A stretch of 64,000 bases of DNA from Clostridiales bacterium (GTDB taxonomy: Bacteria > Bacillota > Clostridia > Oscillospirales > Acutalibacteraceae): contig DUNU01000001.1 of the NCBI GenBank assembly GCA_012839185.1, forward strand, positions 1-64,000, given 5' to 3'. Below are positions 1 through 64,000 of the stretch, piece by piece. The first letter of the stretch is position 1, and each line of letters begins with the position of its first letter. The position numbers and the translations under genes were made by a program. The notes below the pieces were generated by a model, which searched no databases, had not been told where the DNA came from, and was given only the letters and a program-made list of their open reading frames with translations.

Positions 1-1
1 C

Positions 2-2185
2 ACCTGTGAAACTTGTAACAAAGTATTTACAGATGTAGATGGTAATACTGAAACAACCGTTGACGACAGATATCTTGATCCTCTCGGACATGATTTTGGT
101 GAGTGGGTAGTAGATATTGCCGCAACTTGTGTATCAACCGGAATAGATAAGCGTACCTGTTCTTGCGGAGAATTCGAAACCCGTGTAAGTAATATTAATT
201 CTAACAACCATACAGGTAACACAGAACTTCGTAATTATAAAGCACCTACATATTCCGAAACAGGTTATTCCGGTGATATTCACTGTAGTGACTGTGGTGC
301 AATGCTTGAAGAAGGTCATATTCTTCCGATACTCTCTGATTGCCCGCATTTGAATACTACAATTCAAAATGCAGTAGAGGCGACCTGTACATCTGAAGGT
401 TACACCGGAGATACCTACTGTTTCGATTGTACCAATATTGTAGAATATGGTCAGGTAACTTCCGCTCTCGGACATAATTTTGGTGAATGGGAAGTAGTAA
501 CAGAAGCAACATGTACTACAGACGGACAAAGGAAACATGAATGTGGTCGTTGTCATGTGATTGAATATGAAACACTCACCAAACTCGGACATTCAATGAC
601 TGAAACCGAGCCGGTAGATGCTACTTGTACTGTAGACGGTACATTAGGTTATTTCACTTGTGGTACTTGCGGAAAAGTATTTACAGATGTAGATGGTACA
701 ACTGAAACAACCGTTGCAGATAGAGTTATTCACGCCCCCGGACATACCGGCGGAACAGCAACATGTCATACACTTGCAGTTTGTTCTGTATGTAATACTG
801 CATACGGCACAACAGATCCAAACAACCATGCAGGCGGCACAGAAGTCCGCGATGCAGTAGCAGCAACCTGTACAACCGAAGGATATACAGGAGATACCTA
901 TTGTCTTGGCTGTAATACGATAATTGCAACCGGTGAAGCTATTGACAAACTTCCTCACGCATATGGTGAGTGGGTAGTAGATATTGCCGCAACCTGTGCA
1001 TCAACCGGAATAGATAAGCGTACCTGTTCTTGCGGAGCAGTAGACACTCGCGTAAGTAATATTGATCCTAACAACCATGACGGCGGCACAGAAGTCCGTG
1101 ATGCAGTAGCAGCAACCTGTACAACCGAAGGATATACAGGAGATACCTATTGTCTTGGCTGTAATACGATAATTGCAACCGGTGAAGCTATTGAAAAACT
1201 TCCTCATACATATGGTGAGTGGGTAGTAGATATTGCCGCAACCTGTGCATCAACCGGAATAGATAAGCGTACCTGTTCTTGCGGAGCAGTAGACACTCGC
1301 GTAAGTAATATTGATCCTAACAACCATGACGGTGGCACAGAAGTCCGCGATGCAGTAGCAGCAACCTGTACAACTGTAGGATATACAGGAGATACCTATT
1401 GTCTTGGCTGTGGCGCGAAACTTGCAACTGGAGAAGATATTGCTAAACTTGATCATACATACATAGACCATGCAGGAAAGGCTCCTACATGTACAGAAGT
1501 AGGATGGAATGCATATCAGACATGTGCAAACTGCGACTACACAACTTATGCAGAACTTCCTGCAACAGGTCATACCTACTCTGCTGATTACACAGTAGAC
1601 ATTCCGGCAACCTGCACAACAGCAGGCTCAATGTCAAGACATTGTACCGATTGTGATGCCTTTACGGATGTAACGGTAATTCCCGCTACGGGACATACCG
1701 AAGGCACACCTGCAACTTGCACAACCAAAGCAATTTGTGCTACATGCGGTGCTTCATACGGTACGCTGAAGCCTCATAGTTATACCTATATCACTGTAGT
1801 TCCTTCGACTTGCACACAGAAGGGTTATACAATCCGTGCCTGTGCTTGCGGAAAGTCGGTTAAGGATACTTACACTAATGCTCTTGGTCATGACTACGGC
1901 GAATGGACAGTAAAAACAGTTCCGACATGCACATCCGAAGGTGTCGAAACACGTAAGTGTGTACGTTGCAATAAGACGGAAACTCGTGTGATTGCAAAAC
2001 TTGAACACCAGTTTGATGAAAGCGGAGAATGCATAGTATGTGGGTATGCACCCAATGCATGGAGATGCTCTTACTGTGATACTTATGAAAAGTATCAGAG
2101 AGATGGAAATGCTTTTATAAGATTCCTCTCCAAGATTTTCCATTTGATAATTCATTTTGTTGAATCAATCAAGTTCCGCTTCTAA
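2..2185 (+). CDS. Cys-rich repetitive surface protein, 5'-truncated
   Basis: The reading frame is open from the first bases of the window, so the N-terminus and any signal peptide lie outside. The visible 727 residues consist of diverged repeats built around GEWVVD, ATCxxxGxxxRxCxxCG and GYTGDxYCxxCG, ending in LGH or LPH, with a paired Cys about every 20 residues. Three consecutive units are nearly identical at DNA level (period 249 bp). The C-terminus departs from the repeats: a CSYCDTYE motif is followed by a hydrophobic, aromatic helix (FIRFLSKIFHLIIHF) ending in SIKFRF. Repeats of this kind are common in large secreted proteins of gut Firmicutes, but I know of no established function. 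The Cys pairs could bind metal or form disulfides; that is inference. It is followed by an intrinsic terminator, then by another secreted protein with its own Cys-flanked hydrophobic tail. Confidence 0.8.
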   Translation, partial: TCETCNKVFTDVDGNTETTVDDRYLDPLGHDFGEWVVDIAATCVSTGIDKRTCSCGEFETRVSNINSNNHTGNTELRNYKAPTYSETGYSGDIHCSDCGAMLEEGHILPILSDCPHLNTTIQNAVEATCTSEGYTGDTYCFDCTNIVEYGQVTSALGHNFGEWEVVTEATCTTDGQRKHECGRCHVIEYETLTKLGHSMTETEPVDATCTVDGTLGYFTCGTCGKVFTDVDGTTETTVADRVIHAPGHTGGTATCHTLAVCSVCNTAYGTTDPNNHAGGTEVRDAVAATCTTEGYTGDTYCLGCNTIIATGEAIDKLPHAYGEWVVDIAATCASTGIDKRTCSCGAVDTRVSNIDPNNHDGGTEVRDAVAATCTTEGYTGDTYCLGCNTIIATGEAIEKLPHTYGEWVVDIAATCASTGIDKRTCSCGAVDTRVSNIDPNNHDGGTEVRDAVAATCTTVGYTGDTYCLGCGAKLATGEDIAKLDHTYIDHAGKAPTCTEVGWNAYQTCANCDYTTYAELPATGHTYSADYTVDIPATCTTAGSMSRHCTDCDAFTDVTVIPATGHTEGTPATCTTKAICATCGASYGTLKPHSYTYITVVPSTCTQKGYTIRACACGKSVKDTYTNALGHDYGEWTVKTVPTCTSEGVETRKCVRCNKTETRVIAKLEHQFDESGECIVCGYAPNAWRCSYCDTYEKYQRDGNAFIRFLSKIFHLIIHFVESIKFRF
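821..1416 (+). repeat. Tandem 249-bp coding repeats (83 aa)
   Basis: Near-identical units begin at 821, 1070 and 1319 (each at AACAACCATG), exact 249-bp period, in frame. The third diverges after about 1416. A more diverged relative is visible at about 101-200. The very low divergence implies recent expansion or ongoing recombination between units. Confidence 0.9.
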
Positions 2186-2189
2186 AATT

Positions 2190-2226
2190 AAAGCTCTCTC
2201 GGTGAAAACTGAGAGAGTTTTTTTAT
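2190..2226 (+). terminator. Intrinsic terminator after repeat protein
   Basis: CTCTCTCGGT and ACTGAGAGAG form a short-loop hairpin followed by a run of T, directly after the stop codon at 2185. Confidence 0.85.
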
Positions 2227-2326
2227 TTTGAATTTTTATACTTGTTGTTTCATTTTTAACCATCTTTGCAAAATATTTTTCTAAAAGAGCAAAACAAAAA
2301 AATAATACAATAAATTCAAAAAATAG

Positions 2327-2355
2327 TAGACTTTTTGATATAAATGTGTTATAAT
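2327..2355 (+). promoter_or_regulatory. Promoter for 2461 gene
   Basis: TAGACT, 17 bp, TATAAT. The same TAGACT-N17-TATAAT arrangement precedes the GH95 gene at 11343. The roughly 100-nt leader carries a perfect 7-bp hairpin, CTACAGA at 2387-2393 with TCTGTAG at 2401-2407. Confidence 0.6.
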
Positions 2356-2460
2356 TAACTTGCAAGGTTGCAAAATACAGTGTTGACTACAGACCGTATT
2401 TCTGTAGGGTGTTGAGCAGGATTACTTGCATCAGAAAAATTAACCACGGAGGTGGATATT

Positions 2461-5145
2461 ATGAAAATAAAATCGCAACGAGTTTTTACTGTTTTAGTCT
2501 GCATTGCTATGCTTCTTACGGCGGTTGTTCCCGGTCTTATTGCCGAGGATGTATCCGTAGCGGGAAACGGTGGTCACAGGAATAACGATGCTTACCTGCC
2601 TTTCGGCTGGGTTTATCATGACAGAAGCGATTCTTTTATTAATGAAAAATTGGGATTGCTTTCGGACTACGGAATTAAAACCGTCTATTTTTCACTCGGT
2701 ACGATAACGCTGGAGGACGATGGCGGTATCCAGCTTGTCAACAACATTGCAACGAATAAGGATGGCGGACTTTGGGAGAATTTAGGTCAGTGGATAAAAA
2801 ATGCTTCCGCACAGGAAATAAGTGTCATTCCGATAATTGACTGCCCGTTTAATTCTTGCTTCAATGAGGATAAAGGGGACGGGACTTTATACGGAGCCGA
2901 CGTTCAGGCAGCAATAACGGAAATTGCGGAGAGTGTATTCGCCGAAGGTTTCATTTATGACGGCACGGCATATTATCCTGTTGGTATTCACTTTGACGGC
3001 GAGCCTTTCAGACAGGTCTATCATAATCTTTATCTTGAAATAATCTCATCACTTCGGGGAACAATCGGCAACGACAAAACTCTTTCTGCAGCTACTCCGG
3101 CAAAAAATACGAGTTGGAGCAATGCTTATCTTGCCCAAGTTGCCTCATATCTTGACAGAATAAATCCCATGCTCTATGACTCAAACGGTCTTTCGTCATG
3201 GGGCGGTGTCGCCGGTGGAGTTACACAGACTGCTGATGAATATATAACTCTTGTCCGTGATACCTGTCTTTGGTACAGTGAGGTCTTTGCTCAAAACAAC
3301 ATTGACTGCGTGATTTCTCCCACAGTTCCTTGTTATCCCGATTCCTCTTATTATGACGGAAATGAGTCTTTTCCGGAAAATGCAGACGGTTATGTTTATA
3401 TTCATCTGACGGATATTGAAAATACGGTCAATTGCATAAAGGGAATTGAAGAAGCAAACGCATTGGGTGCAAATATAAATTCTGCGGGTATATGGAATTT
3501 CTACTATTTTTGTGGGGATGCTGAGGAATTTTCTCCCGATGACAATCCCGCTTATGACTATAAGGCTGCTCAGAGTGCTTTCAAGGCTTGGGCAGACGGT
3601 CTGCCGATTCAGGATATATCATATTCCGATTCACTTGCTGATTTAAGAAATCCGGACAGAGGTTTTTACAGACCTGTTTATCTTCCGCTTTCATTAACGG
3701 AAACGGTAAGTCCGTGGATTGCCGCCGATACGCATCTTGTTCATCTTTTAGTCGGACTTGCGGCATTGTCTCCGGTCAACAACGGCGGAGCAGAGCCTTT
3801 GCTCAATGAAAATATGCTCGCAAATCTTACTGCGGTGTTAAATACTTTGCGTGAGAGCGACAGATCCGTAGTTATCCGTTTTGCCTACGATGATTTTGCA
3901 GGTACACAGGACATGGAACCGTCAATTGAGACAATAACTGCACATATCGGACAGCTTGCGGACATATTTACAGAATATAGCGATATTATTTCTTCGATTG
4001 AAGCGGGCATGATCGGTCCTTGGGGCGAAATGCATTCATCCGCAATGGCGGTACAAAGCAATTTTTCGGCTATTACGGATGCTTTACTTGATGCTGCCCC
4101 CGCAGACATCGGAATAACGGTAAGACGACCGCTTTACTATGCGGGATGGAGGGGCATTTCCCTTGACGATCTTGCAAACGACAACCCCGTGTCGAGTGAA
4201 ACAGCGTATAGGGTAGGTATTTATAACGACGGCTACCTTGCTTCGGAAAGTGATTACGGCACTTACGAAAACAGAGCGAATGAAACTTCGTGGCTGTCAA
4301 GACGGGCAACACATACCCTTTTCGGCGGCGAGGCTATCTTGCTTGGTGATGACAGAACTTATAACTGTATAGAATTCGCATCAGAAGAAATGTTTGTAAC
4401 TCACACTTCTTATCTTAATGTGGAATGGAACAATACGCTGATTGATTATTGGAGAAATGAATACTATAAAGGTAGCGATACTCTTTATTACGGACAGACC
4501 GCATTTAAGTATATTTCCGATCATCTCGGTTACAGATTTACGCTTAAAAACTCCGCATTAGGCTCTGCGAATGCAGGAGGAAACGCTGACATTGTTTTTT
4601 CGATACAAAACAGCGGTTTTGGTAATATTGTCAAGGAAAAGGTAACATCGCTGATTTTCGAATGCGGTGGCGAAACTTATGTTCATGAAACGGATATTGA
4701 TATAAGAGAACTGCTTTCACAGGATACCATGAGTAAAGGGATTTCCGTAAATATCCCGTCCGATTTCCCGCAGGGCGAATGCAGGGTATATCTGAGAATT
4801 TCCGCAAACGGGGATAAGACCGGAGCAATCACGTTTGCAAATGAGGATATTTTCAATACCGAGCTTGCGGCAAATTATATCGGAACAATGACAATAACCG
4901 CAGCACCGGAAGAAACCACGACTGTCCCTGCAACCGAAACCACAACAACGCCACAGGAAACCACAACGGAACAGCAGGAAACAACGACAGTTCCGTCTAC
5001 AACCCAAGCACCGACAGAGGAAGAAACTTGTGGGCATATCTGCCATGCCAGCGGATTTTTAGGCTTTATTTGGCGGATTATCAATTTCTTCAACAAGCTC
5101 TTCGGAATCAACCAATATTGCAGTTGCGGAGCGGCTCATTGGTAA
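2461..5145 (+). CDS. Secreted DUF4874/DUF4832-type putative glycoside hydrolase
   Basis: ATG 2461 is preferred over the in-frame GTG at 2452 because that GTG overlaps the GGAGG ribosome site (2448-2452). The product is about 894 aa. Residues 1-28 are a signal peptide (VLVCIAMLLTAVVPGLIA). Residues 45-385 look like a TIM-barrel glycosidase, with GIHFDGEPF near 176 giving candidate acidic residues. From about 398, NPDRGFY starts a DUF4874-like domain with IGPWGEMHSS near 520, followed by a DUF4832-like domain (YNDGYLASESDYGTY) and a beta-sandwich. A Thr/Glu/Pro linker (about 815-850) leads to a C-terminal tail, CGHICH, a hydrophobic aromatic helix, then CSCGAAHW. Substrate is unknown; the two DUFs co-occur with carbohydrate-active proteins. 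The fusion of two barrel-like units suggests a two-step or bifunctional enzyme, which is inference. Confidence 0.75.
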   Translation: MKIKSQRVFTVLVCIAMLLTAVVPGLIAEDVSVAGNGGHRNNDAYLPFGWVYHDRSDSFINEKLGLLSDYGIKTVYFSLGTITLEDDGGIQLVNNIATNKDGGLWENLGQWIKNASAQEISVIPIIDCPFNSCFNEDKGDGTLYGADVQAAITEIAESVFAEGFIYDGTAYYPVGIHFDGEPFRQVYHNLYLEIISSLRGTIGNDKTLSAATPAKNTSWSNAYLAQVASYLDRINPMLYDSNGLSSWGGVAGGVTQTADEYITLVRDTCLWYSEVFAQNNIDCVISPTVPCYPDSSYYDGNESFPENADGYVYIHLTDIENTVNCIKGIEEANALGANINSAGIWNFYYFCGDAEEFSPDDNPAYDYKAAQSAFKAWADGLPIQDISYSDSLADLRNPDRGFYRPVYLPLSLTETVSPWIAADTHLVHLLVGLAALSPVNNGGAEPLLNENMLANLTAVLNTLRESDRSVVIRFAYDDFAGTQDMEPSIETITAHIGQLADIFTEYSDIISSIEAGMIGPWGEMHSSAMAVQSNFSAITDALLDAAPADIGITVRRPLYYAGWRGISLDDLANDNPVSSETAYRVGIYNDGYLASESDYGTYENRANETSWLSRRATHTLFGGEAILLGDDRTYNCIEFASEEMFVTHTSYLNVEWNNTLIDYWRNEYYKGSDTLYYGQTAFKYISDHLGYRFTLKNSALGSANAGGNADIVFSIQNSGFGNIVKEKVTSLIFECGGETYVHETDIDIRELLSQDTMSKGISVNIPSDFPQGECRVYLRISANGDKTGAITFANEDIFNTELAANYIGTMTITAAPEETTTVPATETTTTPQETTTEQQETTTVPSTTQAPTEEETCGHICHASGFLGFIWRIINFFNKLFGINQYCSCGAAHW

Positions 5146-5167
5146 TACTCCGATAAATATTCAACTT

Positions 5168-5197
5168 AAAAAGGTCGTTGCACGGCGACCTTTTTGC
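5168..5197 (+). terminator. Intrinsic terminator
   Basis: AAAAAGGTCG (5168-5177) pairs with CGACCTTTTT (5186-5195) around an 8-nt loop, 22 bp after the stop of the 2461 gene. Confidence 0.9.
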
Positions 5198-5323
5198 ATG
5201 CTTGTGAATTATATAAATGTAATAAAAGAATATATGACTGTTTGTGCAAACATAAAATTATTTTTTAAACATTTGTTTAAGGGGTCAAGGTGTGGGAAAT
5301 GAACAGAAAATTAAAAGTACCTA

Positions 5324-5352
5324 TTGACAAATTATTGATGTTTTGTTAGAAT
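5324..5352 (+). promoter_or_regulatory. Promoter for LRR-dockerin gene
   Basis: TTGACA, 17 bp, TAGAAT. The 5146-5493 interval holds only the terminator, this promoter and a roughly 135-nt leader. The leader has a 7-bp hairpin (ACCGCAG with CTGTGGT, near 5453-5472) just upstream of the AGGAGG at 5482-5487. Confidence 0.75.
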
Positions 5353-5493
5353 ATAGGGAACAGACAAGGTGATTTATAAAAAATAATCTATCGACAGACG
5401 GCTATACGATTGCGATTTTTGACTGGTTTCATTGTATCAGTTATAATCACGACCGCAGGGAAGTCTGTGGTTTGTTTTTTCAGGAGGTATATT

Positions 5494-8400
5494 ATGAAGA
5501 AGGTATTTTTAAGAACCTTGTCATTGATTTTGTCAATGATAATGGTAATAACCGCCCTACAACTTGGCGGATTTGTCGGACTTTCGTTGTCCGATTTCTC
5601 ATTTCGTGCTGCCGCCGCGGAAATTCTTTATAACGGTGATTGCGGTGAAAATCTTAAATTCACGTTGGATGCAGACGGAGTTCTGACGATTTCGGGAACG
5701 GGAACTGCAGTTGGATTCTATGAAGGCAACGGGAACTGGAATCAAAGCTGGCAAACAGTCGAAAAATCGGGAACATACACCTATATAATGGACAGCATAA
5801 AGAAAATCGTAATTAAGGCTGAAAATCTGAAGGAGATTGGTGGAGAGGCATTCAGAAACTCTAAAATTACAGAATTTGATACGGGCAATATTGAGCGAAT
5901 AGATTACAGAGCCTTTGATTCCTGTTCGGAACTTAAGAGTTTTCATATCGGTTCGGCACTTATCTACGGTGCTTTCCCGTTTGTAGGGTGTTATGCACTT
6001 GAAAAACTCACAGTTGATAAAAACAATCCGTATTATTTCGCTGAGGGAAATTGCTTGGTACAACGTTACTACTTTGATTGGTCAACAGACTGCTTTGATG
6101 AAAGCAATGAAATCGATTCGGTTATTTGGGGTATAAAAACTTCTGTTATTCCTTCAATGGCAAAGCTGATTGCTAGCTATGCTTTTGCAGATTCCCAAAT
6201 TGAAAAAATTCATATTCCCGCGAATATTATGTACATATACTCGCTGGCTTTTTACAATGCTTTGAACAATGTAAAAAGTATTACCGTCGATGAAAAAAAT
6301 CCCGTTTACAAGGCAAAAGGGAATTGTCTTTACAACATTACATCAAGTTACGAAGGCTACTTTTTAGGTAACGAAAATACTCTTTTGTTCGGTTGCAAAA
6401 ATTCAGTTATTCCCGATGACGGAAGTATTACCCGAATCGGGCAGGAGGCTTTTAATCATTGCTCCGATTTGGAAAATCTTATCATTCCGAATACAATAAC
6501 AAGTATAGGCGGTTATGCGTTTCGAAATGCGGGATTGAAAACATTACATCTTCCCGCTTCTGTTGTTGAGGCAGACGTTTATTCATTCAGTTCAATGCCT
6601 TACCTTGAAAAGATAAGTGTCGATAAAAACAATCCTAAGTTTACAGCCTTGAGCAACTGTCTGATAAACAAAACAAAAAAAGAGATTGTATTAGGTTTTT
6701 CGAACAGTACAATTCCGACCGATCCCGATATTGTTACTTCGATCGGAGAGTATTCATTTTCTAATATTTCAGGGTTGAAGGAAATGGATATTCCCGAAAA
6801 CATAAATCGAATAGGTTTCTGTGCTTTTTATTTCTGCGGAGATCTTGAAACAATTAAATTTCATGACGGATTGATAGAAATCGGTGCGAATGCTTTTTAT
6901 GGGACAAAATGGTATGAAAATCAATCCGGCGATTATGTTTACGCAGGGAAAAATCTGCTCATGTTTAATAATTATGAGTCGAAGACGGTCGACAAAATAA
7001 AAAAAGGCACACTCAGCATCGCCTCATGTTGTTTTGATGGTAAGAATTTGCTTGAGAGTGTAACCATACCCGACAGCGTGCAGAGTATCGGGGGCTATGC
7101 TTTTGCCGGTTGTACTTCTCTTTCAACCGTTAAATTAGGGACGGGCTTAAAGCGGGCAGGCAGCAAAGTTTTTACAGATACTCCATGGTACGAAAACCAA
7201 CCCGACGGTTTGATTTATGCCGGGAAAGTGCTTTTAGGTTACAAAGGCGAGATGCCCGATAATTATGAATTGAACAAAATCAGAGACGACACGGTTGCGG
7301 TTGCGGACGAGGCATTTATATCGGTATTTACATTGAAATCTCTTACACTTCCCGAGTCCGTTGTATATGTCGGCGACATGGCTTTCTTTGACTGTTGGCC
7401 CGAGTCCGTTGTTGTCTTCAATCCCGACTGTGAGTTTTACGGCGAAGGATCTTTAAATACTGAAACGATTGTTGCTCCCGAAGGCGGTAAGGTGCAGGAT
7501 TATGCAGAAAATAACGAGATACGGTTTTATCCTTTAGTAGAAAAACCGCAAGTCATTTTCGATTTCTATGAAGGAGATTCCTGCAAAACCGGCGAATTTA
7601 TCAGTTTCAGTATTTCGGTTTTGGGCTTAAATGAGACAAAATCAGTTGTTTCAGGAAGTTTGAATTTTAACTATAATCCCGAATCTTTGCATTTGGAAGG
7701 TTACGATTTTTGCAACAGTTACAGGGAAGATGAAGAGCAGAATCGGCAAATTGAATTTGAAGTTGACGAAGACAAAGGAACGATCAGTTTTAATTTTGAT
7801 TACGGTCTCGAAACAAGCTATTATTTTGAACCGCTTGTTGAAGTTACATTTAGGGCAAAAAAAACCGGTTTAACCGAAATTGAAGCAGACGCTAAGTCGG
7901 TTATAAAAGATAAGAAAGGAAATATTATCAAAGCGGAATTTGCAAAAGCCGCCATAAGTATTCGTGAGGGCGTTTACAAAGACGTTTCTGTTGATGAATG
8001 GTTTGACACTACCGGAGAAAATGAAAACATCGACCTATTCAAGTTTACGCCGAAAGAGGACGGATACTATCGTTTCTACATAAAATCAGACATAGATTAT
8101 TACGGCGAGTTCTCTGTTTTTGACTCAGATTTCAATAATTTCTTACGAGTTTGTTACGAGACACCCGACGATGCCGAAAAGGGTGCGGTCTATGATTCTG
8201 TTGAGAACGAAGAATATTTTGAGGCAGGTAAAGTTTATTATATTGCTGATGACCTGCCCTGCCAAATTCGTATTTCCTTTATTAAAGTTCTTCCCACCGA
8301 GCCACCCACAGAGCCTCCCACAGAACCTCCCACCGAAAAACCCACAGAGAAACCCACAGAGAAACCCACCGAAAAGCCGACGGATAAATCGAATGAAGCA

Positions 8401-8835
8401 AAGAAGCCGGACTTTAGTAAACTTCCCGTTAAAACGCAAGAAAATAACGAAGTGTTGCTGATTTCGGATAGTTTAACCTCTAAACAGGTTAAAGAAACAC
8501 TTTCGGAATTTACCGTCAATATTCTTGATGTAAACGGCAACAAACTTGAAGATGATGCGGCAATCGGTACGGGAGCGGAAATTCAAATATATGACGGCGA
8601 AACACTTGTCGCGAAAAAAACGGTTATATTAAAGGGTGATCTTAACGGCGACGGAAAGGTTAAAACCACCGACGCACGAAACGCATTAAGAGGTGCATTG
8701 GGACTTGATAATTTAAGTGACGCTCAAATCCTCGCGGCCGACGTAAACAACGACGGTAAACTCAAAGCCACCGATGCACGAGCAATTTTACGAGGTGCAA
8801 TGGGGCTTGACGATACAGCCGCTTGGCTTGGTTGA
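5494..8835 (+). CDS. Secreted BspA-like LRR protein with cohesin-like domain and dockerin
   Basis: ATG 5494 follows AGGAGG by 6 nt; an upstream TTG in the same frame (5410) lacks a ribosome site. The product is 1114 aa. Residues 1-40 are a signal peptide. Residues 55-670 are LRR_5 (BspA/Treponema type) repeats, recognised by IxIPxxxxxIGxxAF, with interspersed KNNPxYxxxGNCL segments. Residues 688-822 resemble a cohesin fold (GEFISFSISVLG, LNFNYNPESL, VEVTFRAKKTG). Residues 830-930 resemble a PPC-type beta domain. A PTEPPTEKPTE linker (931-967), an X-like module and a two-repeat type I dockerin follow (GDLNGDGKVKTTDARNALRG and ADVNNDGKLKATDARAILRG). Dockerins bind cohesins of scaffoldins through calcium-loop residues, all of which are intact here. 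Having a cohesin-like and a dockerin domain in one chain would let it link other components; the cohesin call is from fold-like pattern only. Confidence 0.85.
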   Translation: MKKVFLRTLSLILSMIMVITALQLGGFVGLSLSDFSFRAAAAEILYNGDCGENLKFTLDADGVLTISGTGTAVGFYEGNGNWNQSWQTVEKSGTYTYIMDSIKKIVIKAENLKEIGGEAFRNSKITEFDTGNIERIDYRAFDSCSELKSFHIGSALIYGAFPFVGCYALEKLTVDKNNPYYFAEGNCLVQRYYFDWSTDCFDESNEIDSVIWGIKTSVIPSMAKLIASYAFADSQIEKIHIPANIMYIYSLAFYNALNNVKSITVDEKNPVYKAKGNCLYNITSSYEGYFLGNENTLLFGCKNSVIPDDGSITRIGQEAFNHCSDLENLIIPNTITSIGGYAFRNAGLKTLHLPASVVEADVYSFSSMPYLEKISVDKNNPKFTALSNCLINKTKKEIVLGFSNSTIPTDPDIVTSIGEYSFSNISGLKEMDIPENINRIGFCAFYFCGDLETIKFHDGLIEIGANAFYGTKWYENQSGDYVYAGKNLLMFNNYESKTVDKIKKGTLSIASCCFDGKNLLESVTIPDSVQSIGGYAFAGCTSLSTVKLGTGLKRAGSKVFTDTPWYENQPDGLIYAGKVLLGYKGEMPDNYELNKIRDDTVAVADEAFISVFTLKSLTLPESVVYVGDMAFFDCWPESVVVFNPDCEFYGEGSLNTETIVAPEGGKVQDYAENNEIRFYPLVEKPQVIFDFYEGDSCKTGEFISFSISVLGLNETKSVVSGSLNFNYNPESLHLEGYDFCNSYREDEEQNRQIEFEVDEDKGTISFNFDYGLETSYYFEPLVEVTFRAKKTGLTEIEADAKSVIKDKKGNIIKAEFAKAAISIREGVYKDVSVDEWFDTTGENENIDLFKFTPKEDGYYRFYIKSDIDYYGEFSVFDSDFNNFLRVCYETPDDAEKGAVYDSVENEEYFEAGKVYYIADDLPCQIRISFIKVLPTEPPTEPPTEPPTEKPTEKPTEKPTEKPTDKSNEAKKPDFSKLPVKTQENNEVLLISDSLTSKQVKETLSEFTVNILDVNGNKLEDDAAIGTGAEIQIYDGETLVAKKTVILKGDLNGDGKVKTTDARNALRGALGLDNLSDAQILAADVNNDGKLKATDARAILRGAMGLDDTAAWLG

Positions 8836-8910
8836 TAAGAGCTCTCTAATTTAGAATCACATTCGATTTTTGCTATTGAATCGATCAATGAAATTTGCTT
8901 AAAAATCAAA

Positions 8911-8940
8911 GTTCTCTCAGTTTTTACTGGGAGAGCTTTT
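8911..8940 (+). terminator. Intrinsic terminator of LRR-dockerin gene
   Basis: TCTCTCAGT (8913-8921) pairs with ACTGGGAGA (8926-8934) with one G-U pair, followed by CTTTTGCTTTTT. Confidence 0.85.
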
Positions 8941-8956
8941 GCTTTTTCTGAAACAT

Positions 8957-8987
8957 CAAAAAAGAAATCACAGATTTTACTCTGTGA
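8957..8987 (-). terminator. Intrinsic terminator of 9136 gene
   Basis: On the minus strand, TCACAGA/TCTGTGA (8968-8974 with 8981-8987) is followed by TTTCTTTTTT (8966-8957). The rest of 8836-9135 holds no convincing gene. Confidence 0.75.
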
Positions 8988-9135
8988 CTTAAAAATTCAA
9001 AATGTAAAAGAGAGCAGATGAAGGTTGTTTAGTTGAGCCATTTAGTTATATGTAGGTACAGTAACAAGTGTTTAAATTACAAAAATGGGGGAGTGTTTTA
9101 TATGAGATAAATATCATAAATTTCAGAACATATTA

Positions 9136-11052
9136 TTATATTTCGATTTTATATGTGTTTTTGTCCAGATCTATAGTAACAGTTGTTCCGTCTGCGTAAG
9201 TTGATTTTTGTTTGCGGTAGCTGCCGAGAAATTCATGTTTAACCATCTCTTTATTGTATAGCCTTGCTTGTAATTCACAAAGAGGAGCAATGCGTTCAAG
9301 CTCTTTTTTCAATTCTTCATCGTTCATCATTTCAATATCAGCTGTGCGGTTATCGGTTCCTATTTTTCGAAGAGAGTTGCCGTAAGGATGAATATAGGGC
9401 ATACCTGCATTTAATGCACCGTATAAATCTCCGTCTTCACCTTTGGGAATCCCCCAATTATTAAACCAATTCCAAGGAAGTATTACACAATCATGATAAA
9501 CAAGGTTTCCGAGAGGAATGGGAATTCCTATCGCTTCGCCGTTTTCAAGCGGGACAAGTGCGTGAGGTCCGTGATGGACAAGAGCAAAATGGTTGAGAAG
9601 TTGCATTCCCGGCTCTTCCGAGGACATAACAAAACCTTTTTCATTAAGATAATCAAAGCATTTCCCGCGGAGTTTCATACTTTCTTCTCTTGTTATTCTA
9701 TGCTCCTTGTGGAAACATTCATCTCCCGGAACTATTGAGAAAACATCAAGATATGCTCCCTGAACATCCACCCCGTGTTCTTCAAGTTCCGTGTAAGTTT
9801 TTTTAACTGCATCAAGTGCAAACGAAGAACAGAGATAAGTGTGTTCACCGCCATCCCATATTGAACAATAGGGATTTGAACCGTCTATATTAGTCATAGC
9901 CTTGTTTTTATCGAAAACGGGACTGTCATAGTAATAATCTCTGTATTGGTCATGTAAAGCAAACACATAGCCAAGCTCGCGGCTCACAAGAGAAAATTCT
10001 TTGAAACCTTCCCATCCGCCAGCTTGTTCACAGGGCGGAAGTATATACGGGTGATTGTTGTCATAGCCATCCTTGCCCCAGCCGTCGGTGTGAATATAGA
10101 GTTTTTCAAGACCGAGAGATTTTAGCTTTTTAATCTGTTCGGCACGTTCGTTGAAAGTGGCATAAAGCATTTCGTTTGTGCCGTTTTTATCATAAAACTT
10201 TGACTTTTTATTGATTTTAGCGAAAATTTTGTGATGTAAAACAGGTGCACCGATTATATTTTTAATGTTTGGATTCTTTTCAATCTTCTCATCAATGGTT
10301 ACAAGTTGATTTCGTTGAAACAAATAATTTCGATAGTCTTTTGCAACGGTATTATAATCACCATTTTCATGGAAAATAAAACGAATTTTTCTTTCATATG
10401 ACAACTTGCCTAATGACGAAAGCCAATAAACTGAGTTTATAAAAGCATTATGTTTTCCGGCTGAAGAAAACATTGAGGCATCATAAGGAGTTTCAACAAT
10501 GGCAGTAAAAGTATGACCGTCGCACACTCTGCCCCATATCGGCATATAGCAATCCCCTGTATTTATCGGGCGTTTAAGAAAGAGTTTATAACCAAATATT
10601 ACCAACCGATTCTTTTTGTAGCCATCCGGAAGAATAAATCCCTGACGCATCGGGTCAACGTGATAAGAGTCTTTACCTTTTGTTTTTGAATTAAAGGGTG
10701 CGGGAAAATATACCGCCTGAATATCATATCCCGTTTCATTTTCTGCCTTCAAAGAAAAATCGACCGTATTTTTATCGGCAACTTCGACAGTACAAACAAG
10801 AGTAAAGGGAAGTTTCTTGCCAAACGCAAAGAAGTCGGAATAACGTGTTACGATTTTCTTTTCTGTAATATCACTTTGCTTTTTTAATGCTGACCACAAA
10901 GGACGAATTGTACTTATATATTTTTTCCCGATTTTTTTGCGGATTATTATGTATGGTTTTCTCCCATCACTAACCCACGAAAAACCATTGTGAACAATCT
11001 CATAATTCCCGTTGAATTTATTGAATTTGATTTTGATATCTGAATTTTTCAT
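9136..11052 (-). CDS. Cytoplasmic putative glycosidase, DUF5696/GH101-like
   Basis: 638 aa, no signal peptide, preceded by AAGGAG. The N-terminal 250 residues look like a beta-sandwich (VSDGRKPYIIIRKKIGKKY). From about 290 the pattern is that of a TIM barrel: YIHTDGWGKDGYDNNHP, FALHDQYRDYYYD, GVDVQGAYLDVFS, MSSEEPG and GIPIPLGNLVYHDCVILPWN. The last motif and the EEPG acidic pair remind me of DUF5696 proteins related to GH101 endo-alpha-N-acetylgalactosaminidases; this is recollection of pattern, not a search result. YLDVF and SSEEP are the best candidates for the nucleophile and acid/base. Divergently transcribed from the secreted GH95 gene, suggesting joint use on mucin-type or similar glycans. 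Monocistronic, with its own promoter and terminator. Confidence 0.65.
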   Translation of the reverse strand: MKNSDIKIKFNKFNGNYEIVHNGFSWVSDGRKPYIIIRKKIGKKYISTIRPLWSALKKQSDITEKKIVTRYSDFFAFGKKLPFTLVCTVEVADKNTVDFSLKAENETGYDIQAVYFPAPFNSKTKGKDSYHVDPMRQGFILPDGYKKNRLVIFGYKLFLKRPINTGDCYMPIWGRVCDGHTFTAIVETPYDASMFSSAGKHNAFINSVYWLSSLGKLSYERKIRFIFHENGDYNTVAKDYRNYLFQRNQLVTIDEKIEKNPNIKNIIGAPVLHHKIFAKINKKSKFYDKNGTNEMLYATFNERAEQIKKLKSLGLEKLYIHTDGWGKDGYDNNHPYILPPCEQAGGWEGFKEFSLVSRELGYVFALHDQYRDYYYDSPVFDKNKAMTNIDGSNPYCSIWDGGEHTYLCSSFALDAVKKTYTELEEHGVDVQGAYLDVFSIVPGDECFHKEHRITREESMKLRGKCFDYLNEKGFVMSSEEPGMQLLNHFALVHHGPHALVPLENGEAIGIPIPLGNLVYHDCVILPWNWFNNWGIPKGEDGDLYGALNAGMPYIHPYGNSLRKIGTDNRTADIEMMNDEELKKELERIAPLCELQARLYNKEMVKHEFLGSYRKQKSTYADGTTVTIDLDKNTYKIEI

Positions 11053-11085
11053 ATCAAAGCTCCTTTTTCGTAATGTTTAAAATTA

Positions 11086-11114
11086 AGTATAGCATACAAC
11101 GCATTAAAAAACAA
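11086..11114 (-). promoter_or_regulatory. Promoter for 9136 gene
   Basis: On the minus strand, TTGTTT, 17 bp, TATACT. An alternative TTGACC (-35) with TATGCT overlaps it. Confidence 0.55.
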
Positions 11115-11242
11115 GGTCAAAAATTAAGTATTAAAAAGGTATGATGCAAAAAATAGAATGTGCTATACCAATTAAAGTTAGTAGCAATGTTCTGATAAAC
11201 GTTTGCAAAACAGAAAAAGATGCAAGAATACCACAAAACATA

Positions 11243-11271
11243 TAGACTTTTTAATGCAAACATGTTATAAT
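11243..11271 (+). promoter_or_regulatory. Promoter for GH95 gene
   Basis: TAGACT, 17 bp, TATAAT; the same pair and spacing as upstream of the secreted glycosidase at 2461. Confidence 0.6.
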
Positions 11272-11342
11272 CAAAAATAGAAGATGGTTAAGTATGTCTT
11301 ATACGAAATAACAAGAATAAAGCATCAAGGAAGGGTGTTAGT

Positions 11343-13976
11343 ATGCTGTTTTTTCAAAAAGTTAAAAATTTTATCTGCATTATGTTATGCTTGATTATGG
11401 GTGGAAATTTCTTTCCCGGATTACTCAATTATTTAAGAGCAGGAAATGTTGATATGATTAAAAATGACCATACAAAAATTTTTGCAACGGAATATACCGA
11501 ATTGGTGCCGTATGCGAGGGAACATGAAGATACAATAAGTTGGTTTGACGGTATGGTCAGCGGTAACGGTGAAAACGGTGTTGTTTGTGCCGGTTCACCA
11601 TATAGCGACAGCCATATTTATCAGAATATCCACTTTATTATGCCATCAAACGACCCGCGTTATACTCCGGATGAAGTTACGGGTGAACTTCATGAAGCAA
11701 GACAGGCAGTTATCAACGGTGATGCTTCTTGGGACGTAAACGGCAGACATTCAACATATTTTTACGCCTATCATCCTGCTCACGTTTTAAGACTTGATAG
11801 TGCAAAGATGCCTTATTACAACTATATCCGCTGGACGGATTATGAAACGGCAGAGGTTGGCGTAAAGTACACCGATATTCTCGGCACATGGCAGAGAACA
11901 ACCTTTTCGTCAAGAGAGGATAATGTTACAATCACCAAGATTTCAAAGTCAAGTCTCGGTTCAAAAATCAATATGACACTTTCTCTTGCTGATTGCTGGT
12001 CGTTACGTGGCTTCGGCAACGGCGATGAAAAAAATATGCAGTATAAAAAATTGGTTGACGATGATGCAAACTACATCGCACAAATTGCTCACTACCCTTC
12101 TTATGAAAACAGCGAACTGAAAGACGGCGGTTACTGCGGATTTACTAAAGTCATTGTAATTGACGGCACAAAAGAACGAGTGGTTCTTGACAGTACCAAC
12201 GACAGCGAAAATGTGGCAACAGAGCAAAATGCTGCTATTAAAATTTCCGGTGCAAGCGAGGTTTATCTCATCACAAAGTCCGACAGAACTTTTGATATGG
12301 GAAAATTTGAGGATTTCAAAGTTTCTGAAAATTATGCACTTTTGGATGAACTAAATGTTTATACCTCTGCCGTTGCAGAGAAATATACCATTGACGGCAA
12401 GTTCGATTATGATAAAGCCCTTGCACCTCATACCCAAAAACAGTCCGCACTCTTTAATTCAGTCAAATTTGATTTGGGTACTGACGGCAATGAGGAAGTA
12501 GCAAACGAACATCTTATTATGTTCCAGCAAAAAAGCGAAACTCTTTTGCCGACACTTGTCGAAAGAGCATACAATCAAGGCAGATACGCTCAGATTTGCT
12601 GTGCCGGTACAACTTTCCCGCGTCTTTGCGGTATGTGGACGGGCGAGTGGAACAGCGGTTGGAGAGGTATATACACAATGGATGCTAATGTAAATCTTCA
12701 ATCATCGGGTATGAATACGGGCAATATCTATGATGCCGGCGAAAGTTATATTAAATTTATCCTCAAACAGATTCCGGATTGGGAGGAAAACGCAGCCAAG
12801 ACCTATGGCATGACCGATGCTATTCAGGTTCCTGTCAATACTGACGGCGACAGAGCAATGATGGTTGAATATAGTCGCTGGTATCCCTTCCAATATTGGA
12901 ATGCGGGTGCAAGTTGGATGCTTCTTCCCATCTACGAATTTTGGCAGTGTTACGGCAACAGAACGATTGAATATAACGGCGAAAACCTTGACCTTGAAAA
13001 AGACATACTCTTGCCACTTCTAACAAAGCAATCAAACTTTTGGGAACAACTTTGCACTCCGGAATATTTTACAGATACCGACGGTAATGCTAAATACGAA
13101 GAAGGAAAAACAGAACTTCTCCCCGGCGAAAAATATCTTATCATTCCTTCATACTCTCCCGAAAATTATCCCCTCGGTGATTATGATTCAACAATTACGG
13201 CAAACACAACTATGGATATTGCCGCAGCCAAAGACGGTCTGAGAATGACCATTGAAATGGAAAAGGTTGTTAAGGCTGACGGCTATGAGGAAAGAATTGC
13301 AAAATGGGAAAATCTTGCAAGCCTCCTCCCGGCATACAAATATGATGATAGCGGTGCTCTTTGTGAATGGGCGATGAAAGAATATCAGGAAAACAACAAA
13401 CACCGTCACATAAGTCATCTTTATCCTGCATGGCCAGCCTTTGAAACTCAGGGAAATCAGGAGTTGATTGATGCTTGCAATCAGGCTATCGAGAACCGTA
13501 ACAGAGAAAATCAAGGCGAAGATGATACCGCATCGCACGGTTGGGTGCACAAGGCTCTTGTGGGAGCAAGGCTTAAGAATGCAGATTCATGTTATAATTC
13601 ACTTATGGCACTTATGGCTGATAACATCTATTACACCTCGCTGATGGCTGATCACTATACTCATAACAGTTGGGGAGTATTTTGTACAGATACAACTATC
13701 GGTACAATCGGTATTATCAATGAAATGTTGCTTTATTCCAACGATGGCATTATTGAGGCTTTACCTGCAATTCCTGACGAATGGAACGAAGGCAAAATCG
13801 AAGGTCTACGTGCAAGAACAAATGCAGAAGTTTCCCTTGAATGGACAGCCGAAACCGTAAAAATTACTATTACAAGCGACAAGGCTCAGACTATTAAAGT
13901 CAGTGTTTACAACGGCGAAGAACAGACATTATCCTTTGCCGAAGGCGGAACAAAAGAAATTATATTGTACAGATAA
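11343..13976 (+). CDS. Secreted GH95 alpha-L-fucosidase/galactosidase
   Basis: 877 aa. A hydrophobic N-terminus (FICIMLCLIMGGNFFPGLL) acts as signal peptide or anchor. The N-terminal beta-domain (about 45-290) has SWFDGMVSGNGENG, and the (alpha/alpha)6 barrel follows from about 370. Family GH95 markers are present: MDANVNLQ near 448 (the Asn-x-Asn pair that activates water), CEWAMKE near 676 (the Glu general acid), HRHISHLYPAWP near 688, and THNSWGVFCTDTTIG near 778. GH95 enzymes hydrolyse alpha-1,2-fucosyl or alpha-galactosyl linkages by inversion. No dockerin or C-terminal tail is present, unlike its secreted neighbours. Which sugar it prefers cannot be told from sequence. Followed by a strong terminator, so monocistronic. 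Confidence 0.85.
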   Translation: MLFFQKVKNFICIMLCLIMGGNFFPGLLNYLRAGNVDMIKNDHTKIFATEYTELVPYAREHEDTISWFDGMVSGNGENGVVCAGSPYSDSHIYQNIHFIMPSNDPRYTPDEVTGELHEARQAVINGDASWDVNGRHSTYFYAYHPAHVLRLDSAKMPYYNYIRWTDYETAEVGVKYTDILGTWQRTTFSSREDNVTITKISKSSLGSKINMTLSLADCWSLRGFGNGDEKNMQYKKLVDDDANYIAQIAHYPSYENSELKDGGYCGFTKVIVIDGTKERVVLDSTNDSENVATEQNAAIKISGASEVYLITKSDRTFDMGKFEDFKVSENYALLDELNVYTSAVAEKYTIDGKFDYDKALAPHTQKQSALFNSVKFDLGTDGNEEVANEHLIMFQQKSETLLPTLVERAYNQGRYAQICCAGTTFPRLCGMWTGEWNSGWRGIYTMDANVNLQSSGMNTGNIYDAGESYIKFILKQIPDWEENAAKTYGMTDAIQVPVNTDGDRAMMVEYSRWYPFQYWNAGASWMLLPIYEFWQCYGNRTIEYNGENLDLEKDILLPLLTKQSNFWEQLCTPEYFTDTDGNAKYEEGKTELLPGEKYLIIPSYSPENYPLGDYDSTITANTTMDIAAAKDGLRMTIEMEKVVKADGYEERIAKWENLASLLPAYKYDDSGALCEWAMKEYQENNKHRHISHLYPAWPAFETQGNQELIDACNQAIENRNRENQGEDDTASHGWVHKALVGARLKNADSCYNSLMALMADNIYYTSLMADHYTHNSWGVFCTDTTIGTIGIINEMLLYSNDGIIEALPAIPDEWNEGKIEGLRARTNAEVSLEWTAETVKITITSDKAQTIKVSVYNGEEQTLSFAEGGTKEIILYR

Positions 13977-13995
13977 AACAGTTGCTATGGCTTTT

Positions 13996-14036
13996 CCTCT
14001 TGACAAAAAACTTGTCAAGAGGATTTGTGTTTATTA
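13996..14036 (+). terminator. Intrinsic terminator of GH95 gene
   Basis: CCTCTTGACAA (13996-14006) pairs perfectly with TTGTCAAGAGG (14012-14022), then a T-rich stretch. Confidence 0.8.
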
Positions 14037-14110
14037 AATATTTAAGAGCAACAAAACTATATTATATCTAACGTTCATCAAAAGATTTTGAACCTTTTGT
14101 AATTTTGTTA

Positions 14111-14139
14111 CTGACAAAAGGAAGAAAAATATGTAAAAT
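14111..14139 (+). promoter_or_regulatory. Promoter for two-component operon
   Basis: CTGACA, 17 bp, TAAAAT, about 60 bp upstream of the response regulator start. Confidence 0.5.
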
Positions 14140-14199
14140 TATAAGAAAAACACAATAAAGACATAAATTTATTGTATTCTGACATTAGGGGGTGTTATA

Positions 14200-14886
14200 A
14201 TGCAAAAAATGTTAATTGCAGATGACAACAAACAGATAACGTCTATTTTAAGTGAATATGCAAAAAAAGAAGGTTTTGATACAATCATAGCCACAGACGG
14301 ACAAGATGCCATAGATAAATTTGAAAAATACAGTCCCGATATTGTTCTGCTTGATGTAATGATGCCACTCAAAGACGGTTTCAGTGTGTGTCGGGAAATC
14401 CGAAAAACCTCAAATGTGCCTGTGATTATGGTAACGGCACGCGGTGAGGATTATGAAAAAATCATGGGACTTGATATCGGGGCGGATGATTATATCGTAA
14501 AACCCTTTTCGCCAAGCGAAGTAATGGCGAGAGTGAGGGCAGTTCTCCGTCGCTTGAAAAATGCAGAAAAGCAGGAAATTGTTTTTGATAAACTGACGGT
14601 TAATCTTGATGATTATACCGTTTTTGCGGACGGCAATCAAATAAATCTGACAAAAAAAGAACTTGAGATTTTATGGACACTCGCCACCAATAAAAACAAG
14701 GTTTTCACAAGAGATAATTTGCTTAATTCCCTATGGGGCTATGATTATTACGGCGACAACAGGACTGTGGACAGTCATATCAAACGACTGCGTGCAAAAT
14801 TGGACGAATATCCTCATCCGACTTGGGATATAAAAACAATATGGGGTGTCGGCTATAAATTCGAGGAGTTGACCGATGAAAAATAA
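14200..14886 (+). CDS. OmpR/PhoB-family response regulator
   Basis: 228 aa, ribosome site GGGGGTG. Receiver domain (about 1-120): acidic pair DD at 7-8 (IADDNKQI), phospho-acceptor Asp in LLDVMMP near 51, Thr in VTARG and Lys in VKPFSPSE. The C-terminal winged helix (about 130-225) has the usual LTKKELEILWTLA, VFTRDNLL and RTVDSHIKRLRAKL. It overlaps the kinase gene by 11 bp, so the two are translationally coupled. The small secreted protein at 16291 is a likely target because it follows directly; this is inference. Confidence 0.93.
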   Translation: MQKMLIADDNKQITSILSEYAKKEGFDTIIATDGQDAIDKFEKYSPDIVLLDVMMPLKDGFSVCREIRKTSNVPVIMVTARGEDYEKIMGLDIGADDYIVKPFSPSEVMARVRAVLRRLKNAEKQEIVFDKLTVNLDDYTVFADGNQINLTKKELEILWTLATNKNKVFTRDNLLNSLWGYDYYGDNRTVDSHIKRLRAKLDEYPHPTWDIKTIWGVGYKFEELTDEK

Positions 14887-16213
14887 AATAGCGTTGAAAC
14901 TCAGCCTGTATTTTGCCGTTGCCCTGCTTGCTTTCTCAGTTATTATCGGCAGTGTGTTTATGGCTATTTTCAAAAATCATACCGTCGAAATTCACAAAAC
15001 CGAACTATCCGATCGGGCGGAAAAAATCGCCTCAACCGTGTCGGAATATATGGATATAAATAATAGTCAAGGTAGCGGTCATGGTAACGGACAAAGCGGA
15101 AGTCAAGGCAGCGGTTACGGTGCATATTTTCGTTTTATTCAAGATATTGCAGGTGCGGATGTCTGGATTGTGGATGAAAACTTAAATCTTATTACCGCCG
15201 GTCAAGGTATGAGCACAAAACAGACGGTTTATGCCGACTTGCCGGAAAATGCCGACAAACTTGTGCAAGAAGTTTTTACGGACAAAACCGTATTCAGCGA
15301 AGATTTCAGCAGTCTGCTTACACAACCCGCTTTGACGGTTGGAGTACCGATTAAAAGCAATGACGAAATTATCGGAGTTGTACTCTTACATTCTTCCATA
15401 CACGGAATTAACGAGGCGGTTACTGAAGGGAGAAAAACCCTTATTATAAGTATCGTAATTGCTCTGTTTCTTGCATTTTTACTCTCTCTCTGGCTGTCCA
15501 AAAAATTCACACAGCCCATTATCAGCAAAGAAGCGGAAGATGCTTTACGACTTGAAAAAATCCGCCGTGATTTTGTGGCAAACATATCACATGAATTAAA
15601 AACACCGATAACGGTTATGAGAGGTTCGCTTGAAGCATTGGTTGAAGAAATTGTATCCGATCCCGAAACCGTCAAAGAATATCACAAACAGATGCTATCC
15701 GAAACCCTGTTTTTACAAAGACTGGTCGGAGATTTGCTCGATTTGTCAAAATTGCAAAACACAGATTTTGCTATTGAAAAGCAGGAATTATCAATGTGTT
15801 ATTTGTTTGACGATGTTGTCCGAAGTGTAACTCCGCTTGCCGATAAAAAGAAAATTTCCATTAACGCAAAAACAGACGGCAACTGCAAGATGCAGGGTGA
15901 TTACGGACGACTTCGTCAAATGCTTATGATTGTGATTGACAATGCAATTAAATTTTCTCCCGAAAACAGCAATATAGAAATTGAAATGAAAAATAAGATA
16001 CTTACGATTAAAGATTATGGCGTGGGTATCCCGCAAGAAGAACTGCCTAATATATTTGAGAGATTTTATAAGTCCCGCTCGGAACAAAATAAGACAGGCA
16101 CAGGGCTTGGTCTTGCCATTGCAAAGCAAATTGCAGACCGACACGACATAATTTTAACAGTAAAAAGCGAAGTGGGAAAAGGTACGGAATTTGTCTTCAA
16201 AATACCACAGTAA
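14876..16213 (+). CDS. Sensor histidine kinase with shortened HAMP linker
   Basis: 445 aa. TM1 about 8-30; extracellular part about 31-180 with a Gly/Ser/Gln-rich insert (SQGSGHGNGQSGSQGSG near 61-77), then DVWIVDENLNLI; TM2 about 184-207 (LIISIVIALFLAFLLSLWL). HisKA motif ISHELKTPIT near 238; ATP-binding domain with N-box NAIKF, DYGVGIP, ERFYK and GTGLGLAIAKQIA. After TM2 the sequence runs KKFTQPIISKEAEDALRLEK and enters HisKA within about 20 residues, so most of the usual 50-residue HAMP domain is missing. It partners the response regulator that overlaps its start. The Gly-rich insert resembles in composition the tail of the secreted protein encoded next. Confidence 0.92.
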   Translation: MKNKIALKLSLYFAVALLAFSVIIGSVFMAIFKNHTVEIHKTELSDRAEKIASTVSEYMDINNSQGSGHGNGQSGSQGSGYGAYFRFIQDIAGADVWIVDENLNLITAGQGMSTKQTVYADLPENADKLVQEVFTDKTVFSEDFSSLLTQPALTVGVPIKSNDEIIGVVLLHSSIHGINEAVTEGRKTLIISIVIALFLAFLLSLWLSKKFTQPIISKEAEDALRLEKIRRDFVANISHELKTPITVMRGSLEALVEEIVSDPETVKEYHKQMLSETLFLQRLVGDLLDLSKLQNTDFAIEKQELSMCYLFDDVVRSVTPLADKKKISINAKTDGNCKMQGDYGRLRQMLMIVIDNAIKFSPENSNIEIEMKNKILTIKDYGVGIPQEELPNIFERFYKSRSEQNKTGTGLGLAIAKQIADRHDIILTVKSEVGKGTEFVFKIPQ

Positions 16214-16290
16214 CAGAATACAAAAAACACAGTTTTGCCATAAAGTCTGCGTATAATAACATCATCAAACACAAAGGAGGTGAAACTGAA

Positions 16291-16686
16291 ATGAAAAAGT
16301 TCAAGAGAATTTTGATGTTAGGCACAATGACATTGGCAATCAGTGCAACAGCACTTACATCATTTGCAGTAGGTCCGAGACGCAGCCTTGATGACAAAAA
16401 AGCAAGGTTAACCGCTCAGGTTGAAGCAGGCTCCATGACACAGGAAAAAGCAGATGAAATCATCGCTGCTATTGAAGAAAATCGTGCAAACTGCGACCAG
16501 ACAGGTAGTGCTAAAATCGGTCAGAAAATGGGAGCAAGATTTGGCAGTAACGGTCAGGGACAAGGAACGGGCAGTGCTAATCGCGGACAAGGAACAGGCA
16601 CCGGCAGAACAGCCGGCGGAAAAGGTTCAGGTCAAGGCGTTTGTAACGGCACAGGGCTTAGAGATGGCTCATGCTCCGCTCGATAG
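16291..16686 (+). CDS. Small secreted DUF2680-like protein
   Basis: 131 aa with strong AAAGGAGGTG ribosome site. Signal peptide about 1-26 (LMLGTMTLAISATALTSFA). A helical segment (DDKKARLTAQVEAGSMTQEKADEI) resembles DUF2680, and a low-complexity tail rich in Gly, Gln, Thr and Arg (GQGQGTGSANRGQGTGTGR) ends in two Cys (VCNG, GSCSAR). It lies 77 bp downstream of the kinase; a TATAAT at 16252-16257 may give it a separate promoter. Small secreted helical proteins next to envelope-sensing kinases can act as periplasmic regulators (CpxP with CpxA is the Gram-negative example); whether this one does so is inference. A terminator follows at 16811. Confidence 0.75.
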   Translation: MKKFKRILMLGTMTLAISATALTSFAVGPRRSLDDKKARLTAQVEAGSMTQEKADEIIAAIEENRANCDQTGSAKIGQKMGARFGSNGQGQGTGSANRGQGTGTGRTAGGKGSGQGVCNGTGLRDGSCSAR

Positions 16687-16810
16687 TATAATCCGTTGTA
16701 AATGTGTTGAATTTCTTCTTTAAAACTCAAGTGTTAATTCTATTACTATGCAAGGAATAGATTTTACACATATCTAAAAACAGCAAAGAAATTCTGACCA
16801 TGTAATAAAT

Positions 16811-16849
16811 ACTCCTCTCTGCAGCAATGACAGCGAGGAGTATATTTTT
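16811..16849 (+). terminator. Intrinsic terminator after 16291 gene
   Basis: ACTCCTC (16811-16817) pairs with GAGGAGT (16835-16841), followed by ATATTTTT. The remainder of 16687-16927 shows no gene. Confidence 0.65.
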
Positions 16850-16927
16850 GAAAATTCAGCCTCATTGGATAATTCAAGAAGCAAGATTCAGTACAAATAC
16901 CTATTGGCAGGCGAGTCGGGTTATGTT

Positions 16928-19264
16928 TTATCCGAGCCAAGTTTCCGTTTCGTCAAGTCCCATTGCACCTCTTAATATTGCTCGTGCGTCGGTGGCTTTG
17001 AGCTTGCCGTCGTTGTTTACGTCAGCGGCGAGGATTTGAGCATCACTTAAATTATCAAGCCCTAAAGCACCTCTTAATGCATTTCGTGCGTCGGTTGTCT
17101 TGATTTTCCCGTCGCCGTTGATGTCCCCTTTGAATACAACTGTTTTTTTCTCGATAAAGTTATCGCCATCATATATTTCAATCAAACAACCCGTACCGAT
17201 TGCATTTTCATTACCAAGTTGATTTTTATCAGCATCAATTATTTTGACGATAAATTCGTTGAGAGCCTCTTTAACCTGACCGACGGTTAATTCCTTGGCA
17301 ATATTAAGATACTCACCAATTATTTTAACCTTAACGGGAAGCTTGTTATAATCTAAAATCTTTGCTTCCGTTGGTTTCTCGGTGGGAGCCTCAGTAGGCT
17401 TTTCCGTAGGTTTTTCAGTCGGTGCCTCTGTGGGCTTTTCTGTTGGTATTTCTGTTGGTTTTTCGGCGGGAATGAAGTTATAGTGCATAGTTACGGTTGA
17501 ACCGAAATCATACAGATTTCTGTGTATCCACTCATCTTCCGTTCCGGTATAATAAACATCGGTCAATCCCGTACAACCGTTAAATGCTTCATTAAAAATT
17601 ATCGTTACGGAAGCCGGAATGACAATTTCGGTCAGTCCCGTGCAACCGGAAAACGCACTTTCTCCGATATGGGTAACAGCATCCGGAATTGTGATTTCGG
17701 TCAGTCCTGTACAATCCATGAAAGCCCTGTGCCCGATTTCTGTTACGGAATCCGGTATGGTGATTTTGGTCAGACCGGTACAACGCAAGAAAGTAAGCAT
17801 GTCAATTACCGTCACGGAATCAGGAATTGAAATCTCAGTTAAACCGGTACAATCATAAAACGCAGCAACCCCTATTTTCGTTACGGAATCTGGTATGGTG
17901 ATTTCGGTCAATCCCGTACAACCTTTGAAAGCATCGTCCGCAATCATTGTTACAGAATTCGGGATGGCACTGTTTTTGCACCCTAAAATCAGTAAATTTG
18001 TTTCTTTTTCAATCAGACAATTTCCGGAAGAATAATATTTTGCATTATTTTTGTCAACATCAATAGAGCCAAGCCCCGAACAACCGCCGAATGCGCCTGT
18101 CCGAATTTCCGTTACCGACTCCGGAATTGAAATTTCGGTTAGACCGGTACAACCTTCAAAGGCACGCACGTCGATGATTTTTGTAAAATTCGGGATAATA
18201 CTGTTTTTACATCCGAGTATCAGTGTAGCTGTTCCTTTTTCTATTATACAATTTCCGGACGAATGATACTTTGTATTATTCTCGTCAACCGTAACGGATT
18301 CAAGTCCTGAACAACCGATAAATGCAAACTCGGCGATTTCCGTTACCGACTTGGGAATTGTGATTTCGGTCAGACCCCTACAATCGGCAAATGCAAATTC
18401 CTCAATTTTTGTTACGGAATTCGGAATGACACTGTTTTTACATCCTGCTATCAATCTGTTTGTCCCTTTTTCAATCAGACAATTTCCGGAAGAATAATAA
18501 TTTTCATTGTCTTTGTCAACCTTTATGTATTCCAGTGCCGGACAACTTCTGAATGCACTTGAACCGATGAACGCAACCGAAGCCGATATTTCAATATCGG
18601 TCAGACCTTTACAATCGCCAAACGCTTCGGGACCTATGCTCACAACTGAGTCCGGAATTGTGATTCCGGTCAGGTCGGTGCATTCGATGAATGCACTGCC
18701 TGCAATTGTTTTTGTTCCGTCTTTGATTGTATATGTATGCGGCAATTTATTGCTGTCAGCCGCCAATAAATGCTTGCCGTTATACAATAAACCATCTGCT
18801 GTTCTGTTTAATTCATTTTCATAATAAGGCGTAGCAAAGAATACGAAAGCACCTATGCGTGTTACGGAGTCCGGTATAGTGATTTTTTCAAGCCTTGAAC
18901 AACTTTCAAACGCACTGTCCTCAATGATTGTGACAGAATCAGGAATTATTATTTCAGTCAGTTCCGAACAGCCGAAAAATGCAAATTGACAAATTGTTGT
19001 TACCGAATCGGGAATAATGATTTCAATCAGATCGGTACAATTATCAAACGCCCCTCCCCCGATCGTCGTTACAAAATTACCGCTCAATGTTTTAGGAATT
19101 TCAATCTTGCCACTGACAGATTCATCACAGTCGGTTATTGTAACTGTACCGTCCGTGACTTCATAAGTCAGATAACCTTCTGTTTCTGCAGTTACGGTCA
19201 AAGCAAACGGCAAAGCCGTGATAAACATTGCAAGCACCATTAAAACTGATAACAATTTTTTCAT
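16928..19264 (-). CDS. Secreted BspA-like LRR protein with dockerin
   Basis: 778 aa, ribosome site AAGGAG. Signal peptide about 1-27 (LLSVLMVLAMFITALPFALTVTA). Residues 40-590 are BspA-type LRR_5 repeats with the unit GCTGLTEITIPDSVTxIxxxAF, interrupted by four SSGNCLIEKxTxxLIxGCKNS segments. A PTEKPTEAPTE linker (about 615-650) and an X-like module lead to a dockerin (GDINGDGKIKTTDARNALRG and ADVNNDGKLKATDARAILRG). The dockerin is almost identical to that of the 5494 gene, including most synonymous positions, so the cassette has been copied or homogenised recently. There is no cohesin-like domain here. BspA-type repeats are linked with adhesion in other bacteria; the role here is not known. 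Confidence 0.88.
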   Translation of the reverse strand: MKKLLSVLMVLAMFITALPFALTVTAETEGYLTYEVTDGTVTITDCDESVSGKIEIPKTLSGNFVTTIGGGAFDNCTDLIEIIIPDSVTTICQFAFFGCSELTEIIIPDSVTIIEDSAFESCSRLEKITIPDSVTRIGAFVFFATPYYENELNRTADGLLYNGKHLLAADSNKLPHTYTIKDGTKTIAGSAFIECTDLTGITIPDSVVSIGPEAFGDCKGLTDIEISASVAFIGSSAFRSCPALEYIKVDKDNENYYSSGNCLIEKGTNRLIAGCKNSVIPNSVTKIEEFAFADCRGLTEITIPKSVTEIAEFAFIGCSGLESVTVDENNTKYHSSGNCIIEKGTATLILGCKNSIIPNFTKIIDVRAFEGCTGLTEISIPESVTEIRTGAFGGCSGLGSIDVDKNNAKYYSSGNCLIEKETNLLILGCKNSAIPNSVTMIADDAFKGCTGLTEITIPDSVTKIGVAAFYDCTGLTEISIPDSVTVIDMLTFLRCTGLTKITIPDSVTEIGHRAFMDCTGLTEITIPDAVTHIGESAFSGCTGLTEIVIPASVTIIFNEAFNGCTGLTDVYYTGTEDEWIHRNLYDFGSTVTMHYNFIPAEKPTEIPTEKPTEAPTEKPTEKPTEAPTEKPTEAKILDYNKLPVKVKIIGEYLNIAKELTVGQVKEALNEFIVKIIDADKNQLGNENAIGTGCLIEIYDGDNFIEKKTVVFKGDINGDGKIKTTDARNALRGALGLDNLSDAQILAADVNNDGKLKATDARAILRGAMGLDETETWLG

Positions 19265-19389
19265 TACAGTCTCCTTTATAATTAAATTTATAAAAGCAAA
19301 AAAATTTTCAAACAGTCATCGTCAGTTTCTCTGACTGGCATAATTACAATAATATCAACCTCCAAAACCAATGATATTAACATACTCTA

Positions 19390-19418
19390 ACTATAAAGCA
19401 CTTTCAATCAAAAGTCAA
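19390..19418 (-). promoter_or_regulatory. Promoter for 16928 LRR-dockerin gene
   Basis: On the minus strand, TTGACT, 17 bp, TATAGT. A leader of about 120 nt follows, containing a GTCAG/CTGAC hairpin near 19321-19335. Confidence 0.75.
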
Positions 19419-19531
19419 CTGTTTTTATGGGGTTTTTGTATTATTTCTTTATATTTTATGTAAATCAGATTCTAAACAATTCAGAAAAATTGCATCAATG
19501 AATTTACCCTTAAAAGTTTAATTGAGAAAAA

Positions 19532-19584
19532 AACAAATAAAGAAAAAGGGCTTCAGAAGTCAGTATTTGACCTCAAAAGCCCTT
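19532..19584 (-). terminator. Intrinsic terminator of GH16 gene
   Basis: On the minus strand, AAGGGCTT (19584-19577) pairs with AAGCCCTT (19553-19546), followed by TTTCTTTATTTG. The rest of 19265-19661 is AT-rich with no gene seen. Confidence 0.75.
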
Positions 19585-19661
19585 GTTTTATGCCTTTTTA
19601 CGGTTTTGACGCCGAAAAAGGGTTTTTATTTTATTAAAATCTGCAAGAATATTGATTTTCG

Positions 19662-21944
19662 CTATGATACGGGTATCAGTTTGACAGCATTGATGATGAC
19701 GGGATCGTTATTGCCCTGATAACGTAGAACCTGAAGGTAAATTTCAATATTATCAATATGAGAAGCGGTTGTGAAAGTTAATTCAAATTGACCGTTTGCC
19801 GTTACCACTTCTTCAATGTTAGTATAACGCCCATTGTAGTCGTTGACACCGAATTGAAGTTCAGCTCCACAAGACGCAACATTAACAATCAGGGTATATG
19901 TCTTGCCTTTTTCAACAGTTATTTCCCGAGTTAGTCTGTCAGTGTCATTTCCGGACGCAAGAGTTGCAAAGCCGTTATTAATAACGGTGCTGCCGGAAGT
20001 ACTCCAACCATCAGAACCATTAGCAAAGTCACCGTTTGAAATCAAGTTTTCATACGTATCTTCGGGAGGATCCGGATCAGGTTCGGGTATCACAATGTCT
20101 TCCTCGGTTCCTTCTCCTTCTACCAGTGAAACATTTTTGATGATAACAGGTGCACTGCTTGCTTGATAACGCAAAACTTGTAAATACACCTCAACAGTGT
20201 CTATGTGAGAAGCAGTTGTAAATGTCAGTTGAACTTTTCCGTGCGAATTGGTAGATGTTTCAATATTGGTGTACCGTCCGTCATAGTCATTGACACCAAT
20301 CTGGAGTTCAGCTCCACAGGACTCAACATCGGCGGATAGTGTGTAGGTTTTACCTTTTTCTAATTGTACGGTTTGTGTCAAACGGTCAGTGTTGGAGCCG
20401 GAGACCAATTTTGCAGAACCTGTCGTTATTTCTGTGCCACCGGAGATGTTCCAGTAATCGCCGGCATTGGCGAAATCTCCATTAATAATGTATTCCACGG
20501 TATCTTCAGGTATTTCCGGAGGATCCGGGATGGTTCCCGGGTCAACGGGGTCAACTGTAGATGTATTTTCGTGTTTTCCGCTTATGACGGATATGTTATC
20601 AACGTATGCCGGATTTCCTTCTTGATATCGTTCAACTTGGACATAAACTACCATATTTTTACAGTGTTCTTCGGTTGTGAAAGTAATATATTTCTCACCG
20701 GAATTATTGAAGGTTTCACAAGTATTAGCAGAGCCATTTGTTTTACGGGCTCCCAAAGTTACCTCAGTACCATCGGAAACAATATCAGCCTTCAAAGTAT
20801 AAGTCATTTTTGGCTGAACATTTATTATTTGAGAGAGTGTACGTGTTGCGGAGCCTGTGTTCAGCTTGCCACGACCGTCAACAACAGTAGCTTCACCGTC
20901 AATAATCCAACCTTCCGTGCCTGCGGAGAAATCACCGTTAATGACATGCTCATAATTCTCAGCTTCAATGTCCTCGGGGAAAGAATCAGCAGCCCAACCA
21001 TCTTTAGGATAGGTTTCGTTACCGATGGTATCTCCTGCCTCACAATAAGGAGTAATCCTGACAGAATCAATTTCAAACACTGTCGTGTCAAAATCTGCGG
21101 TTCCGGTCCAGCCAGTATCTCCGTACGTATCATTATCGCTGTCTATAGAAGACGGGAACCAAATGCCAATCCATAAGCGACTGGCATTAGTGGGAATGTA
21201 CTCATAACTTGTATAAAGCAGTTCACCATCTATATAGAAATCAACACGAGCCTGTTCAGTTTCATCACCGGTGTGCCAATCAAAACGGAAGGTGTGCCAC
21301 TGATCGTCATCAAGAGCATTCGGCAGAGTATGGAAATGTGAATTGCTGCGGTTCTCCATAACATATGTGTTAAAACGAGCTGCATGGAAAGTCGGTGTGT
21401 CAAAATCAGCATTTGCGGTAGGCAGTTCAATATCAATCTCGTGATTTACAACTGCATATGCACCGGTTTGGTCAGGAAAAGCATTGTATCCAGCAGAACC
21501 TTTTGGATATTCTTCATATTGGAAAGTCCAAATAGCGGAGCACGCACCAAGTTCTGGTGCTATTTTTGCTACTACTTCGTAGCTGCCGGAAGCATAGTAA
21601 TTGCGGGTTGCAATAGCTGCACCGGTTCGTATACCGCCCGGTAAGTATTTGTTGCAGCCTTGAACATCACCTGTATACAAGTTGCCATGACCTTCTAACT
21701 TTAGTGTGCCCTCTGAAACGGAAACATTTTCAGGGACAACGCCACCATTCCAGCCTCCCCACATCTTCTCTGCAATCAGCCATTTGCTGGTATCAAGAGA
21801 GTCGCCGGAAAAGTCATCATAGAATTCCTCGGTCTGTCCTGCCTGGTTTACATTTGGAACCGGTGTTGCGATTACAGCGGGTGTAAATATGGTAACAATC
21901 ATCACGCAGACAAGAACAGTACTGACAAGTTTCCTCATTTTCAT
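19662..21944 (-). CDS. Secreted GH16 beta-glucanase with three CBM4/9-like modules
   Basis: 760 aa. Signal peptide about 1-27 (VSTVLVCVMIVTIFTPAVIA). GH16 catalytic domain about 40-305 with the retaining active-site motif HEIDIELPT near 171 (ExDxE: nucleophile, helper Asp, acid/base). It is followed by three beta-sandwich modules of CBM4/9 type, about 335-460, 490-615 and 635-757, each starting VINGDF or IxNGDFA and containing KGKTYTL and LQVLRYQ. The last two are close duplicates of one another. GH16 enzymes of this layout usually cleave beta-1,3 or mixed-linkage beta-glucans. Pro/Asp/Glu linkers (PDPDPPED) separate the modules. No dockerin. It has its own consensus promoter and terminator. 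Confidence 0.88.
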   Translation of the reverse strand: MKMRKLVSTVLVCVMIVTIFTPAVIATPVPNVNQAGQTEEFYDDFSGDSLDTSKWLIAEKMWGGWNGGVVPENVSVSEGTLKLEGHGNLYTGDVQGCNKYLPGGIRTGAAIATRNYYASGSYEVVAKIAPELGACSAIWTFQYEEYPKGSAGYNAFPDQTGAYAVVNHEIDIELPTANADFDTPTFHAARFNTYVMENRSNSHFHTLPNALDDDQWHTFRFDWHTGDETEQARVDFYIDGELLYTSYEYIPTNASRLWIGIWFPSSIDSDNDTYGDTGWTGTADFDTTVFEIDSVRITPYCEAGDTIGNETYPKDGWAADSFPEDIEAENYEHVINGDFSAGTEGWIIDGEATVVDGRGKLNTGSATRTLSQIINVQPKMTYTLKADIVSDGTEVTLGARKTNGSANTCETFNNSGEKYITFTTEEHCKNMVVYVQVERYQEGNPAYVDNISVISGKHENTSTVDPVDPGTIPDPPEIPEDTVEYIINGDFANAGDYWNISGGTEITTGSAKLVSGSNTDRLTQTVQLEKGKTYTLSADVESCGAELQIGVNDYDGRYTNIETSTNSHGKVQLTFTTASHIDTVEVYLQVLRYQASSAPVIIKNVSLVEGEGTEEDIVIPEPDPDPPEDTYENLISNGDFANGSDGWSTSGSTVINNGFATLASGNDTDRLTREITVEKGKTYTLIVNVASCGAELQFGVNDYNGRYTNIEEVVTANGQFELTFTTASHIDNIEIYLQVLRYQGNNDPVIINAVKLIPVS

Positions 21945-22147
21945 AATAATCGCCTCATTTCTTTTATTTTTAATCTTGTTTTACAGTAAATCGTATCAAA
22001 AACAATTGTGAAATTAATGAATCAGCAGAATAACAAATGAAATTCATTGCTACGGACAAAGAAATATCAGAATTCTTTTAAGTGCAGAAATAATTATTCT
22101 TATCTTTACATCGTTTGCATTGATTTCATGTTGCTTCTACATATAAT

Positions 22148-22176
22148 TTTATACCATATTTTTTATAATTTGTCAA
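22148..22176 (-). promoter_or_regulatory. Promoter for GH16 gene
   Basis: On the minus strand, TTGACA, 17 bp, TATAAA. It leaves a leader of about 195 nt. Nothing else is evident in 21945-22305 apart from the terminator at 22270. Confidence 0.75.
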
Positions 22177-22269
22177 TAGTAACATAGAAATTTTACTACT
22201 CTTTTGATAAATAAAAAGGTTTTCAAAGGTATGTAACAGTTAATTTCAATGATCCGTTTATGATTTTTA

Positions 22270-22299
22270 ACAGAAAACCTCGCCGATTGCTCAGCGAGG
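22270..22299 (-). terminator. Intrinsic terminator of 22306 kinase gene
   Basis: On the minus strand, CCTCGC (22299-22294) pairs with GCGAGG (22283-22278), followed by TTTTCTG, just after the kinase stop codon. Confidence 0.8.
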
Positions 22300-22305
22300 T
22301 ATATT

Positions 22306-24765
22306 TTATTTTGCTAATGGTAGTTTAACTGTTGCCTTGAATAAATCACCATCAATTTCAATGCTGAATTTTCCTCCTTGAATTTCAGCAAGACTTTGTA
22401 CTATTGATAAGCCAAGACCGCTGCCTTCTGTTGTTCTTGCAGTATCACCTCTGACAAAACGTTGCATTAGTTGCTCAGAAGTGAGATTAAGGGGTGCTTT
22501 TGAAATATTTTTAATGGTTATAATTCCATATTCATCATCTTTGCAAATATCAATGTATACTCTGGTATTTGTTTCAGAATATTTCGCAGCATTAGACAAA
22601 AGATTTTGCAGTATTCTTGCAGTATGCCTTCCATCTGCATAAATTTTGATTTCCTCGTTCGGAGCATTAGTGATAATTTCATTACCGTTGCTCTTTAATC
22701 GGTCTGCATTTTCTCCCGCCGTTTGGATAACCAACTCATAAAGATTTAGTTGCATGAGCTCAACTTTTATATTTCCGGTACTGGCTTTGCTTGCTTCAAC
22801 CAAATCATCAATAAGTACTTTTAATCGTTGAGATTTTTCACTCAAAATATCAATATATTCTCTTTCTGTCGGATTTTCAATATTGCACATTTTGAGTAAA
22901 TCCGTATATGTAATGATAGAAGTAAGCGGAGTTTTCAAATCGTGGGAAACGTTTGTAATAAGTTCTAATTTTGTGCTTTCCTCGCGAATTGCTTTGTCGA
23001 CTGCAACTTGCATACCGTCTCCGATACGATTTATTGAGACAGCAGAGTCACGTAGACATTTAGGAATAGAATCAATATCGATTTTTGTATCAATATGCCC
23101 ATTTGCTAATTTGTAGGACGCATCAAAAATCTTGTCAACCGATTTGACAATATGATAGAAATACAATAATACTACTGCATTGAAAATAAGATCTAAAGCC
23201 CCTAAAAAGTATATCCATGAACTATTGCTATAAATTGTTGCGGAGATTAAAAATGTAAATACGAGATTTATGATAATGTAAATTGCACCAAAAACGAGAA
23301 CACTTTTGCGAAGAACATTAAGTTTCATGTTAAATAATCTCTTGAGAAAAGCAAAGAATTTATACCAAAGATTATTTTTGATAAGTGTTTTATTTCTGAT
23401 TTGGAATATCAGCGATAAGACATAAGAAAGAAGCAGAAGAATAGATATGCCGAAAATCAAGACGGTACCAATTATTAAGGAGATTGTAATAATGAAGCTG
23501 TCCGGTAAATAGTTAATCTCATCAATTGCAAAAAACAAAAACAACGGAAGAGCAATTACAAGAACGGCTATAAAGATGAATTTAATGTCATTCGGTATCT
23601 TTTCAAAAAGAGGAATTTTATCAATATTTTTTCCATAACTTGTGAAGAGTATTATTACAAGGATAAAAGATATTGCTAACACCACTACAGACAGCCTTAA
23701 CATAAGCATTGAATTATTTGGAATTATTGAATGAATTACTTTGATATTTCCTACAGCTGTTCCATTATCATGAATTTGAACAATGATAAGCTTTGAATGT
23801 GAGTTCTTTAAGTTGTCAAGAGTACCAACGAAAGAATCTTCAAAAGAATTCTTGAATAAGTCCTCGAACGGATTGTCAGAAGAAAAATCAATTATTTTTC
23901 CTTTTTGTTCTCCTTCAGAATATTCGAAATAGTACTTTTCGTCTTTTGCGACAATTTTCTTAATTGCATCAAACTGTTTCAAAACATCTTCATTAACATT
24001 ACTTACTACATAATCATTTGAGTGCTTAATTTCTCCGTCATCTAAAAAATCCGCTTGAATATTTGAGCAAAAAGTGTTAGTAGCACCGTTAATGAATATC
24101 ATACAAATACCGTTATCGCGAGCAAAAGGACTATGCATATATTGATAATAATTGATTTGTTCGTAGTTATTATAGTAACTTCTAACAGCATCTACAGTTT
24201 GAGAAAAAGCAGAAAGTGAAGTTTTAGAGTATATTTCCGTGATTAACTCAGAAATAGAAGTTAAGTACGCTTTTACACTATTAGAGCCGGAAGATGCTGC
24301 CGTAACACCTTCTTCAGATTCTTGAAACACTTGTTCAGTAAATACTTCTGTGATTTCAGCGTTTAAACAATAATGCTCATACATTAAATCAATCAAGGCA
24401 TTAGCATGATAATGCGAATTTTCGTCAGCGATTGACAAACAAGTTTCTAAATACGGGACTAACTCAGCAGGGCAGTTGTCATAAAGATTTTGCAATTTCT
24501 CAGTCTGTTTAAGTATGTGTTCAAATTCATCTTTAATTACATAATCGTCGATAATTGTAGAATAATCAAAGGTATTGGTGTATCCATCATTTATCAGAAG
24601 ATAGATTGATTTTTCAAAGATATGACTATTGTGATAATCTCCGTCAGAGTTAAATATCGCCTCACCTAAAAATCCTAATACACCACCAATAAGCCATACG
24701 AAAGTTAAAACAACAATTGTTATTGATAAGATTGTTTCCTTAATTTTTTTCGATTTTGTATCCAA
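22306..24765 (-). CDS. Large multi-pass sensor histidine kinase
   Basis: 819 aa. One TM segment near 11-33, a large extracellular region (about 35-375), then a cluster of about six TM helices between 380 and 560 (LMLRLSVVVLAISFILVIILF, FIFIAVLVIALPLFLFFA and others). The cytoplasmic part has HisKA with NVSHDLKTPLTSIITYTDLL near 607 and a HATPase domain with NAAKYSE, VRGDTARTTEGSGLGLSIVQSLAEIQGG. This layout, with the kinase of VanS/PhoR type, is common in Clostridia; the ligand is not known. It overlaps the response regulator gene by 26 bp, so the pair is coupled. The operator-like repeats upstream of the operon suggest autoregulation. Confidence 0.9.
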   Translation of the reverse strand: MDTKSKKIKETILSITIVVLTFVWLIGGVLGFLGEAIFNSDGDYHNSHIFEKSIYLLINDGYTNTFDYSTIIDDYVIKDEFEHILKQTEKLQNLYDNCPAELVPYLETCLSIADENSHYHANALIDLMYEHYCLNAEITEVFTEQVFQESEEGVTAASSGSNSVKAYLTSISELITEIYSKTSLSAFSQTVDAVRSYYNNYEQINYYQYMHSPFARDNGICMIFINGATNTFCSNIQADFLDDGEIKHSNDYVVSNVNEDVLKQFDAIKKIVAKDEKYYFEYSEGEQKGKIIDFSSDNPFEDLFKNSFEDSFVGTLDNLKNSHSKLIIVQIHDNGTAVGNIKVIHSIIPNNSMLMLRLSVVVLAISFILVIILFTSYGKNIDKIPLFEKIPNDIKFIFIAVLVIALPLFLFFAIDEINYLPDSFIITISLIIGTVLIFGISILLLLSYVLSLIFQIRNKTLIKNNLWYKFFAFLKRLFNMKLNVLRKSVLVFGAIYIIINLVFTFLISATIYSNSSWIYFLGALDLIFNAVVLLYFYHIVKSVDKIFDASYKLANGHIDTKIDIDSIPKCLRDSAVSINRIGDGMQVAVDKAIREESTKLELITNVSHDLKTPLTSIITYTDLLKMCNIENPTEREYIDILSEKSQRLKVLIDDLVEASKASTGNIKVELMQLNLYELVIQTAGENADRLKSNGNEIITNAPNEEIKIYADGRHTARILQNLLSNAAKYSETNTRVYIDICKDDEYGIITIKNISKAPLNLTSEQLMQRFVRGDTARTTEGSGLGLSIVQSLAEIQGGKFSIEIDGDLFKATVKLPLAK

Positions 24766-25429
24766 GTCCCCATACCACCTTTAAATATTTTGGGTTTTTT
24801 GTGTCAATCTCAATCTTTTCACGGATACGAGCAATATGAACAGTTACGGTCTTCTCAGTATAGTACGAAGGTTCATTCCATACAGCTTCATAAATTTGTC
24901 CAGTTGTTAAAACCATACCGGCATTATCAGCTAAATATTCAAGTATTTTATACTCAGTTGCCGTAAGATAAACTTCATCACCGTCAACAGTAACCTTCTT
25001 TGCATTTTTGTCAATAACTAAGCCGTCAATAACAATAATATTCTTATCACTAATTGGAGCAGCACCTAAAGAAGTGTATCGACGAACCTGCGATTTTACT
25101 CTTGCCATAAGTTCAAGAGGAGAAAACGGTTTTGTAACATAGTCATCAGCACCAAGCCCCAGCCCGAGTATCTTGTCAGTATCTTCCGATTTAGCAGAAA
25201 GCATAATAACCGGTATATTATACTTTTCTCTTATACGTCTGATCGTTTCAATTCCGTCAAGCACCGGCATCATAACATCAAGAATAACAAGATGAACTTC
25301 GTTATTCTCAATAAGGTCTAATGCTTCTTTTCCGTTTTGTGCTTTTAATGTGTTATATCCGTCCATTTTGAGATAAATCTCAATGGAATTTAAGATAGCG
25401 ACATCATCATCACAAATTAAAATGTTCAT
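24740..25429 (-). CDS. VanR/PhoB-type response regulator
   Basis: 229 aa. Receiver: acidic triad start DDD at 7-9, phospho-acceptor in LVILDVMMP near 53, MLSAKS and VTKPFSPLEL. DNA-binding winged helix from about 130 with LTATEYKILEYLADN and KTVTVHIARIREKI. It overlaps the following kinase gene by 26 bp. The region upstream contains three 11-bp direct repeats fitting a PhoB/PhoP-type binding site, so positive autoregulation is plausible. Confidence 0.92.
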   Translation of the reverse strand: MNILICDDDVAILNSIEIYLKMDGYNTLKAQNGKEALDLIENNEVHLVILDVMMPVLDGIETIRRIREKYNIPVIMLSAKSEDTDKILGLGLGADDYVTKPFSPLELMARVKSQVRRYTSLGAAPISDKNIIVIDGLVIDKNAKKVTVDGDEVYLTATEYKILEYLADNAGMVLTTGQIYEAVWNEPSYYTEKTVTVHIARIREKIEIDTKNPKYLKVVWGLGYKIEKN

Positions 25430-25463
25430 ATTGTTCTCCGTAAATGTTTGATTGAGTGTATTA

Positions 25464-25528
25464 AGTATAAAACTGTAAAATTAAAATGAGGCAAAGGTAT
25501 TACTAAGATTTTGTTAAGATTCTGTTAA
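25464..25528 (-). promoter_or_regulatory. Response-regulator-type operator and -10 box
   Basis: On the minus strand, TTAACAGAATC (25528-25518), TTAACAAAATC (25517-25507) and TTAGTAATACC (25506-25496) are three direct repeats of exactly 11 bp. TATACT (25469-25464) is a -10 box with no good -35 in front, so the repeats occupy the -35 region, as in promoters activated by OmpR/PhoB-type regulators. Binding by the 24740 product is inference. Confidence 0.6.
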
Positions 25529-25529
25529 T

Positions 25530-25948
25530 TAAATTATTAGTTTTTTAAGTTGCTTTTGTACATAAATGAATATTTTTTTGAATTTTGAGCAGTTTTTGCG
25601 TTAATCCGCCTTCTCTGTTAATATTACAGCTTTTTGCAATGAAAATCAAGGGGTACTTTATGAAATCACTAAATGCAGATTTTGAACAAGCATCATTTTG
25701 CAGTAAAAGAAAATTTGTTTAGCAAGATAGAGTTTAGTTTTAAAGATTTTCGCTTGTCTCTTTGTATCCCCATTTATGTTATCTCGTATCCAATGTACCA
25801 GATATTTTGTATTCCGTACTATATTTTTATTCCCGATTTCTCATATAAATTTGCACCCCTAAAGGATCTGACTTTTGGGGTGCTTATCATTTTAATTGTT
25901 TGATGACAAATGTTATTATAAACCATTTAAGCAGGGAATATTACATTC
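25530..25948. other. Intergenic stretch with a strong hairpin
   Basis: No supported gene. GCACCCCTAAAG (25853-25864) pairs with CTTTTGGGGTGC (25872-25883) apart from one mismatch, forming a strong hairpin that may terminate transcription from either side. A 20-codon reading frame with an AAGGGG ribosome-like site (25660-25722) is present but unsupported. Confidence 0.5.
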
Positions 25949-28900
25949 TCATAATGTATTCATAATAGCAAGCAAGCGTTGATAACTGTCCACAGCACTG
26001 TATTTTACTTTGCTGGTTGAAACATCATTAAAGAGTTTTTTAGCAAAATCAATTTTATTCTGTTCGATAGGTCTGATGTTTAAACTATCCATTGTGCCTT
26101 TTGTTTCTGCAACAAAGAAAATGTGTTTTACAGTTCCTTCATGGAAAGCAATTGCCCAGTCGGGAGAATAATTACCGACAGGGGTAGGAATATGAAATCC
26201 TCTTGGAAGTTTTGCATATACACAAACTTCACTGGCGGCATCCAAATCCTGTGCAAATTTCCTTTCAATGCTTTCTTCGGCTGTACCGTCTGTAAAGACA
26301 TAGTCCTGAATCGCTTTTTCAGCCTTAAACGCTTTATCAAAGCTTTGAGAACTCTTTTCAACAGTAAAGATTGAGCTGTCATATTCACCTTCAATACGGT
26401 TATAAGTAATATGCTCTACCATCATGGTTGCTTTTTGTTCGTTAATCAATTTTGTAACTTTGGAAATAAATTCTTCAGGATTGTTCTTAAACATATAAAG
26501 CGTATCTTGTCGCAATCCTTTAAGAATTGCTGCAACCGTCTTGCGTGTTAAAACAGTTCCATCTGCGACTTTTCCGATAAGATCATATTTAATTTGACTT
26601 GTCTGTGCATGTTTTAATGATTTAGTTCTTGTTTTTTCTTCACCAAAAGATGCTCCACGCTCAACCTCATATTCATCCATCTCAGCTTTCTGACGGCCAA
26701 CAGTAGCCGTATATTGCAATTCCGAAACAAATAATTTTTCGTTGATATGCTCAATTGACTTTTTAATCAATTCCTCGCTGTCAAATTCAACCGTATAAGC
26801 ATATTTATGATTGATTTGCTTCCACAGTTCTTGGAATTCTTTTTTAGCCCAATTGTCATTAAGCGGGTTATCTTTTACCTTTGTTTCGTGTCCGTTAATG
26901 AACATATCATCAAGAACTTTATCGTCATATATTGCCTGAACAAGGGTGTGAATTCCTTCAGCCATAGGCTCTAATTCTTCCGGAAGTTTTGCAACCGTCC
27001 CCATAGCTACATCAGTTCGATATTTATCTGTTACTTTACGTTTAAAATCCACATAACCGTTTTGAATGAGATAAAACTCAATTGCACCGGCAGTATCTTC
27101 ATCAATAGGCGTAGGTATATCATTAACCTTAACATACTTCCCTTGGAAATATTCTTTTGTTGCAACAGTCGGTCTGTCATAGAGAGCCGTTTTGATATCC
27201 GCCTGCAAATCAGAAACAAAGCCTTTATAACTTTCACTTGCGATAACAGTAAGCATATTTATATCATGAATTGTATCTCCGCAGGTTTCGACATCCATAC
27301 GATTACCGGCTTGATTTACGCACAAACGAAGCCCGCGACCGACTTCTTGGCGTTTTGTAGTTTGACTGTTGGAGTGTTTCAAAGTACAAATTTGGAACAC
27401 ATTTGGATTATCCCAACCTTCACGAAGTGCAGAGTGAGAGAAAATAAATCTTGTCGGCTCGTTGAAAGAAAGCAAGCGTTCCTTATTTTTCAAAATAAGT
27501 TCATACGCTGAAATATCATCAGAAAATTCACTGCCACGCTTTGTGCTGCTGTCAATACTTCTGCCGGTTTTCTTATCAATACTGAAATATCCCTTATGCA
27601 CCGCACCTATATCACTGCAAGTAGATTTCAGATACTTCTGATACGGCGTATCAAAGATTTTAGTATAGTCGTTAAGAATATTCAAATATTCCTGCTCGAA
27701 CATTACACCGTACTCGCCCAACAATTCATCGCCGTTTTCATCATATTGACGATATTTAGCGACTTCATCAATGAAAAACAGGGAAAGGCATTTAATACCC
27801 TTATTGTAAAGTTCTTCTTCCTTTTCAAAGTGAGACAGGATGGTTTCTCTTATCTGAATTCTACGCATATCCTTTTCGGATATATCGCCCACAACATCTC
27901 CGGATTTTATTACTTCACCATTTGTAAAAGTTACCGTCCCGTTAATCGGGTCAATCTCAGATATAGTATATCCTCTGTACTGTCCCATTTCCTGAGAAAT
28001 ATAATATAAATCATCACCAACACCGAGAATACGGGTTTCTCGGTTGATTGATTTTTTATATCCGATTTCCAATTCAATGCGAGCCATAGGAGGTTTCTTG
28101 CTTGAAAGTATAATCTCCTCAAGGTAAAGATAACTGTCCGTACCCCTGAAATTCTTTACTTCAAATCCCTTAACCTCAATCTTTTTGACTAATTTTTTGT
28201 TATATGCGTCGAGAGCATCCAGAACATAAACAAGGTTATTTTGTTTTGCGTGAGTGGCGGAATAGTTCAGAGTGAAAAGCGGATTAAGGTTTTGTAAAGC
28301 TGTTTGTGTAACCGCACCGCCCATTTTTTGCGGTTCATCAAGAATTATAATCGGTCTGTTCGCTTTAATAACATCAATCGGTCTGCGGGAACCAAATTCA
28401 TCACGCTTTGAGTTAATGATAAGGGCTTTCTTGCTTCGTCCATCCTCTTTAAGGGAAGAAGCAAAAGCCTGCGTATTGATAATCATTACATTTATACCGG
28501 AACTTGATGAGAAATTATCAAGTTGAGTTAAGTTGGAACTGTTATATATAAAGAAACGTGCCTTTTTCCCGTAATGTTCCATAAAATGTTCTTGCGTCAT
28601 CTCAAAAGATTTTTTTACACCTTCACGGATGGCAATACTCGGCACAACAACGATAAACTTACTCCAACCATAACTTTTGTTAAGTTCAAACATTGTCTTG
28701 ATATATACATATGTTTTTCCCGTACCGGTTTCCATTTCAATATCAAGACTACATCTTCCCAAATCTTTTACAAGAGAAGATGAACGTTTTATATTATTTC
28801 GGTCTTGCAAAGCATGAATATTTTTTAATAGTTGTTCATCGGAAAGCTCAACAAGTTCATTCTTATATCCGGTATCAGCGAAAAGGTTATCTATATCGAC

Positions 28901-29065
28901 GTCTTGATCAGAAAAACTTGTTTCTTCAAATGAGACTCCCGCTTTTGTTTTACCGATGTCACGGATATAACTGATTTTATCTTGAAAGCGTTGTCCGTTA
29001 AATACCTTTACAACTGCATCAACTGCGTCTGTTTGATATTGATGAATCTTAAAATTAAACTTCAA
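25949..29065 (-). CDS. res: Type III restriction enzyme Res subunit (helicase-nuclease)
   Basis: 1038 aa. In type III systems Res is the ATP-dependent translocase and endonuclease that cuts unmodified DNA with Mod. Walker A METGTGKTY near 115, DEPQ box (IILDEPQKMGG), NYSATH, helicase motif VI in TTKRQEVGRGLRL. The C-terminal nuclease has SPDWAIAF and FVAETKG near 970-990, fitting PD-(D/E)xK. The start MKFNFKIHQYQTDAVDAV is the usual Res N-terminus, but its codon is TTG (29065), an in-frame TGA lies three codons upstream, and no Shine-Dalgarno is visible because a heptamer repeat tract runs up to the start. Same strand and presumed operon with mod, DUF4391 and the helicase upstream, but 348 bp separate it from mod. 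Confidence 0.88.
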   Translation of the reverse strand: MKFNFKIHQYQTDAVDAVVKVFNGQRFQDKISYIRDIGKTKAGVSFEETSFSDQDVDIDNLFADTGYKNELVELSDEQLLKNIHALQDRNNIKRSSSLVKDLGRCSLDIEMETGTGKTYVYIKTMFELNKSYGWSKFIVVVPSIAIREGVKKSFEMTQEHFMEHYGKKARFFIYNSSNLTQLDNFSSSSGINVMIINTQAFASSLKEDGRSKKALIINSKRDEFGSRRPIDVIKANRPIIILDEPQKMGGAVTQTALQNLNPLFTLNYSATHAKQNNLVYVLDALDAYNKKLVKKIEVKGFEVKNFRGTDSYLYLEEIILSSKKPPMARIELEIGYKKSINRETRILGVGDDLYYISQEMGQYRGYTISEIDPINGTVTFTNGEVIKSGDVVGDISEKDMRRIQIRETILSHFEKEEELYNKGIKCLSLFFIDEVAKYRQYDENGDELLGEYGVMFEQEYLNILNDYTKIFDTPYQKYLKSTCSDIGAVHKGYFSIDKKTGRSIDSSTKRGSEFSDDISAYELILKNKERLLSFNEPTRFIFSHSALREGWDNPNVFQICTLKHSNSQTTKRQEVGRGLRLCVNQAGNRMDVETCGDTIHDINMLTVIASESYKGFVSDLQADIKTALYDRPTVATKEYFQGKYVKVNDIPTPIDEDTAGAIEFYLIQNGYVDFKRKVTDKYRTDVAMGTVAKLPEELEPMAEGIHTLVQAIYDDKVLDDMFINGHETKVKDNPLNDNWAKKEFQELWKQINHKYAYTVEFDSEELIKKSIEHINEKLFVSELQYTATVGRQKAEMDEYEVERGASFGEEKTRTKSLKHAQTSQIKYDLIGKVADGTVLTRKTVAAILKGLRQDTLYMFKNNPEEFISKVTKLINEQKATMMVEHITYNRIEGEYDSSIFTVEKSSQSFDKAFKAEKAIQDYVFTDGTAEESIERKFAQDLDAASEVCVYAKLPRGFHIPTPVGNYSPDWAIAFHEGTVKHIFFVAETKGTMDSLNIRPIEQNKIDFAKKLFNDVSTSKVKYSAVDSYQRLLAIMNTL

Positions 29066-29410
29066 TTCAATTCATAATTCACAGTTAATAATTCACAATT
29101 CACAATTCACAATTCATAATTCATAATTAATGATAGTTACGCTCTTTCCATTTTATTCAAGGAAATTATCTATTTTTCTCTTCAATTATGAATTATGCAT
29201 CATGCATTATAAATTATGCATTATAAGCAATTATGCATTATGAATTAACCATTATGCATTAACCATTATGCATTAATAACTATGAATTACTCTCCCTCCT
29301 TTTCATTTTGTTCAAGCAACTTATTTATTTTTCTATTCAATTATGCATTATGCATTATAAATTATGCATTATAAGCAATTATGCATTATGAATTATGAAT
29401 TATGCATTAA
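29066..29410. repeat. Heptanucleotide repeat tract between mod and res
   Basis: The tract is made of 7-bp units. The left part (29072-29130) reads AATTCAC or AATTCAT on the plus strand. The right part (about 29183-29256 and 29337-29408) reads AATTATG or CATTATG, the reverse orientation of the same type, so the halves could pair. Within it, a unit of about 110 bp is duplicated with an offset of 148-155 bp (29141-29248 and 29289-29395). No gene is seen. Confidence 0.9.
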
Positions 29411-29413
29411 AGC

Positions 29414-31372
29414 TCACATCACCTTTCTTACAGTACTCGGGCTAAAGGTCGCAAAAATCTGCTCAAAGTTGGTTGCAACGCTGTCGCTTGCCATTGAACT
29501 GTCACGCATAACGAAATAATAAGGTTTTTTCTTGGCAATTTCCTTAACAACCTCATCCGTTACATCATTGTCAAAACAAGCAATCAGATAATTGTCCTCA
29601 ACACTGAACACCTTTTTACCTGCAATGTTTGTTTCCTCAATTTTGCTTGAAAGCAGCACACCCAAATCAAGCATAACCTGGAACAACAAATCTTCCGGCG
29701 TTCTGTCCTCTTTGATATTATCAGGATCTAAATCAAAAAGGCTGTCCGGATAATCATCGGGAGTATAATAAACATCTTTCATATTGGAAGTATCACATTT
29801 TAATACACGGAACCCGCCGTCAAACTTTGCCTCCGGATTATCTTCTGCAATTTTCTTTGCCGCTCTGCGAATACGCTCTTTTCCAATTTCGCATATATTT
29901 TTATATCCCGCTTTATATGCTTCAGATTTTTCGTCCGTCTGTTCGGGTAACTGCACCATAATAAATTTACGATTTCCGCCGTCTTCCGCATTAAGTTGCA
30001 TTACTGCATGGGCGGTGGTGGCAGAACCGGAGAAGAAGTCGAGCACATAGGAATCTTCATTCTTGTCAACAAGTGAAACGAGATATTTAATAAGTTCTGT
30101 GGGTTTTGCAAAGTCGAACGGAATATCTAAATCCTTTAATTCCTGCGAGCTAATTCTATTTTCCCATTTCGTAATTAAATCAACCGGAACTCTGCCTTCG
30201 TCAAGTCTGTCAGACAGCCAAATTTTGGTATAAATATTCCACTTGGACTGATTTCCATTCTCGTCAACCAAAGATGAAGTATTTGTTTGCTTAAATAAGA
30301 TGTTGTTGTTCTTTAGTTCTTGAAGAAGTCTATCTGCTGACCATCTCCATACACCGTCTCCATCTTGCGGAAGAACACGAGAACCAGTAAATTTTTCAGA
30401 AGGGAATGTTTTGCCTTGGGGAATAGCGAAGCTTCCATCGGGACATTGAATCCAATATCTTTGATTTGGTCTTGCATCCAATCCTGCTTGATACAAACCC
30501 ATTGTCCTGTATTTTTGACCAGCTCTTTCTCCAGAAGTCTCAACTTGGTTATATACTTTAGCAATAAGCTCAGCTGATATAGGTTCTCTAAAGTAGCCCA
30601 AGGAGTTGATGTTCTTAGCGTAAACCAAAATGTATTCCATATTAGGAGAGAAATACATTCCTTTATTGCCACCGCTTTTCATCATTCTCGAAATTATACC
30701 CACCCTATTTGCTTCGCTAAATATATCATCACAACATTTAATTAAATTGTGATTCTCTGCTTTTCCAATACTTATAAAGATAACTCCATTATCACTTAAC
30801 AAATCTTTTGCTAACTTTAATCTCGGATATATCATATTCAGCCAATCGGTATGAAAACGACCGTTGCTGTCAAGATTTTTTACAAGTCGGTTGCCCTCAT
30901 CGTCAAACTGTCCGCTGTTTTCAAGATATTCATCCGTGCTTTGAGCAAAGTTATCTTCATATACAAAATCATTTCCCGTATTGTAAGGCGGGTCAATATA
31001 AATCATTTTGATTTTGCCGAGATATGTTTCCTGCAATAACTTCAATACCTCAAGATTATCCCCCTCAATATAGAGGTTTTCGGTATTGTCAAAATCAACG
31101 CTTTCTTCTCTGCAAGGACGAAGCGTTTTGCTTATCGGTGCATTGGCAAGAAGTACCGACTTTTTCTTGTCGGGCCAGGTAAATTGATAACGCTCTTCAT
31201 TACCGTCAACAACTTTGCAGGAAATCTCCTGCATAAGTATATCTTTATCAATGGCACGGACTAACTCGCCGTTTTCATCAATCGTCTCTGTAACGGCATT
31301 GGGGAACATAGCCGCCAATTTCAGAAAGTTCTCATCAGCCTTATTCGCCGTTTGCATTTTCAGTTTATCCAT
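29414..31372 (-). CDS. mod: Type III DNA adenine methyltransferase Mod subunit
   Basis: About 652 aa from ATG 31372, chosen over an ATG 27 bp upstream because GGAGG precedes it properly. Methyltransferase of beta class: motif IV DPPYNTGNDFVY near 124 comes before motif I DFFSGSATTAHAVMQL near 442. The region between them would carry target recognition. Mod methylates adenine in a short asymmetric site, alone protects the host and with Res restricts foreign DNA. Its start overlaps the DUF4391 stop by 8 bp. The following res is separated by the repeat tract, which is unusual because Mod and Res normally need balanced expression. Confidence 0.92.
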   Translation of the reverse strand: MDKLKMQTANKADENFLKLAAMFPNAVTETIDENGELVRAIDKDILMQEISCKVVDGNEERYQFTWPDKKKSVLLANAPISKTLRPCREESVDFDNTENLYIEGDNLEVLKLLQETYLGKIKMIYIDPPYNTGNDFVYEDNFAQSTDEYLENSGQFDDEGNRLVKNLDSNGRFHTDWLNMIYPRLKLAKDLLSDNGVIFISIGKAENHNLIKCCDDIFSEANRVGIISRMMKSGGNKGMYFSPNMEYILVYAKNINSLGYFREPISAELIAKVYNQVETSGERAGQKYRTMGLYQAGLDARPNQRYWIQCPDGSFAIPQGKTFPSEKFTGSRVLPQDGDGVWRWSADRLLQELKNNNILFKQTNTSSLVDENGNQSKWNIYTKIWLSDRLDEGRVPVDLITKWENRISSQELKDLDIPFDFAKPTELIKYLVSLVDKNEDSYVLDFFSGSATTAHAVMQLNAEDGGNRKFIMVQLPEQTDEKSEAYKAGYKNICEIGKERIRRAAKKIAEDNPEAKFDGGFRVLKCDTSNMKDVYYTPDDYPDSLFDLDPDNIKEDRTPEDLLFQVMLDLGVLLSSKIEETNIAGKKVFSVEDNYLIACFDNDVTDEVVKEIAKKKPYYFVMRDSSMASDSVATNFEQIFATFSPSTVRKVM

Positions 31373-31979
31373 TATAAGTTTCCTCCAATTCCTTTTCAAG
31401 TTTCTTTACTTCCTGAGCAAGTGAAAATTTCTTTTTCGGCTGTTTCTCCGCTCGTGCAAGTTTTTCAAGTCTGTCAATTTCTCTTTGTAGTTTCTTTCGC
31501 CGTTCGTTAAGAATGATTTGTTCATCAAGGGAGTTGCCTTGTTCAATATTAAAACCGCCTATCTGAACAATAATATTTTCCCAGACGACATCAAGATTTA
31601 AGCCTTTAAGTTCAAGGGTTAAAGCATCTTTCGGATACCATTCTGTTTGTAAAAGTTTATTGCGATAGGTCGCAAGTTTCGCCTCGTTCTCATATTCCAA
31701 AACCATTACCATATTCTGTGGTATCAGTTTTGAAAGATTGATAATATTCTTCTCATCAAAATCTTTGCGTTTGAGGAGTACCGACATCACAAAGAAAGAC
31801 TTGACCTTTGTGCCTTCAAGCAAATTGGCTTTTGTTGCCGATACTTCATTGACGATATAGATACGGGAAATATCTCTGTCAACTCGCTCTTTGGCAGCCG
31901 TATTCATCCGGAATTTTGAATATATCGCATTTTTCGGTAGCAGTTTGTTCAATTCAGTGGATTTTGGCAGTCCGAGCAT
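31365..31979 (-). CDS. DUF4391-type accessory protein
   Basis: 204 aa, ribosome site GAGGTGAG. N-terminal alpha/beta region (LPKSTELNKLLPKNAIYSKF, ISRIYIVNEVSATKANLLEG) resembling DUF4391, with FFVMSVLLKRKDF and MVMVLEYENEAKLATYRNKL; the last 50 residues form a charged coiled coil (RRKKLQREIDRLEKL, AQEVKKLEKELEET). It overlaps mod by 8 bp and lies 9 bp after the helicase gene, so the three are co-translated. DUF4391 proteins are found beside SNF2-like helicases and type III methylases; I know of no assigned biochemical role. The coiled coil suggests that it joins the helicase or Mod in a complex (inference). Confidence 0.75.
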   Translation of the reverse strand: MLGLPKSTELNKLLPKNAIYSKFRMNTAAKERVDRDISRIYIVNEVSATKANLLEGTKVKSFFVMSVLLKRKDFDEKNIINLSKLIPQNMVMVLEYENEAKLATYRNKLLQTEWYPKDALTLELKGLNLDVVWENIIVQIGGFNIEQGNSLDEQIILNERRKKLQREIDRLEKLARAEKQPKKKFSLAQEVKKLEKELEETYNG

Positions 31980-31988
31980 TATCTCACC

Positions 31989-34900
31989 TCATCTCACTAC
32001 TAAGAAACAAATAAGCTCAAAGTCGTCTAAGCCTTTAATTGCGTTATCTATGAAACTGACATGTCCGCCACCTAAAAAATTGTCAATATCACTTTCGTTT
32101 TTGACCTTGATAATTGACGCAATAGCATCTCCGAGCAGTGATGAATACACGCTCATATTTTTGCCGTCTTGGGTTGCTTTGTTAAATTCACGATAAAGTT
32201 CGGGTATCGCTTCGGTCTTGCCTTTACAAAGAAAACGCATTTTATCAAGCATTTGTTTCGGTGAAAGATGATCGCAGATAACCTCTCTGTCTTTTGTGAT
32301 ATAGACCATATAGAATGGATGTAACCTGTTTTGATTATCAATATTCACACTGTTAAAACGGTTTTTCAAAACATAGATGACACCTACGGGAGTATCTTCT
32401 GAGGCGGGAGCAACAGAATGAAGTCCATACGGCGTTTTGTCAATATCCGGATTGTTCTTGACATATTCAAGCAAATCAAGCCGAAATTCATTAAGTCCCA
32501 GATCCATAATGGAAATACCGGTAGTCATTTCTTCAATATCAACAACTTCTTCTTGTAACCGCATAAGTTGAGATTTACGATATTCAAGATCTGTCTTTTC
32601 TTCGTCATTGAGAATGTTGTCATCACCGGTAGCCGTCAAATCAACTATCTTCATTCGCGTCTCCACTCTTGCTTTCAAGTTGATATATTCATCAAGCGTT
32701 ACATCGGGCCAGAAGTTTACAAGTTGGATAACCGCATTTTTACTGCCGATACGATCTATACGACCAAATCTCTGTATGATACGTACGGGATTCCAATGAA
32801 TGTCATAATTGATAAGATAATCACAGTCCTGCAAGTTCTGACCTTCGGAAATACAGTCGGTAGCAATTAACAAATCAATGTTTGTGTTATCGTTTGGCAT
32901 TAACAAGTGCTTGTCTTTTGATAAGGGCGAAAAACATGTCAACACCGCATTCAAATCATTGGGAAGTTTGGAAACTGTGGAGCGACCTTCAACCGAACCG
33001 GTAACCATTGCGGTATCAAGTCCGAAATTGGATTTTACATACTTGCTGACATTATCGTACAAGTAATCAGCCGTATCAGTGAATGCCGTAAAAATGATGA
33101 TTTTTTTGTTCCCGTCATTTATCGGGTTTTCTGTTTTATCTTTGATAACACGGAAAAGTTCTTGTAATTTAGAGTCATATTCAGGTGTAATATCACCGAC
33201 CATAAGGGATAAAAGCTCAAGTATTTCAGCGTCTTTGACAAGACTGTTTCGCCAGGATATATAATCCATATCCGCAATGTCTATCTTAACTTTCTTGCCG
33301 AAAGAAAAGAGATCATCATCGTTTTGATCATCTTCATCAAAATCATCAACATTCGTAATGTCTGTCAATTCAAGCCTCACGGATGAACTTCTGTCGTAAG
33401 AATCAATCACATTGATGGTGTCTTCAATCAAGTTTTTAATTCTGTTCAATGTAAGATTAAATGAGAATACAGAACTTTCCATACGTTTCATCAGATTGAT
33501 TGCCATAAGTCGCCTTATTCCGCGTTCACGGTTTGCCTGAGTGAAACCGATGTTTATCATGTTATCATCATATATCTTGGCATACTTTTCCATTTTGCTT
33601 GGCAAAATAAAGTGTGACGGCGTATAGATTGTAAGATTCAAAAGCATCAACTGTTCGAAAATTTCGTTATAGTTGATTGCTTCCTTCAAGTTTGTAAGCG
33701 GCGGTCTTAATGAAATCGGTTTTAGTCTCTTCGGGAAAGTGCCGATGTCTGTTGTGTCGTAATACTTTTGAATATGCTTTCTTGAACGAGCAATTGTAAC
33801 AGCATCTAATACCTCAAAGAAATCAAAATCTAACATCTTCAAAAGGTTTTCAGTTGTTCTGTCGCAAAGCTCAAATTCACTCCACGTATTGAATGCTCTT
33901 TGGGCAAATTTAAATATATCATCAATGGAATGAGAGGTGTTAAGTTTATTGTCAATATAATCAGTATGACCTTCATAAGCCAGTGCCAGTTGGTTTTTAA
34001 GGTCAAGGAATCTGTTATTAACCGGCGTTGCAGATAACATCAGAACTTTGGTTTTTACGCCCTGACGGATAACTTTGTTAAGAAGTTTTAAGTATCTGTT
34101 TTCTTTCTCTTCATCATCTTTGGATGTTAGTTTTCCTCCATTGCGGAAGTTATGCGATTCATCAATAACCACAAGGTCGTAGTTTCCCCAATTCAATCTG
34201 TCTAAATCAAGCCCGTTTGATTTGCCGCGAGTTCGGCTCAGGTCTGTATGATACAGAACATCATAACGCAACCGGTCTGACGCAATGGGGTTATTTACAT
34301 AATTATCTTTGAATGTGTTCCAGTTGTTGCTGAGCTTTTTGGGACACAGAACAAGTGCAGATTTATTTCTGTTTTCATAATATTTGATAACGGCAAGAGC
34401 AGTAAAAGTTTTACCAAGACCTACGCTGTCCGCTAAAATGCAACCATTGTATTTTTCAAGTTTATTTATTATTGCAAGAGCGGCGTCCTTTTGGAAGTTA
34501 TATAGCATATTCCAGATTTTGCTATCCTTGAATCCCGTAGCCTCATTTGGCAAAACATCTTCGGAAATATCTTCAAGAAATTCGTTAAAAATGTTGTATA
34601 GAGTAACAAAATAAATGAAATCCGGCGAATTTTCGTTATATGCAGTTGTGATGTTTTCAATAACCTCATCTGTTACTTCCTGAACGACTTTTTTGTCATT
34701 CCATATTTCATTGAAATCTTGGATTAAAGACTTTGCCAAAGAAGTGTCCTTAACAATGGTAGAGCTGATCACATTGCCTTTTTCGCAACCAAGTTCAATT
34801 GTAGTAAAATTGTTGATTGGTGTATAGCCCATGTCGTCAACGACCATTTGCCCTTGAATTGATTTATCGCTAACATTGGACTTGAATGTAACCTTTTCTT

Positions 34901-35225
34901 TAATCCATTCCGCGCATTCTCTTGCAATTGCTTTTTGAGTCAATTCATTTCTCAGTTTTAATTCGAACTCTGTACCATAAAGACTTTTTTCACGATTAAG
35001 ACGTGGGATATAAAATTCTCTTTTTTCTTTCTTGGCTTTTTCAGTAATAAATGTCGGGGAAGTAAATATAAAACGCAGTTCATCTATATTTTCTAATTCT
35101 TCTTTTAATTCTTGAAAAGCATAAATAGAAAAGCAAGCTGCTGCGATAGACAGTTTGCTTCCCTTTTTTATTTCTACGGACAGATCGTCACGCAACGTTT
35201 TGTTTACATTATTTATAATCTCCAT
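31989..35225 (-). CDS. SNF2-like helicase with PLD-like N-terminus, defence-associated
   Basis: 1078 aa, ribosome site AGGAG. Residues 1-180 resemble a phospholipase-D-like domain (AAACFSIYAFQELKEEL, LRFIFTSPTF), but the place expected for the HxK motif reads GQMVVDD, so it may be inactive as a nuclease. Superfamily 2 motor: Walker A DSVGLGKTFTALAV near 266, VIDESHNFRNGG near 352, LMLSATPVNN, and QRFGRIDRIGS near 820. The ATPase would translocate on duplex DNA. First gene of a four-gene operon behind a perfect consensus promoter. The same pairing of a PLD/SNF2 helicase with a methylase recalls DISARM, but the DISARM genes drmA, drmB and drmC are absent. Confidence 0.85.
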   Translation of the reverse strand: MEIINNVNKTLRDDLSVEIKKGSKLSIAAACFSIYAFQELKEELENIDELRFIFTSPTFITEKAKKEKREFYIPRLNREKSLYGTEFELKLRNELTQKAIARECAEWIKEKVTFKSNVSDKSIQGQMVVDDMGYTPINNFTTIELGCEKGNVISSTIVKDTSLAKSLIQDFNEIWNDKKVVQEVTDEVIENITTAYNENSPDFIYFVTLYNIFNEFLEDISEDVLPNEATGFKDSKIWNMLYNFQKDAALAIINKLEKYNGCILADSVGLGKTFTALAVIKYYENRNKSALVLCPKKLSNNWNTFKDNYVNNPIASDRLRYDVLYHTDLSRTRGKSNGLDLDRLNWGNYDLVVIDESHNFRNGGKLTSKDDEEKENRYLKLLNKVIRQGVKTKVLMLSATPVNNRFLDLKNQLALAYEGHTDYIDNKLNTSHSIDDIFKFAQRAFNTWSEFELCDRTTENLLKMLDFDFFEVLDAVTIARSRKHIQKYYDTTDIGTFPKRLKPISLRPPLTNLKEAINYNEIFEQLMLLNLTIYTPSHFILPSKMEKYAKIYDDNMINIGFTQANRERGIRRLMAINLMKRMESSVFSFNLTLNRIKNLIEDTINVIDSYDRSSSVRLELTDITNVDDFDEDDQNDDDLFSFGKKVKIDIADMDYISWRNSLVKDAEILELLSLMVGDITPEYDSKLQELFRVIKDKTENPINDGNKKIIIFTAFTDTADYLYDNVSKYVKSNFGLDTAMVTGSVEGRSTVSKLPNDLNAVLTCFSPLSKDKHLLMPNDNTNIDLLIATDCISEGQNLQDCDYLINYDIHWNPVRIIQRFGRIDRIGSKNAVIQLVNFWPDVTLDEYINLKARVETRMKIVDLTATGDDNILNDEEKTDLEYRKSQLMRLQEEVVDIEEMTTGISIMDLGLNEFRLDLLEYVKNNPDIDKTPYGLHSVAPASEDTPVGVIYVLKNRFNSVNIDNQNRLHPFYMVYITKDREVICDHLSPKQMLDKMRFLCKGKTEAIPELYREFNKATQDGKNMSVYSSLLGDAIASIIKVKNESDIDNFLGGGHVSFIDNAIKGLDDFELICFLVVR

Positions 35226-35392
35226 AGTTCTTTTCTCCTATGCTTAATTACCTGATTATATCCGTTACATTCTTGTAAAGACCCCGACAAACACAAAAAC
35301 ATATCGGTTTCAGAATCAAAAGCCGATTTAACGTGACATTTCTATTTCTTATACTACCAAACCGGTTAGCATTTTTTTGCGTTTATAGCCAT

Positions 35393-35421
35393 ATTATATA
35401 ATATCCGACGCAATTTGTCAA
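35393..35421 (-). promoter_or_regulatory. Consensus promoter of the helicase-Mod-Res operon
   Basis: On the minus strand, TTGACA, 17 bp, TATAAT: a perfect sigma-A consensus. The leader of about 165 nt includes an ATCGG/CCGAT hairpin. This suggests constitutive strong expression. Apart from it, 35226-35520 shows nothing. Confidence 0.85.
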
Positions 35422-35524
35422 CATAATTATCTAAATTAAAAAAACAATATGGGATTAACGGGGGAAGCAGTAGTGTGAATATGTTACAGTTTACTTTTGG
35501 AGTTCTTTTTATTTAGGAAGAAGT

Positions 35525-35562
35525 GAAATAAAAACACCGCTGAGAGTATTTCTTCACAGCGG
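35525..35562 (-). terminator. Intrinsic terminator of tRNA pair
   Basis: On the minus strand, CCGCTG (35562-35557) pairs with CAGCGG (35542-35537), followed by TGTTTTTATTT, downstream of tRNA-Trp. Confidence 0.8.
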
Positions 35563-35620
35563 CATTTTAATAGAGAACACATTTTTGCACCAAACTAATT
35601 GAGTTGGTATTTGTGTGTTT

Positions 35621-35696
35621 TGGCAGGGGCAGAAGGACTTGAACCCTCGGCACGCGGTTTTGGAGACCGCTGCTCTACCAACTGAGCTATACCCCT
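35621..35696 (-). tRNA. tRNA-Trp (CCA)
   Basis: 76 nt with encoded CCA. Acceptor AGGGGTA pairs with TGCCCCT, D-arm AGCTCAGTTGGTAGAGC, anticodon loop CTCCAAA with anticodon CCA, T-loop GTTCAAGTC. Confidence 0.95.
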
Positions 35697-35704
35697 ATAA
35701 TATC

Positions 35705-35781
35705 TGGTGGATCATCAGGGACTCGAACCCCGGACCGACCGGTTATGAGCCGGTTGCTCTAACCAACTGAGCTAATGATCC
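35705..35781 (-). tRNA. tRNA with CAT anticodon (Ile2 more likely than Met)
   Basis: 77 nt with CCA. Acceptor GGATCAT pairs with ATGATCC; D-arm AGCTCAGTTGGTTAGAGC; anticodon stem-loop CCGGCTCATAACCGG. G1-C72 pairing excludes initiator tRNA. The GGCTCATAACC anticodon region resembles Firmicutes tRNA-Ile(CAT), which TilS modifies to read AUA; elongator Met cannot be ruled out. Confidence 0.9.
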
Positions 35782-35794
35782 GAACAGCCTTGTT

Positions 35795-35823
35795 ATTATA
35801 CTATAAGTAACTTGAAATGTCAA
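35795..35823 (-). promoter_or_regulatory. Promoter of tRNA pair
   Basis: On the minus strand, TTGACA, 17 bp, TATAAT, ending 13 bp before the first tRNA. Confidence 0.85.
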
Positions 35824-35856
35824 GAACTTTTTGAAAAAAGCAATTAAGATTATTGA

Positions 35857-35885
35857 TTGACAAAGCAACCGTTTCATTGTATAAT
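35857..35885 (+). promoter_or_regulatory. Promoter of GH2 gene
   Basis: TTGACA, 17 bp, TATAAT, divergent from the tRNA promoter. The TTG of the -35 box is also an in-frame start for the GH2 reading frame, which therefore cannot be the real start. Confidence 0.85.
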
Positions 35886-35922
35886 AAGCATGTTAATTGT
35901 ATTTTACAGAAAGGTAGTTATT

Positions 35923-37680
35923 ATGAGCCGTATTAAATCTAAATTTTTCGATCAGGTTGACCGTAATTGTCCTCTGAATGATTATCCACGTCCGCAATTT
36001 GTTCGCTCTGATTGGCTGTGTCTTAACGGGGAATATGACTTTGCGATAGTCAAAAAGGGCAGTCCTGAGCCTCCTAAGTATGACTGCAAGATATTAGTTC
36101 CGTTTGCCCCCGAATGTAAATTGTCCGGTGTGGAAAAGCATCCTGATGAGAATCAGGAAATGTGGTATCGTCGTGCTTTTACCATTCCTTCCAAATGGTC
36201 AGGTAAAGATATTTTACTTCATTTTGAGGCCGTTGATTGGCAAACCACCGTTTATATCAACGACAAGGAAGTCGGCAAGCATATAGGCGGATATAATCCT
36301 TTTGAGTTTAATATCACCGAATATTTGCAGGACGGTGAGAATGTTTTAACCGTAAAAGTTTATGACCCCACCGACAGCGGACTTCAGACAAGAGGCAAGC
36401 AAACACACGCAACTCACGGTTTTTATTATACCGCAACAAGTGGTATTTGGCAGACGGTCTGGCTTGAGCCGGTTGAAAAATCTCATGTTACTTATTTCAA
36501 ATTCGTTCCAGATATTGATAAGGAAGAATTATATTTCTATTTTACCGGTTTGAATGTTGATTATGTAAATGTCAGTGTTATCAAAGACGATGAAGTAATT
36601 TCCGAAAAGAAAATAGAATTAGATGGTACTATATCTGTTCCCAACCCGATTCTTTGGAGTCCGGAAAATCCCTATCTCTATGATTTGAAAATTGAGGCAT
36701 ACAAGGACGACAAACTTGTTGATACAATTAAATCATATTTCGGAATGAGAAAATACAGTCTTGAAAAAGACAGCGACGGATATATGCGACTTTGCCTTAA
36801 CAATAAGCCATATTTCCAAAAAGGTCTTCTTGATCAAGGCTATTGGCCGGACGGCGGTATGACTGCACCGACTGATGAAGCTCTTATTTATGACGTTCAG
36901 AAAATGAAAGATCTCGGATTTAATATGCTTCGCAAACATATTAAACGTGAGTGTAATCGTTGGTATTACCACTGCGATCGTCTCGGTATGCTCGTGTGGC
37001 AGGATATGATTTCCGGCAGTGATTATGTGAATGTTTTTTGGTGCGGTGTTTTGCCGACAATAAATATTCGCAAAGTAGATGACACTGAGAAAAACTTCGC
37101 TCGTTTTAAGAGAACCGATATTGACGCAAGAAATGAGTTTAAGCAACAACTTTATGAAATGATTGACGGGCTTTATAGCTCAACCTCTATATGCTGTTGG
37201 GTGCCGTTTAATGAGGCTTGGGGACAATTTGATGCAAAGCGTATTGGTTGTGCAGTTAAATGTTATGATGCTTCTCGTTTTGTTGACCATGCATCAGGTT
37301 GGCACGATCAAGGTGGTCCCGATTTTGTAAGTATCCATCGTTATATCTTGCCTGTATTCCTTCCGAAAAAGGATGAACGCAGACCTTTTGTTCTGTCTGA
37401 ATACGGCGGATATTCAAGAATCATTGACGGAAATGTTTGGGATAAGAAAAAGAGTTTCGGCTATATGATGTTCCGCTCGGAAAAGTCGCTTACAAATGCT
37501 TTTGTCAGACTTCATGAAAAACAGATTTTCCCACTTATCAAGAAGGGATTGAGTGCAACGGTTTACACTCAAATTTCCGATGTTGAGTGGGAGGTAAACG
37601 GAATTGTAACCTATGACAGAAAGATTGTTAAGCTCGATGAAAAAGCGGTTAAGGAAGTCAACAGAAAACTGACTTACTGA
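35923..37680 (+). CDS. GH2 family beta-glycosidase (cytoplasmic)
   Basis: 585 aa from ATG 35923 (ribosome site AAGGTAG, downstream of the promoter). Typical three-part GH2: N-terminal jelly-roll sugar-binding domain (about 30-190, with WYRRAF and GGYNPFEFNITEYL), immunoglobulin-like domain (about 195-290), TIM barrel (about 295-575). Acid/base in WVPFNEAWGQFD near 429 and nucleophile in LSEYGGYS near 493. GH2 includes beta-galactosidases, beta-mannosidases and beta-glucuronidases; the specificity cannot be read here. No signal peptide, so it acts on imported oligosaccharides. Followed by a terminator, so monocistronic. Confidence 0.88.
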   Translation: MSRIKSKFFDQVDRNCPLNDYPRPQFVRSDWLCLNGEYDFAIVKKGSPEPPKYDCKILVPFAPECKLSGVEKHPDENQEMWYRRAFTIPSKWSGKDILLHFEAVDWQTTVYINDKEVGKHIGGYNPFEFNITEYLQDGENVLTVKVYDPTDSGLQTRGKQTHATHGFYYTATSGIWQTVWLEPVEKSHVTYFKFVPDIDKEELYFYFTGLNVDYVNVSVIKDDEVISEKKIELDGTISVPNPILWSPENPYLYDLKIEAYKDDKLVDTIKSYFGMRKYSLEKDSDGYMRLCLNNKPYFQKGLLDQGYWPDGGMTAPTDEALIYDVQKMKDLGFNMLRKHIKRECNRWYYHCDRLGMLVWQDMISGSDYVNVFWCGVLPTINIRKVDDTEKNFARFKRTDIDARNEFKQQLYEMIDGLYSSTSICCWVPFNEAWGQFDAKRIGCAVKCYDASRFVDHASGWHDQGGPDFVSIHRYILPVFLPKKDERRPFVLSEYGGYSRIIDGNVWDKKKSFGYMMFRSEKSLTNAFVRLHEKQIFPLIKKGLSATVYTQISDVEWEVNGIVTYDRKIVKLDEKAVKEVNRKLTY

Positions 37681-37692
37681 TAGGTGCAAATA

Positions 37693-37728
37693 TTTCCCTC
37701 TGAAGCATTGCTTTGGGGGGAATTTTAT
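37693..37728 (+). terminator. Intrinsic terminator of GH2 gene
   Basis: TCCCTCTGAAGC pairs with GCTTTGGGGGGA (several G-U pairs), followed by ATTTTATTT. Confidence 0.6.
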
Positions 37729-37757
37729 TTGACAATTTGAGAAAATTGTTTTATAAT
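37729..37757 (+). promoter_or_regulatory. Promoter of MBL-MGMT-GH43 operon
   Basis: TTGACA, 17 bp, TATAAT, followed by GGAGGTG and ATG at 37793. Confidence 0.85.
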
Positions 37758-37792
37758 GCTATAAACTGATTTTTCGTTTCGGAGGTGATTAG

Positions 37793-39082
37793 ATGACTGA
37801 TATATTTTCAAGTATTCCCGATGTGATAAACCGAGAATATTCGGAATATGAAATTAAAAAAGATATAGCAATGCGGCGTTATGATAATTTGTCTTATGAT
37901 GATTATTTAGCCCAATGCAAAGCTATTGAAAATCAAGGTTTCATTCTTTATGACGAAAATATAATCAAAGACAACCATCATCGCACATATATCAAAGAGT
38001 TCTTTCTGCATATATATTTTGTCGAAACTGAAAAAACATTGCGAATTGTTGTTGACAAAGTTAGTGAGAAATATGCAACCTCTCAGGAGGATTGTGAAAA
38101 TATTTATCACTCTGTTTTATGGCAATATGAAGTTGACCATTCATTGATTGATTGCGGTATGTGTTATATTATCCGTTGCTGTGACGGCAGTTTTTTTGTG
38201 ATTGACAGTGCACATATGTTATCTTCCTTTGATAATATAAGAATAATCAAATTTTTAAGACAACTCAATAACGGTGAAAAACCTCTTGTATCAGGCTGGT
38301 ATTTTTCCCACAGCCATGACGACCATGTCGCAAAATTTCTTGATATTCTTGATTATAACAGGGATGAGATTGATATAGAATGTATTTACTATAACTTCCC
38401 GCCAGTAACGCACAGGGACAATGACTGTTGGGGTGAAAACACCCGAAGAATGACAACAAGATTTGAGGAAACCGTAATTAAACATCCCGATATTAAAAAG
38501 GTTATTTTGCATACCGGACAGCGATTTTTTGTCCGCAATCTTGAGTTTGTTGTCTTATGTACGCACGAGGATGTTTTTCCGAATAGTCTTGAAGATTATA
38601 ATAATTCATCAACCGCTTTGATGATGACGGCAAACAGAAGTAAAGTGCTGTTTCCCGGAGATTGTTCCGACGAGAGTGATAAAATTTTGGTTGGCAGATA
38701 TGGTGATTATCTTAAAACTGACATTGTTCAGATTTCTCATCACGGACATCAGGGTACTTCATGTGAATTTTATCGTTTGGCGGCTGCAAAGTGTGCTTTA
38801 TTTCCGATAACTCAAATAAAATTTGACGAAGAATTGCCGAAGCAAAAGCCCAATCGGCTTGCAATAGAATTAGCCGAAGAATATCATATTGCGTCAAACG
38901 GAACGGCACAAATTCCATTACCCTACAAATCCGGTCAGACAAAAATATTCCCCGATGAAACTTTTGAGGATTTTTATGCGATATATGAATTGTGGAAATA
39001 TGATTATACGACCGAATATAAGCAGAAATTATATGAAGAATTCTTAAAACGCAGAAGCCTTCCGAAACCGGAATGTTTGTAA
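37793..39082 (+). CDS. MBL-fold metallohydrolase
   Basis: 429 aa, no signal peptide. The metallo-beta-lactamase fold is shown by HSHDDH near 172 (HxHxDH-like metal ligands), GDCSDES near 290 and SHHGHQGTS near 315. The C-terminal half (FVVLCTHEDVFPN, MMTANRSKVLFPGDC, TDIVQISHHG) is close to the metallohydrolase part of ComEC-like proteins. An N-terminal extension of about 120 residues is not recognised. The substrate is not known. First of three closely spaced genes; a methyltransferase starts 16 bp after its stop. Confidence 0.8.
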   Translation: MTDIFSSIPDVINREYSEYEIKKDIAMRRYDNLSYDDYLAQCKAIENQGFILYDENIIKDNHHRTYIKEFFLHIYFVETEKTLRIVVDKVSEKYATSQEDCENIYHSVLWQYEVDHSLIDCGMCYIIRCCDGSFFVIDSAHMLSSFDNIRIIKFLRQLNNGEKPLVSGWYFSHSHDDHVAKFLDILDYNRDEIDIECIYYNFPPVTHRDNDCWGENTRRMTTRFEETVIKHPDIKKVILHTGQRFFVRNLEFVVLCTHEDVFPNSLEDYNNSSTALMMTANRSKVLFPGDCSDESDKILVGRYGDYLKTDIVQISHHGHQGTSCEFYRLAAAKCALFPITQIKFDEELPKQKPNRLAIELAEEYHIASNGTAQIPLPYKSGQTKIFPDETFEDFYAIYELWKYDYTTEYKQKLYEEFLKRRSLPKPECL

Positions 39083-39097
39083 GGAGGGTGATATAAT

Positions 39098-39409
39098 TTG
39101 GCAAAAGAGAAATCGGTATTTGAAATGATATATGAAATTGTGAAGAAGATTCCGAAAGGCAAGGTTGCAACTTATGGGCAAGTCGCATTTTTAGCGGGAA
39201 ATCCCCGCTGGGCAAGAGTTGTCGGTTATGCTCTTCATAATAATCCCGATCCGGAAAATATACCCTGTCATCGCGTTGTAAACCGAAAAGGCGAAGTGTC
39301 AAAAGCATTTGTATTCGGCGGTGCAAATATGCAAGTGGAACTGCTTGAAAAGGAAGGCGTTGTCTTCAATTCGGACGGCAAAATTGATTTGGAAAAATAC
39401 GGAATTTAA
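39098..39409 (+). CDS. MGMT-family DNA alkyltransferase (single domain)
   Basis: 103 aa with TTG start after AAGGAGGG. It is the C-terminal DNA-binding and active-site domain of O6-alkylguanine-DNA alkyltransferase: GKVATYGQVA, helix-turn-helix, IPCHRVVNRKGEVS with the acceptor Cys intact. Because the Cys is kept, it is a possible alkyl acceptor rather than a Trp- or Ala-type alkyltransferase-like protein. The N-terminal domain of Ogt/Ada is missing, as in many short homologues. It would repair or flag alkylated guanine. Confidence 0.88.
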   Translation: MAKEKSVFEMIYEIVKKIPKGKVATYGQVAFLAGNPRWARVVGYALHNNPDPENIPCHRVVNRKGEVSKAFVFGGANMQVELLEKEGVVFNSDGKIDLEKYGI

Positions 39410-39426
39410 TTTAACAGGAGAATACT

Positions 39427-40332
39427 ATGGCATATTTGTTTAGTTATTTTTCATCGGCTGAAAGCGGAGACTTGGAGAAAATTTGGTTTGCGGTCAGTCG
39501 TGACGGGCTTCATTGGCAGGACATTAACAACAAAGAACCAATAATTGAGTCAACTCTCGGAACAAAGGGTATTCGTGATCCCTTCATTGTTTACGACGAT
39601 AAGACGAAGAAATATTATATGCTTGCCACCGATTTGGAAACATCAGAGGGTAATTGGGGTGAGTATGTTAAAACCGGAAGCCGTTCGATTCGCATTTGGG
39701 ATTCGGAGGATTTAATCAATTGGAGCGATGAAAGATTAGTCGAAGTTGCAGTTGAAAATGCGGGTTGTGCATGGGCTCCCGAAGCGGTATTTTGCAAAGA
39801 GAAAGACAGTTGGTTTGTTTTCTGGGCATCTTGTGTCAAAGAAGAAGACGACGAAAATCCCAAACAAAGAATTTACGGTGCTTTTACTGATGATTTCATA
39901 ACATTTTCTCCGACATTTAAGTTTATCGACAAAGAAGTTGATGTGATTGACACCAACATTGTTTGGAGCAACGGCTACTATTATCGAATTTCCAAGGACG
40001 AAACCATCAAGGCGATTATGATTGAGAGAAGTCCCGTGCTTATTCCCGAAAATATTGATGATTGGGAAGTTGTTGAGGCAGAAGTTCCGAATAATTTTTT
40101 AGGTCTGGAAGGTCCCGAAGTTTATTACTTGAGAGAACAGAAGAAATGGTGTTTGATTGCAGATCAGTATTGGGGGAATAAGGGTTATTTGCCGATGGTT
40201 ACGGATGATTTAGGCAGCGGTGATTTCAGGGTATTAAATCCCGATGAATATGACTTCGGAGAACTCAAAAAACGACACGGCGGAGTGATTGAAATTCCCG
40301 ATGAGCTTTATTCCATTTTGCTAAAACTGTAA
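39427..40332 (+). CDS. GH43-like beta-propeller glycosidase (cytoplasmic)
   Basis: 301 aa, ribosome site AGGAG. Five-bladed propeller pattern of GH43/62 type: SRDGLHWQDI, KGIRDPFIVYDDKTKKYYM, WAPEAVFCKEKDSWFVFWAS, GLEGPEVYYLREQKKW. The Asp in IRDPF, the Glu in LEGPE and an Asp near VIDTNIVW are likely catalytic and pKa-tuning residues. Family members release arabinose or xylose; the present enzyme cannot be assigned more finely. No signal peptide. Last gene of the operon starting at 37793. Confidence 0.75.
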   Translation: MAYLFSYFSSAESGDLEKIWFAVSRDGLHWQDINNKEPIIESTLGTKGIRDPFIVYDDKTKKYYMLATDLETSEGNWGEYVKTGSRSIRIWDSEDLINWSDERLVEVAVENAGCAWAPEAVFCKEKDSWFVFWASCVKEEDDENPKQRIYGAFTDDFITFSPTFKFIDKEVDVIDTNIVWSNGYYYRISKDETIKAIMIERSPVLIPENIDDWEVVEAEVPNNFLGLEGPEVYYLREQKKWCLIADQYWGNKGYLPMVTDDLGSGDFRVLNPDEYDFGELKKRHGGVIEIPDELYSILLKL

Positions 40333-40374
40333 AAGCGAAATACAACGCAATGCAAGAAAAAATAAATACATACT

Positions 40375-40463
40375 GACTGTTGCTCTGTTCCGCTCGTTCT
40401 TCAAATCCCTAACAGTATGAGTAAAAAAACATAACCGATAACTAAACTATCGGTTATATTTGT
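40375..40463 (-). repeat. tRNA-Ser tail element, copy A (truncated)
   Basis: Read on the minus strand, it continues directly after copy B with the same terminator hairpin (ATAACCGATA/TATCGGTTAT plus T run) and the same core start (GGGATTTGAAGAACGAGCGG). The similarity ends within the next hairpin at 40375. Confidence 0.9.
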
Positions 40464-40626
40464 TGGCGGAGAGCATGGGATTTGACTCGCACGACCTCGA
40501 CGGTCGTTTGGTCGCTCGCGGTCACAACAGTCCACCGGACTATTGCTCTGTTCCGCTCGTTCTTCAAATCCCTCACAGTATGAGTAAAAAAACATAACCG
40601 ATAACTAAACTATCGGTTATATTTGT
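40464..40626 (-). repeat. tRNA-Ser tail element, copy B (complete, 163 bp)
   Basis: Begins right after the CCA of tRNA-Ser(GGA): terminator hairpin, structured core, then a 22-bp copy of the host tRNA's own 3' end (40464-40485, identical to 40627-40648). The core differs from copy C at only about four positions, while the tail matches the GGA tRNA rather than the GCT tRNA. Confidence 0.92.
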
Positions 40627-40717
40627 TGGCGGAGAGCATGGGATTTGAACCCACGAAACCTGTTACGGTTTACACGATTTCCAATCGTGCTCCTTCGGCC
40701 AGCTCGGACAACTCTCC
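40627..40717 (-). tRNA. tRNA-Ser (GGA)
   Basis: 91 nt with encoded CCA, long variable arm of class II. Acceptor GGAGAGT pairs with GCTCTCC; anticodon stem-loop CGATTGGAAATCG with anticodon GGA. Lies downstream of rpmA on the same strand; its 3' end abuts element copy B. Confidence 0.95.
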
Positions 40718-40722
40718 ATAGA

Positions 40723-40756
40723 AAAATCAGAAACTCAATAGAGATCCTGATTAAAA
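40723..40756 (-). terminator. Possible terminator of rpmA
   Basis: On the minus strand, ATCAGGATCTC and GAGTTTCTGAT form an imperfect hairpin followed by TTTTT, just before tRNA-Ser(GGA). Some read-through into the tRNA is possible. Confidence 0.55.
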
Positions 40757-40766
40757 AGCAGATTGA

Positions 40767-41045
40767 TTAAGCTTCGTAAATAGAAACCTTTTTACGATCT
40801 TTGCCTAAACGTTCAAAGCGGACAACACCGGTCTTGAGAGCAAAGAGTGTATCATCTTTACCCTTGCCGACATTTGAACCCGGATGAATGCGTGTACCAC
40901 GCTGACGAACAAGAATGGTGCCTGCGTTGACTGTCTGACCGTCGGCACGCTTCGGACCAAGCCTCTTGGATTCGGAGTCACGTCCGTTACGGGTTGAACC
41001 CATACCTTTTTTGTGAGCAAAAAGCTGAATATTGATTCTGATCAT
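40767..41045 (-). CDS. rpmA: 50S ribosomal protein L27
   Basis: 92 aa. Bacterial L27 with [20 protein letters not shown] and [21 protein letters not shown]. The N-terminus [14 protein letters not shown] has the Firmicutes extension ending in LF before AHKKG; in this group Prp removes it so that the new N-terminus reaches the peptidyl transferase centre. The prp gene is directly upstream (3 bp), completing the usual rplU-prp-rpmA operon. Confidence 0.97.
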
Positions 41046-41048
41046 AAT

Positions 41049-41360
41049 CTATACCTCCGTAGTAACAGTTAAAAATTGAGAATAATCTTTAGAAAGTTCA
41101 GTTAAATGTAATCTGAGACCTTCTAAAACATCCGTAGCACTTTTTGACGGTGAGTCAATGGATACCGTTAAAAGCCCATCTTTTACAATCACTTTACAAT
41201 CGATATTCATTATATCGGTCAAAGTGTTTGCAGTGCAAATAGCTGCGGAGGAAACTGCGGAGCAAACAATATCTTTTCCGTATTCTCCTGCATTTGCATG
41301 ACCTTTTATAGTAAATGCATTAATTTTACCGTCATTGTAACGGAATAAAGCGTGAATCAT
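41049..41360 (-). CDS. prp: Ribosomal-processing cysteine protease Prp
   Basis: 103 aa. Family signature GHANAGEYGKDIVCSAVS contains the catalytic His (about 20) and Cys (about 32). It cleaves the N-terminal extension of L27, encoded 3 bp downstream. Start overlaps the stop of rplU (TAATG). Confidence 0.94.
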   Translation of the reverse strand: MIHALFRYNDGKINAFTIKGHANAGEYGKDIVCSAVSSAAICTANTLTDIMNIDCKVIVKDGLLTVSIDSPSKSATDVLEGLRLHLTELSKDYSQFLTVTTEV

Positions 41361-41671
41361 TAAGCGTTAATAGCCGTGATTTCGACCTTTGTATAAAGCT
41401 GGCGGTGGCCGAGTTTACGCTTAGCGTTCTTCTTGGGCTTATAAGTCATAACAGTGATTTTCTTAGCTTTGCCTGTCTTGACAACATTTGCTGTAACAGT
41501 AGCACCTGCTACATAGGGAGCACCGACTTTGATGCCGTCTTCAGTTCCGACTGCAACAACCTTATCAAAGGTGTATTCGCTGTCGTTTTCAGCATCGAGC
41601 TTTTCAATGTAAATAACATCGCCGTTAGATACTTTGTACTGCTTTCCGCCGGTTTCGATAATTGCGTACAT
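41360..41671 (-). CDS. rplU: 50S ribosomal protein L21
   Basis: 103 aa from ATG 41671 ([18 protein letters not shown]), the conserved L21 N-terminus. An upstream in-frame ATG at 41713 would add 14 residues inside the leader and is not used by the family. C-terminus [22 protein letters not shown] is typical and rRNA-binding. First gene of rplU-prp-rpmA. Confidence 0.97.
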
Positions 41672-41746
41672 AATATTTCCTACCTTTACAAGTATTCGCT
41701 GTTGTAGGTGCAATGCTTAAAACCTACTCCAAGCGTTAGCCTTTCG
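41672..41746 (-). promoter_or_regulatory. rplU leader, probable L21 autoregulatory RNA
   Basis: The transcript leader holds GGAGTAGGTTTTAAGC, GCACCTACAACAGCGAATAC and a GTAAAGGTAGG ribosome site. Firmicutes rplU leaders commonly form a conserved structure (L21 leader) thought to bind L21; assignment is by position and partial pattern. Confidence 0.5.
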
Positions 41747-41775
41747 ATTATATTACAAAAATAGTAAAATGTCAA
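41747..41775 (-). promoter_or_regulatory. Promoter of rplU operon
   Basis: On the minus strand, TTGACA, 17 bp, TATAAT; perfect consensus. Confidence 0.88.
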
Positions 41776-41817
41776 GTACTTTTTGCGAATTATTTTCCAA
41801 ACAAAACGAAAAAAGTA

Positions 41818-41846
41818 TTGACAAAAGCTCAAATACATGATAAAAT
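41818..41846 (+). promoter_or_regulatory. Promoter of tRNA-Ser pair
   Basis: TTGACA, 17 bp, TAAAAT, divergent from the rplU promoter, 41 bp before tRNA-Ser(TGA). Confidence 0.8.
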
Positions 41847-41887
41847 ACCAAGGCAGTAATGGTGAAAAGCACAATTACTAACTAAAT

Positions 41888-41976
41888 GGAGAGATACCGA
41901 AGTGGTTATAACGGAACGGTCTTGAAAACCGTCGTACCTTAGGGTACCGTGGGTTCGAATCCCACTCTCTCCGCCA
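41888..41976 (+). tRNA. tRNA-Ser (TGA)
   Basis: 89 nt with CCA. Acceptor GGAGAGA pairs with TCTCTCC; anticodon stem-loop ACGGTCTTGAAAACCGT with anticodon TGA; long variable arm GTACCTTAGGGTAC; T-loop GTTCGAATC. No tail element is attached to this one. Confidence 0.95.
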
Positions 41977-41999
41977 TTTTACAATTAATTCGTATTTTT

Positions 42000-42090
42000 G
42001 GAGAAGTACCCAAGAGGCCGAAGGGGCTCCCCTGCTAAGGGAGTAGTATGGGAAACCGTAGCGAGGGTTCAAATCCCTCCTTCTCCGCCA
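42000..42090 (+). tRNA. tRNA-Ser (GCT)
   Basis: 91 nt with CCA. Acceptor GGAGAAG pairs with CTTCTCC; anticodon loop CTGCTAA with anticodon GCT; variable arm TATGGGAAACCGTA. Its last 22 nt are repeated exactly at 42233-42254. Confidence 0.95.
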
Positions 42091-42254
42091 ACAAATATAA
42101 CCGATAGTTTAGTTTATCGGTTATGTTTTTTTACTCATACTGTGAGGGATTTGAAGAACGAGCGGAACAGAGCAACAGTCCGGTGGACTGTTGTGACCGC
42201 GAGCGACCAAGCGACCGTCGAGGTCGTACGAGTCAAATCCCTCCTTCTCCGCCA
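42091..42254 (+). repeat. tRNA-Ser tail element, copy C (complete, 164 bp)
   Basis: Order: terminator hairpin ATAACCGATA/TATCGGTTAT with seven T (about 42096-42132); core; 22-bp copy of the GCT tRNA 3' end (42233-42254). Core pairings: GAGGGATTTGA (42144-42154) with TCAAATCCCTC (42233-42243); GCGG (42162-42165) with CCGC (42197-42200); CAACAGTCC (42173-42181) with GGACTGTTG (42185-42193); CGACC (42212-42216) with GGTCG (42222-42226). Confidence 0.92.
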
Positions 42255-42258
42255 TATA

Positions 42259-42297
42259 AGCAACTGATAGTTGAGTTATATCGGTTGTTTATTTTTT
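42259..42297 (+). terminator. Terminator beyond copy C
   Basis: CAACTGATA pairs with TATCGGTTG (one G-U), followed by TTTATTTTTT. It may be the original terminator of tRNA-Ser(GCT), pushed away by the element. The rest of 42298-42483 holds only an AACGCC/GGCGTT hairpin (42339-42360). Confidence 0.8.
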
Positions 42298-42483
42298 GCA
42301 AATGTTATTTTGACTTTAAAGCTTTTCTTTATTCTACTAACGCCGGCGACACAAGGCGTTCTTGCTACTCTGTTTATTGTTAGGAGTTTTACGTTTATGG
42401 AACAACAATTAACAAATTTTTTGAACTAAAATCTTGTTAATGCCATTTTTTATGATATTTTACATATATTTTACAATATTTGC

Positions 42484-42512
42484 TTTACAATTTTAAGCTT
42501 TTGTGATATAAT
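42484..42512 (+). promoter_or_regulatory. Promoter of SDR gene
   Basis: TTTACA, 17 bp, TATAAT, about 105 bp upstream of the start codon. Confidence 0.7.
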
Positions 42513-42618
42513 TATATTGTCGATATTTCTTGGAAGATATGTTTGGACAGGTAGACTGTTCTGATCTGAAACAGAAAACGACAGAAAAGCCTAATAATAA
42601 TTTTTAGGAGGTAAGCTT

Positions 42619-43389
42619 ATGAAAAGAATGGAAGGAAAGGTTGCTGTTATCACTGGTGCCGGAAACGGTATGGGTAAAGCAACTGCTGAATTGTTCTTAG
42701 AAGAAGGTGCAAAAGTAGTCGGTGTTGACATTGCAAAGGGAACGCTGGATTATCTTAATGAAAACGCAGACGGTCTTGCTGTTTATGCTGACATAACAAC
42801 AAACTCCGGCATTGAAGACATTGCTGTCAAGGCTATGGAGAAGTTCGGTCGCATTGATGTTTTGTGTAATATAGCAGGTATCAATGATCTTTGCAGAACA
42901 ATGGATGAAACAACGGAAGAGGTATGGGACAGGGTTATCAATTTGGACTTAAAAGCTCCCTTTATGCTTTCAAAGCGTATAGTTGCTGAGATGGTAAAAA
43001 ATTCCGGCAATAAGAAAGGTGCGATTCTGAACATAGGTTCTTTGGCTGCCTATGCCGGTAATCATGGACCCAGCTATTCTGCGGCGAAGCACGGCTTGGT
43101 AGGTCTGACGATGTCTATGGCGGTCGGTCTTATTCAACAAGGTATAAGAACAAACTGTATCCATCCGGGTGGAGTAAAGACAGACATTGAAACCCATTCA
43201 GGTGGAAAATATAGCGAAAAAGGTATGCAGATGCTTATAGACATTACCGGAAAATGGCCGGCAAACATCGGTGGTTACGCAGATACTATCGATATTGCAA
43301 GGGCTGCCTTGTTCCTGTGCAGTGATGAATCAAATCACATTAACGGAGCGTTCCTGCCTGTTGATAATGGCATGTCTGTATCCGGCTAA
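42619..43389 (+). CDS. Short-chain dehydrogenase/reductase
   Basis: 256 aa, AGGAGG ribosome site. Classical SDR Rossmann fold: TGAGNGMGKATAELF (NAD(P)-binding TGxxxGxG) near 12-26, VVGVDIA with Asp after beta-2 favouring NAD, NIAGI, catalytic Ser in ILNIGSLAAYAGNHGP, YSAAKHG (Tyr-x3-Lys) and HPGGVKTDIETH. The C-terminus CSDESNHINGAFLPVDNGMSVSG is typical. Substrate not known; resembles 3-oxoacyl reductases and sugar or steroid dehydrogenases. It stands alone between two copies of the tRNA-Ser tail element end. Confidence 0.88.
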   Translation: MKRMEGKVAVITGAGNGMGKATAELFLEEGAKVVGVDIAKGTLDYLNENADGLAVYADITTNSGIEDIAVKAMEKFGRIDVLCNIAGINDLCRTMDETTEEVWDRVINLDLKAPFMLSKRIVAEMVKNSGNKKGAILNIGSLAAYAGNHGPSYSAAKHGLVGLTMSMAVGLIQQGIRTNCIHPGGVKTDIETHSGGKYSEKGMQMLIDITGKWPANIGGYADTIDIARAALFLCSDESNHINGAFLPVDNGMSVSG

Positions 43390-43435
43390 TGCGATATAAT
43401 CTTTATATAAGCATAGCTATTTTTAGATAGAGCTG

Positions 43436-43480
43436 TCTCACTTATAACTTTAATTTAAGTGAGATTAGCTTTGTTTTATT
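43436..43480 (+). terminator. Terminator of SDR gene
   Basis: TCTCACTTA (43436-43444) pairs with TAAGTGAGA (43456-43464), followed by TTAGCTTTGTTTT. Confidence 0.6.
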
Positions 43481-43555
43481 GTTTCAGTGGATATCTTTTC
43501 TTTGATTCCATCTTTTGACTACAACATCACAAAAACTTGTATCCTTAAATTTGCT

Positions 43556-43650
43556 GAAACGACTGTCGAGATCGTGCGAGTTAAATCCTTCTTTCTCTGC
43601 TATATAAACAACCGATTGCATTTGTCATATCGGTTGTTTATTTTTTACCG
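43556..43650 (+). repeat. tRNA-Ser tail element, degraded distal end (copy D)
   Basis: Matches the end of copy C plus its following terminator: GTCGAGATCGTGCGAG, a mutated tail (43580-43602), then AAACAACCGAT (43606-43616) paired with ATCGGTTGTTT (43629-43639) and a T run. No tRNA precedes it. Confidence 0.8.
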
Positions 43651-43668
43651 AAAATTTATAAAAACTAC

Positions 43669-43698
43669 TTGACAATAGGTCGGGAAGAATGTTATAAT
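43669..43698 (+). promoter_or_regulatory. Promoter of upp
   Basis: TTGACA, 18 bp, TATAAT, followed by GGAGG and ATG at 43725. Confidence 0.85.
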
Positions 43699-43724
43699 GA
43701 ATAATAATTCCGGAGGATAATTTA

Positions 43725-44354
43725 ATGGGTAAAACAGTAATTTTGGATCATCCGCTTATACAGCATAAACTGAGCATTCTTCGTAACAAGAACACCAGCT
43801 CTAATCAATTTCGTGCTTTAGTAAGCGAAATCGCAACACTTATGTGCTATGAAGCCACTCGTGATATACCGCTTAAGGAAGTTGAAGTTGAAACTCCGCT
43901 TGCTATTGCAAAGACGAAGGTTATTGCAGGCAAAAAACTTGCATTCGTCCCGATTCTTCGTGCCGGTTTAGGAATGGTTGACGGTGTTTTAGCTCTTTTA
44001 CCTTCTGCTCGTGTCGGTCATATCGGACTTTATCGAGATCCGGAAACACATCAGCCTATGTCGTACTATTGTAAACTTCCTGCTGATACAAATGAGCGTG
44101 AAGTAGTCTTGCTTGATCCTATGCTTGCGACAGGTGGTTCAGCAATTGATGCTATTTCAAAGATTAAGCAACATAAAGCAAAATCAATTAAGTTTATGTG
44201 TATTATTGCAGCTCCGGAAGGCTTAAAGGCAGTCAGGGAAGTCCATCCGGATGTTGATATTTATTGTGGTGCGGTTGATGATTATCTTAATGAGCAAGCA
44301 TATATTGTTCCCGGCTTGGGTGATGCCGGAGACCGTATTTTCGGCACAAAATAA
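43725..44354 (+). CDS. upp: Uracil phosphoribosyltransferase
   Basis: 209 aa, full length. Makes UMP from uracil and PRPP (pyrimidine salvage). Visible signatures: [17 protein letters not shown] at the N-terminus, [30 protein letters not shown]-binding [16 protein letters not shown], and [28 protein letters not shown] at the C-terminus, which binds uracil. Single gene between its promoter and terminator. Confidence 0.97.
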
Positions 44355-44364
44355 CCATTTCGTT

Positions 44365-44390
44365 GCGGAGCTTATGCTTCGCTTTTTTTA
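44365..44390 (+). terminator. Terminator of upp
   Basis: GCGGAGC (44365-44371) pairs with GCTTCGC (44376-44382), followed by seven T. Confidence 0.9.
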
Positions 44391-44424
44391 TTTCTGAATA
44401 ATTTTTGAATTTTTATGTTTTTGA

Positions 44425-44453
44425 TTGACAATTAAGAACATTTTTGTTATTAT
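44425..44453 (+). promoter_or_regulatory. Promoter of pth-mfd operon
   Basis: TTGACA, 17 bp, TATTAT. Transcription would start near 44460, downstream of the first ATG (44444) of the pth frame. Confidence 0.75.
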
Positions 44454-44488
44454 ATATCATAGTAATATGGGAGATTGTGTATAGCAAG

Positions 44489-45106
44489 ATGTCATTTTTC
44501 CGTAAGAGAAAAAAAGAGCCTGAAATTATCCCGACCGGTCCGATTGAATATTTGATAGTCGGTTTGGGCAATCCAACAACAAAATATGAGAATACGCGAC
44601 ATAATACGGGACATTTATTTATTGATTATTACAGCGAGAACAATAATTTTTCTGTTAAGAAATTGAAGTTTAAGTCATTGTATGCCGATACTATGATTAG
44701 CGGAAAGCGGTGTATTGTATTGAAACCGCAGACATATATGAATTTAAGCGGTGAGGCAGTTCGTGATGCCGCAGAATTTTATAAGATACCGACAGAGAGA
44801 ATAGTCGTAATATTTGACGATATAAATATTCCTGTCGGCAATATGAGAATTCGCAGAAAAGGCTCAGCCGGTGGTCATAACGGAATAAAGAATATCATAT
44901 ATCATCTCAATAGTGACAATTTCCCTCGCATAAAGATAGGTGTAGGCAAGCATAGTGAAGGGGAAGACCTTAAAGATTATGTCCTTGATGGTTTTTCAAA
45001 AGTTGAAGCTGAAGCTGTAAAGAAAGTATTTGAAGATGTTGGCAAGGCACTTGAACTGATTGTAAACGATAACATCGACGAAGCGATGAATAAGTACAGC
45101 AAGTAA
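44489..45106 (+). CDS. pth: Peptidyl-tRNA hydrolase
   Basis: 205 aa from ATG 44489; GTG 44477 is a possible alternative, since GGGAG at 44469-44473 lies poorly for both. Starts with a charged extension (MSFFRKRKKEPEIIPTGP) before the family core IEYLIVGLGNPTTKYENTRH. Catalytic His in NTRHNTGH, KPQTYMNLSGEAV, DDINIPVG, GGHNGIKNIIYHL. Releases peptides from prematurely dropped peptidyl-tRNA. Next gene mfd starts 1 bp after the stop, as in many Firmicutes. Confidence 0.94.
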   Translation: MSFFRKRKKEPEIIPTGPIEYLIVGLGNPTTKYENTRHNTGHLFIDYYSENNNFSVKKLKFKSLYADTMISGKRCIVLKPQTYMNLSGEAVRDAAEFYKIPTERIVVIFDDINIPVGNMRIRRKGSAGGHNGIKNIIYHLNSDNFPRIKIGVGKHSEGEDLKDYVLDGFSKVEAEAVKKVFEDVGKALELIVNDNIDEAMNKYSK

Positions 45107-45107
45107 T

Positions 45108-48100
45108 ATGACAAATTTCTCAAAACTCTTAAAGAATTCTCCCGAATATAAAAGTCTGCTTGGTTGTGTGTCTGCATCTCGTGGATCTGTAGGAGTGCTT
45201 GGGCTTTCAAATGCACCTAAAGCACATGTTATTTCTTCATTGGTTAATGATTCGAATAAAACTGCTTTAGTATTGGTTCCCGATGAGAGAATCGGGCATC
45301 AAATTGCCGCTGATATGACAATGTTCGGGGTCAGAGCTGAGGTATACCCATATCGTGACTATACTTTCAGATTTACCGATTCAAAAAGCAGAGAATTTGA
45401 ACATACCAGAATTGGCGTGTTAAAATCATTTGTAGATAAGAACATTAAAGTTGTAGTAGCAACTGCACAAGCCGCAGCTCAGTTAACTATTCCTGAAGAG
45501 GAGCTTCTGAAAAAGTCCGTTGAATTAAAAGTAGGCAAAGAGGTTACTATTGAAAAAATTGTAGAAAGCCTTGTTGCCGCGGGATACAGTCGATATGAAG
45601 AAGTTGAAGGTGCCGGACAATTTGCTGTTCGCGGAGGAATAGTTGATTTTTATCCTCCCGATCATGACAATCCGGTAAGAGTTGAACTTTGGGGCGATGT
45701 CGTTGATGGTATGGCATATTTTGATGTGCTTACGCAAAGACGACTTGACATTCCGCTTGATGAAATTTTAATTACTCCATCAACTGAAATAGTCTTGCCC
45801 GATAAGAGCATTCTGATTGAAAAAATACAGGATATTTCTGACAATTTAAGTGGTAAGGGTGCAAAAAAGGCACGAGAAAAACTTAATGCTGATATTGAAA
45901 ATTTAGAACATGGACTTAAACCTTCTTCCGTTGATAAATATTTAAGCCTTTGTTACGATACTCCTGAATGTTTGTTTGACTATTGCAAGGATTCATCTTT
46001 GTTTGTTGTCGAAAGTTCGGGAGTTAAAAATGCGGCAACTGCTGCCGAAAAGATATATATTGAAGAACTGAAAAGTCTTTATAATGACGGTGTTTTATGT
46101 TCCGGACTTGATAGGTTTACGCTTTCATTTTCTGAAGTATTGGCAAAATATGAAGAAATGCACGCTGTGTATATTGATAATTTTGCTCGTGGCTCTTTTG
46201 ACACACCGGTAAAAGATTTAATTACATTCAATTCCCGCCCTCTTTCTTCATGGAACGGAAATTTATCGCAGCTTTTGGAAGATATTTATGTTCCGTTTGC
46301 AAGAAATTTCAAGATAATTGTATTTGCAGGAAGTGAAAAGACAGCTCCCAATTTAGCAAAAGACTTAATTGAGCAGGACGTTCCTTGCGAATTTTATTCC
46401 GTTCTGCCTGAAAAATTGCCTGATAAAACGGTTACTGTCCTTTCGGGCAGTATTTCAGCAGGTATTGAGTACCCGCTTGAAAAGGTTATTATTTTCTCTC
46501 TGTCTACCGGTTTAAGTGGTTCCAAATATAAGAAGGGCAGTGCCGCTCCTACTAAGAAAAAGGGGTTAACTTTTTCGTCTGTGGATGACCTTAATGTAGG
46601 AGATTATGTTGTTCACGAAAACTACGGAATAGGCATATTTGACGGTATTCATGAAATAGCTCGTGAAGGAGTTACGAAAGATTATATCAAAATTAAATAT
46701 GCAGGTACGGATGTTTTATATGTTCCTGTAAACCAGCTTGATATTGTGTCTAAATATATCGGAGCAGGACTTGAAGAGAAAAACATAAAACTTAATCGCC
46801 TTGACAGTGTTGCTTGGGAGAGAACAAAACGTCGTGTTGCCGAAAAATCCAAGGAGATGGCAGCGGAGCTTATTAAATTATACTCCGAAAGAATTGCATC
46901 CGAAGGATTCGCCTTCTCTCAGGATACAGATTTGCAGGTTGATTTTGAGTCGAGATTTGAGTTTGTAGAAACGGAAGACCAGCTTCGTACCATCGCGGAA
47001 ATCAAGCGGGATATGGAAAACGACAGACCGATGGACAGGCTTTTGTGTGGAGATGTAGGTTTCGGTAAAACTGAAGTTGCCCTTCGTGCCGCATTTAAGT
47101 GTGTGGCAGACGGAAAACAATGTGCGATGCTTGTTCCGACCACCATACTTGCTAATCAGCATTATCAAACGATATTAAAACGTTTTGAGGGTTTCCCGAT
47201 TTCAGCTGAAATGATTAGTCGATTCAGAACGCCAAAAGAGCAGAAAGATATTATTTCTCGTGTAAAATCCGGCAGAATTGATATTTTAGTCGGCACGCAT
47301 TCTATATTAAGTTCAAGAATTGAGTTTAAGGACTTAGGCTTATTGATAATTGACGAGGAACAACGTTTTGGTGTTGCTCAAAAAGAAAAAATCAAAGCAC
47401 GTTTCCCAAATGTTGATGTTCTTACGCTTTCAGCCACTCCGATTCCGAGAACACTGAATATGGCATTAAGCGGTATTCGGGATATGAGTATCATAGAACA
47501 GTCTCCTCGTGACAGATTACCGATTCAATCTTTTGTGCTTGAATATGATCGTGATGTAGTTATTGAAGCGATAAGAAAAGAACTTCGACGCGGCGGTCAG
47601 GTATATTATCTTCACAATTTTGTTGAATCTATTGATGAGGTTGCGAGCAAATTGCAAGAAGACATTCCCGAATCTCATGTCGGAGTTGTTCACGGACAAA
47701 TGAGTGAACAGCAAACAAATGACGTTTGGCGTAGGCTCACTGATGGGGAAATTGATGTATTGGTCTGTACAACAATTATTGAAATTGGTGTCGATGTTCC
47801 AAACTGTAATACTCTAATCGTCAATAATGCTGATAAATTAGGACTTGCTCAGCTTCACCAGATTCGTGGTCGGGTTGGCAGAAGTACAAGAAGAGCAACC
47901 GCGTTATTTACATACCCCGCCTATAAAATTCCCAGCGAAACGGCATCAAGACGACTTAACGCCATTCGTGAATATACGGAATTTGGTTCGGGTTTTAAGA
48001 TAGCTATGCGTGACCTTGAGATTCGTGGAGCCGGCTCGCTTCTGGGTGGTTATCAACATGGCTCAATGGAGGCAGTCGGATATGAGCTTTATATGAAGAT

Positions 48101-48587
48101 ACTCACCGAAGCTATTGAAGATATGCAAAATAATGGTGAGAAAAAAGCTGACGACACCGCACAGAAGGATTGTCTTATAGATATCAAAATTGATGCTTAC
48201 ATACCTGATGATTATATAAAAAATATAAGTCTCCGTCTTTCTATGTATCGAAAGATCGCAGCTATTCGCACAGAAGAAGATGCCTCGGATCTTGTTGATG
48301 AGCTCATTGACAGATTTGGTGCTGACATTCCAAAGTCAGTTTTAGGTCTGATGGATGTATCAGTTCTTCGCAATAAAGCTGCAAAAAAAGGCTTTTATGA
48401 AGTAAAAGGCACTGATAAGCTTCGTATGTATTTTACTGCATTTGATCAGAATTTTGTCGAAAATTTAGCAAGACGACTTCCTCGCAGAGTTCGTGTTAAA
48501 GCGGGAGAAAAACCGCATATTGAAATAAGTTTGGTTCCCGGTGAAACTATGCTTGAAACATTGGAAAAATGTTTAGAAACGGAGTAG
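45108..48587 (+). CDS. mfd: Transcription-repair coupling factor Mfd
   Basis: 1159 aa, expected length. UvrB-homology region (about 1-400; RYEEVEGAGQFAVRGGIVDFYP), RNA polymerase interaction domain (about 490-560; VGDYVVHENYGIGIFDG), and RecG-like motor with Walker A GDVGFGKTE near 648, IIDEEQRFG near 750, LSATPIPRTL, and motif VI HQIRGRVGRS. The C-terminal TRCF domain is complete. It removes stalled RNA polymerase and recruits UvrA. The next gene starts 4 bp after its stop. Confidence 0.97.
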   Translation: MTNFSKLLKNSPEYKSLLGCVSASRGSVGVLGLSNAPKAHVISSLVNDSNKTALVLVPDERIGHQIAADMTMFGVRAEVYPYRDYTFRFTDSKSREFEHTRIGVLKSFVDKNIKVVVATAQAAAQLTIPEEELLKKSVELKVGKEVTIEKIVESLVAAGYSRYEEVEGAGQFAVRGGIVDFYPPDHDNPVRVELWGDVVDGMAYFDVLTQRRLDIPLDEILITPSTEIVLPDKSILIEKIQDISDNLSGKGAKKAREKLNADIENLEHGLKPSSVDKYLSLCYDTPECLFDYCKDSSLFVVESSGVKNAATAAEKIYIEELKSLYNDGVLCSGLDRFTLSFSEVLAKYEEMHAVYIDNFARGSFDTPVKDLITFNSRPLSSWNGNLSQLLEDIYVPFARNFKIIVFAGSEKTAPNLAKDLIEQDVPCEFYSVLPEKLPDKTVTVLSGSISAGIEYPLEKVIIFSLSTGLSGSKYKKGSAAPTKKKGLTFSSVDDLNVGDYVVHENYGIGIFDGIHEIAREGVTKDYIKIKYAGTDVLYVPVNQLDIVSKYIGAGLEEKNIKLNRLDSVAWERTKRRVAEKSKEMAAELIKLYSERIASEGFAFSQDTDLQVDFESRFEFVETEDQLRTIAEIKRDMENDRPMDRLLCGDVGFGKTEVALRAAFKCVADGKQCAMLVPTTILANQHYQTILKRFEGFPISAEMISRFRTPKEQKDIISRVKSGRIDILVGTHSILSSRIEFKDLGLLIIDEEQRFGVAQKEKIKARFPNVDVLTLSATPIPRTLNMALSGIRDMSIIEQSPRDRLPIQSFVLEYDRDVVIEAIRKELRRGGQVYYLHNFVESIDEVASKLQEDIPESHVGVVHGQMSEQQTNDVWRRLTDGEIDVLVCTTIIEIGVDVPNCNTLIVNNADKLGLAQLHQIRGRVGRSTRRATALFTYPAYKIPSETASRRLNAIREYTEFGSGFKIAMRDLEIRGAGSLLGGYQHGSMEAVGYELYMKILTEAIEDMQNNGEKKADDTAQKDCLIDIKIDAYIPDDYIKNISLRLSMYRKIAAIRTEEDASDLVDELIDRFGADIPKSVLGLMDVSVLRNKAAKKGFYEVKGTDKLRMYFTAFDQNFVENLARRLPRRVRVKAGEKPHIEISLVPGETMLETLEKCLETE

Positions 48588-48591
48588 AAAT

Positions 48592-49794
48592 ATGAAAAAA
48601 AGTATCCGGAAAATTATTGCGTTGTTGCTTTCGTGTATGCTTGTATTTTCAAGTGTTACGTTAAGTGCTTCGGCAGCCGACTGGCTTGATATTATCGGAG
48701 GTCTTTTCGGCGGAAATACATCAGCAGGAAACATTGACTTTATTCGTCTTTTCTTGCAGGCTATTAATAAGATTACAACTGAAGAAGACGATAAACCTGC
48801 ATATATAGACCGTTCACGAGGTTCTAAAGAAATTACCGCACAAAAACTTGCCGAATATCAGGAATATGTAAAAGATTTCAACAAAAATGTCAATCTTATT
48901 AAAAAGAAATGTCCTGCATTTGACAGAATTGAAATGGCGGGGCTTCCTGTTGAGGCTTCGGTAGGGGCACAGATAGGAGACAAAACTGATTTAATTGGCT
49001 CTCTTATTTCTATCGGAACAGGATTGCTTTTCGGCAGTGATAATGTCATAAATATCAGCAACGCAATAACAGCTATGGGTATTGATACTCTCTTTTCTGA
49101 AAAACGAGAAAGCGAAATTGAACTGGGTCAGGTATGTGATAATCTTATTTCTGTTAAAGGTACGAATTTTGTATCAAATCTTACAGCGGATGATTTTTGT
49201 GATATTGACTATACCGCATCACGCTATGGCGGATATGTTATGAAAGGTTATTTGTGGGATCAGATAAATCCCGATGCTGCATCGGCACAAGGCAGGGTAT
49301 TTGATCTTCTTGATGATGTAAAATTCTTCTCAATGTTGAAGTCTTATACGGGGAATATGGATTTATCGTTCCTTCAATTTAAGTATGTTGATTGCTATGT
49401 GGAGCTTAAAGTAAATAAGATGGGCGATGTTCAATCCTATACCACTCACTATAAATGTGTTCTCCATGTTGATGAAAGTGCTGATACAGCCAATATAGGT
49501 CAATATTTAGGCTTTAGCGATACAGTTCTTTATGAAAGCGAAATAATTTACAAGAACTTTAAGTGGAAAAACTGGCTTATCGGGGACGTAAACGGAGATT
49601 TAGACATTAGTGTTATTGATGCAAGATATTGCCTTCGTGCAGCATTAGGTCTTGAAATTGTACCTGAAGGAAGTGCTAAATACAGATTCTGTGATGCAAA
49701 TCAAGATGGTAAACTGACAGTCGTTGATGCAAGAAAAATTCTTCGTACTGCGTTGGGTCTTGACACCATAGTCCAACCGCTTGATAACGTTTAG
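48592..49794 (+). CDS. Secreted dockerin protein of unknown function
   Basis: 400 aa. Signal peptide about 1-28 (IIALLLSCMLVFSSVTLSASA). Residues 30-325 are not recognised: a helical segment (ITAQKLAEYQEYVKDFNKNV), a GS-rich hydrophobic segment (LIGSLISIGTGLLFGSD), then a mixed alpha/beta part (DFCDIDYTASRYGGYVMKGY). Residues 332-395 are a dockerin: GDVNGDLDISVIDARYCLRA and CDANQDGKLTVVDARKILRT. The first calcium loop ends in LDIS, less canonical. It is only distantly similar to the other two dockerins of the window. Starts 4 bp after mfd, so it is probably co-transcribed with pth-mfd; a terminator follows. Confidence 0.8.
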   Translation: MKKSIRKIIALLLSCMLVFSSVTLSASAADWLDIIGGLFGGNTSAGNIDFIRLFLQAINKITTEEDDKPAYIDRSRGSKEITAQKLAEYQEYVKDFNKNVNLIKKKCPAFDRIEMAGLPVEASVGAQIGDKTDLIGSLISIGTGLLFGSDNVINISNAITAMGIDTLFSEKRESEIELGQVCDNLISVKGTNFVSNLTADDFCDIDYTASRYGGYVMKGYLWDQINPDAASAQGRVFDLLDDVKFFSMLKSYTGNMDLSFLQFKYVDCYVELKVNKMGDVQSYTTHYKCVLHVDESADTANIGQYLGFSDTVLYESEIIYKNFKWKNWLIGDVNGDLDISVIDARYCLRAALGLEIVPEGSAKYRFCDANQDGKLTVVDARKILRTALGLDTIVQPLDNV

Positions 49795-49816
49795 TATACC
49801 ATGTCTTATTAAAATA

Positions 49817-49852
49817 ACCGAGAGAGCAAAATGCCTCTCGGTTTTCTTGTTT
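49817..49852. terminator. Bidirectional terminator
   Basis: ACCGAGAG (49817-49824) pairs with CTCTCGGT (49835-49842), with T-rich sequence on both sides; serves the dockerin gene and the convergent gene at 49858. Confidence 0.8.
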
Positions 49853-49857
49853 CGTAA

Positions 49858-50955
49858 TTAGTCTAAGTCAAGATTTAAGATTAAATTGTGAGATTCACAG
49901 ACTTCGTAAAAATCAAATCCCATCTCCAGCCAATCAAAATATTCATCATCATCCCGATGATCTTTTATTTCATAGTTTTCATTAAGATAAGTAGCAAGCC
50001 AATATGTAAATTTTGCACTGCCTTTCATATTCAGGTGACGCTCGTCTGCAAAATCTTTTTCCGGATTAATACCGGTTTCATCCAAATAACCGTCTGCGAA
50101 GAGATTAAGCACGGTGAAACCTTTATTGGTTACATAGTCATACAGCCATTTGTTTTGCTGCATTTCTGTTTTATCAATTTTACCGCCACTACCCTTGATG
50201 CCTGTCTTCGGAAGCATGGTAAACAATAATTCCAACTCTTGTGTTTTTGCATAATCCAATAACTCATCGAGTATTTCAAGGGCGTTATCTGAAATCGGAG
50301 AGGGAGAATAATCATTCAACGCAGGAACGGATGCAAATTTTTTTGCTCCCCAATATAAGTCTTTGTAATTCCCCATAAAATTTATTTCGGTATTTGAATC
50401 ATAAGATTTTCCGCCTAATACGGCATTTGAATAGTTATTATGCTCATACAGTGCGGGGAACAGGTATGAAAACACATCAACTGATTGTATTTTGGGTGCG
50501 TTTTCGTAGTAGGGAAGAATATCTTTAAGAATTTTATATCTAATATTAAACGGTAATCCTTCTATAGTATATCGGACATGTAATTGATTTATGATGTCAG
50601 GATCACGTTGTGCGAATGATAAGTCTACAACTATAAGTTTAGGTGATTGTTTTTCAACTAAGAAATGCTCAAGAATAGGCTTAATAAGCGAAACCGGCAT
50701 TTGGTCAACAAAAAGATTAAAACTCGTGTTGCCGTTCAGCAGATAGAGATAAGACGGCAGAATGGCACGATATATGCTGGTACTGAAGAAGATAATATCA
50801 ACGGTGTCTTCAGGCATATCATAGATATTTCTGTATTTGGAATTTGATTCCGCATAACGCTCTGTGAAAGAGTAGTTTTCGCTGTACCAAGTGAAAAGTC
50901 CAAACACTAAAGACAAAACAAGTGAGAAACTGATTGCTTTAATAGCTTTTTTCAT
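49858..50955 (-). CDS. DltD/AlgJ-like membrane-anchored SGNH-type protein
   Basis: 365 aa. N-terminal membrane anchor (ISFSLVLSLVFGLFTW). Extracytoplasmic part: DIIFFSTSIYRAIL near 53-66 carries an FxSTS-like Ser motif, KLIVVDLSF, LELLFTMLPK and DERHLNMKGSAKFTYWL near 320 with Asp and His as in SGNH acyl hydrolases/transferases. The MBOAT and acyl carrier genes directly upstream make a role in O-acylation of a surface polymer likely, similar to DltD or AlgJ/X. The family is inferred from context and weak motifs. Last gene of the cluster. Confidence 0.65.
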   Translation of the reverse strand: MKKAIKAISFSLVLSLVFGLFTWYSENYSFTERYAESNSKYRNIYDMPEDTVDIIFFSTSIYRAILPSYLYLLNGNTSFNLFVDQMPVSLIKPILEHFLVEKQSPKLIVVDLSFAQRDPDIINQLHVRYTIEGLPFNIRYKILKDILPYYENAPKIQSVDVFSYLFPALYEHNNYSNAVLGGKSYDSNTEINFMGNYKDLYWGAKKFASVPALNDYSPSPISDNALEILDELLDYAKTQELELLFTMLPKTGIKGSGGKIDKTEMQQNKWLYDYVTNKGFTVLNLFADGYLDETGINPEKDFADERHLNMKGSAKFTYWLATYLNENYEIKDHRDDDEYFDWLEMGFDFYEVCESHNLILNLDLD

Positions 50956-50964
50956 AAGTACCTC

Positions 50965-52569
50965 CTAATATCTTTGATAGATAGGATCGATGATTCCCGT
51001 GCCGGTATTATATTTCCCATAGATAAATACGAATATAATAAAGAGAATAATCAATGCCCAACGTGGAATAAGAGGGACTTTTTTATTGAGTGTATCGCGA
51101 ATTGATATACCGTGTTCTTGCAGGATGCTGACAACCAATATTACAACGGCACCAACCATAACGATATTAAATCCGACTTGCCCAATGCTTCCAAGTTCAA
51201 ACAGCGTGCGATTTTTGATATAGCTCAACGTTCTTTCCAAATCAAATATGGATGTAAACATATACCAAGCATCAACAACAGAGGCTGAATGTGCGAGCAA
51301 TTTGCTTCCGAGCAGTATGGTGAACGTACGAACAATCTCAAAGAATTGCCAGTTGGGTGATTCTTTGTTTATTTTTAACTTTGTAGTAATCTTATCATTA
51401 AGTGGTTGCAGGAGCATACCGCCTACAATAATTGTTGCGTTGTAAAATCCGTATAACACATAATTTAATGATGCACCATGCCAGATTCCGATGCTTAGGA
51501 ATACAGCATAAGTGGTGATAAAATTTGGAATGATTTTGCCGTATGTGTTGCCAAATTTTTTGCGAGAAAATCTGCTGAATTTTGAGTATGGGCGGGAGAA
51601 CATAACGGAAAAGAATACATAATCACGCATCCAGTTCCCGAGAGTAATATGCCATCTTCTCCAATATTCAGCCACACTTCTTGCGAAATAGGGACGCTCA
51701 AAGTTAAGCGGAAGTTCAATTCCGAATAAAGCAGCAACACCGCGAGTAATATCAATGCAACCTGAGAAATCGGAATAAATCTGAAGGCTGTACATTAAGA
51801 GACCTAAAATCGGAATAATACCGTCATAGTTTGCATAATCATTGAATATTTCTGCAACAAAAGGATGAAGCCTGTCGGCAACGACCAGCTTTTTGAAGAA
51901 ACCCCAAAGAATTAACTCCAAACCCTTGACAAAATTATCATAATCAAACTTATGCGGTTGGTTGTATTGAACACCGACATCGTCAAATCTCGATATCGGA
52001 CCTTGAATAATTGAGGGGAAGAAAGATACAAAAAGAGCGAATTTGCCGATATGTCGAGTTGCCCGATATTTATTGCGGTAAACATCTATAGCATAGCCAA
52101 TTGTGGTGAAAGTATAAAAAGAAATTCCCAAAGGAACAAGAATTTTAAACATTCTTTCGCTGTCATCGGGATAAAGCATATCACGGATAGAAGTTGAGTT
52201 AATTATTGCAGGAACATATTTAACAGTCGCCAATATGCCTAAATTAATTAAGATCAGTATGACAAGCCAAGTTTTTTTCTTGTTGTTAAATTTTTTCTTT
52301 GCCGCTTTAAGTTCATCTTTGCTTAAAGCTTCTTTGTTATCAGCAATGAAGGTAGCACATTTGTCCGAAATTTTGTCCATTCTTAATGCGAACAAATAGG
52401 TAATTATTGTTGTAAAAAGAATGAAAATTACACCAGGTATGGTGTTTGAAAGATAAAAAATATAACTGGCAATAAGCAGTATTACCCATTGAAATCGTTT
52501 GGGAACGATGTAATAAATTAGAACAGTTGCCGCAACAAACAGTAAAAATGTAACGGTCGGAAAGCTCAT
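50965..52569 (-). CDS. MBOAT-family O-acyltransferase (DltB/AlgI-like)
   Basis: 534 aa with about ten TM helices. MBOAT markers: LVPLGISFYTFTTIGYAIDVYR, SIIQGPISRFDDVG, LQIYSDFSGCIDITRGVAALFG, YWRRWHITLGNWMRDYVFF and GIWHGASLNYVLYG, whose His is the proposed catalytic residue. It moves acyl groups across the membrane from a carrier to a surface polymer. Overlaps the acyl carrier gene by 4 bp. Confidence 0.93.
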   Translation of the reverse strand: MSFPTVTFLLFVAATVLIYYIVPKRFQWVILLIASYIFYLSNTIPGVIFILFTTIITYLFALRMDKISDKCATFIADNKEALSKDELKAAKKKFNNKKKTWLVILILINLGILATVKYVPAIINSTSIRDMLYPDDSERMFKILVPLGISFYTFTTIGYAIDVYRNKYRATRHIGKFALFVSFFPSIIQGPISRFDDVGVQYNQPHKFDYDNFVKGLELILWGFFKKLVVADRLHPFVAEIFNDYANYDGIIPILGLLMYSLQIYSDFSGCIDITRGVAALFGIELPLNFERPYFARSVAEYWRRWHITLGNWMRDYVFFSVMFSRPYSKFSRFSRKKFGNTYGKIIPNFITTYAVFLSIGIWHGASLNYVLYGFYNATIIVGGMLLQPLNDKITTKLKINKESPNWQFFEIVRTFTILLGSKLLAHSASVVDAWYMFTSIFDLERTLSYIKNRTLFELGSIGQVGFNIVMVGAVVILVVSILQEHGISIRDTLNKKVPLIPRWALIILFIIFVFIYGKYNTGTGIIDPIYQRY

Positions 52570-52799
52570 ATTTCGTCCTCTAATCTTTGAATAAGAGCAA
52601 CGATAGCATCGGCACTGTTAAAGTTTTCAGGGATCATATCGTTAACAGTGATGTCAACATCAAACTCATCGGTAAGGTCGCCGATAAGGGATACAACATC
52701 AAAGGAGTCAATAATATTGCCGTCAATTAATTGGTCTTCCGTTTCAAAATCAATGTCGCTGCGAATACCCTTGAGAATTTCAATTACTTTTTCTTTCAT
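52566..52799 (-). CDS. DltC-like acyl carrier protein
   Basis: 77 aa from ATG 52799; the earlier ATG at 52811 overlaps the GAGG ribosome site. Four-helix carrier with phosphopantetheine Ser in NIIDSFDVVSLIGDL near 35. Acidic overall. It would carry the acyl group used by the MBOAT protein. No DltA-like ligase or other loading enzyme is encoded nearby, so the acyl group is not known. Confidence 0.85.
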   Translation of the reverse strand: MKEKVIEILKGIRSDIDFETEDQLIDGNIIDSFDVVSLIGDLTDEFDVDITVNDMIPENFNSADAIVALIQRLEDEI

Positions 52800-52832
52800 A
52801 ATTTGCCTCATTTGGTTTGTGATTTGAGAATA

Positions 52833-52861
52833 ATTATATATTATATTCCATGAAAAGTCAA
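52833..52861 (-). promoter_or_regulatory. Promoter of ACP-MBOAT-SGNH operon
   Basis: On the minus strand, TTGACT, 17 bp, TATAAT. Confidence 0.8.
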
Positions 52862-52907
52862 GTAGTAACTGACATTGTTTTTATTGTTCTTTTCTCCAGT
52901 TTTTTAA

Positions 52908-52936
52908 TTGACATTATGAAATTATTATGTTATAAT
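52908..52936 (+). promoter_or_regulatory. Promoter of polA
   Basis: TTGACA, 17 bp, TATAAT; 17 bp before the start codon, so a very short leader. Confidence 0.85.
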
Positions 52937-52953
52937 GCTTTGGGGTGTAATTT

Positions 52954-55512
52954 ATGGTATTATTGCTTGTTGACGGGAACTCAATTATGAACCGTGCGTT
53001 CTACGGAATTCGCACACTTACAACAAAAACGGGGCTTAACACCAATGCAGTCTACGGCTTTATGAATATTCTAATACGGAATATTGAAGACTATAAGCCC
53101 GACGCAGTTGCTGTTGCTTTTGACATGAATGCACCGACTTTCAGACATGATATGTTTGAAGGTTATAAAGCGGGTCGTCACGCAACCCCTCCCGAACTTT
53201 TGGAGCAGTTCCCGTATATCAAGGATATTTTGCATGCATTCGGTATAAAAACGGTTGAGATTGAAGGCTACGAGGCGGACGATGTTATAGGTACACTTGC
53301 TAACGCCAATGCCGACAAGAGTTTTATTGTTTCGGGAGACCGCGATACCTTGCAACTTATCAGCGATAAAGCAACTGTTTTATTGCAGACTACAAGAGAC
53401 AGAAAGCCGACAACTTTAGTATATGATGAGGCTGCATTGTTTGAAGAATACGGCTTGACTCCCAACGAAATGATTGAACTTAAAGCATTGATGGGTGATT
53501 CATCCGATAAAATTCCCGGAGTAAAGGGTGTCGGAGAAAAGACAGCACTTGAGCTGATTAAAACCTATCATTCGGTTGATACTGTTTATGAATCACTTGA
53601 CGATATTAAACCCACAATAGCAAAAAAACTGGAAGCGGATAAAGAGAACGCTTATCTTTCAAAAACTCTCGGCACAATCTTCAATGATGTTCCGATTTCC
53701 GTTGATATTGCAGAATATAAAATCAAAGCACCCGATAAGCCCAAATTGCAGGAACTCTTATCTAAATTTGAATTAAATCAACTTTTGTCAAAGTTTAATA
53801 TTGAAAAAATTGAGATTAAATCGGCAGATGTTAAAGAAAAAGATTTTGAACTGAAAATTTGCGATTTTGAAGAATTTGTCGATATTGCCGAAAAACAAAA
53901 TCCACTCTATTTGTATGCCGAATATTCCGATAAAAATATTGTGACGGCATATACTCTTATAGATGATTTTGTCTATAAGCTTGAGAATGATTCTTTTTTG
54001 TCCGAAAATTCGATATTGGATGTTTTGAAAAATGCGGAGAATATTATCACAGACGATTCAAAGGCTCTTTATGCCTATTCTCATGCTTATGACATTGACA
54101 TAAAAGCGAAAATATTTGACATAAAACTTGCTGCTTATTTGATAAGTCCGGATAAGAAATCTTATGACCTTGAGATATTGGCGGATGAATATTCAATAAA
54201 TTATCATAATTGCGATGATTGTGAAGCATTAAAAGTTACTTATTTACCTATATTGTTTGAAAAACTGACGGAAATTCTCAAAGAAAGAGAGCAGGAAAAA
54301 CTTTTATATGAGATAGAAATTCCTCTTGCAAAAGTATTAAGCAGTATGGAACATATAGGTTTTTCCGTAGATGAGCAGGGAATAGTTGATTTTCAATCAC
54401 AGATTGAAGAAGAAATTGATATTCACGTTAAAAAGATATATGAACAGGCGGGCAGAGAATTCAACATCAACAGCCCGAAACAGCTCGGTCAGGTGTTGTT
54501 TGAGGAACTCGGCTTGCCTGCAAAGAAAAAAACGAAGACCGGATATTCGACAAATGCAGATGTTCTGGAAGATTTGGCAGTGATGTATCCGATAGTTGCG
54601 GACATCTTGGAATATCGTACATTGGCAAAACTCAAGTCAACTTATTGTGAAGGCTTATTGAGTAAAATTGGGAAAAACGGTCGTATTTATTCCACCTTTA
54701 ATCAGACCGAAACCCGTACCGGTCGTATTTCCTCAAGCGAACCGAATTTACAGAACATACCCGTTCGTACAAAATTGGGTGCTCAGATGCGAAAGTTCTT
54801 TACTGCGTCAGATGGCTGTGTTTTAGTTGATGCCGACTATTCGCAAATTGAACTTCGTGTGCTTGCGTCAATTGCAAACGATGAAAAAATGATAAACGCC
54901 TTCAAAGAAGGTGTTGATATTCATAAAGTTACCGCTTCCCAGGTTTTTGATATGCCGTTTGACTTCGTTACAAATGAAATGCGTTCAAGAGCAAAGGCGA
55001 TAAATTTCGGTATTGTCTACGGTATGGGAGCATTTACTTTATCGAAAGACATAAAAGTATCGGTAAAAGAAGCAGGAAGATATATCAATAGTTATCTTTC
55101 TCACTATTCCGGTATAAAAAACTATCTCGATAATTGTGTTGAAAATGCAAAAGAAAAGGGTTATGTGACAACATTGTTTAATCGTCGCAGATATTTGCCG
55201 GAACTTAATGACTCAAATGCAATGCAGCGAAAATTCGGCGAACGAGTTGCAAAAAATATGCCGATTCAAGGCACGGCGGCGGACATTATCAAAATCGCAA
55301 TGATAAATGTCTATAATCGTCTGAAAGCGGAAAATCTTGAAGCCCGTCTTATATTGCAAGTCCATGATGAACTTATAGTTGAATCTCCCGAAAATGAGGT
55401 TGAACAGGTGAAAGATATTCTCCGTCAGGAGATGGAAAACGCAGCAAAACTTAAAGTTAATCTTGTTGTTGATGTAAATATCGGCAAAACTTGGTATGAG
55501 TCAAAAGGATAA
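52954..55512 (+). CDS. polA: DNA polymerase I
   Basis: 852 aa. 5'-3' exonuclease domain about 1-290 (LLVDGNSIMNRAFYGI, EGYEADDVIGTLA, GDSSDKIPGVKGVGEKTA). Middle domain about 295-465 has the 3'-5' exonuclease fold but lacks the DxE motif, so proofreading is probably lost, as in other Firmicutes. Polymerase domain: motif A VDADYSQIELRVLA near 627, O-helix RSRAKAINFGIVYG near 677, motif C LQVHDEL near 802. Replaces Okazaki primers and fills repair gaps. Confidence 0.97.
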   Translation: MVLLLVDGNSIMNRAFYGIRTLTTKTGLNTNAVYGFMNILIRNIEDYKPDAVAVAFDMNAPTFRHDMFEGYKAGRHATPPELLEQFPYIKDILHAFGIKTVEIEGYEADDVIGTLANANADKSFIVSGDRDTLQLISDKATVLLQTTRDRKPTTLVYDEAALFEEYGLTPNEMIELKALMGDSSDKIPGVKGVGEKTALELIKTYHSVDTVYESLDDIKPTIAKKLEADKENAYLSKTLGTIFNDVPISVDIAEYKIKAPDKPKLQELLSKFELNQLLSKFNIEKIEIKSADVKEKDFELKICDFEEFVDIAEKQNPLYLYAEYSDKNIVTAYTLIDDFVYKLENDSFLSENSILDVLKNAENIITDDSKALYAYSHAYDIDIKAKIFDIKLAAYLISPDKKSYDLEILADEYSINYHNCDDCEALKVTYLPILFEKLTEILKEREQEKLLYEIEIPLAKVLSSMEHIGFSVDEQGIVDFQSQIEEEIDIHVKKIYEQAGREFNINSPKQLGQVLFEELGLPAKKKTKTGYSTNADVLEDLAVMYPIVADILEYRTLAKLKSTYCEGLLSKIGKNGRIYSTFNQTETRTGRISSSEPNLQNIPVRTKLGAQMRKFFTASDGCVLVDADYSQIELRVLASIANDEKMINAFKEGVDIHKVTASQVFDMPFDFVTNEMRSRAKAINFGIVYGMGAFTLSKDIKVSVKEAGRYINSYLSHYSGIKNYLDNCVENAKEKGYVTTLFNRRRYLPELNDSNAMQRKFGERVAKNMPIQGTAADIIKIAMINVYNRLKAENLEARLILQVHDELIVESPENEVEQVKDILRQEMENAAKLKVNLVVDVNIGKTWYESKG

Positions 55513-55558
55513 TAAAATTTATTGAAATAAATCATTTTTAATAGCAAAGGAGCGTTAT

Positions 55559-57328
55559 ATGTCAACAATAAAAATTCCTAAACATCTCAACCGTTTTGTA
55601 ACATTCTGCAAAGACGGTGATGAGATTCCGAATGAGTTAAGCAGTTTTGTTCCTCAAAAGCCGGATTTGAAGGGTTTTCCCTATCCGCTTCCGTCTGCGA
55701 AATCTGAATACACCTGTTTTGCAAATCAAGGTGATATTGTCTGGTACGGAGCAACAACGGGCCTTACACGTTATGACAAGAATGCAAAAAGAGATGCCGA
55801 CAGAATTATGTATTTCTCTGCCGACAGATATTTATATGACAACAATGTTCTGGCAATATTTGTCGACGGCGATAAGGTCTGGGTAAAGACCGAAACCGGT
55901 GTTGTTTGCATAGAAATGATACCTATGACGGCTGAAGAAAAGGCTCATTATATGACAGAGGAAACAGTAAAATATGTTACCCGTCATGGTATGATTTCCC
56001 ATAAGTATTTAAGGGAAGCAAGAAATCTCGACTCAAAACTTCCTTACGGCGAATGCGACAATGACGGCGGATTTACCGCGGGTCATGCAATTGGCGAAAT
56101 CTATAAATATGCCTATTACAGAAGTGAATACGGAGACAATGATCCGCGTACCGTTAAAGCAAAAAAACTTGCAACGGATTCTGTTGAAGTAGCCCTTCTT
56201 TGTATGAATATTACCGGTCGCGGAAACGGTTTTGCGGCTCGTACTTTCTTAACCCGTGATGAACCGGTGCCGGATGGTTATTTCTTCAAAAAGCAGGGGG
56301 ATAAGGCTTATTGTATCGCCTCTCCCGCAACATTAAGGCGTGGAATTGCCGGTATGGTTATTGACGCATCCACCCCCGTTCCCGACAGACTTGCCCGTCA
56401 TTATCGTGATGAAGGATATTGCGACGATGATATAATTTACAAGGGCGACACCAGCAGCGACGAGATTACCTTGCATTACATGATGATGTTAAATGCTTAT
56501 GATTTTCTTGTCGATGATGACGACGAACTTCGTCAGATAATCGTTGATACAACTCAAAAACTGACTGAGCATATCGTTGATAATGAATATCGTCTTATTG
56601 AATGTGATGGCAAAGCAACCCTTTGGGCAAAATGGCACGAAGAATATTTCACAACTCCCGACGGTTGGGCTGATGCCTGTCTTAATTCCGCTGAACTTCT
56701 GATGTATCTGAAGGTTGCCGAACACATTACCGGTGATGAGCGTTGGATCAAAGAATATGATTATTTGATCAATGAACGTCATTACGATGACTATATGCTT
56801 CTTCATAAAGACCGTTTTTACCATGCATCCTATGTTTTGGGCTGTGATCCTTGCGAAGAAATGATGTATGGTGACAATATGCTTGCCATTATGTCATATT
56901 GGGGACTTCTGCGTCTTGAAAAAGATGAGGCACGTCGAGAGAAATTTATAAAAGGACTTCGCACTTGGGATCATACCTTGCTACGTGAAACAACTCCCGG
57001 ATATTTGTTCCCGTTAAAGAGTGTATATGAAGATATGCCAATTGACAAGGAGGCAACGATTGATTGGTTTATCCGCTTTAATCCCTCCCGTCTTGCAAGC
57101 GGTGTTACATATGACAGAGCTGATGTTCCCATACAGCCCATGCTCAACGGCTACAAACTGACCGGTTGGCTATTAAATCAAGAAGAAAGATTTATTGCAA
57201 AATATGACCGAGATCCCCTCCGCTTTACAAAAGGTGAGAGTGATACAAGAAAAGTTGAGGGAAGTTATGTCTATACAATGGGTTATTGGATAGGCAAATT
57301 TTACGGTATAATTGATGACGAGGAGTAA
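55559..57328 (+). CDS. Unknown protein: propeller-like N-terminus and helical barrel
   Basis: 589 aa, AAGGAG ribosome site, no signal peptide. The N-terminal 120 residues contain two blade-like motifs of the kind seen in two-component regulator propellers (DIVWYGATTGLTRYD, DKVWVKTETGVVCIE). From about 140 the sequence is mainly helical with His/Asp/Glu-rich motifs (TRHGMISHKYL, ECDNDGGFTAGHAIGEIYKYAY, SDEITLHYMMMLNAYDFL, TTPDGWADACLNSAELL) resembling an (alpha/alpha)6 barrel such as that of unsaturated-glycan hydrolases. I do not recognise the family. It ends 4 bp before the GH38 gene and is surely co-transcribed with it, which points to glycan breakdown. Confidence 0.6.
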   Translation: MSTIKIPKHLNRFVTFCKDGDEIPNELSSFVPQKPDLKGFPYPLPSAKSEYTCFANQGDIVWYGATTGLTRYDKNAKRDADRIMYFSADRYLYDNNVLAIFVDGDKVWVKTETGVVCIEMIPMTAEEKAHYMTEETVKYVTRHGMISHKYLREARNLDSKLPYGECDNDGGFTAGHAIGEIYKYAYYRSEYGDNDPRTVKAKKLATDSVEVALLCMNITGRGNGFAARTFLTRDEPVPDGYFFKKQGDKAYCIASPATLRRGIAGMVIDASTPVPDRLARHYRDEGYCDDDIIYKGDTSSDEITLHYMMMLNAYDFLVDDDDELRQIIVDTTQKLTEHIVDNEYRLIECDGKATLWAKWHEEYFTTPDGWADACLNSAELLMYLKVAEHITGDERWIKEYDYLINERHYDDYMLLHKDRFYHASYVLGCDPCEEMMYGDNMLAIMSYWGLLRLEKDEARREKFIKGLRTWDHTLLRETTPGYLFPLKSVYEDMPIDKEATIDWFIRFNPSRLASGVTYDRADVPIQPMLNGYKLTGWLLNQEERFIAKYDRDPLRFTKGESDTRKVEGSYVYTMGYWIGKFYGIIDDEE

Positions 57329-57332
57329 GAAT

Positions 57333-59798
57333 ATGAACAAGATACATTTAATCGGAAATGCTCATTTGGATCCCGTCTGGCTATGGCGTTGGCAAGACGG
57401 TTGCAATGAAGTAATGCAGACATTCCGTTCGGCACTTGACAGACTTAAAGAATATGACTTTTTCGTGTTTACTTGCTCTTCCGCCCGTTATTATAAATGG
57501 GTAGAAGAAAATGATCCCGTCATGTTTGCCGAGATTCAGGATGCTGTTAAACAAGGTCGTTGGATTATTGTAAACGGCTGGTGGGTGCAGCCCGATTGCA
57601 ATATCCCGTCGGGTGAAAGTTTTGCTCGTCAAGCACTCTATAGTCAGACATATTACTACGAAAAATTCGGTAAAATTTGCAAAACCGCATATAATGTCGA
57701 TTCTTTCGGTCATAACGGAAATTTGCCGCAACTTATCCGCAAAAGCGGTATGACAAATTATGTTATGATGCGTCCTTCCGTTCATGAAAACAGCGAAATG
57801 CCGAAAGATGTTTTCTGGTGGGACGGTATTGACGGTACACGTATTCTTACATACCGTATTCTTAACTGTAATTATGCGGTCAACGGCAAAGAAAATCTTG
57901 ATAAAACAATTAAATTTTATGATGAGTATGTAGAAAATCTTAATCACGACATGATGCTTTTCTATGGTGTCGGCAACCACGGCGGCGGCCCTACTCGTGC
58001 TGATATTGAATACTTGAATTCCATTCTTCATCGTGAGGGTAAACCGGAACTTGAGTTTTCCAATCCTGAAAAATTCTTTAGCGAAGTACTGCTTGACGGT
58101 GCGGATTTGCCTGTATGGAGCGATGATTTGCAACATCACGCATCCGGCTGTTATTCTGCCACTTCAATGATAAAACAGCAAAACAGACGAGTTGAAAACT
58201 TGCTTTACGGTGCGGAAGTCTTTGATACCATAGCATCAAAATTCTACGGCTCGGACACAGAGAAAGAACAACTGAAAGAGGCTTGGGAGAAAGTCAGTTT
58301 TAACCAGTTCCATGATATTATGTGCGGTTGTTCCATCATGGAAGCATATGAGGATGCTCGCGATAGTTTCGGTTACGCATCAACCGTTGCACAAAATGTT
58401 ATGAATAAGGCAACTATTAAGATTGCTCGAAATATTGACACTTGGGTTGACGGGGTTAGTGAGCCTTATTCTGAAGTGCGTCACAACAGCGGTCATCCCG
58501 AATTTGCAAAACCTGTTGTAGTATTTAACCCCCTTTCTTATGATGTTTCCGTGCCTGTTCGCGTCTATCAGAAATCTCGTAATGTCAAGGACAGTGAGGG
58601 TAATTTCATATTGCATCAAAATATCCGCTCATCTCGTTCAAATGATTCTCATCAGGATACACTTTTCATTGCCGATATTCCTGCATTTGGCTATAACACA
58701 TATTGGGTTGACGGGCCGGATGAGACTGCAAAAGAGTTCATAAGCGAGATTAAAACTGAAAATCTGACGATTGAAAACAGTTTCATTAAAGCAAGTTTTG
58801 ATAAGAATTCCGGCGGTATAACCGAACTTATCGATAAAATAAGCGGTCATGAATATTGTAAGGGAAAAATTCTTGCCGTGCCGACCATTATCGACGACCA
58901 CGAGACAGATACTTGGGCTCACAATGTTTTCACTTTCCATAACATAAAAGACACCATGAATTGTGAGAGCGTGGAACTTGTTGAACAAGGACCGGTACGT
59001 GCTGTTATTCGTTGCAAGTTTGCCTATAATAAATCTACACTTGTGATTGATTATATTCTTGCAAGCGGTCAGAAAACTTTACGTGCAAAATGTAAGGCAA
59101 TCTGGCATGAAGATTTTACAATTCTCAAGATGCCGTTTGATATCGGTGGCAGTGATGCTATAAATACTTATGCAATTCCCGCCGGTTTTATTAAACGCCC
59201 AACAAACGGGGAGGAAGAACCGGCAGGCAGATACGGTGATATTACTGCAACTGTTGACGGAAAACGTGTCGGTCTTGCGATAGTCAATGATGCCAAATAC
59301 AGTTATGACTGTATTGATACCGAACTTCGTCTGACTTGTTTGAGAAACGTAATTTTTGCCGATCATTATTCCGACAGACCTCCCGCAAATTTTAATTTTA
59401 CCGACGAAGGATTACAGCGGTTTGAATTTGGCATTTATCTTCACGAAGGTGAATGTGAAAATAGCGATGTCGAATATGAATCTCAGATATTCAATATTCG
59501 TCCGACCGTGGTTTTGGAGAGTTTCCATAAGGGAAATCTGCCGCAAAAACAGGGAGTTATCAATATAGACAAAGACAATGTTTGTGTTACTGCATTAAAA
59601 TATGCGGAAGATAACAGCGGTGATCTCATTCTTCGTATGTATGAAACAAAAGGAAAGAATATCACACGTGTAGCGGTTGTGTCGGATATTTTTGATTTCG
59701 GTTTCTATACCGATATCCACGCACATGAATATAAAACTTTCCGAATCGGCAAGGACAGCAGAGTCCTTGACACCAACTTCTTGGAAGGTTTAACCTGA
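57333..59798 (+). CDS. GH38 family alpha-mannosidase (cytoplasmic)
   Basis: 821 aa from ATG 57333 (GAGGAG at the correct distance). Catalytic barrel at the N-terminus: IGNAHLDPVWLWRWQDG (zinc His and Asp), WIIVNGWWVQPDCN, NVDSFGHNGNLPQLI with the nucleophile Asp near 125, and FNQFHDIMCGCS with another zinc-site His. Helical bundle and beta domains follow to about 820, normal for the family. GH38 enzymes remove alpha-mannose from N-glycans or mannans by a retaining mechanism. No signal peptide, so it acts on imported oligosaccharides. Confidence 0.92.
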   Translation: MNKIHLIGNAHLDPVWLWRWQDGCNEVMQTFRSALDRLKEYDFFVFTCSSARYYKWVEENDPVMFAEIQDAVKQGRWIIVNGWWVQPDCNIPSGESFARQALYSQTYYYEKFGKICKTAYNVDSFGHNGNLPQLIRKSGMTNYVMMRPSVHENSEMPKDVFWWDGIDGTRILTYRILNCNYAVNGKENLDKTIKFYDEYVENLNHDMMLFYGVGNHGGGPTRADIEYLNSILHREGKPELEFSNPEKFFSEVLLDGADLPVWSDDLQHHASGCYSATSMIKQQNRRVENLLYGAEVFDTIASKFYGSDTEKEQLKEAWEKVSFNQFHDIMCGCSIMEAYEDARDSFGYASTVAQNVMNKATIKIARNIDTWVDGVSEPYSEVRHNSGHPEFAKPVVVFNPLSYDVSVPVRVYQKSRNVKDSEGNFILHQNIRSSRSNDSHQDTLFIADIPAFGYNTYWVDGPDETAKEFISEIKTENLTIENSFIKASFDKNSGGITELIDKISGHEYCKGKILAVPTIIDDHETDTWAHNVFTFHNIKDTMNCESVELVEQGPVRAVIRCKFAYNKSTLVIDYILASGQKTLRAKCKAIWHEDFTILKMPFDIGGSDAINTYAIPAGFIKRPTNGEEEPAGRYGDITATVDGKRVGLAIVNDAKYSYDCIDTELRLTCLRNVIFADHYSDRPPANFNFTDEGLQRFEFGIYLHEGECENSDVEYESQIFNIRPTVVLESFHKGNLPQKQGVINIDKDNVCVTALKYAEDNSGDLILRMYETKGKNITRVAVVSDIFDFGFYTDIHAHEYKTFRIGKDSRVLDTNFLEGLT

Positions 59799-59808
59799 AT
59801 ATGAAAAT

Positions 59809-60234
59809 ATGAAGACAGTCAGAGAATTAACAGAGGAATACGCAGATATTTTGCATCAAAAAGAATGTGAAATTTTCGGTGCGGACGCGTGGTCAAAATC
59901 TGCATTCTTGTCTTCATTTGAATCCGAATACTGCAAAATCTTCGGAATATTTGCAGATGATGTTTTATCGGGCTACGGCGTGATTTATGATGTTGCGGGG
60001 GAGATTGAGATAGTAAACATAGCGATTTTCCCCGAATATCGTCGCAAGGGGCTCGGAGAAGAACTGCTGAAGTTTATATTGAAAATCCCCGCCGATAAAT
60101 ATGTGTTGCAGGTTCGGGTGTCAAATATTCCCGCAAAAAATTTGTATGAAAAGCATGGATTTGAAAATGTAACGCGAATTAGAGATTTTTATGAAAATCC
60201 GACTGAAGATGCGTTTTTGTTGATAAGGTGTTAA
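59809..60234 (+). CDS. GNAT acetyltransferase, RimI-like
   Basis: 141 aa. GNAT fold with acetyl-CoA motif IAIFPEYRRKGLGEELL near 70 and VRVSNIPAKNLYEKHGFENV near 103, close to RimI, which acetylates the N-terminus of ribosomal protein S18. No good ribosome site; starts 10 bp after the GH38 stop and may rely on coupling. Next gene starts 1 bp after its stop. Confidence 0.8.
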   Translation: MKTVRELTEEYADILHQKECEIFGADAWSKSAFLSSFESEYCKIFGIFADDVLSGYGVIYDVAGEIEIVNIAIFPEYRRKGLGEELLKFILKIPADKYVLQVRVSNIPAKNLYEKHGFENVTRIRDFYENPTEDAFLLIRC

Positions 60235-60235
60235 A

Positions 60236-61012
60236 ATGAAAAAATTACCGTTTGTATTTGCCGGTGCCGTCTTGGCAGGTTTGGGTATTTATTTCTTAGG
60301 TCCTCCTTGGAAGAATGATATTTGTATGATAGGGCACAGGGGCTATTCGGGTGTTCATCAGGATAATACAGCCCTGGCTTTTGCGGCGGCAGCCGAACAT
60401 GGTTTCGGCGGTTGCGAAACGGATGTGCGGATTACAAAAGATGGTCAGTTTGTCTGTAATCACAATGCTGAAGTTAAATTTCATGACGGCACGGAACTTT
60501 TGGTTGCCGAACATAGTCTTGAAGAACTCAAGGCAAAGCCCTTGTTCAATGAACATAACAACGGGGAAGTGCCGTATATTTGCACGTTTGCAGAGTATCT
60601 TGAAATTATGCGGGACAACAACATGATATGTTTTGTGGAATTAAAAGGTGAATTTCCGAAAGACAAAATCAAGGAAATGTTCGAACTTGCCGATGAGATT
60701 TATGATTTGTCCATGGTTGAGTTGCAATCATTTGAAATTGAAAATCTTAAAATGGCTCGTGAACTTTTTCCTCAACTTCGTGTAATGTTGACTTGGGGAC
60801 AGGACAGAGGACCTTACACCGAGGCACTAAACTTAGGTTTTAATATTGATGCAAATATAAATGCTTCAAAACGCTCGATAGTCAAAGATTTTCACAGAAG
60901 AGGACAGACAGTTGGATTCTGGACTTGTAACGATATTTTCAGATTAAGAAAAGCACAGTGGCGTAAGCCCGATTACATAGAAAGCGACTTTTTCGGTCAA
61001 AAAAAGAGGTAA
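60236..61012 (+). CDS. Membrane-anchored glycerophosphodiester phosphodiesterase
   Basis: 258 aa. One N-terminal TM segment (FVFAGAVLAGLGIYFLG), then GDPD domain: HRGYSGVHQDNT near 33, CETDVRITKDGQFVCNHN with Glu, Asp and His metal ligands, FVELKGEF and TVGFWTCND at the end. It splits glycerophosphodiesters into alcohol and glycerol-3-phosphate. The conserved PEN of the usual HRGxxxxxPENT is HQDN here, so the P-E pair is replaced. Anchor suggests action outside the cell on lipid or teichoic-acid-type material. Confidence 0.87.
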   Translation: MKKLPFVFAGAVLAGLGIYFLGPPWKNDICMIGHRGYSGVHQDNTALAFAAAAEHGFGGCETDVRITKDGQFVCNHNAEVKFHDGTELLVAEHSLEELKAKPLFNEHNNGEVPYICTFAEYLEIMRDNNMICFVELKGEFPKDKIKEMFELADEIYDLSMVELQSFEIENLKMARELFPQLRVMLTWGQDRGPYTEALNLGFNIDANINASKRSIVKDFHRRGQTVGFWTCNDIFRLRKAQWRKPDYIESDFFGQKKR

Positions 61013-61016
61013 GAAA

Positions 61017-61616
61017 ATGGAAAAGAAAAAAATTCAACTTCGTCCGATAGTGGTATCAAGCATTATGGGAGCACTTGGTGCGGTTTTTATGTTCATTGAG
61101 TTTTCCGTACCTATTATGCCGGAATTTATCAAATTCGATATTTCCGAACTTCCGGCATTGTTGACAAGTTTTGCCTGCGGTCCTTGGTACGGGGTGTTGG
61201 TATGTCTTATCAAGAATCTGTTGCACTTGTTTGTTACCAAAACAGCGGGAATAGGTGAGTTGTCCAACTTTTTATTAGGCGCTGTTTTCGCATTATTGGC
61301 AGGTTATATTTACAAAGCTAAAAAGACAAGAAAAGTTGCTTTAATTGCATCATTGGTTGCATCTTTCGGTAGTGCGGTTTTCGGGCTGTTTACAAATTAT
61401 TTTCTTATATATCCCATGTTTATGCAGGTTTTGGGTATGCCCGAGGAAGTATTGATGGGTATGTACCAGAAAATCATGCCCTCTGTTGAATCTTTATTGG
61501 CGGCAATCAGCATATTCAATGTTCCGTTTACATTTGTAAAAGGTTTAATAGTTTCAATTATTTGTTTTATCATATATAAACGCTTATCTCCGATCCTCAA
61601 AGGCAAGAAAATATGA
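61017..61616 (+). CDS. ECF transporter S component, RibU-like
   Basis: 199 aa, about six TM helices. The stretch FIKFDISELPALLTSFACGP matches the RibU family (FDISDLPALL-like substrate loop), so riboflavin is the likely substrate. Needs the shared EcfA/A'/T module, not encoded here. No FMN riboswitch is visible ahead of this operon. Overlaps the next gene by 4 bp (ATGA). Confidence 0.85.
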   Translation: MEKKKIQLRPIVVSSIMGALGAVFMFIEFSVPIMPEFIKFDISELPALLTSFACGPWYGVLVCLIKNLLHLFVTKTAGIGELSNFLLGAVFALLAGYIYKAKKTRKVALIASLVASFGSAVFGLFTNYFLIYPMFMQVLGMPEEVLMGMYQKIMPSVESLLAAISIFNVPFTFVKGLIVSIICFIIYKRLSPILKGKKI

Positions 61617-62422
61617 GGAAATCCCTTTTGGTCAGCGACTATGACGGAACTCTTTATAACGACGAGGGTGTTGTTGAACGTCGGGTAATCGAAAAGATAA
61701 AAGAATATAATGACTTGGGCGGATTTTTTGCCGTTTGCACGGGCAGAGCATACCAAGGTTTTCATGCTTTTGATTCGGAATATATAAATGCACCGGTTCT
61801 TTTGGGGAACGGTGCAATGGCATTTGATTATCAAAAAAACGAGGTTGTGTTTTTAGACGGTCTGGGTGAAGAATGTTTTGATTTTATTCGCTTTATTCGC
61901 GATAATTACCCGAAAGTTTCAATTGAAATTTATGCTTTCCAAGAATCATATTGCATAAACCTCAATGAAAGCACCCGCAATCATTTTCGCATTCTTTCCG
62001 CTCCGCTTGAGGAAATAAATGATCCGAGTGAGACAAAACTTCCGATAGTGAAAATTATGCTCGGTTGTGAATTCGGCGAAAGTCCGGAAATTCAGGAAAT
62101 TATAAAAACAAGATTTCCCGAGATTGATTATTTGTCGACGACAGGCAGATGGATCGAAGTGTTAAAAAAAGGTGTCAATAAGGGTAGCGGAATGCTTAAA
62201 CTTGCCGAGATTTTAGGAATAAACGAAAGCGACACATATTCAATCGGCGACGGTTATAATGATGTTGATATGCTCAAAGCCGCAGCATTTTCATTTGTTC
62301 CTGCAAACGGTGGAGAAGAGGCAAAGTCCGCGGCTGATATGGAAGTCCCGTCAAATGATGACGGTGCAGTAATGCACGCTGTGCAACATATTATTGATAA
62401 GCAAAAGGATATTAATGCATAA
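61613..62422 (+). CDS. Cof-type HAD phosphatase
   Basis: 269 aa. HAD motifs: SDYDGTLYND near 8-17 (nucleophile and acid Asp), CTGRAYQG, Lys in KKGVNKGSGM, and SIGDGYNDVDML. C2-type cap between motifs. Such enzymes dephosphorylate sugar phosphates or flavin intermediates. Pairing with a RibU-like gene makes FMN or a riboflavin precursor an attractive substrate, but this is inference. Confidence 0.88.
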   Translation: MRKSLLVSDYDGTLYNDEGVVERRVIEKIKEYNDLGGFFAVCTGRAYQGFHAFDSEYINAPVLLGNGAMAFDYQKNEVVFLDGLGEECFDFIRFIRDNYPKVSIEIYAFQESYCINLNESTRNHFRILSAPLEEINDPSETKLPIVKIMLGCEFGESPEIQEIIKTRFPEIDYLSTTGRWIEVLKKGVNKGSGMLKLAEILGINESDTYSIGDGYNDVDMLKAAAFSFVPANGGEEAKSAADMEVPSNDDGAVMHAVQHIIDKQKDINA

Positions 62423-62443
62423 TTTAAGTTATTATAAATAAAA

Positions 62444-62472
62444 CCACTCTTTGATGAGTGGCTTTGTTTTTA
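62444..62472. terminator. Bidirectional terminator
   Basis: CCACTC (62444-62449) pairs with GAGTGG (62456-62461), with T runs on both strands; serves the polA-side operon and the convergent acetyltransferase gene. Confidence 0.85.
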
Positions 62473-63081
62473 TAAATTGTCGTAGTCGATTTCCAAATCT
62501 TTGAAAAAGTATTTTTTGTCATGTTCGCCGACTTCTCTCATAACTTTGCAGGGGTTTCCGACGGCAACTACATTTGAAGGGATGTCTTTTGTTACAACAC
62601 TGCCTGCACCGATAACTGTATTATCCCCGATTGTAACGCCCGGCATAATTAAGGCACCGGCACCAATCCAGCAATTTTTACCGATGGTTACGGGCATATT
62701 ATATTGATAAGTTTTATAGCGAAGTTCGGCATCTATCGGATGACCTGCGGTTGCAACAACAACATTTGGAGCAAACATTGTATTATCCCCGACATAAATA
62801 TGTGTATCGTCAACCAAGGTTAAATTGAAGTTTGCATAAATATTTTTCCCGAAATGCACATGATGACAGCCGTGATTTGAGTGAAGAGGCGGTTCAATAT
62901 AGCAGTTTTCGCCGATTTCCGCAAACATCTCCTTCATCATTTCTTGTCGTTTTTCCTGTTCAATCGGGCGAGTTTGGTTAAATTCATAGAGTTTATCCAA
63001 ACGAAGAAGTTGCTCTTTCATAATCTCCTCATCACCGGGAAGATAGAGCGTTTTTGCATGCATTTTTTCTTTTTCTGTCAT
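62470..63081 (-). CDS. Maltose/galactoside O-acetyltransferase family
   Basis: 203 aa from ATG 63081 (AGGTGG ahead). Left-handed beta-helix hexapeptide transferase: N-terminal Mac domain (YLPGDEEIMKEQLLRLDKLYEFN), NFNLTLVDDTHIYVGDNTMFAPNVV, catalytic His in TAGHPID, GKNCWIGAGALIMPGVTIGDNTVIGAGSVVTKDIPSN. Transfers acetyl from acetyl-CoA to sugars such as maltose, glucose or galactosides. Gene after the metallophosphoesterase, 7 bp apart. Confidence 0.92.
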   Translation of the reverse strand: MTEKEKMHAKTLYLPGDEEIMKEQLLRLDKLYEFNQTRPIEQEKRQEMMKEMFAEIGENCYIEPPLHSNHGCHHVHFGKNIYANFNLTLVDDTHIYVGDNTMFAPNVVVATAGHPIDAELRYKTYQYNMPVTIGKNCWIGAGALIMPGVTIGDNTVIGAGSVVTKDIPSNVVAVGNPCKVMREVGEHDKKYFFKDLEIDYDNL

Positions 63082-63088
63082 ATTCCAC

Positions 63089-64000
63089 CTATTCCAAAAT
63101 ACAATTATTGTTATCAATACCCGTTGTATTGTAAAGTGAGTTTAATATTAAATTCGGTAAATCAACGGGATTTTCGGGTTTTGAGAGTTTTTTATTCAGT
63201 TTTTTCATAACAAAACCAAGTCGCTTGAATATCTTGACAACAGTTTTGTAAACGGCTGTATCCGGATTATAGTCCTGTGTGCCGGCAAATACTTGCATAA
63301 CCAAGTTGCAAGCGAAATCCATTATTTTAATTTTTTTGATACTCTTATCGGGAATTATCCAAAGAAGACGACAAAGAGTGCCGACATTAAGCGAATTTAA
63401 CTTTTTATATAAGAATTTATTGATAAATTTAGCATCATCACCTTCCGCTTTGAGCATTTTCTTTAAGCGATTGGGAATCATCTGATTAAACTGGGCTTTC
63501 ATATATTCATCACTAAATGCGTTAATTCTGAAAGATTCGATATGGCAAGCACCGTCATTAAAAGTAACTTTTCTGTATTTTGCAGGGAAACCCACCAAAG
63601 CGGAGGTTTGGATATCATACATCATGTTTCCTGTATCACTTATAAACGGCTTTACGCTTTGTCCGTGCATGTGTCCCGTGAATATATATTTAACACCGTT
63701 GTCCGCCAAAAAAGCGGCAACTTTTTTATATTCTTTAATCTTTGCATCGCCGATAAGTTCAAAAATCGGAGCCTGTGGAATAATCGGATAGTGATTCATT
63801 GCAATGACTTTACATCCATCAGTTTTTGCTTTGTCAATTTGCTCTTTTAACCAAGTATAAAGACGCTCATCAATATATCCTTTTTTTTCTGCGGTACCGT
63901 CGGAATTTATTGCAAGAAGTCGTAATTTGGGGGCGATTTCGGCGACATATGAAAGACTGATTTCATCAACTGCAATGGCTTGATTATAACCGAATTCTGC
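63089..64000 (-). CDS. Calcineurin-like metallophosphoesterase, 5'-truncated
   Basis: The frame stays open to the last base, so the N-terminus with the first metal motif is outside; about 303 residues are visible. Seen: an AINSDG segment, VIAMNHYPIIPQAP (GNH/H-like motif) and FTGHMHGQSVKP (GHxH), both metal ligands of calcineurin-type phosphoesterases. C-terminal 130 residues are helical and not recognised (CRLLWIIPDKSIKKIKIMDF). No signal peptide visible because the start is missing. Probably in one operon with the acetyltransferase. Confidence 0.85.
   Translation of the reverse strand, partial: AEFGYNQAIAVDEISLSYVAEIAPKLRLLAINSDGTAEKKGYIDERLYTWLKEQIDKAKTDGCKVIAMNHYPIIPQAPIFELIGDAKIKEYKKVAAFLADNGVKYIFTGHMHGQSVKPFISDTGNMMYDIQTSALVGFPAKYRKVTFNDGACHIESFRINAFSDEYMKAQFNQMIPNRLKKMLKAEGDDAKFINKFLYKKLNSLNVGTLCRLLWIIPDKSIKKIKIMDFACNLVMQVFAGTQDYNPDTAVYKTVVKIFKRLGFVMKKLNKKLSKPENPVDLPNLILNSLYNTTGIDNNNCILE

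Follow-up and report, generated by a model that had tools for sequence, protein, structure and literature searches.

The folded segment behind the tRNA-Ser(GCT) gene of the window (by which we mean the whole 64,000-nucleotide stretch of Clostridiales bacterium DNA under analysis) is one member of a family of palindromic elements, about 100–170 bases long, that in gut Clostridia lie directly behind tRNA genes of many kinds. In general the end of the tRNA is followed by a terminator, then by the local T-arm in inverted copy (P1L), then by a hairpin core, and last by a tail that directly repeats the local tRNA 3' end. What began as a single odd fold is thus replaced by a family with a rule, namely that both ends are rewritten from the host tRNA. 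We give an even chance to the view that these are small palindromic DNA repeats that spread behind tRNA genes by template-switch copying at the universal T-loop. No description of such a family was found in the literature searched, and Rfam, at gathering and at relaxed thresholds alike, returned tRNA only, plus unrelated sub-threshold matches.

The unit behind tRNA-Ser(GCT), here called copy A, is set out in Table 1 with its relatives in the same genome. The nested pairings that had been proposed for its core in an initial annotation, made from the letters alone, are all found at the places given for them: the outer helix joins GAGGGATTTGA (P1L) to TCAAATCCCTC at 42233–42243, P2 joins GCGG (42162–42165) to CCGC (42197–42200), P4 is a 9-bp hairpin of CAACAGTCC (42173–42181) and GGACTGTTG (42185–42193) around a GGT loop, and P5 joins CGACC (42212–42216) to GGTCG (42222–42226). 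The minimum-energy fold of 42144–42254 is exactly this structure, at −46.2 kcal/mol (z −3.86), with none of 200 shuffled sequences as stable. The second covariance model described below (R2) matches copy A at 42144–42215 (E 2.4e-4). Copy B takes up a similar structure with a shortened outer helix (z −2.61, 2 of 200 shuffles as stable), and its C-to-T change, as the same annotation had it, places a T opposite an unchanged G, so that pairing is kept.

Table 1. Coordinates of the units, their host genes and flanking features (window positions, except for the last row).
Feature	Position	Strand	Basis
tRNA-Ser(GCT), host gene of copy A	42000..42090	+	ARAGORN and Rfam RF00005
Terminator 1 of copy A: hairpin and T run, between tRNA and core	42091..42132	+	sequence, inverted repeat
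P1L: inverted copy of T-loop and T-stem 3' half of tRNA-Ser(GCT)	42144..42154	+	exact reverse complement
Core: P2, P4 hairpin, conserved linker, P5 hairpin	42155..42232	+	fold, alignment, R2 match
Tail / P1R (TCAAATCCCTCCTTCTCCGCCA): direct copy of the last 22 nt of tRNA-Ser(GCT)	42233..42254	+	identical to 42069–42090
Terminator-like hairpin 3' of the tail	42255..42297	+	sequence
tRNA-Ser(GGA), host gene of copy B	40627..40717	-	ARAGORN and Rfam RF00005
Copy B: terminator 1, GCT-type P1L, core, GGA-type tail (40464–40485)	40464..40626	-	95% identical to copy A
Copy C: truncated tandem unit, breaks off inside the P4 9-bp hairpin	40375..40463	-	98% identical to copy A positions 1–90
Second core family, loci L377, L385, L388, L393, L397	contigs C14, C9, C7, C18, C9 		

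The outer strand had also been said to be complementary to the T-arm of the tRNA, and this too is borne out: GAGGGATTTGAA is an exact 12-nt reverse complement of the tRNA-Ser(GCT) T-arm at 42068–42079, and such complementarity is general at most sites of the family. Because both arms are copied from the local tRNA 3' end, it is a by-product of the general architecture. A conserved multi-helix fold and T-arm complementarity thus recur at many loci, while the further suggestion of a structured RNA that could compete with tRNA folding on read-through is conjectural. The hairpin that follows the tail is probably the tRNA's own terminator, displaced, and is read in this way because such displacement is seen directly at an orthologous tRNA-Arg site. 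Copy B, on the other strand, has mixed ends: its tail comes from the local tRNA-Ser(GGA), whereas the P1L has kept the sequence of tRNA-Ser(GCT). Only 9 of 11 positions of its outer arm pair, since the tail of tRNA-Ser(GGA) reads CCCAT and the left arm is still GAGGG.

Complete units stand at about 11 of the 44 tRNA genes of this genome, several of them in tandem, and represent at least two unrelated core families; RF00005 itself has 46 matches here, including two broken Gly copies. Further hosts of the layout are Gln(CTG), Gly(GCC) (twice) and Gly(CCC); at Gly(CCC) the core lies within the T-loop of two broken tRNA copies upstream of an intact tRNA. Most of the other tRNA genes were scanned without a model, which gave five more complete units (Thr-GGT, Gln-TTG, Leu-TAA, Leu-TAG and Leu-CAA) and one with P1L only, and it is these that carry the second, unrelated core family. 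Its core runs ACGCAT, hairpin, conserved linker GCGTTATAAATARGA, hairpin; the ends are again derived from the tRNA, and as many as three units form an array. Outside this genome, its linker motif GCGTTATAAATARGA occurs in a single other genome (G038), apparently within coding sequence.

The wider distribution was followed with two covariance models, the first built from six cores of this genome and R2 from 20 cores. Because both were trained on the core alone, the ends of the elements they find are independent evidence. Homologues to the first model occur in 11 of the 59 genera examined, its own included. Within the order, R2 has matches in 37 of 247 genomes; run at a stricter threshold on 343 genomes drawn from the class, it has them in 11. 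These genomes are mostly metagenome assemblies, and their contigs often stop at the repeats. A tRNA or tmRNA gene lies on the same strand within 300 nt upstream of 80 of the 126 distinct elements, and on the other side of 6, in counts made without phylogenetic weighting; the genes preceding matched elements are of 29 types. In other gut Clostridia, close relatives of the window core itself stand behind tRNAs for Met, Leu, Ser and Pro.

At the 65 closest sites the ends follow the adjoining tRNA. P1L matches the reverse complement of the 3' part of its own tRNA over 10.75 nt on average, compared with 6.08 nt (maximum 6.7) when tRNAs are shuffled among sites 200 times, and the tail matches the local 3' end over 14.1 nt, compared with 5.6 nt (maximum 6.3) in the same control. 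The tail begins sharply at T55/C56 of the T-loop and ends at A76. Tandem units are frequent. At one locus (L197), a unit behind tRNA-Ser(GGA), around position 144 of the minus strand, carries a local P1L and a tail from a different tRNA; this may be where recombination joined two tRNA loci.

The structure holds up and is conserved. Covariation among homologues, which the initial annotation had named as the check on its fold, is strong in the alignments and above background. Among 25 wider homologues, double changes occur at 21 of 24 pairs; the share of cells that pair is 95%, which drops to 73% on shuffling and to 34–44% when the sequences are slid. This alignment was fitted to the covariance model and hence leans towards it. 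The window subtype (8 homologues, behind seven tRNA genes) was aligned by MAFFT, fitted to no structure; here double changes fall at 10 of 29 pairs, and 97.8% pair as opposed to 30–40% when slid. Within this set P2 is invariant, and the P4 hairpin varies at two pairs only. Covariation alone is no proof of an RNA, since DNA template switching can make compensatory changes in one step, as PMC8794818 describes; that paper, PMC8604942 and PMC7202029 likewise report that template switching can create and maintain RNA hairpins and homogenise the arms of inverted repeats.

The proportion of wobble pairs also bears on this question. When hairpins were picked with G-U and A-C opposites scored alike, the element stems (119 hairpins, 993 pairs) held 15 G-U (1.5%) and 5 A-C, tRNA stems at the loci studied (1848 pairs) held 150 G-U (8.1%) and 11 A-C, and the terminator hairpins between tRNA and core (920 pairs) held 58 G-U (6.3%) and 7 A-C. 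G-U is thus roughly one-fifth as frequent in the element helices as in genuine RNA helices of these loci, which favors a DNA-level palindrome rather than an RNA gene. Near-perfect Watson-Crick stems with many double changes are the outcome that would be expected of DNA template switching; an RNA under ordinary selection would be expected to show more G-U.

These numbers bear on the strongest of the other explanations, in which the core is a structured small RNA, transcribed by read-through or together with the tRNA and cut out by tRNA-processing enzymes in the manner of RtT, the E. coli RNA discussed below. We regard this as rather unlikely, and find similarly doubtful its more specific form, in which P1 would mimic the T-arm/acceptor helix with its CCA end and the RNA would titrate processing enzymes or anneal to pre-tRNA. 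The elements lie mostly on the tRNA strand, their covariation is strong, and E. coli RtT, an annotated sRNA, has the same layout. Moreover, some copies (L052, L054, L117 and L122) sit between the tRNA genes of operons with no terminator and would, from their position, be expected to be transcribed. The G-U count also exceeds that of A-C within the element stems (15 vs 5, p 0.02), an asymmetry that could possibly reflect selection or a role on the transcribed strand. Against an RNA, however, stand the overall scarcity of G-U, the intrinsic terminator that separates tRNA from core in most copies, and the rapid gain and loss of the elements.

Gain and loss could be followed at a tRNA-Arg(CCG) gene of another genus, which was compared because the tRNA-Ser of the window locus is absent from all orthologous loci fetched in a search of 35 relatives, leaving no empty site there. 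Three species of that one genus are filled at the orthologous position, each with a different core type, and six sites (L319, L322, L324, L325, L327 and L328) are empty, with the tRNA followed by a terminator or plain flank; the other tRNA-Arg(CCG) orthologues run into a contig edge at the tRNA or close to it. The occupancy comparison is of one tRNA. The sequence after the tail at one filled site (L317) resembles the terminator of the empty L324, so that terminator 1, P1L and core were inserted and the native terminator displaced. On this comparison the insertion point was the tRNA 3' end, and the outcome an intact tRNA with a new terminator. Copy number within the genus ranges from 0 to 14. 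The spacers before and after the unit are alike at 20 of 53 sites, as is expected of tandem growth. A second occupancy comparison, with the genome G217, matched mainly repeat copies and short stretches. Between related species the elements are gained and lost in the manner of very small mobile DNA. The jump itself was observed at no site, and only A to B forms a donor-recipient pair near enough to trace; the exact moving unit is uncertain, because terminator 1 is different at most sites of one genome.

Such a pattern recalls site-specific integration, and the units might be minimal integrative elements for which a phage or island supplies, in trans, a tyrosine recombinase that targets tRNA genes; the C56–A76 copies would then be attL and attR. 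The sharp direct repeat from T55/C56 to the tRNA end would fit, as would a restored tRNA with a displaced native terminator, and some elements do lie next to prophages in which an integrase-like ORF adjoins a displaced tRNA 3' half. We nevertheless judge this explanation distinctly unlikely. The 100–170 bp units hold no integrase and spurious ORFs only, about 30 different tRNA ends would all have to be substrates of a single enzyme, terminators differ among the units of one genome, and an inverted copy of the host T-arm is unexpected from site-specific integration. A RAYT/REPIN-like system, in which a Y1 transposase would mobilise the hairpin as a REP-type sequence, is very improbable: the short hairpin AACAGTCCGGTGGACTGTT does occur in many non-tRNA contexts and in other phyla, but Y1_Tnp (PF01797) has no match in this genome and shows no association with the elements (15 of 37 element-bearing genomes vs 96 of 247 overall), and ends taken from the local tRNA are not a REPIN feature.

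In the template-switch mechanism, which we infer from the architecture, the hairpins and the palindrome would stall replication and so provoke template switching. The nascent strand would leave after CCA for another copy of the element, copy its terminator and core, and return at the universal T-loop (GGTTCRANYCC), which would yield a local tail. P1L would later be corrected to the local tRNA by template switching of the same quasi-palindromic kind, and copy B could then have jumped recently from copy A and stand between these two steps, its P1L still uncorrected. With the tRNA end restored and a terminator supplied, the element might persist as near-neutral selfish DNA. A weak point of this scheme is the first switch, at CCA, which has only a few bases of homology. 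Conserved linkers and the conserved P4 loop sequence also hint at a protein or RNA partner that reads the element, which counts against the scheme.

The closest known architecture is that of the E. coli tyrT/tyrV repeats (RtT/RttR RNA, RF00391), in which units likewise stand in tandem behind a tRNA gene; besides a hairpin core, each holds the tRNA 3' half in inverted form (GGGGAAGGAT) and the 3' end in direct copy (ATCCTTCCCCCACCACCA). The RtT core is present in 4692 of 5426 E. coli genomes. RtT was seen here at tRNA-Tyr only, whereas the present elements occur at about 30 tRNA types with ends that change accordingly and, unlike RtT repeats, usually follow an intrinsic terminator. The Rfam RtT model matched none of seven loci, the window region included (cmscan, E up to 5), and R2 found no match at the E. 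coli tyrT locus. As neither model finds the other, we would file the elements as sequences that may work like the tyrT/rtT repeats, and not as members of RtT. Somewhat short of an even likelihood, in our estimation, is the broader proposal that both belong to an unnamed class of gene-free mobile DNA, with no dedicated enzyme and with homology at the T-loop as its landing site, whose palindromic cores would provoke template switching in replication and whose ends would be rebuilt at every insertion from the new host tRNA; E. coli tyrT/rtT would be another instance.

Other known systems are alike in part. REP and REPIN sequences are also short intergenic palindromes with near-perfect hairpins and several copies per genome, but the present elements do not depend on a RAYT, are fixed behind tRNA genes, and have ends copied from tRNA. 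Phages and islands that target tRNA genes insert at the 3' half, duplicate it and leave the tRNA intact, and the direct repeat of the tRNA 3' end on both sides is present here as in such integrating elements; the units described here, however, are of about 100–170 bp, gene-free, equipped with an inverted T-arm copy, and found at any tRNA. Several prophage-like viral contigs (L413, L414, L416, L419 and L420) carry a displaced tRNA 3' half with an element directly after it, and in L414 and L416 an integrase-like ORF lies just upstream of that half. To judge from these contigs, tRNA-targeting phages and the repeats may have attachment regions in common. The structured-RNA candidates from gut metagenomes in PMC8040213 are likewise covarying and palindromic and come from gut bacteria, but the available excerpt of that source describes no class tied to tRNA genes.

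The rule of locally rewritten ends suggests how DNA without genes can settle at the most conserved genes and do them no harm, and it opens the origin of the E. coli tyrT repeats to testing. It also holds a warning for structured-RNA surveys, in that strong covariation in palindromic repeats can stem from DNA template switching; low G-U content offers a simple diagnostic.

The hairpin alone is not diagnostic of the family, since a scan with the bare hairpin gave mostly non-tRNA palindromes, with only 16 of 84 matches behind a tRNA. The multi-copy matches in genomes G118 and G158 (L092–L105) were rejected as a different, non-tRNA repeat in which R2 picks up the shared hairpin. The hairpin AACAGTCCGGTGGACTGTT occurs in a non-tRNA intergenic palindrome of this genome (L014, C7:173520), in non-tRNA repeats of Ruminococcus-like genomes (L092–L105 and many of L153–L232), and in Algoriphagus, Galbibacter, Treponema and others, a range that suggests a widespread hairpin module.

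Elsewhere in the window, upstream of tRNA-Trp and tRNA-Met, the minus strand at 25949–35225 carries three large ORFs whose products resemble a type III restriction subunit, a DNA methyltransferase and a SNF2-type helicase. Putative secreted proteins are encoded at 5410–8835, 16928–19264 and 48592–49794, with dockerin-like repeats (GDINGDGKIKTTDARNALRGALG) at their ends, as recognised by eye.
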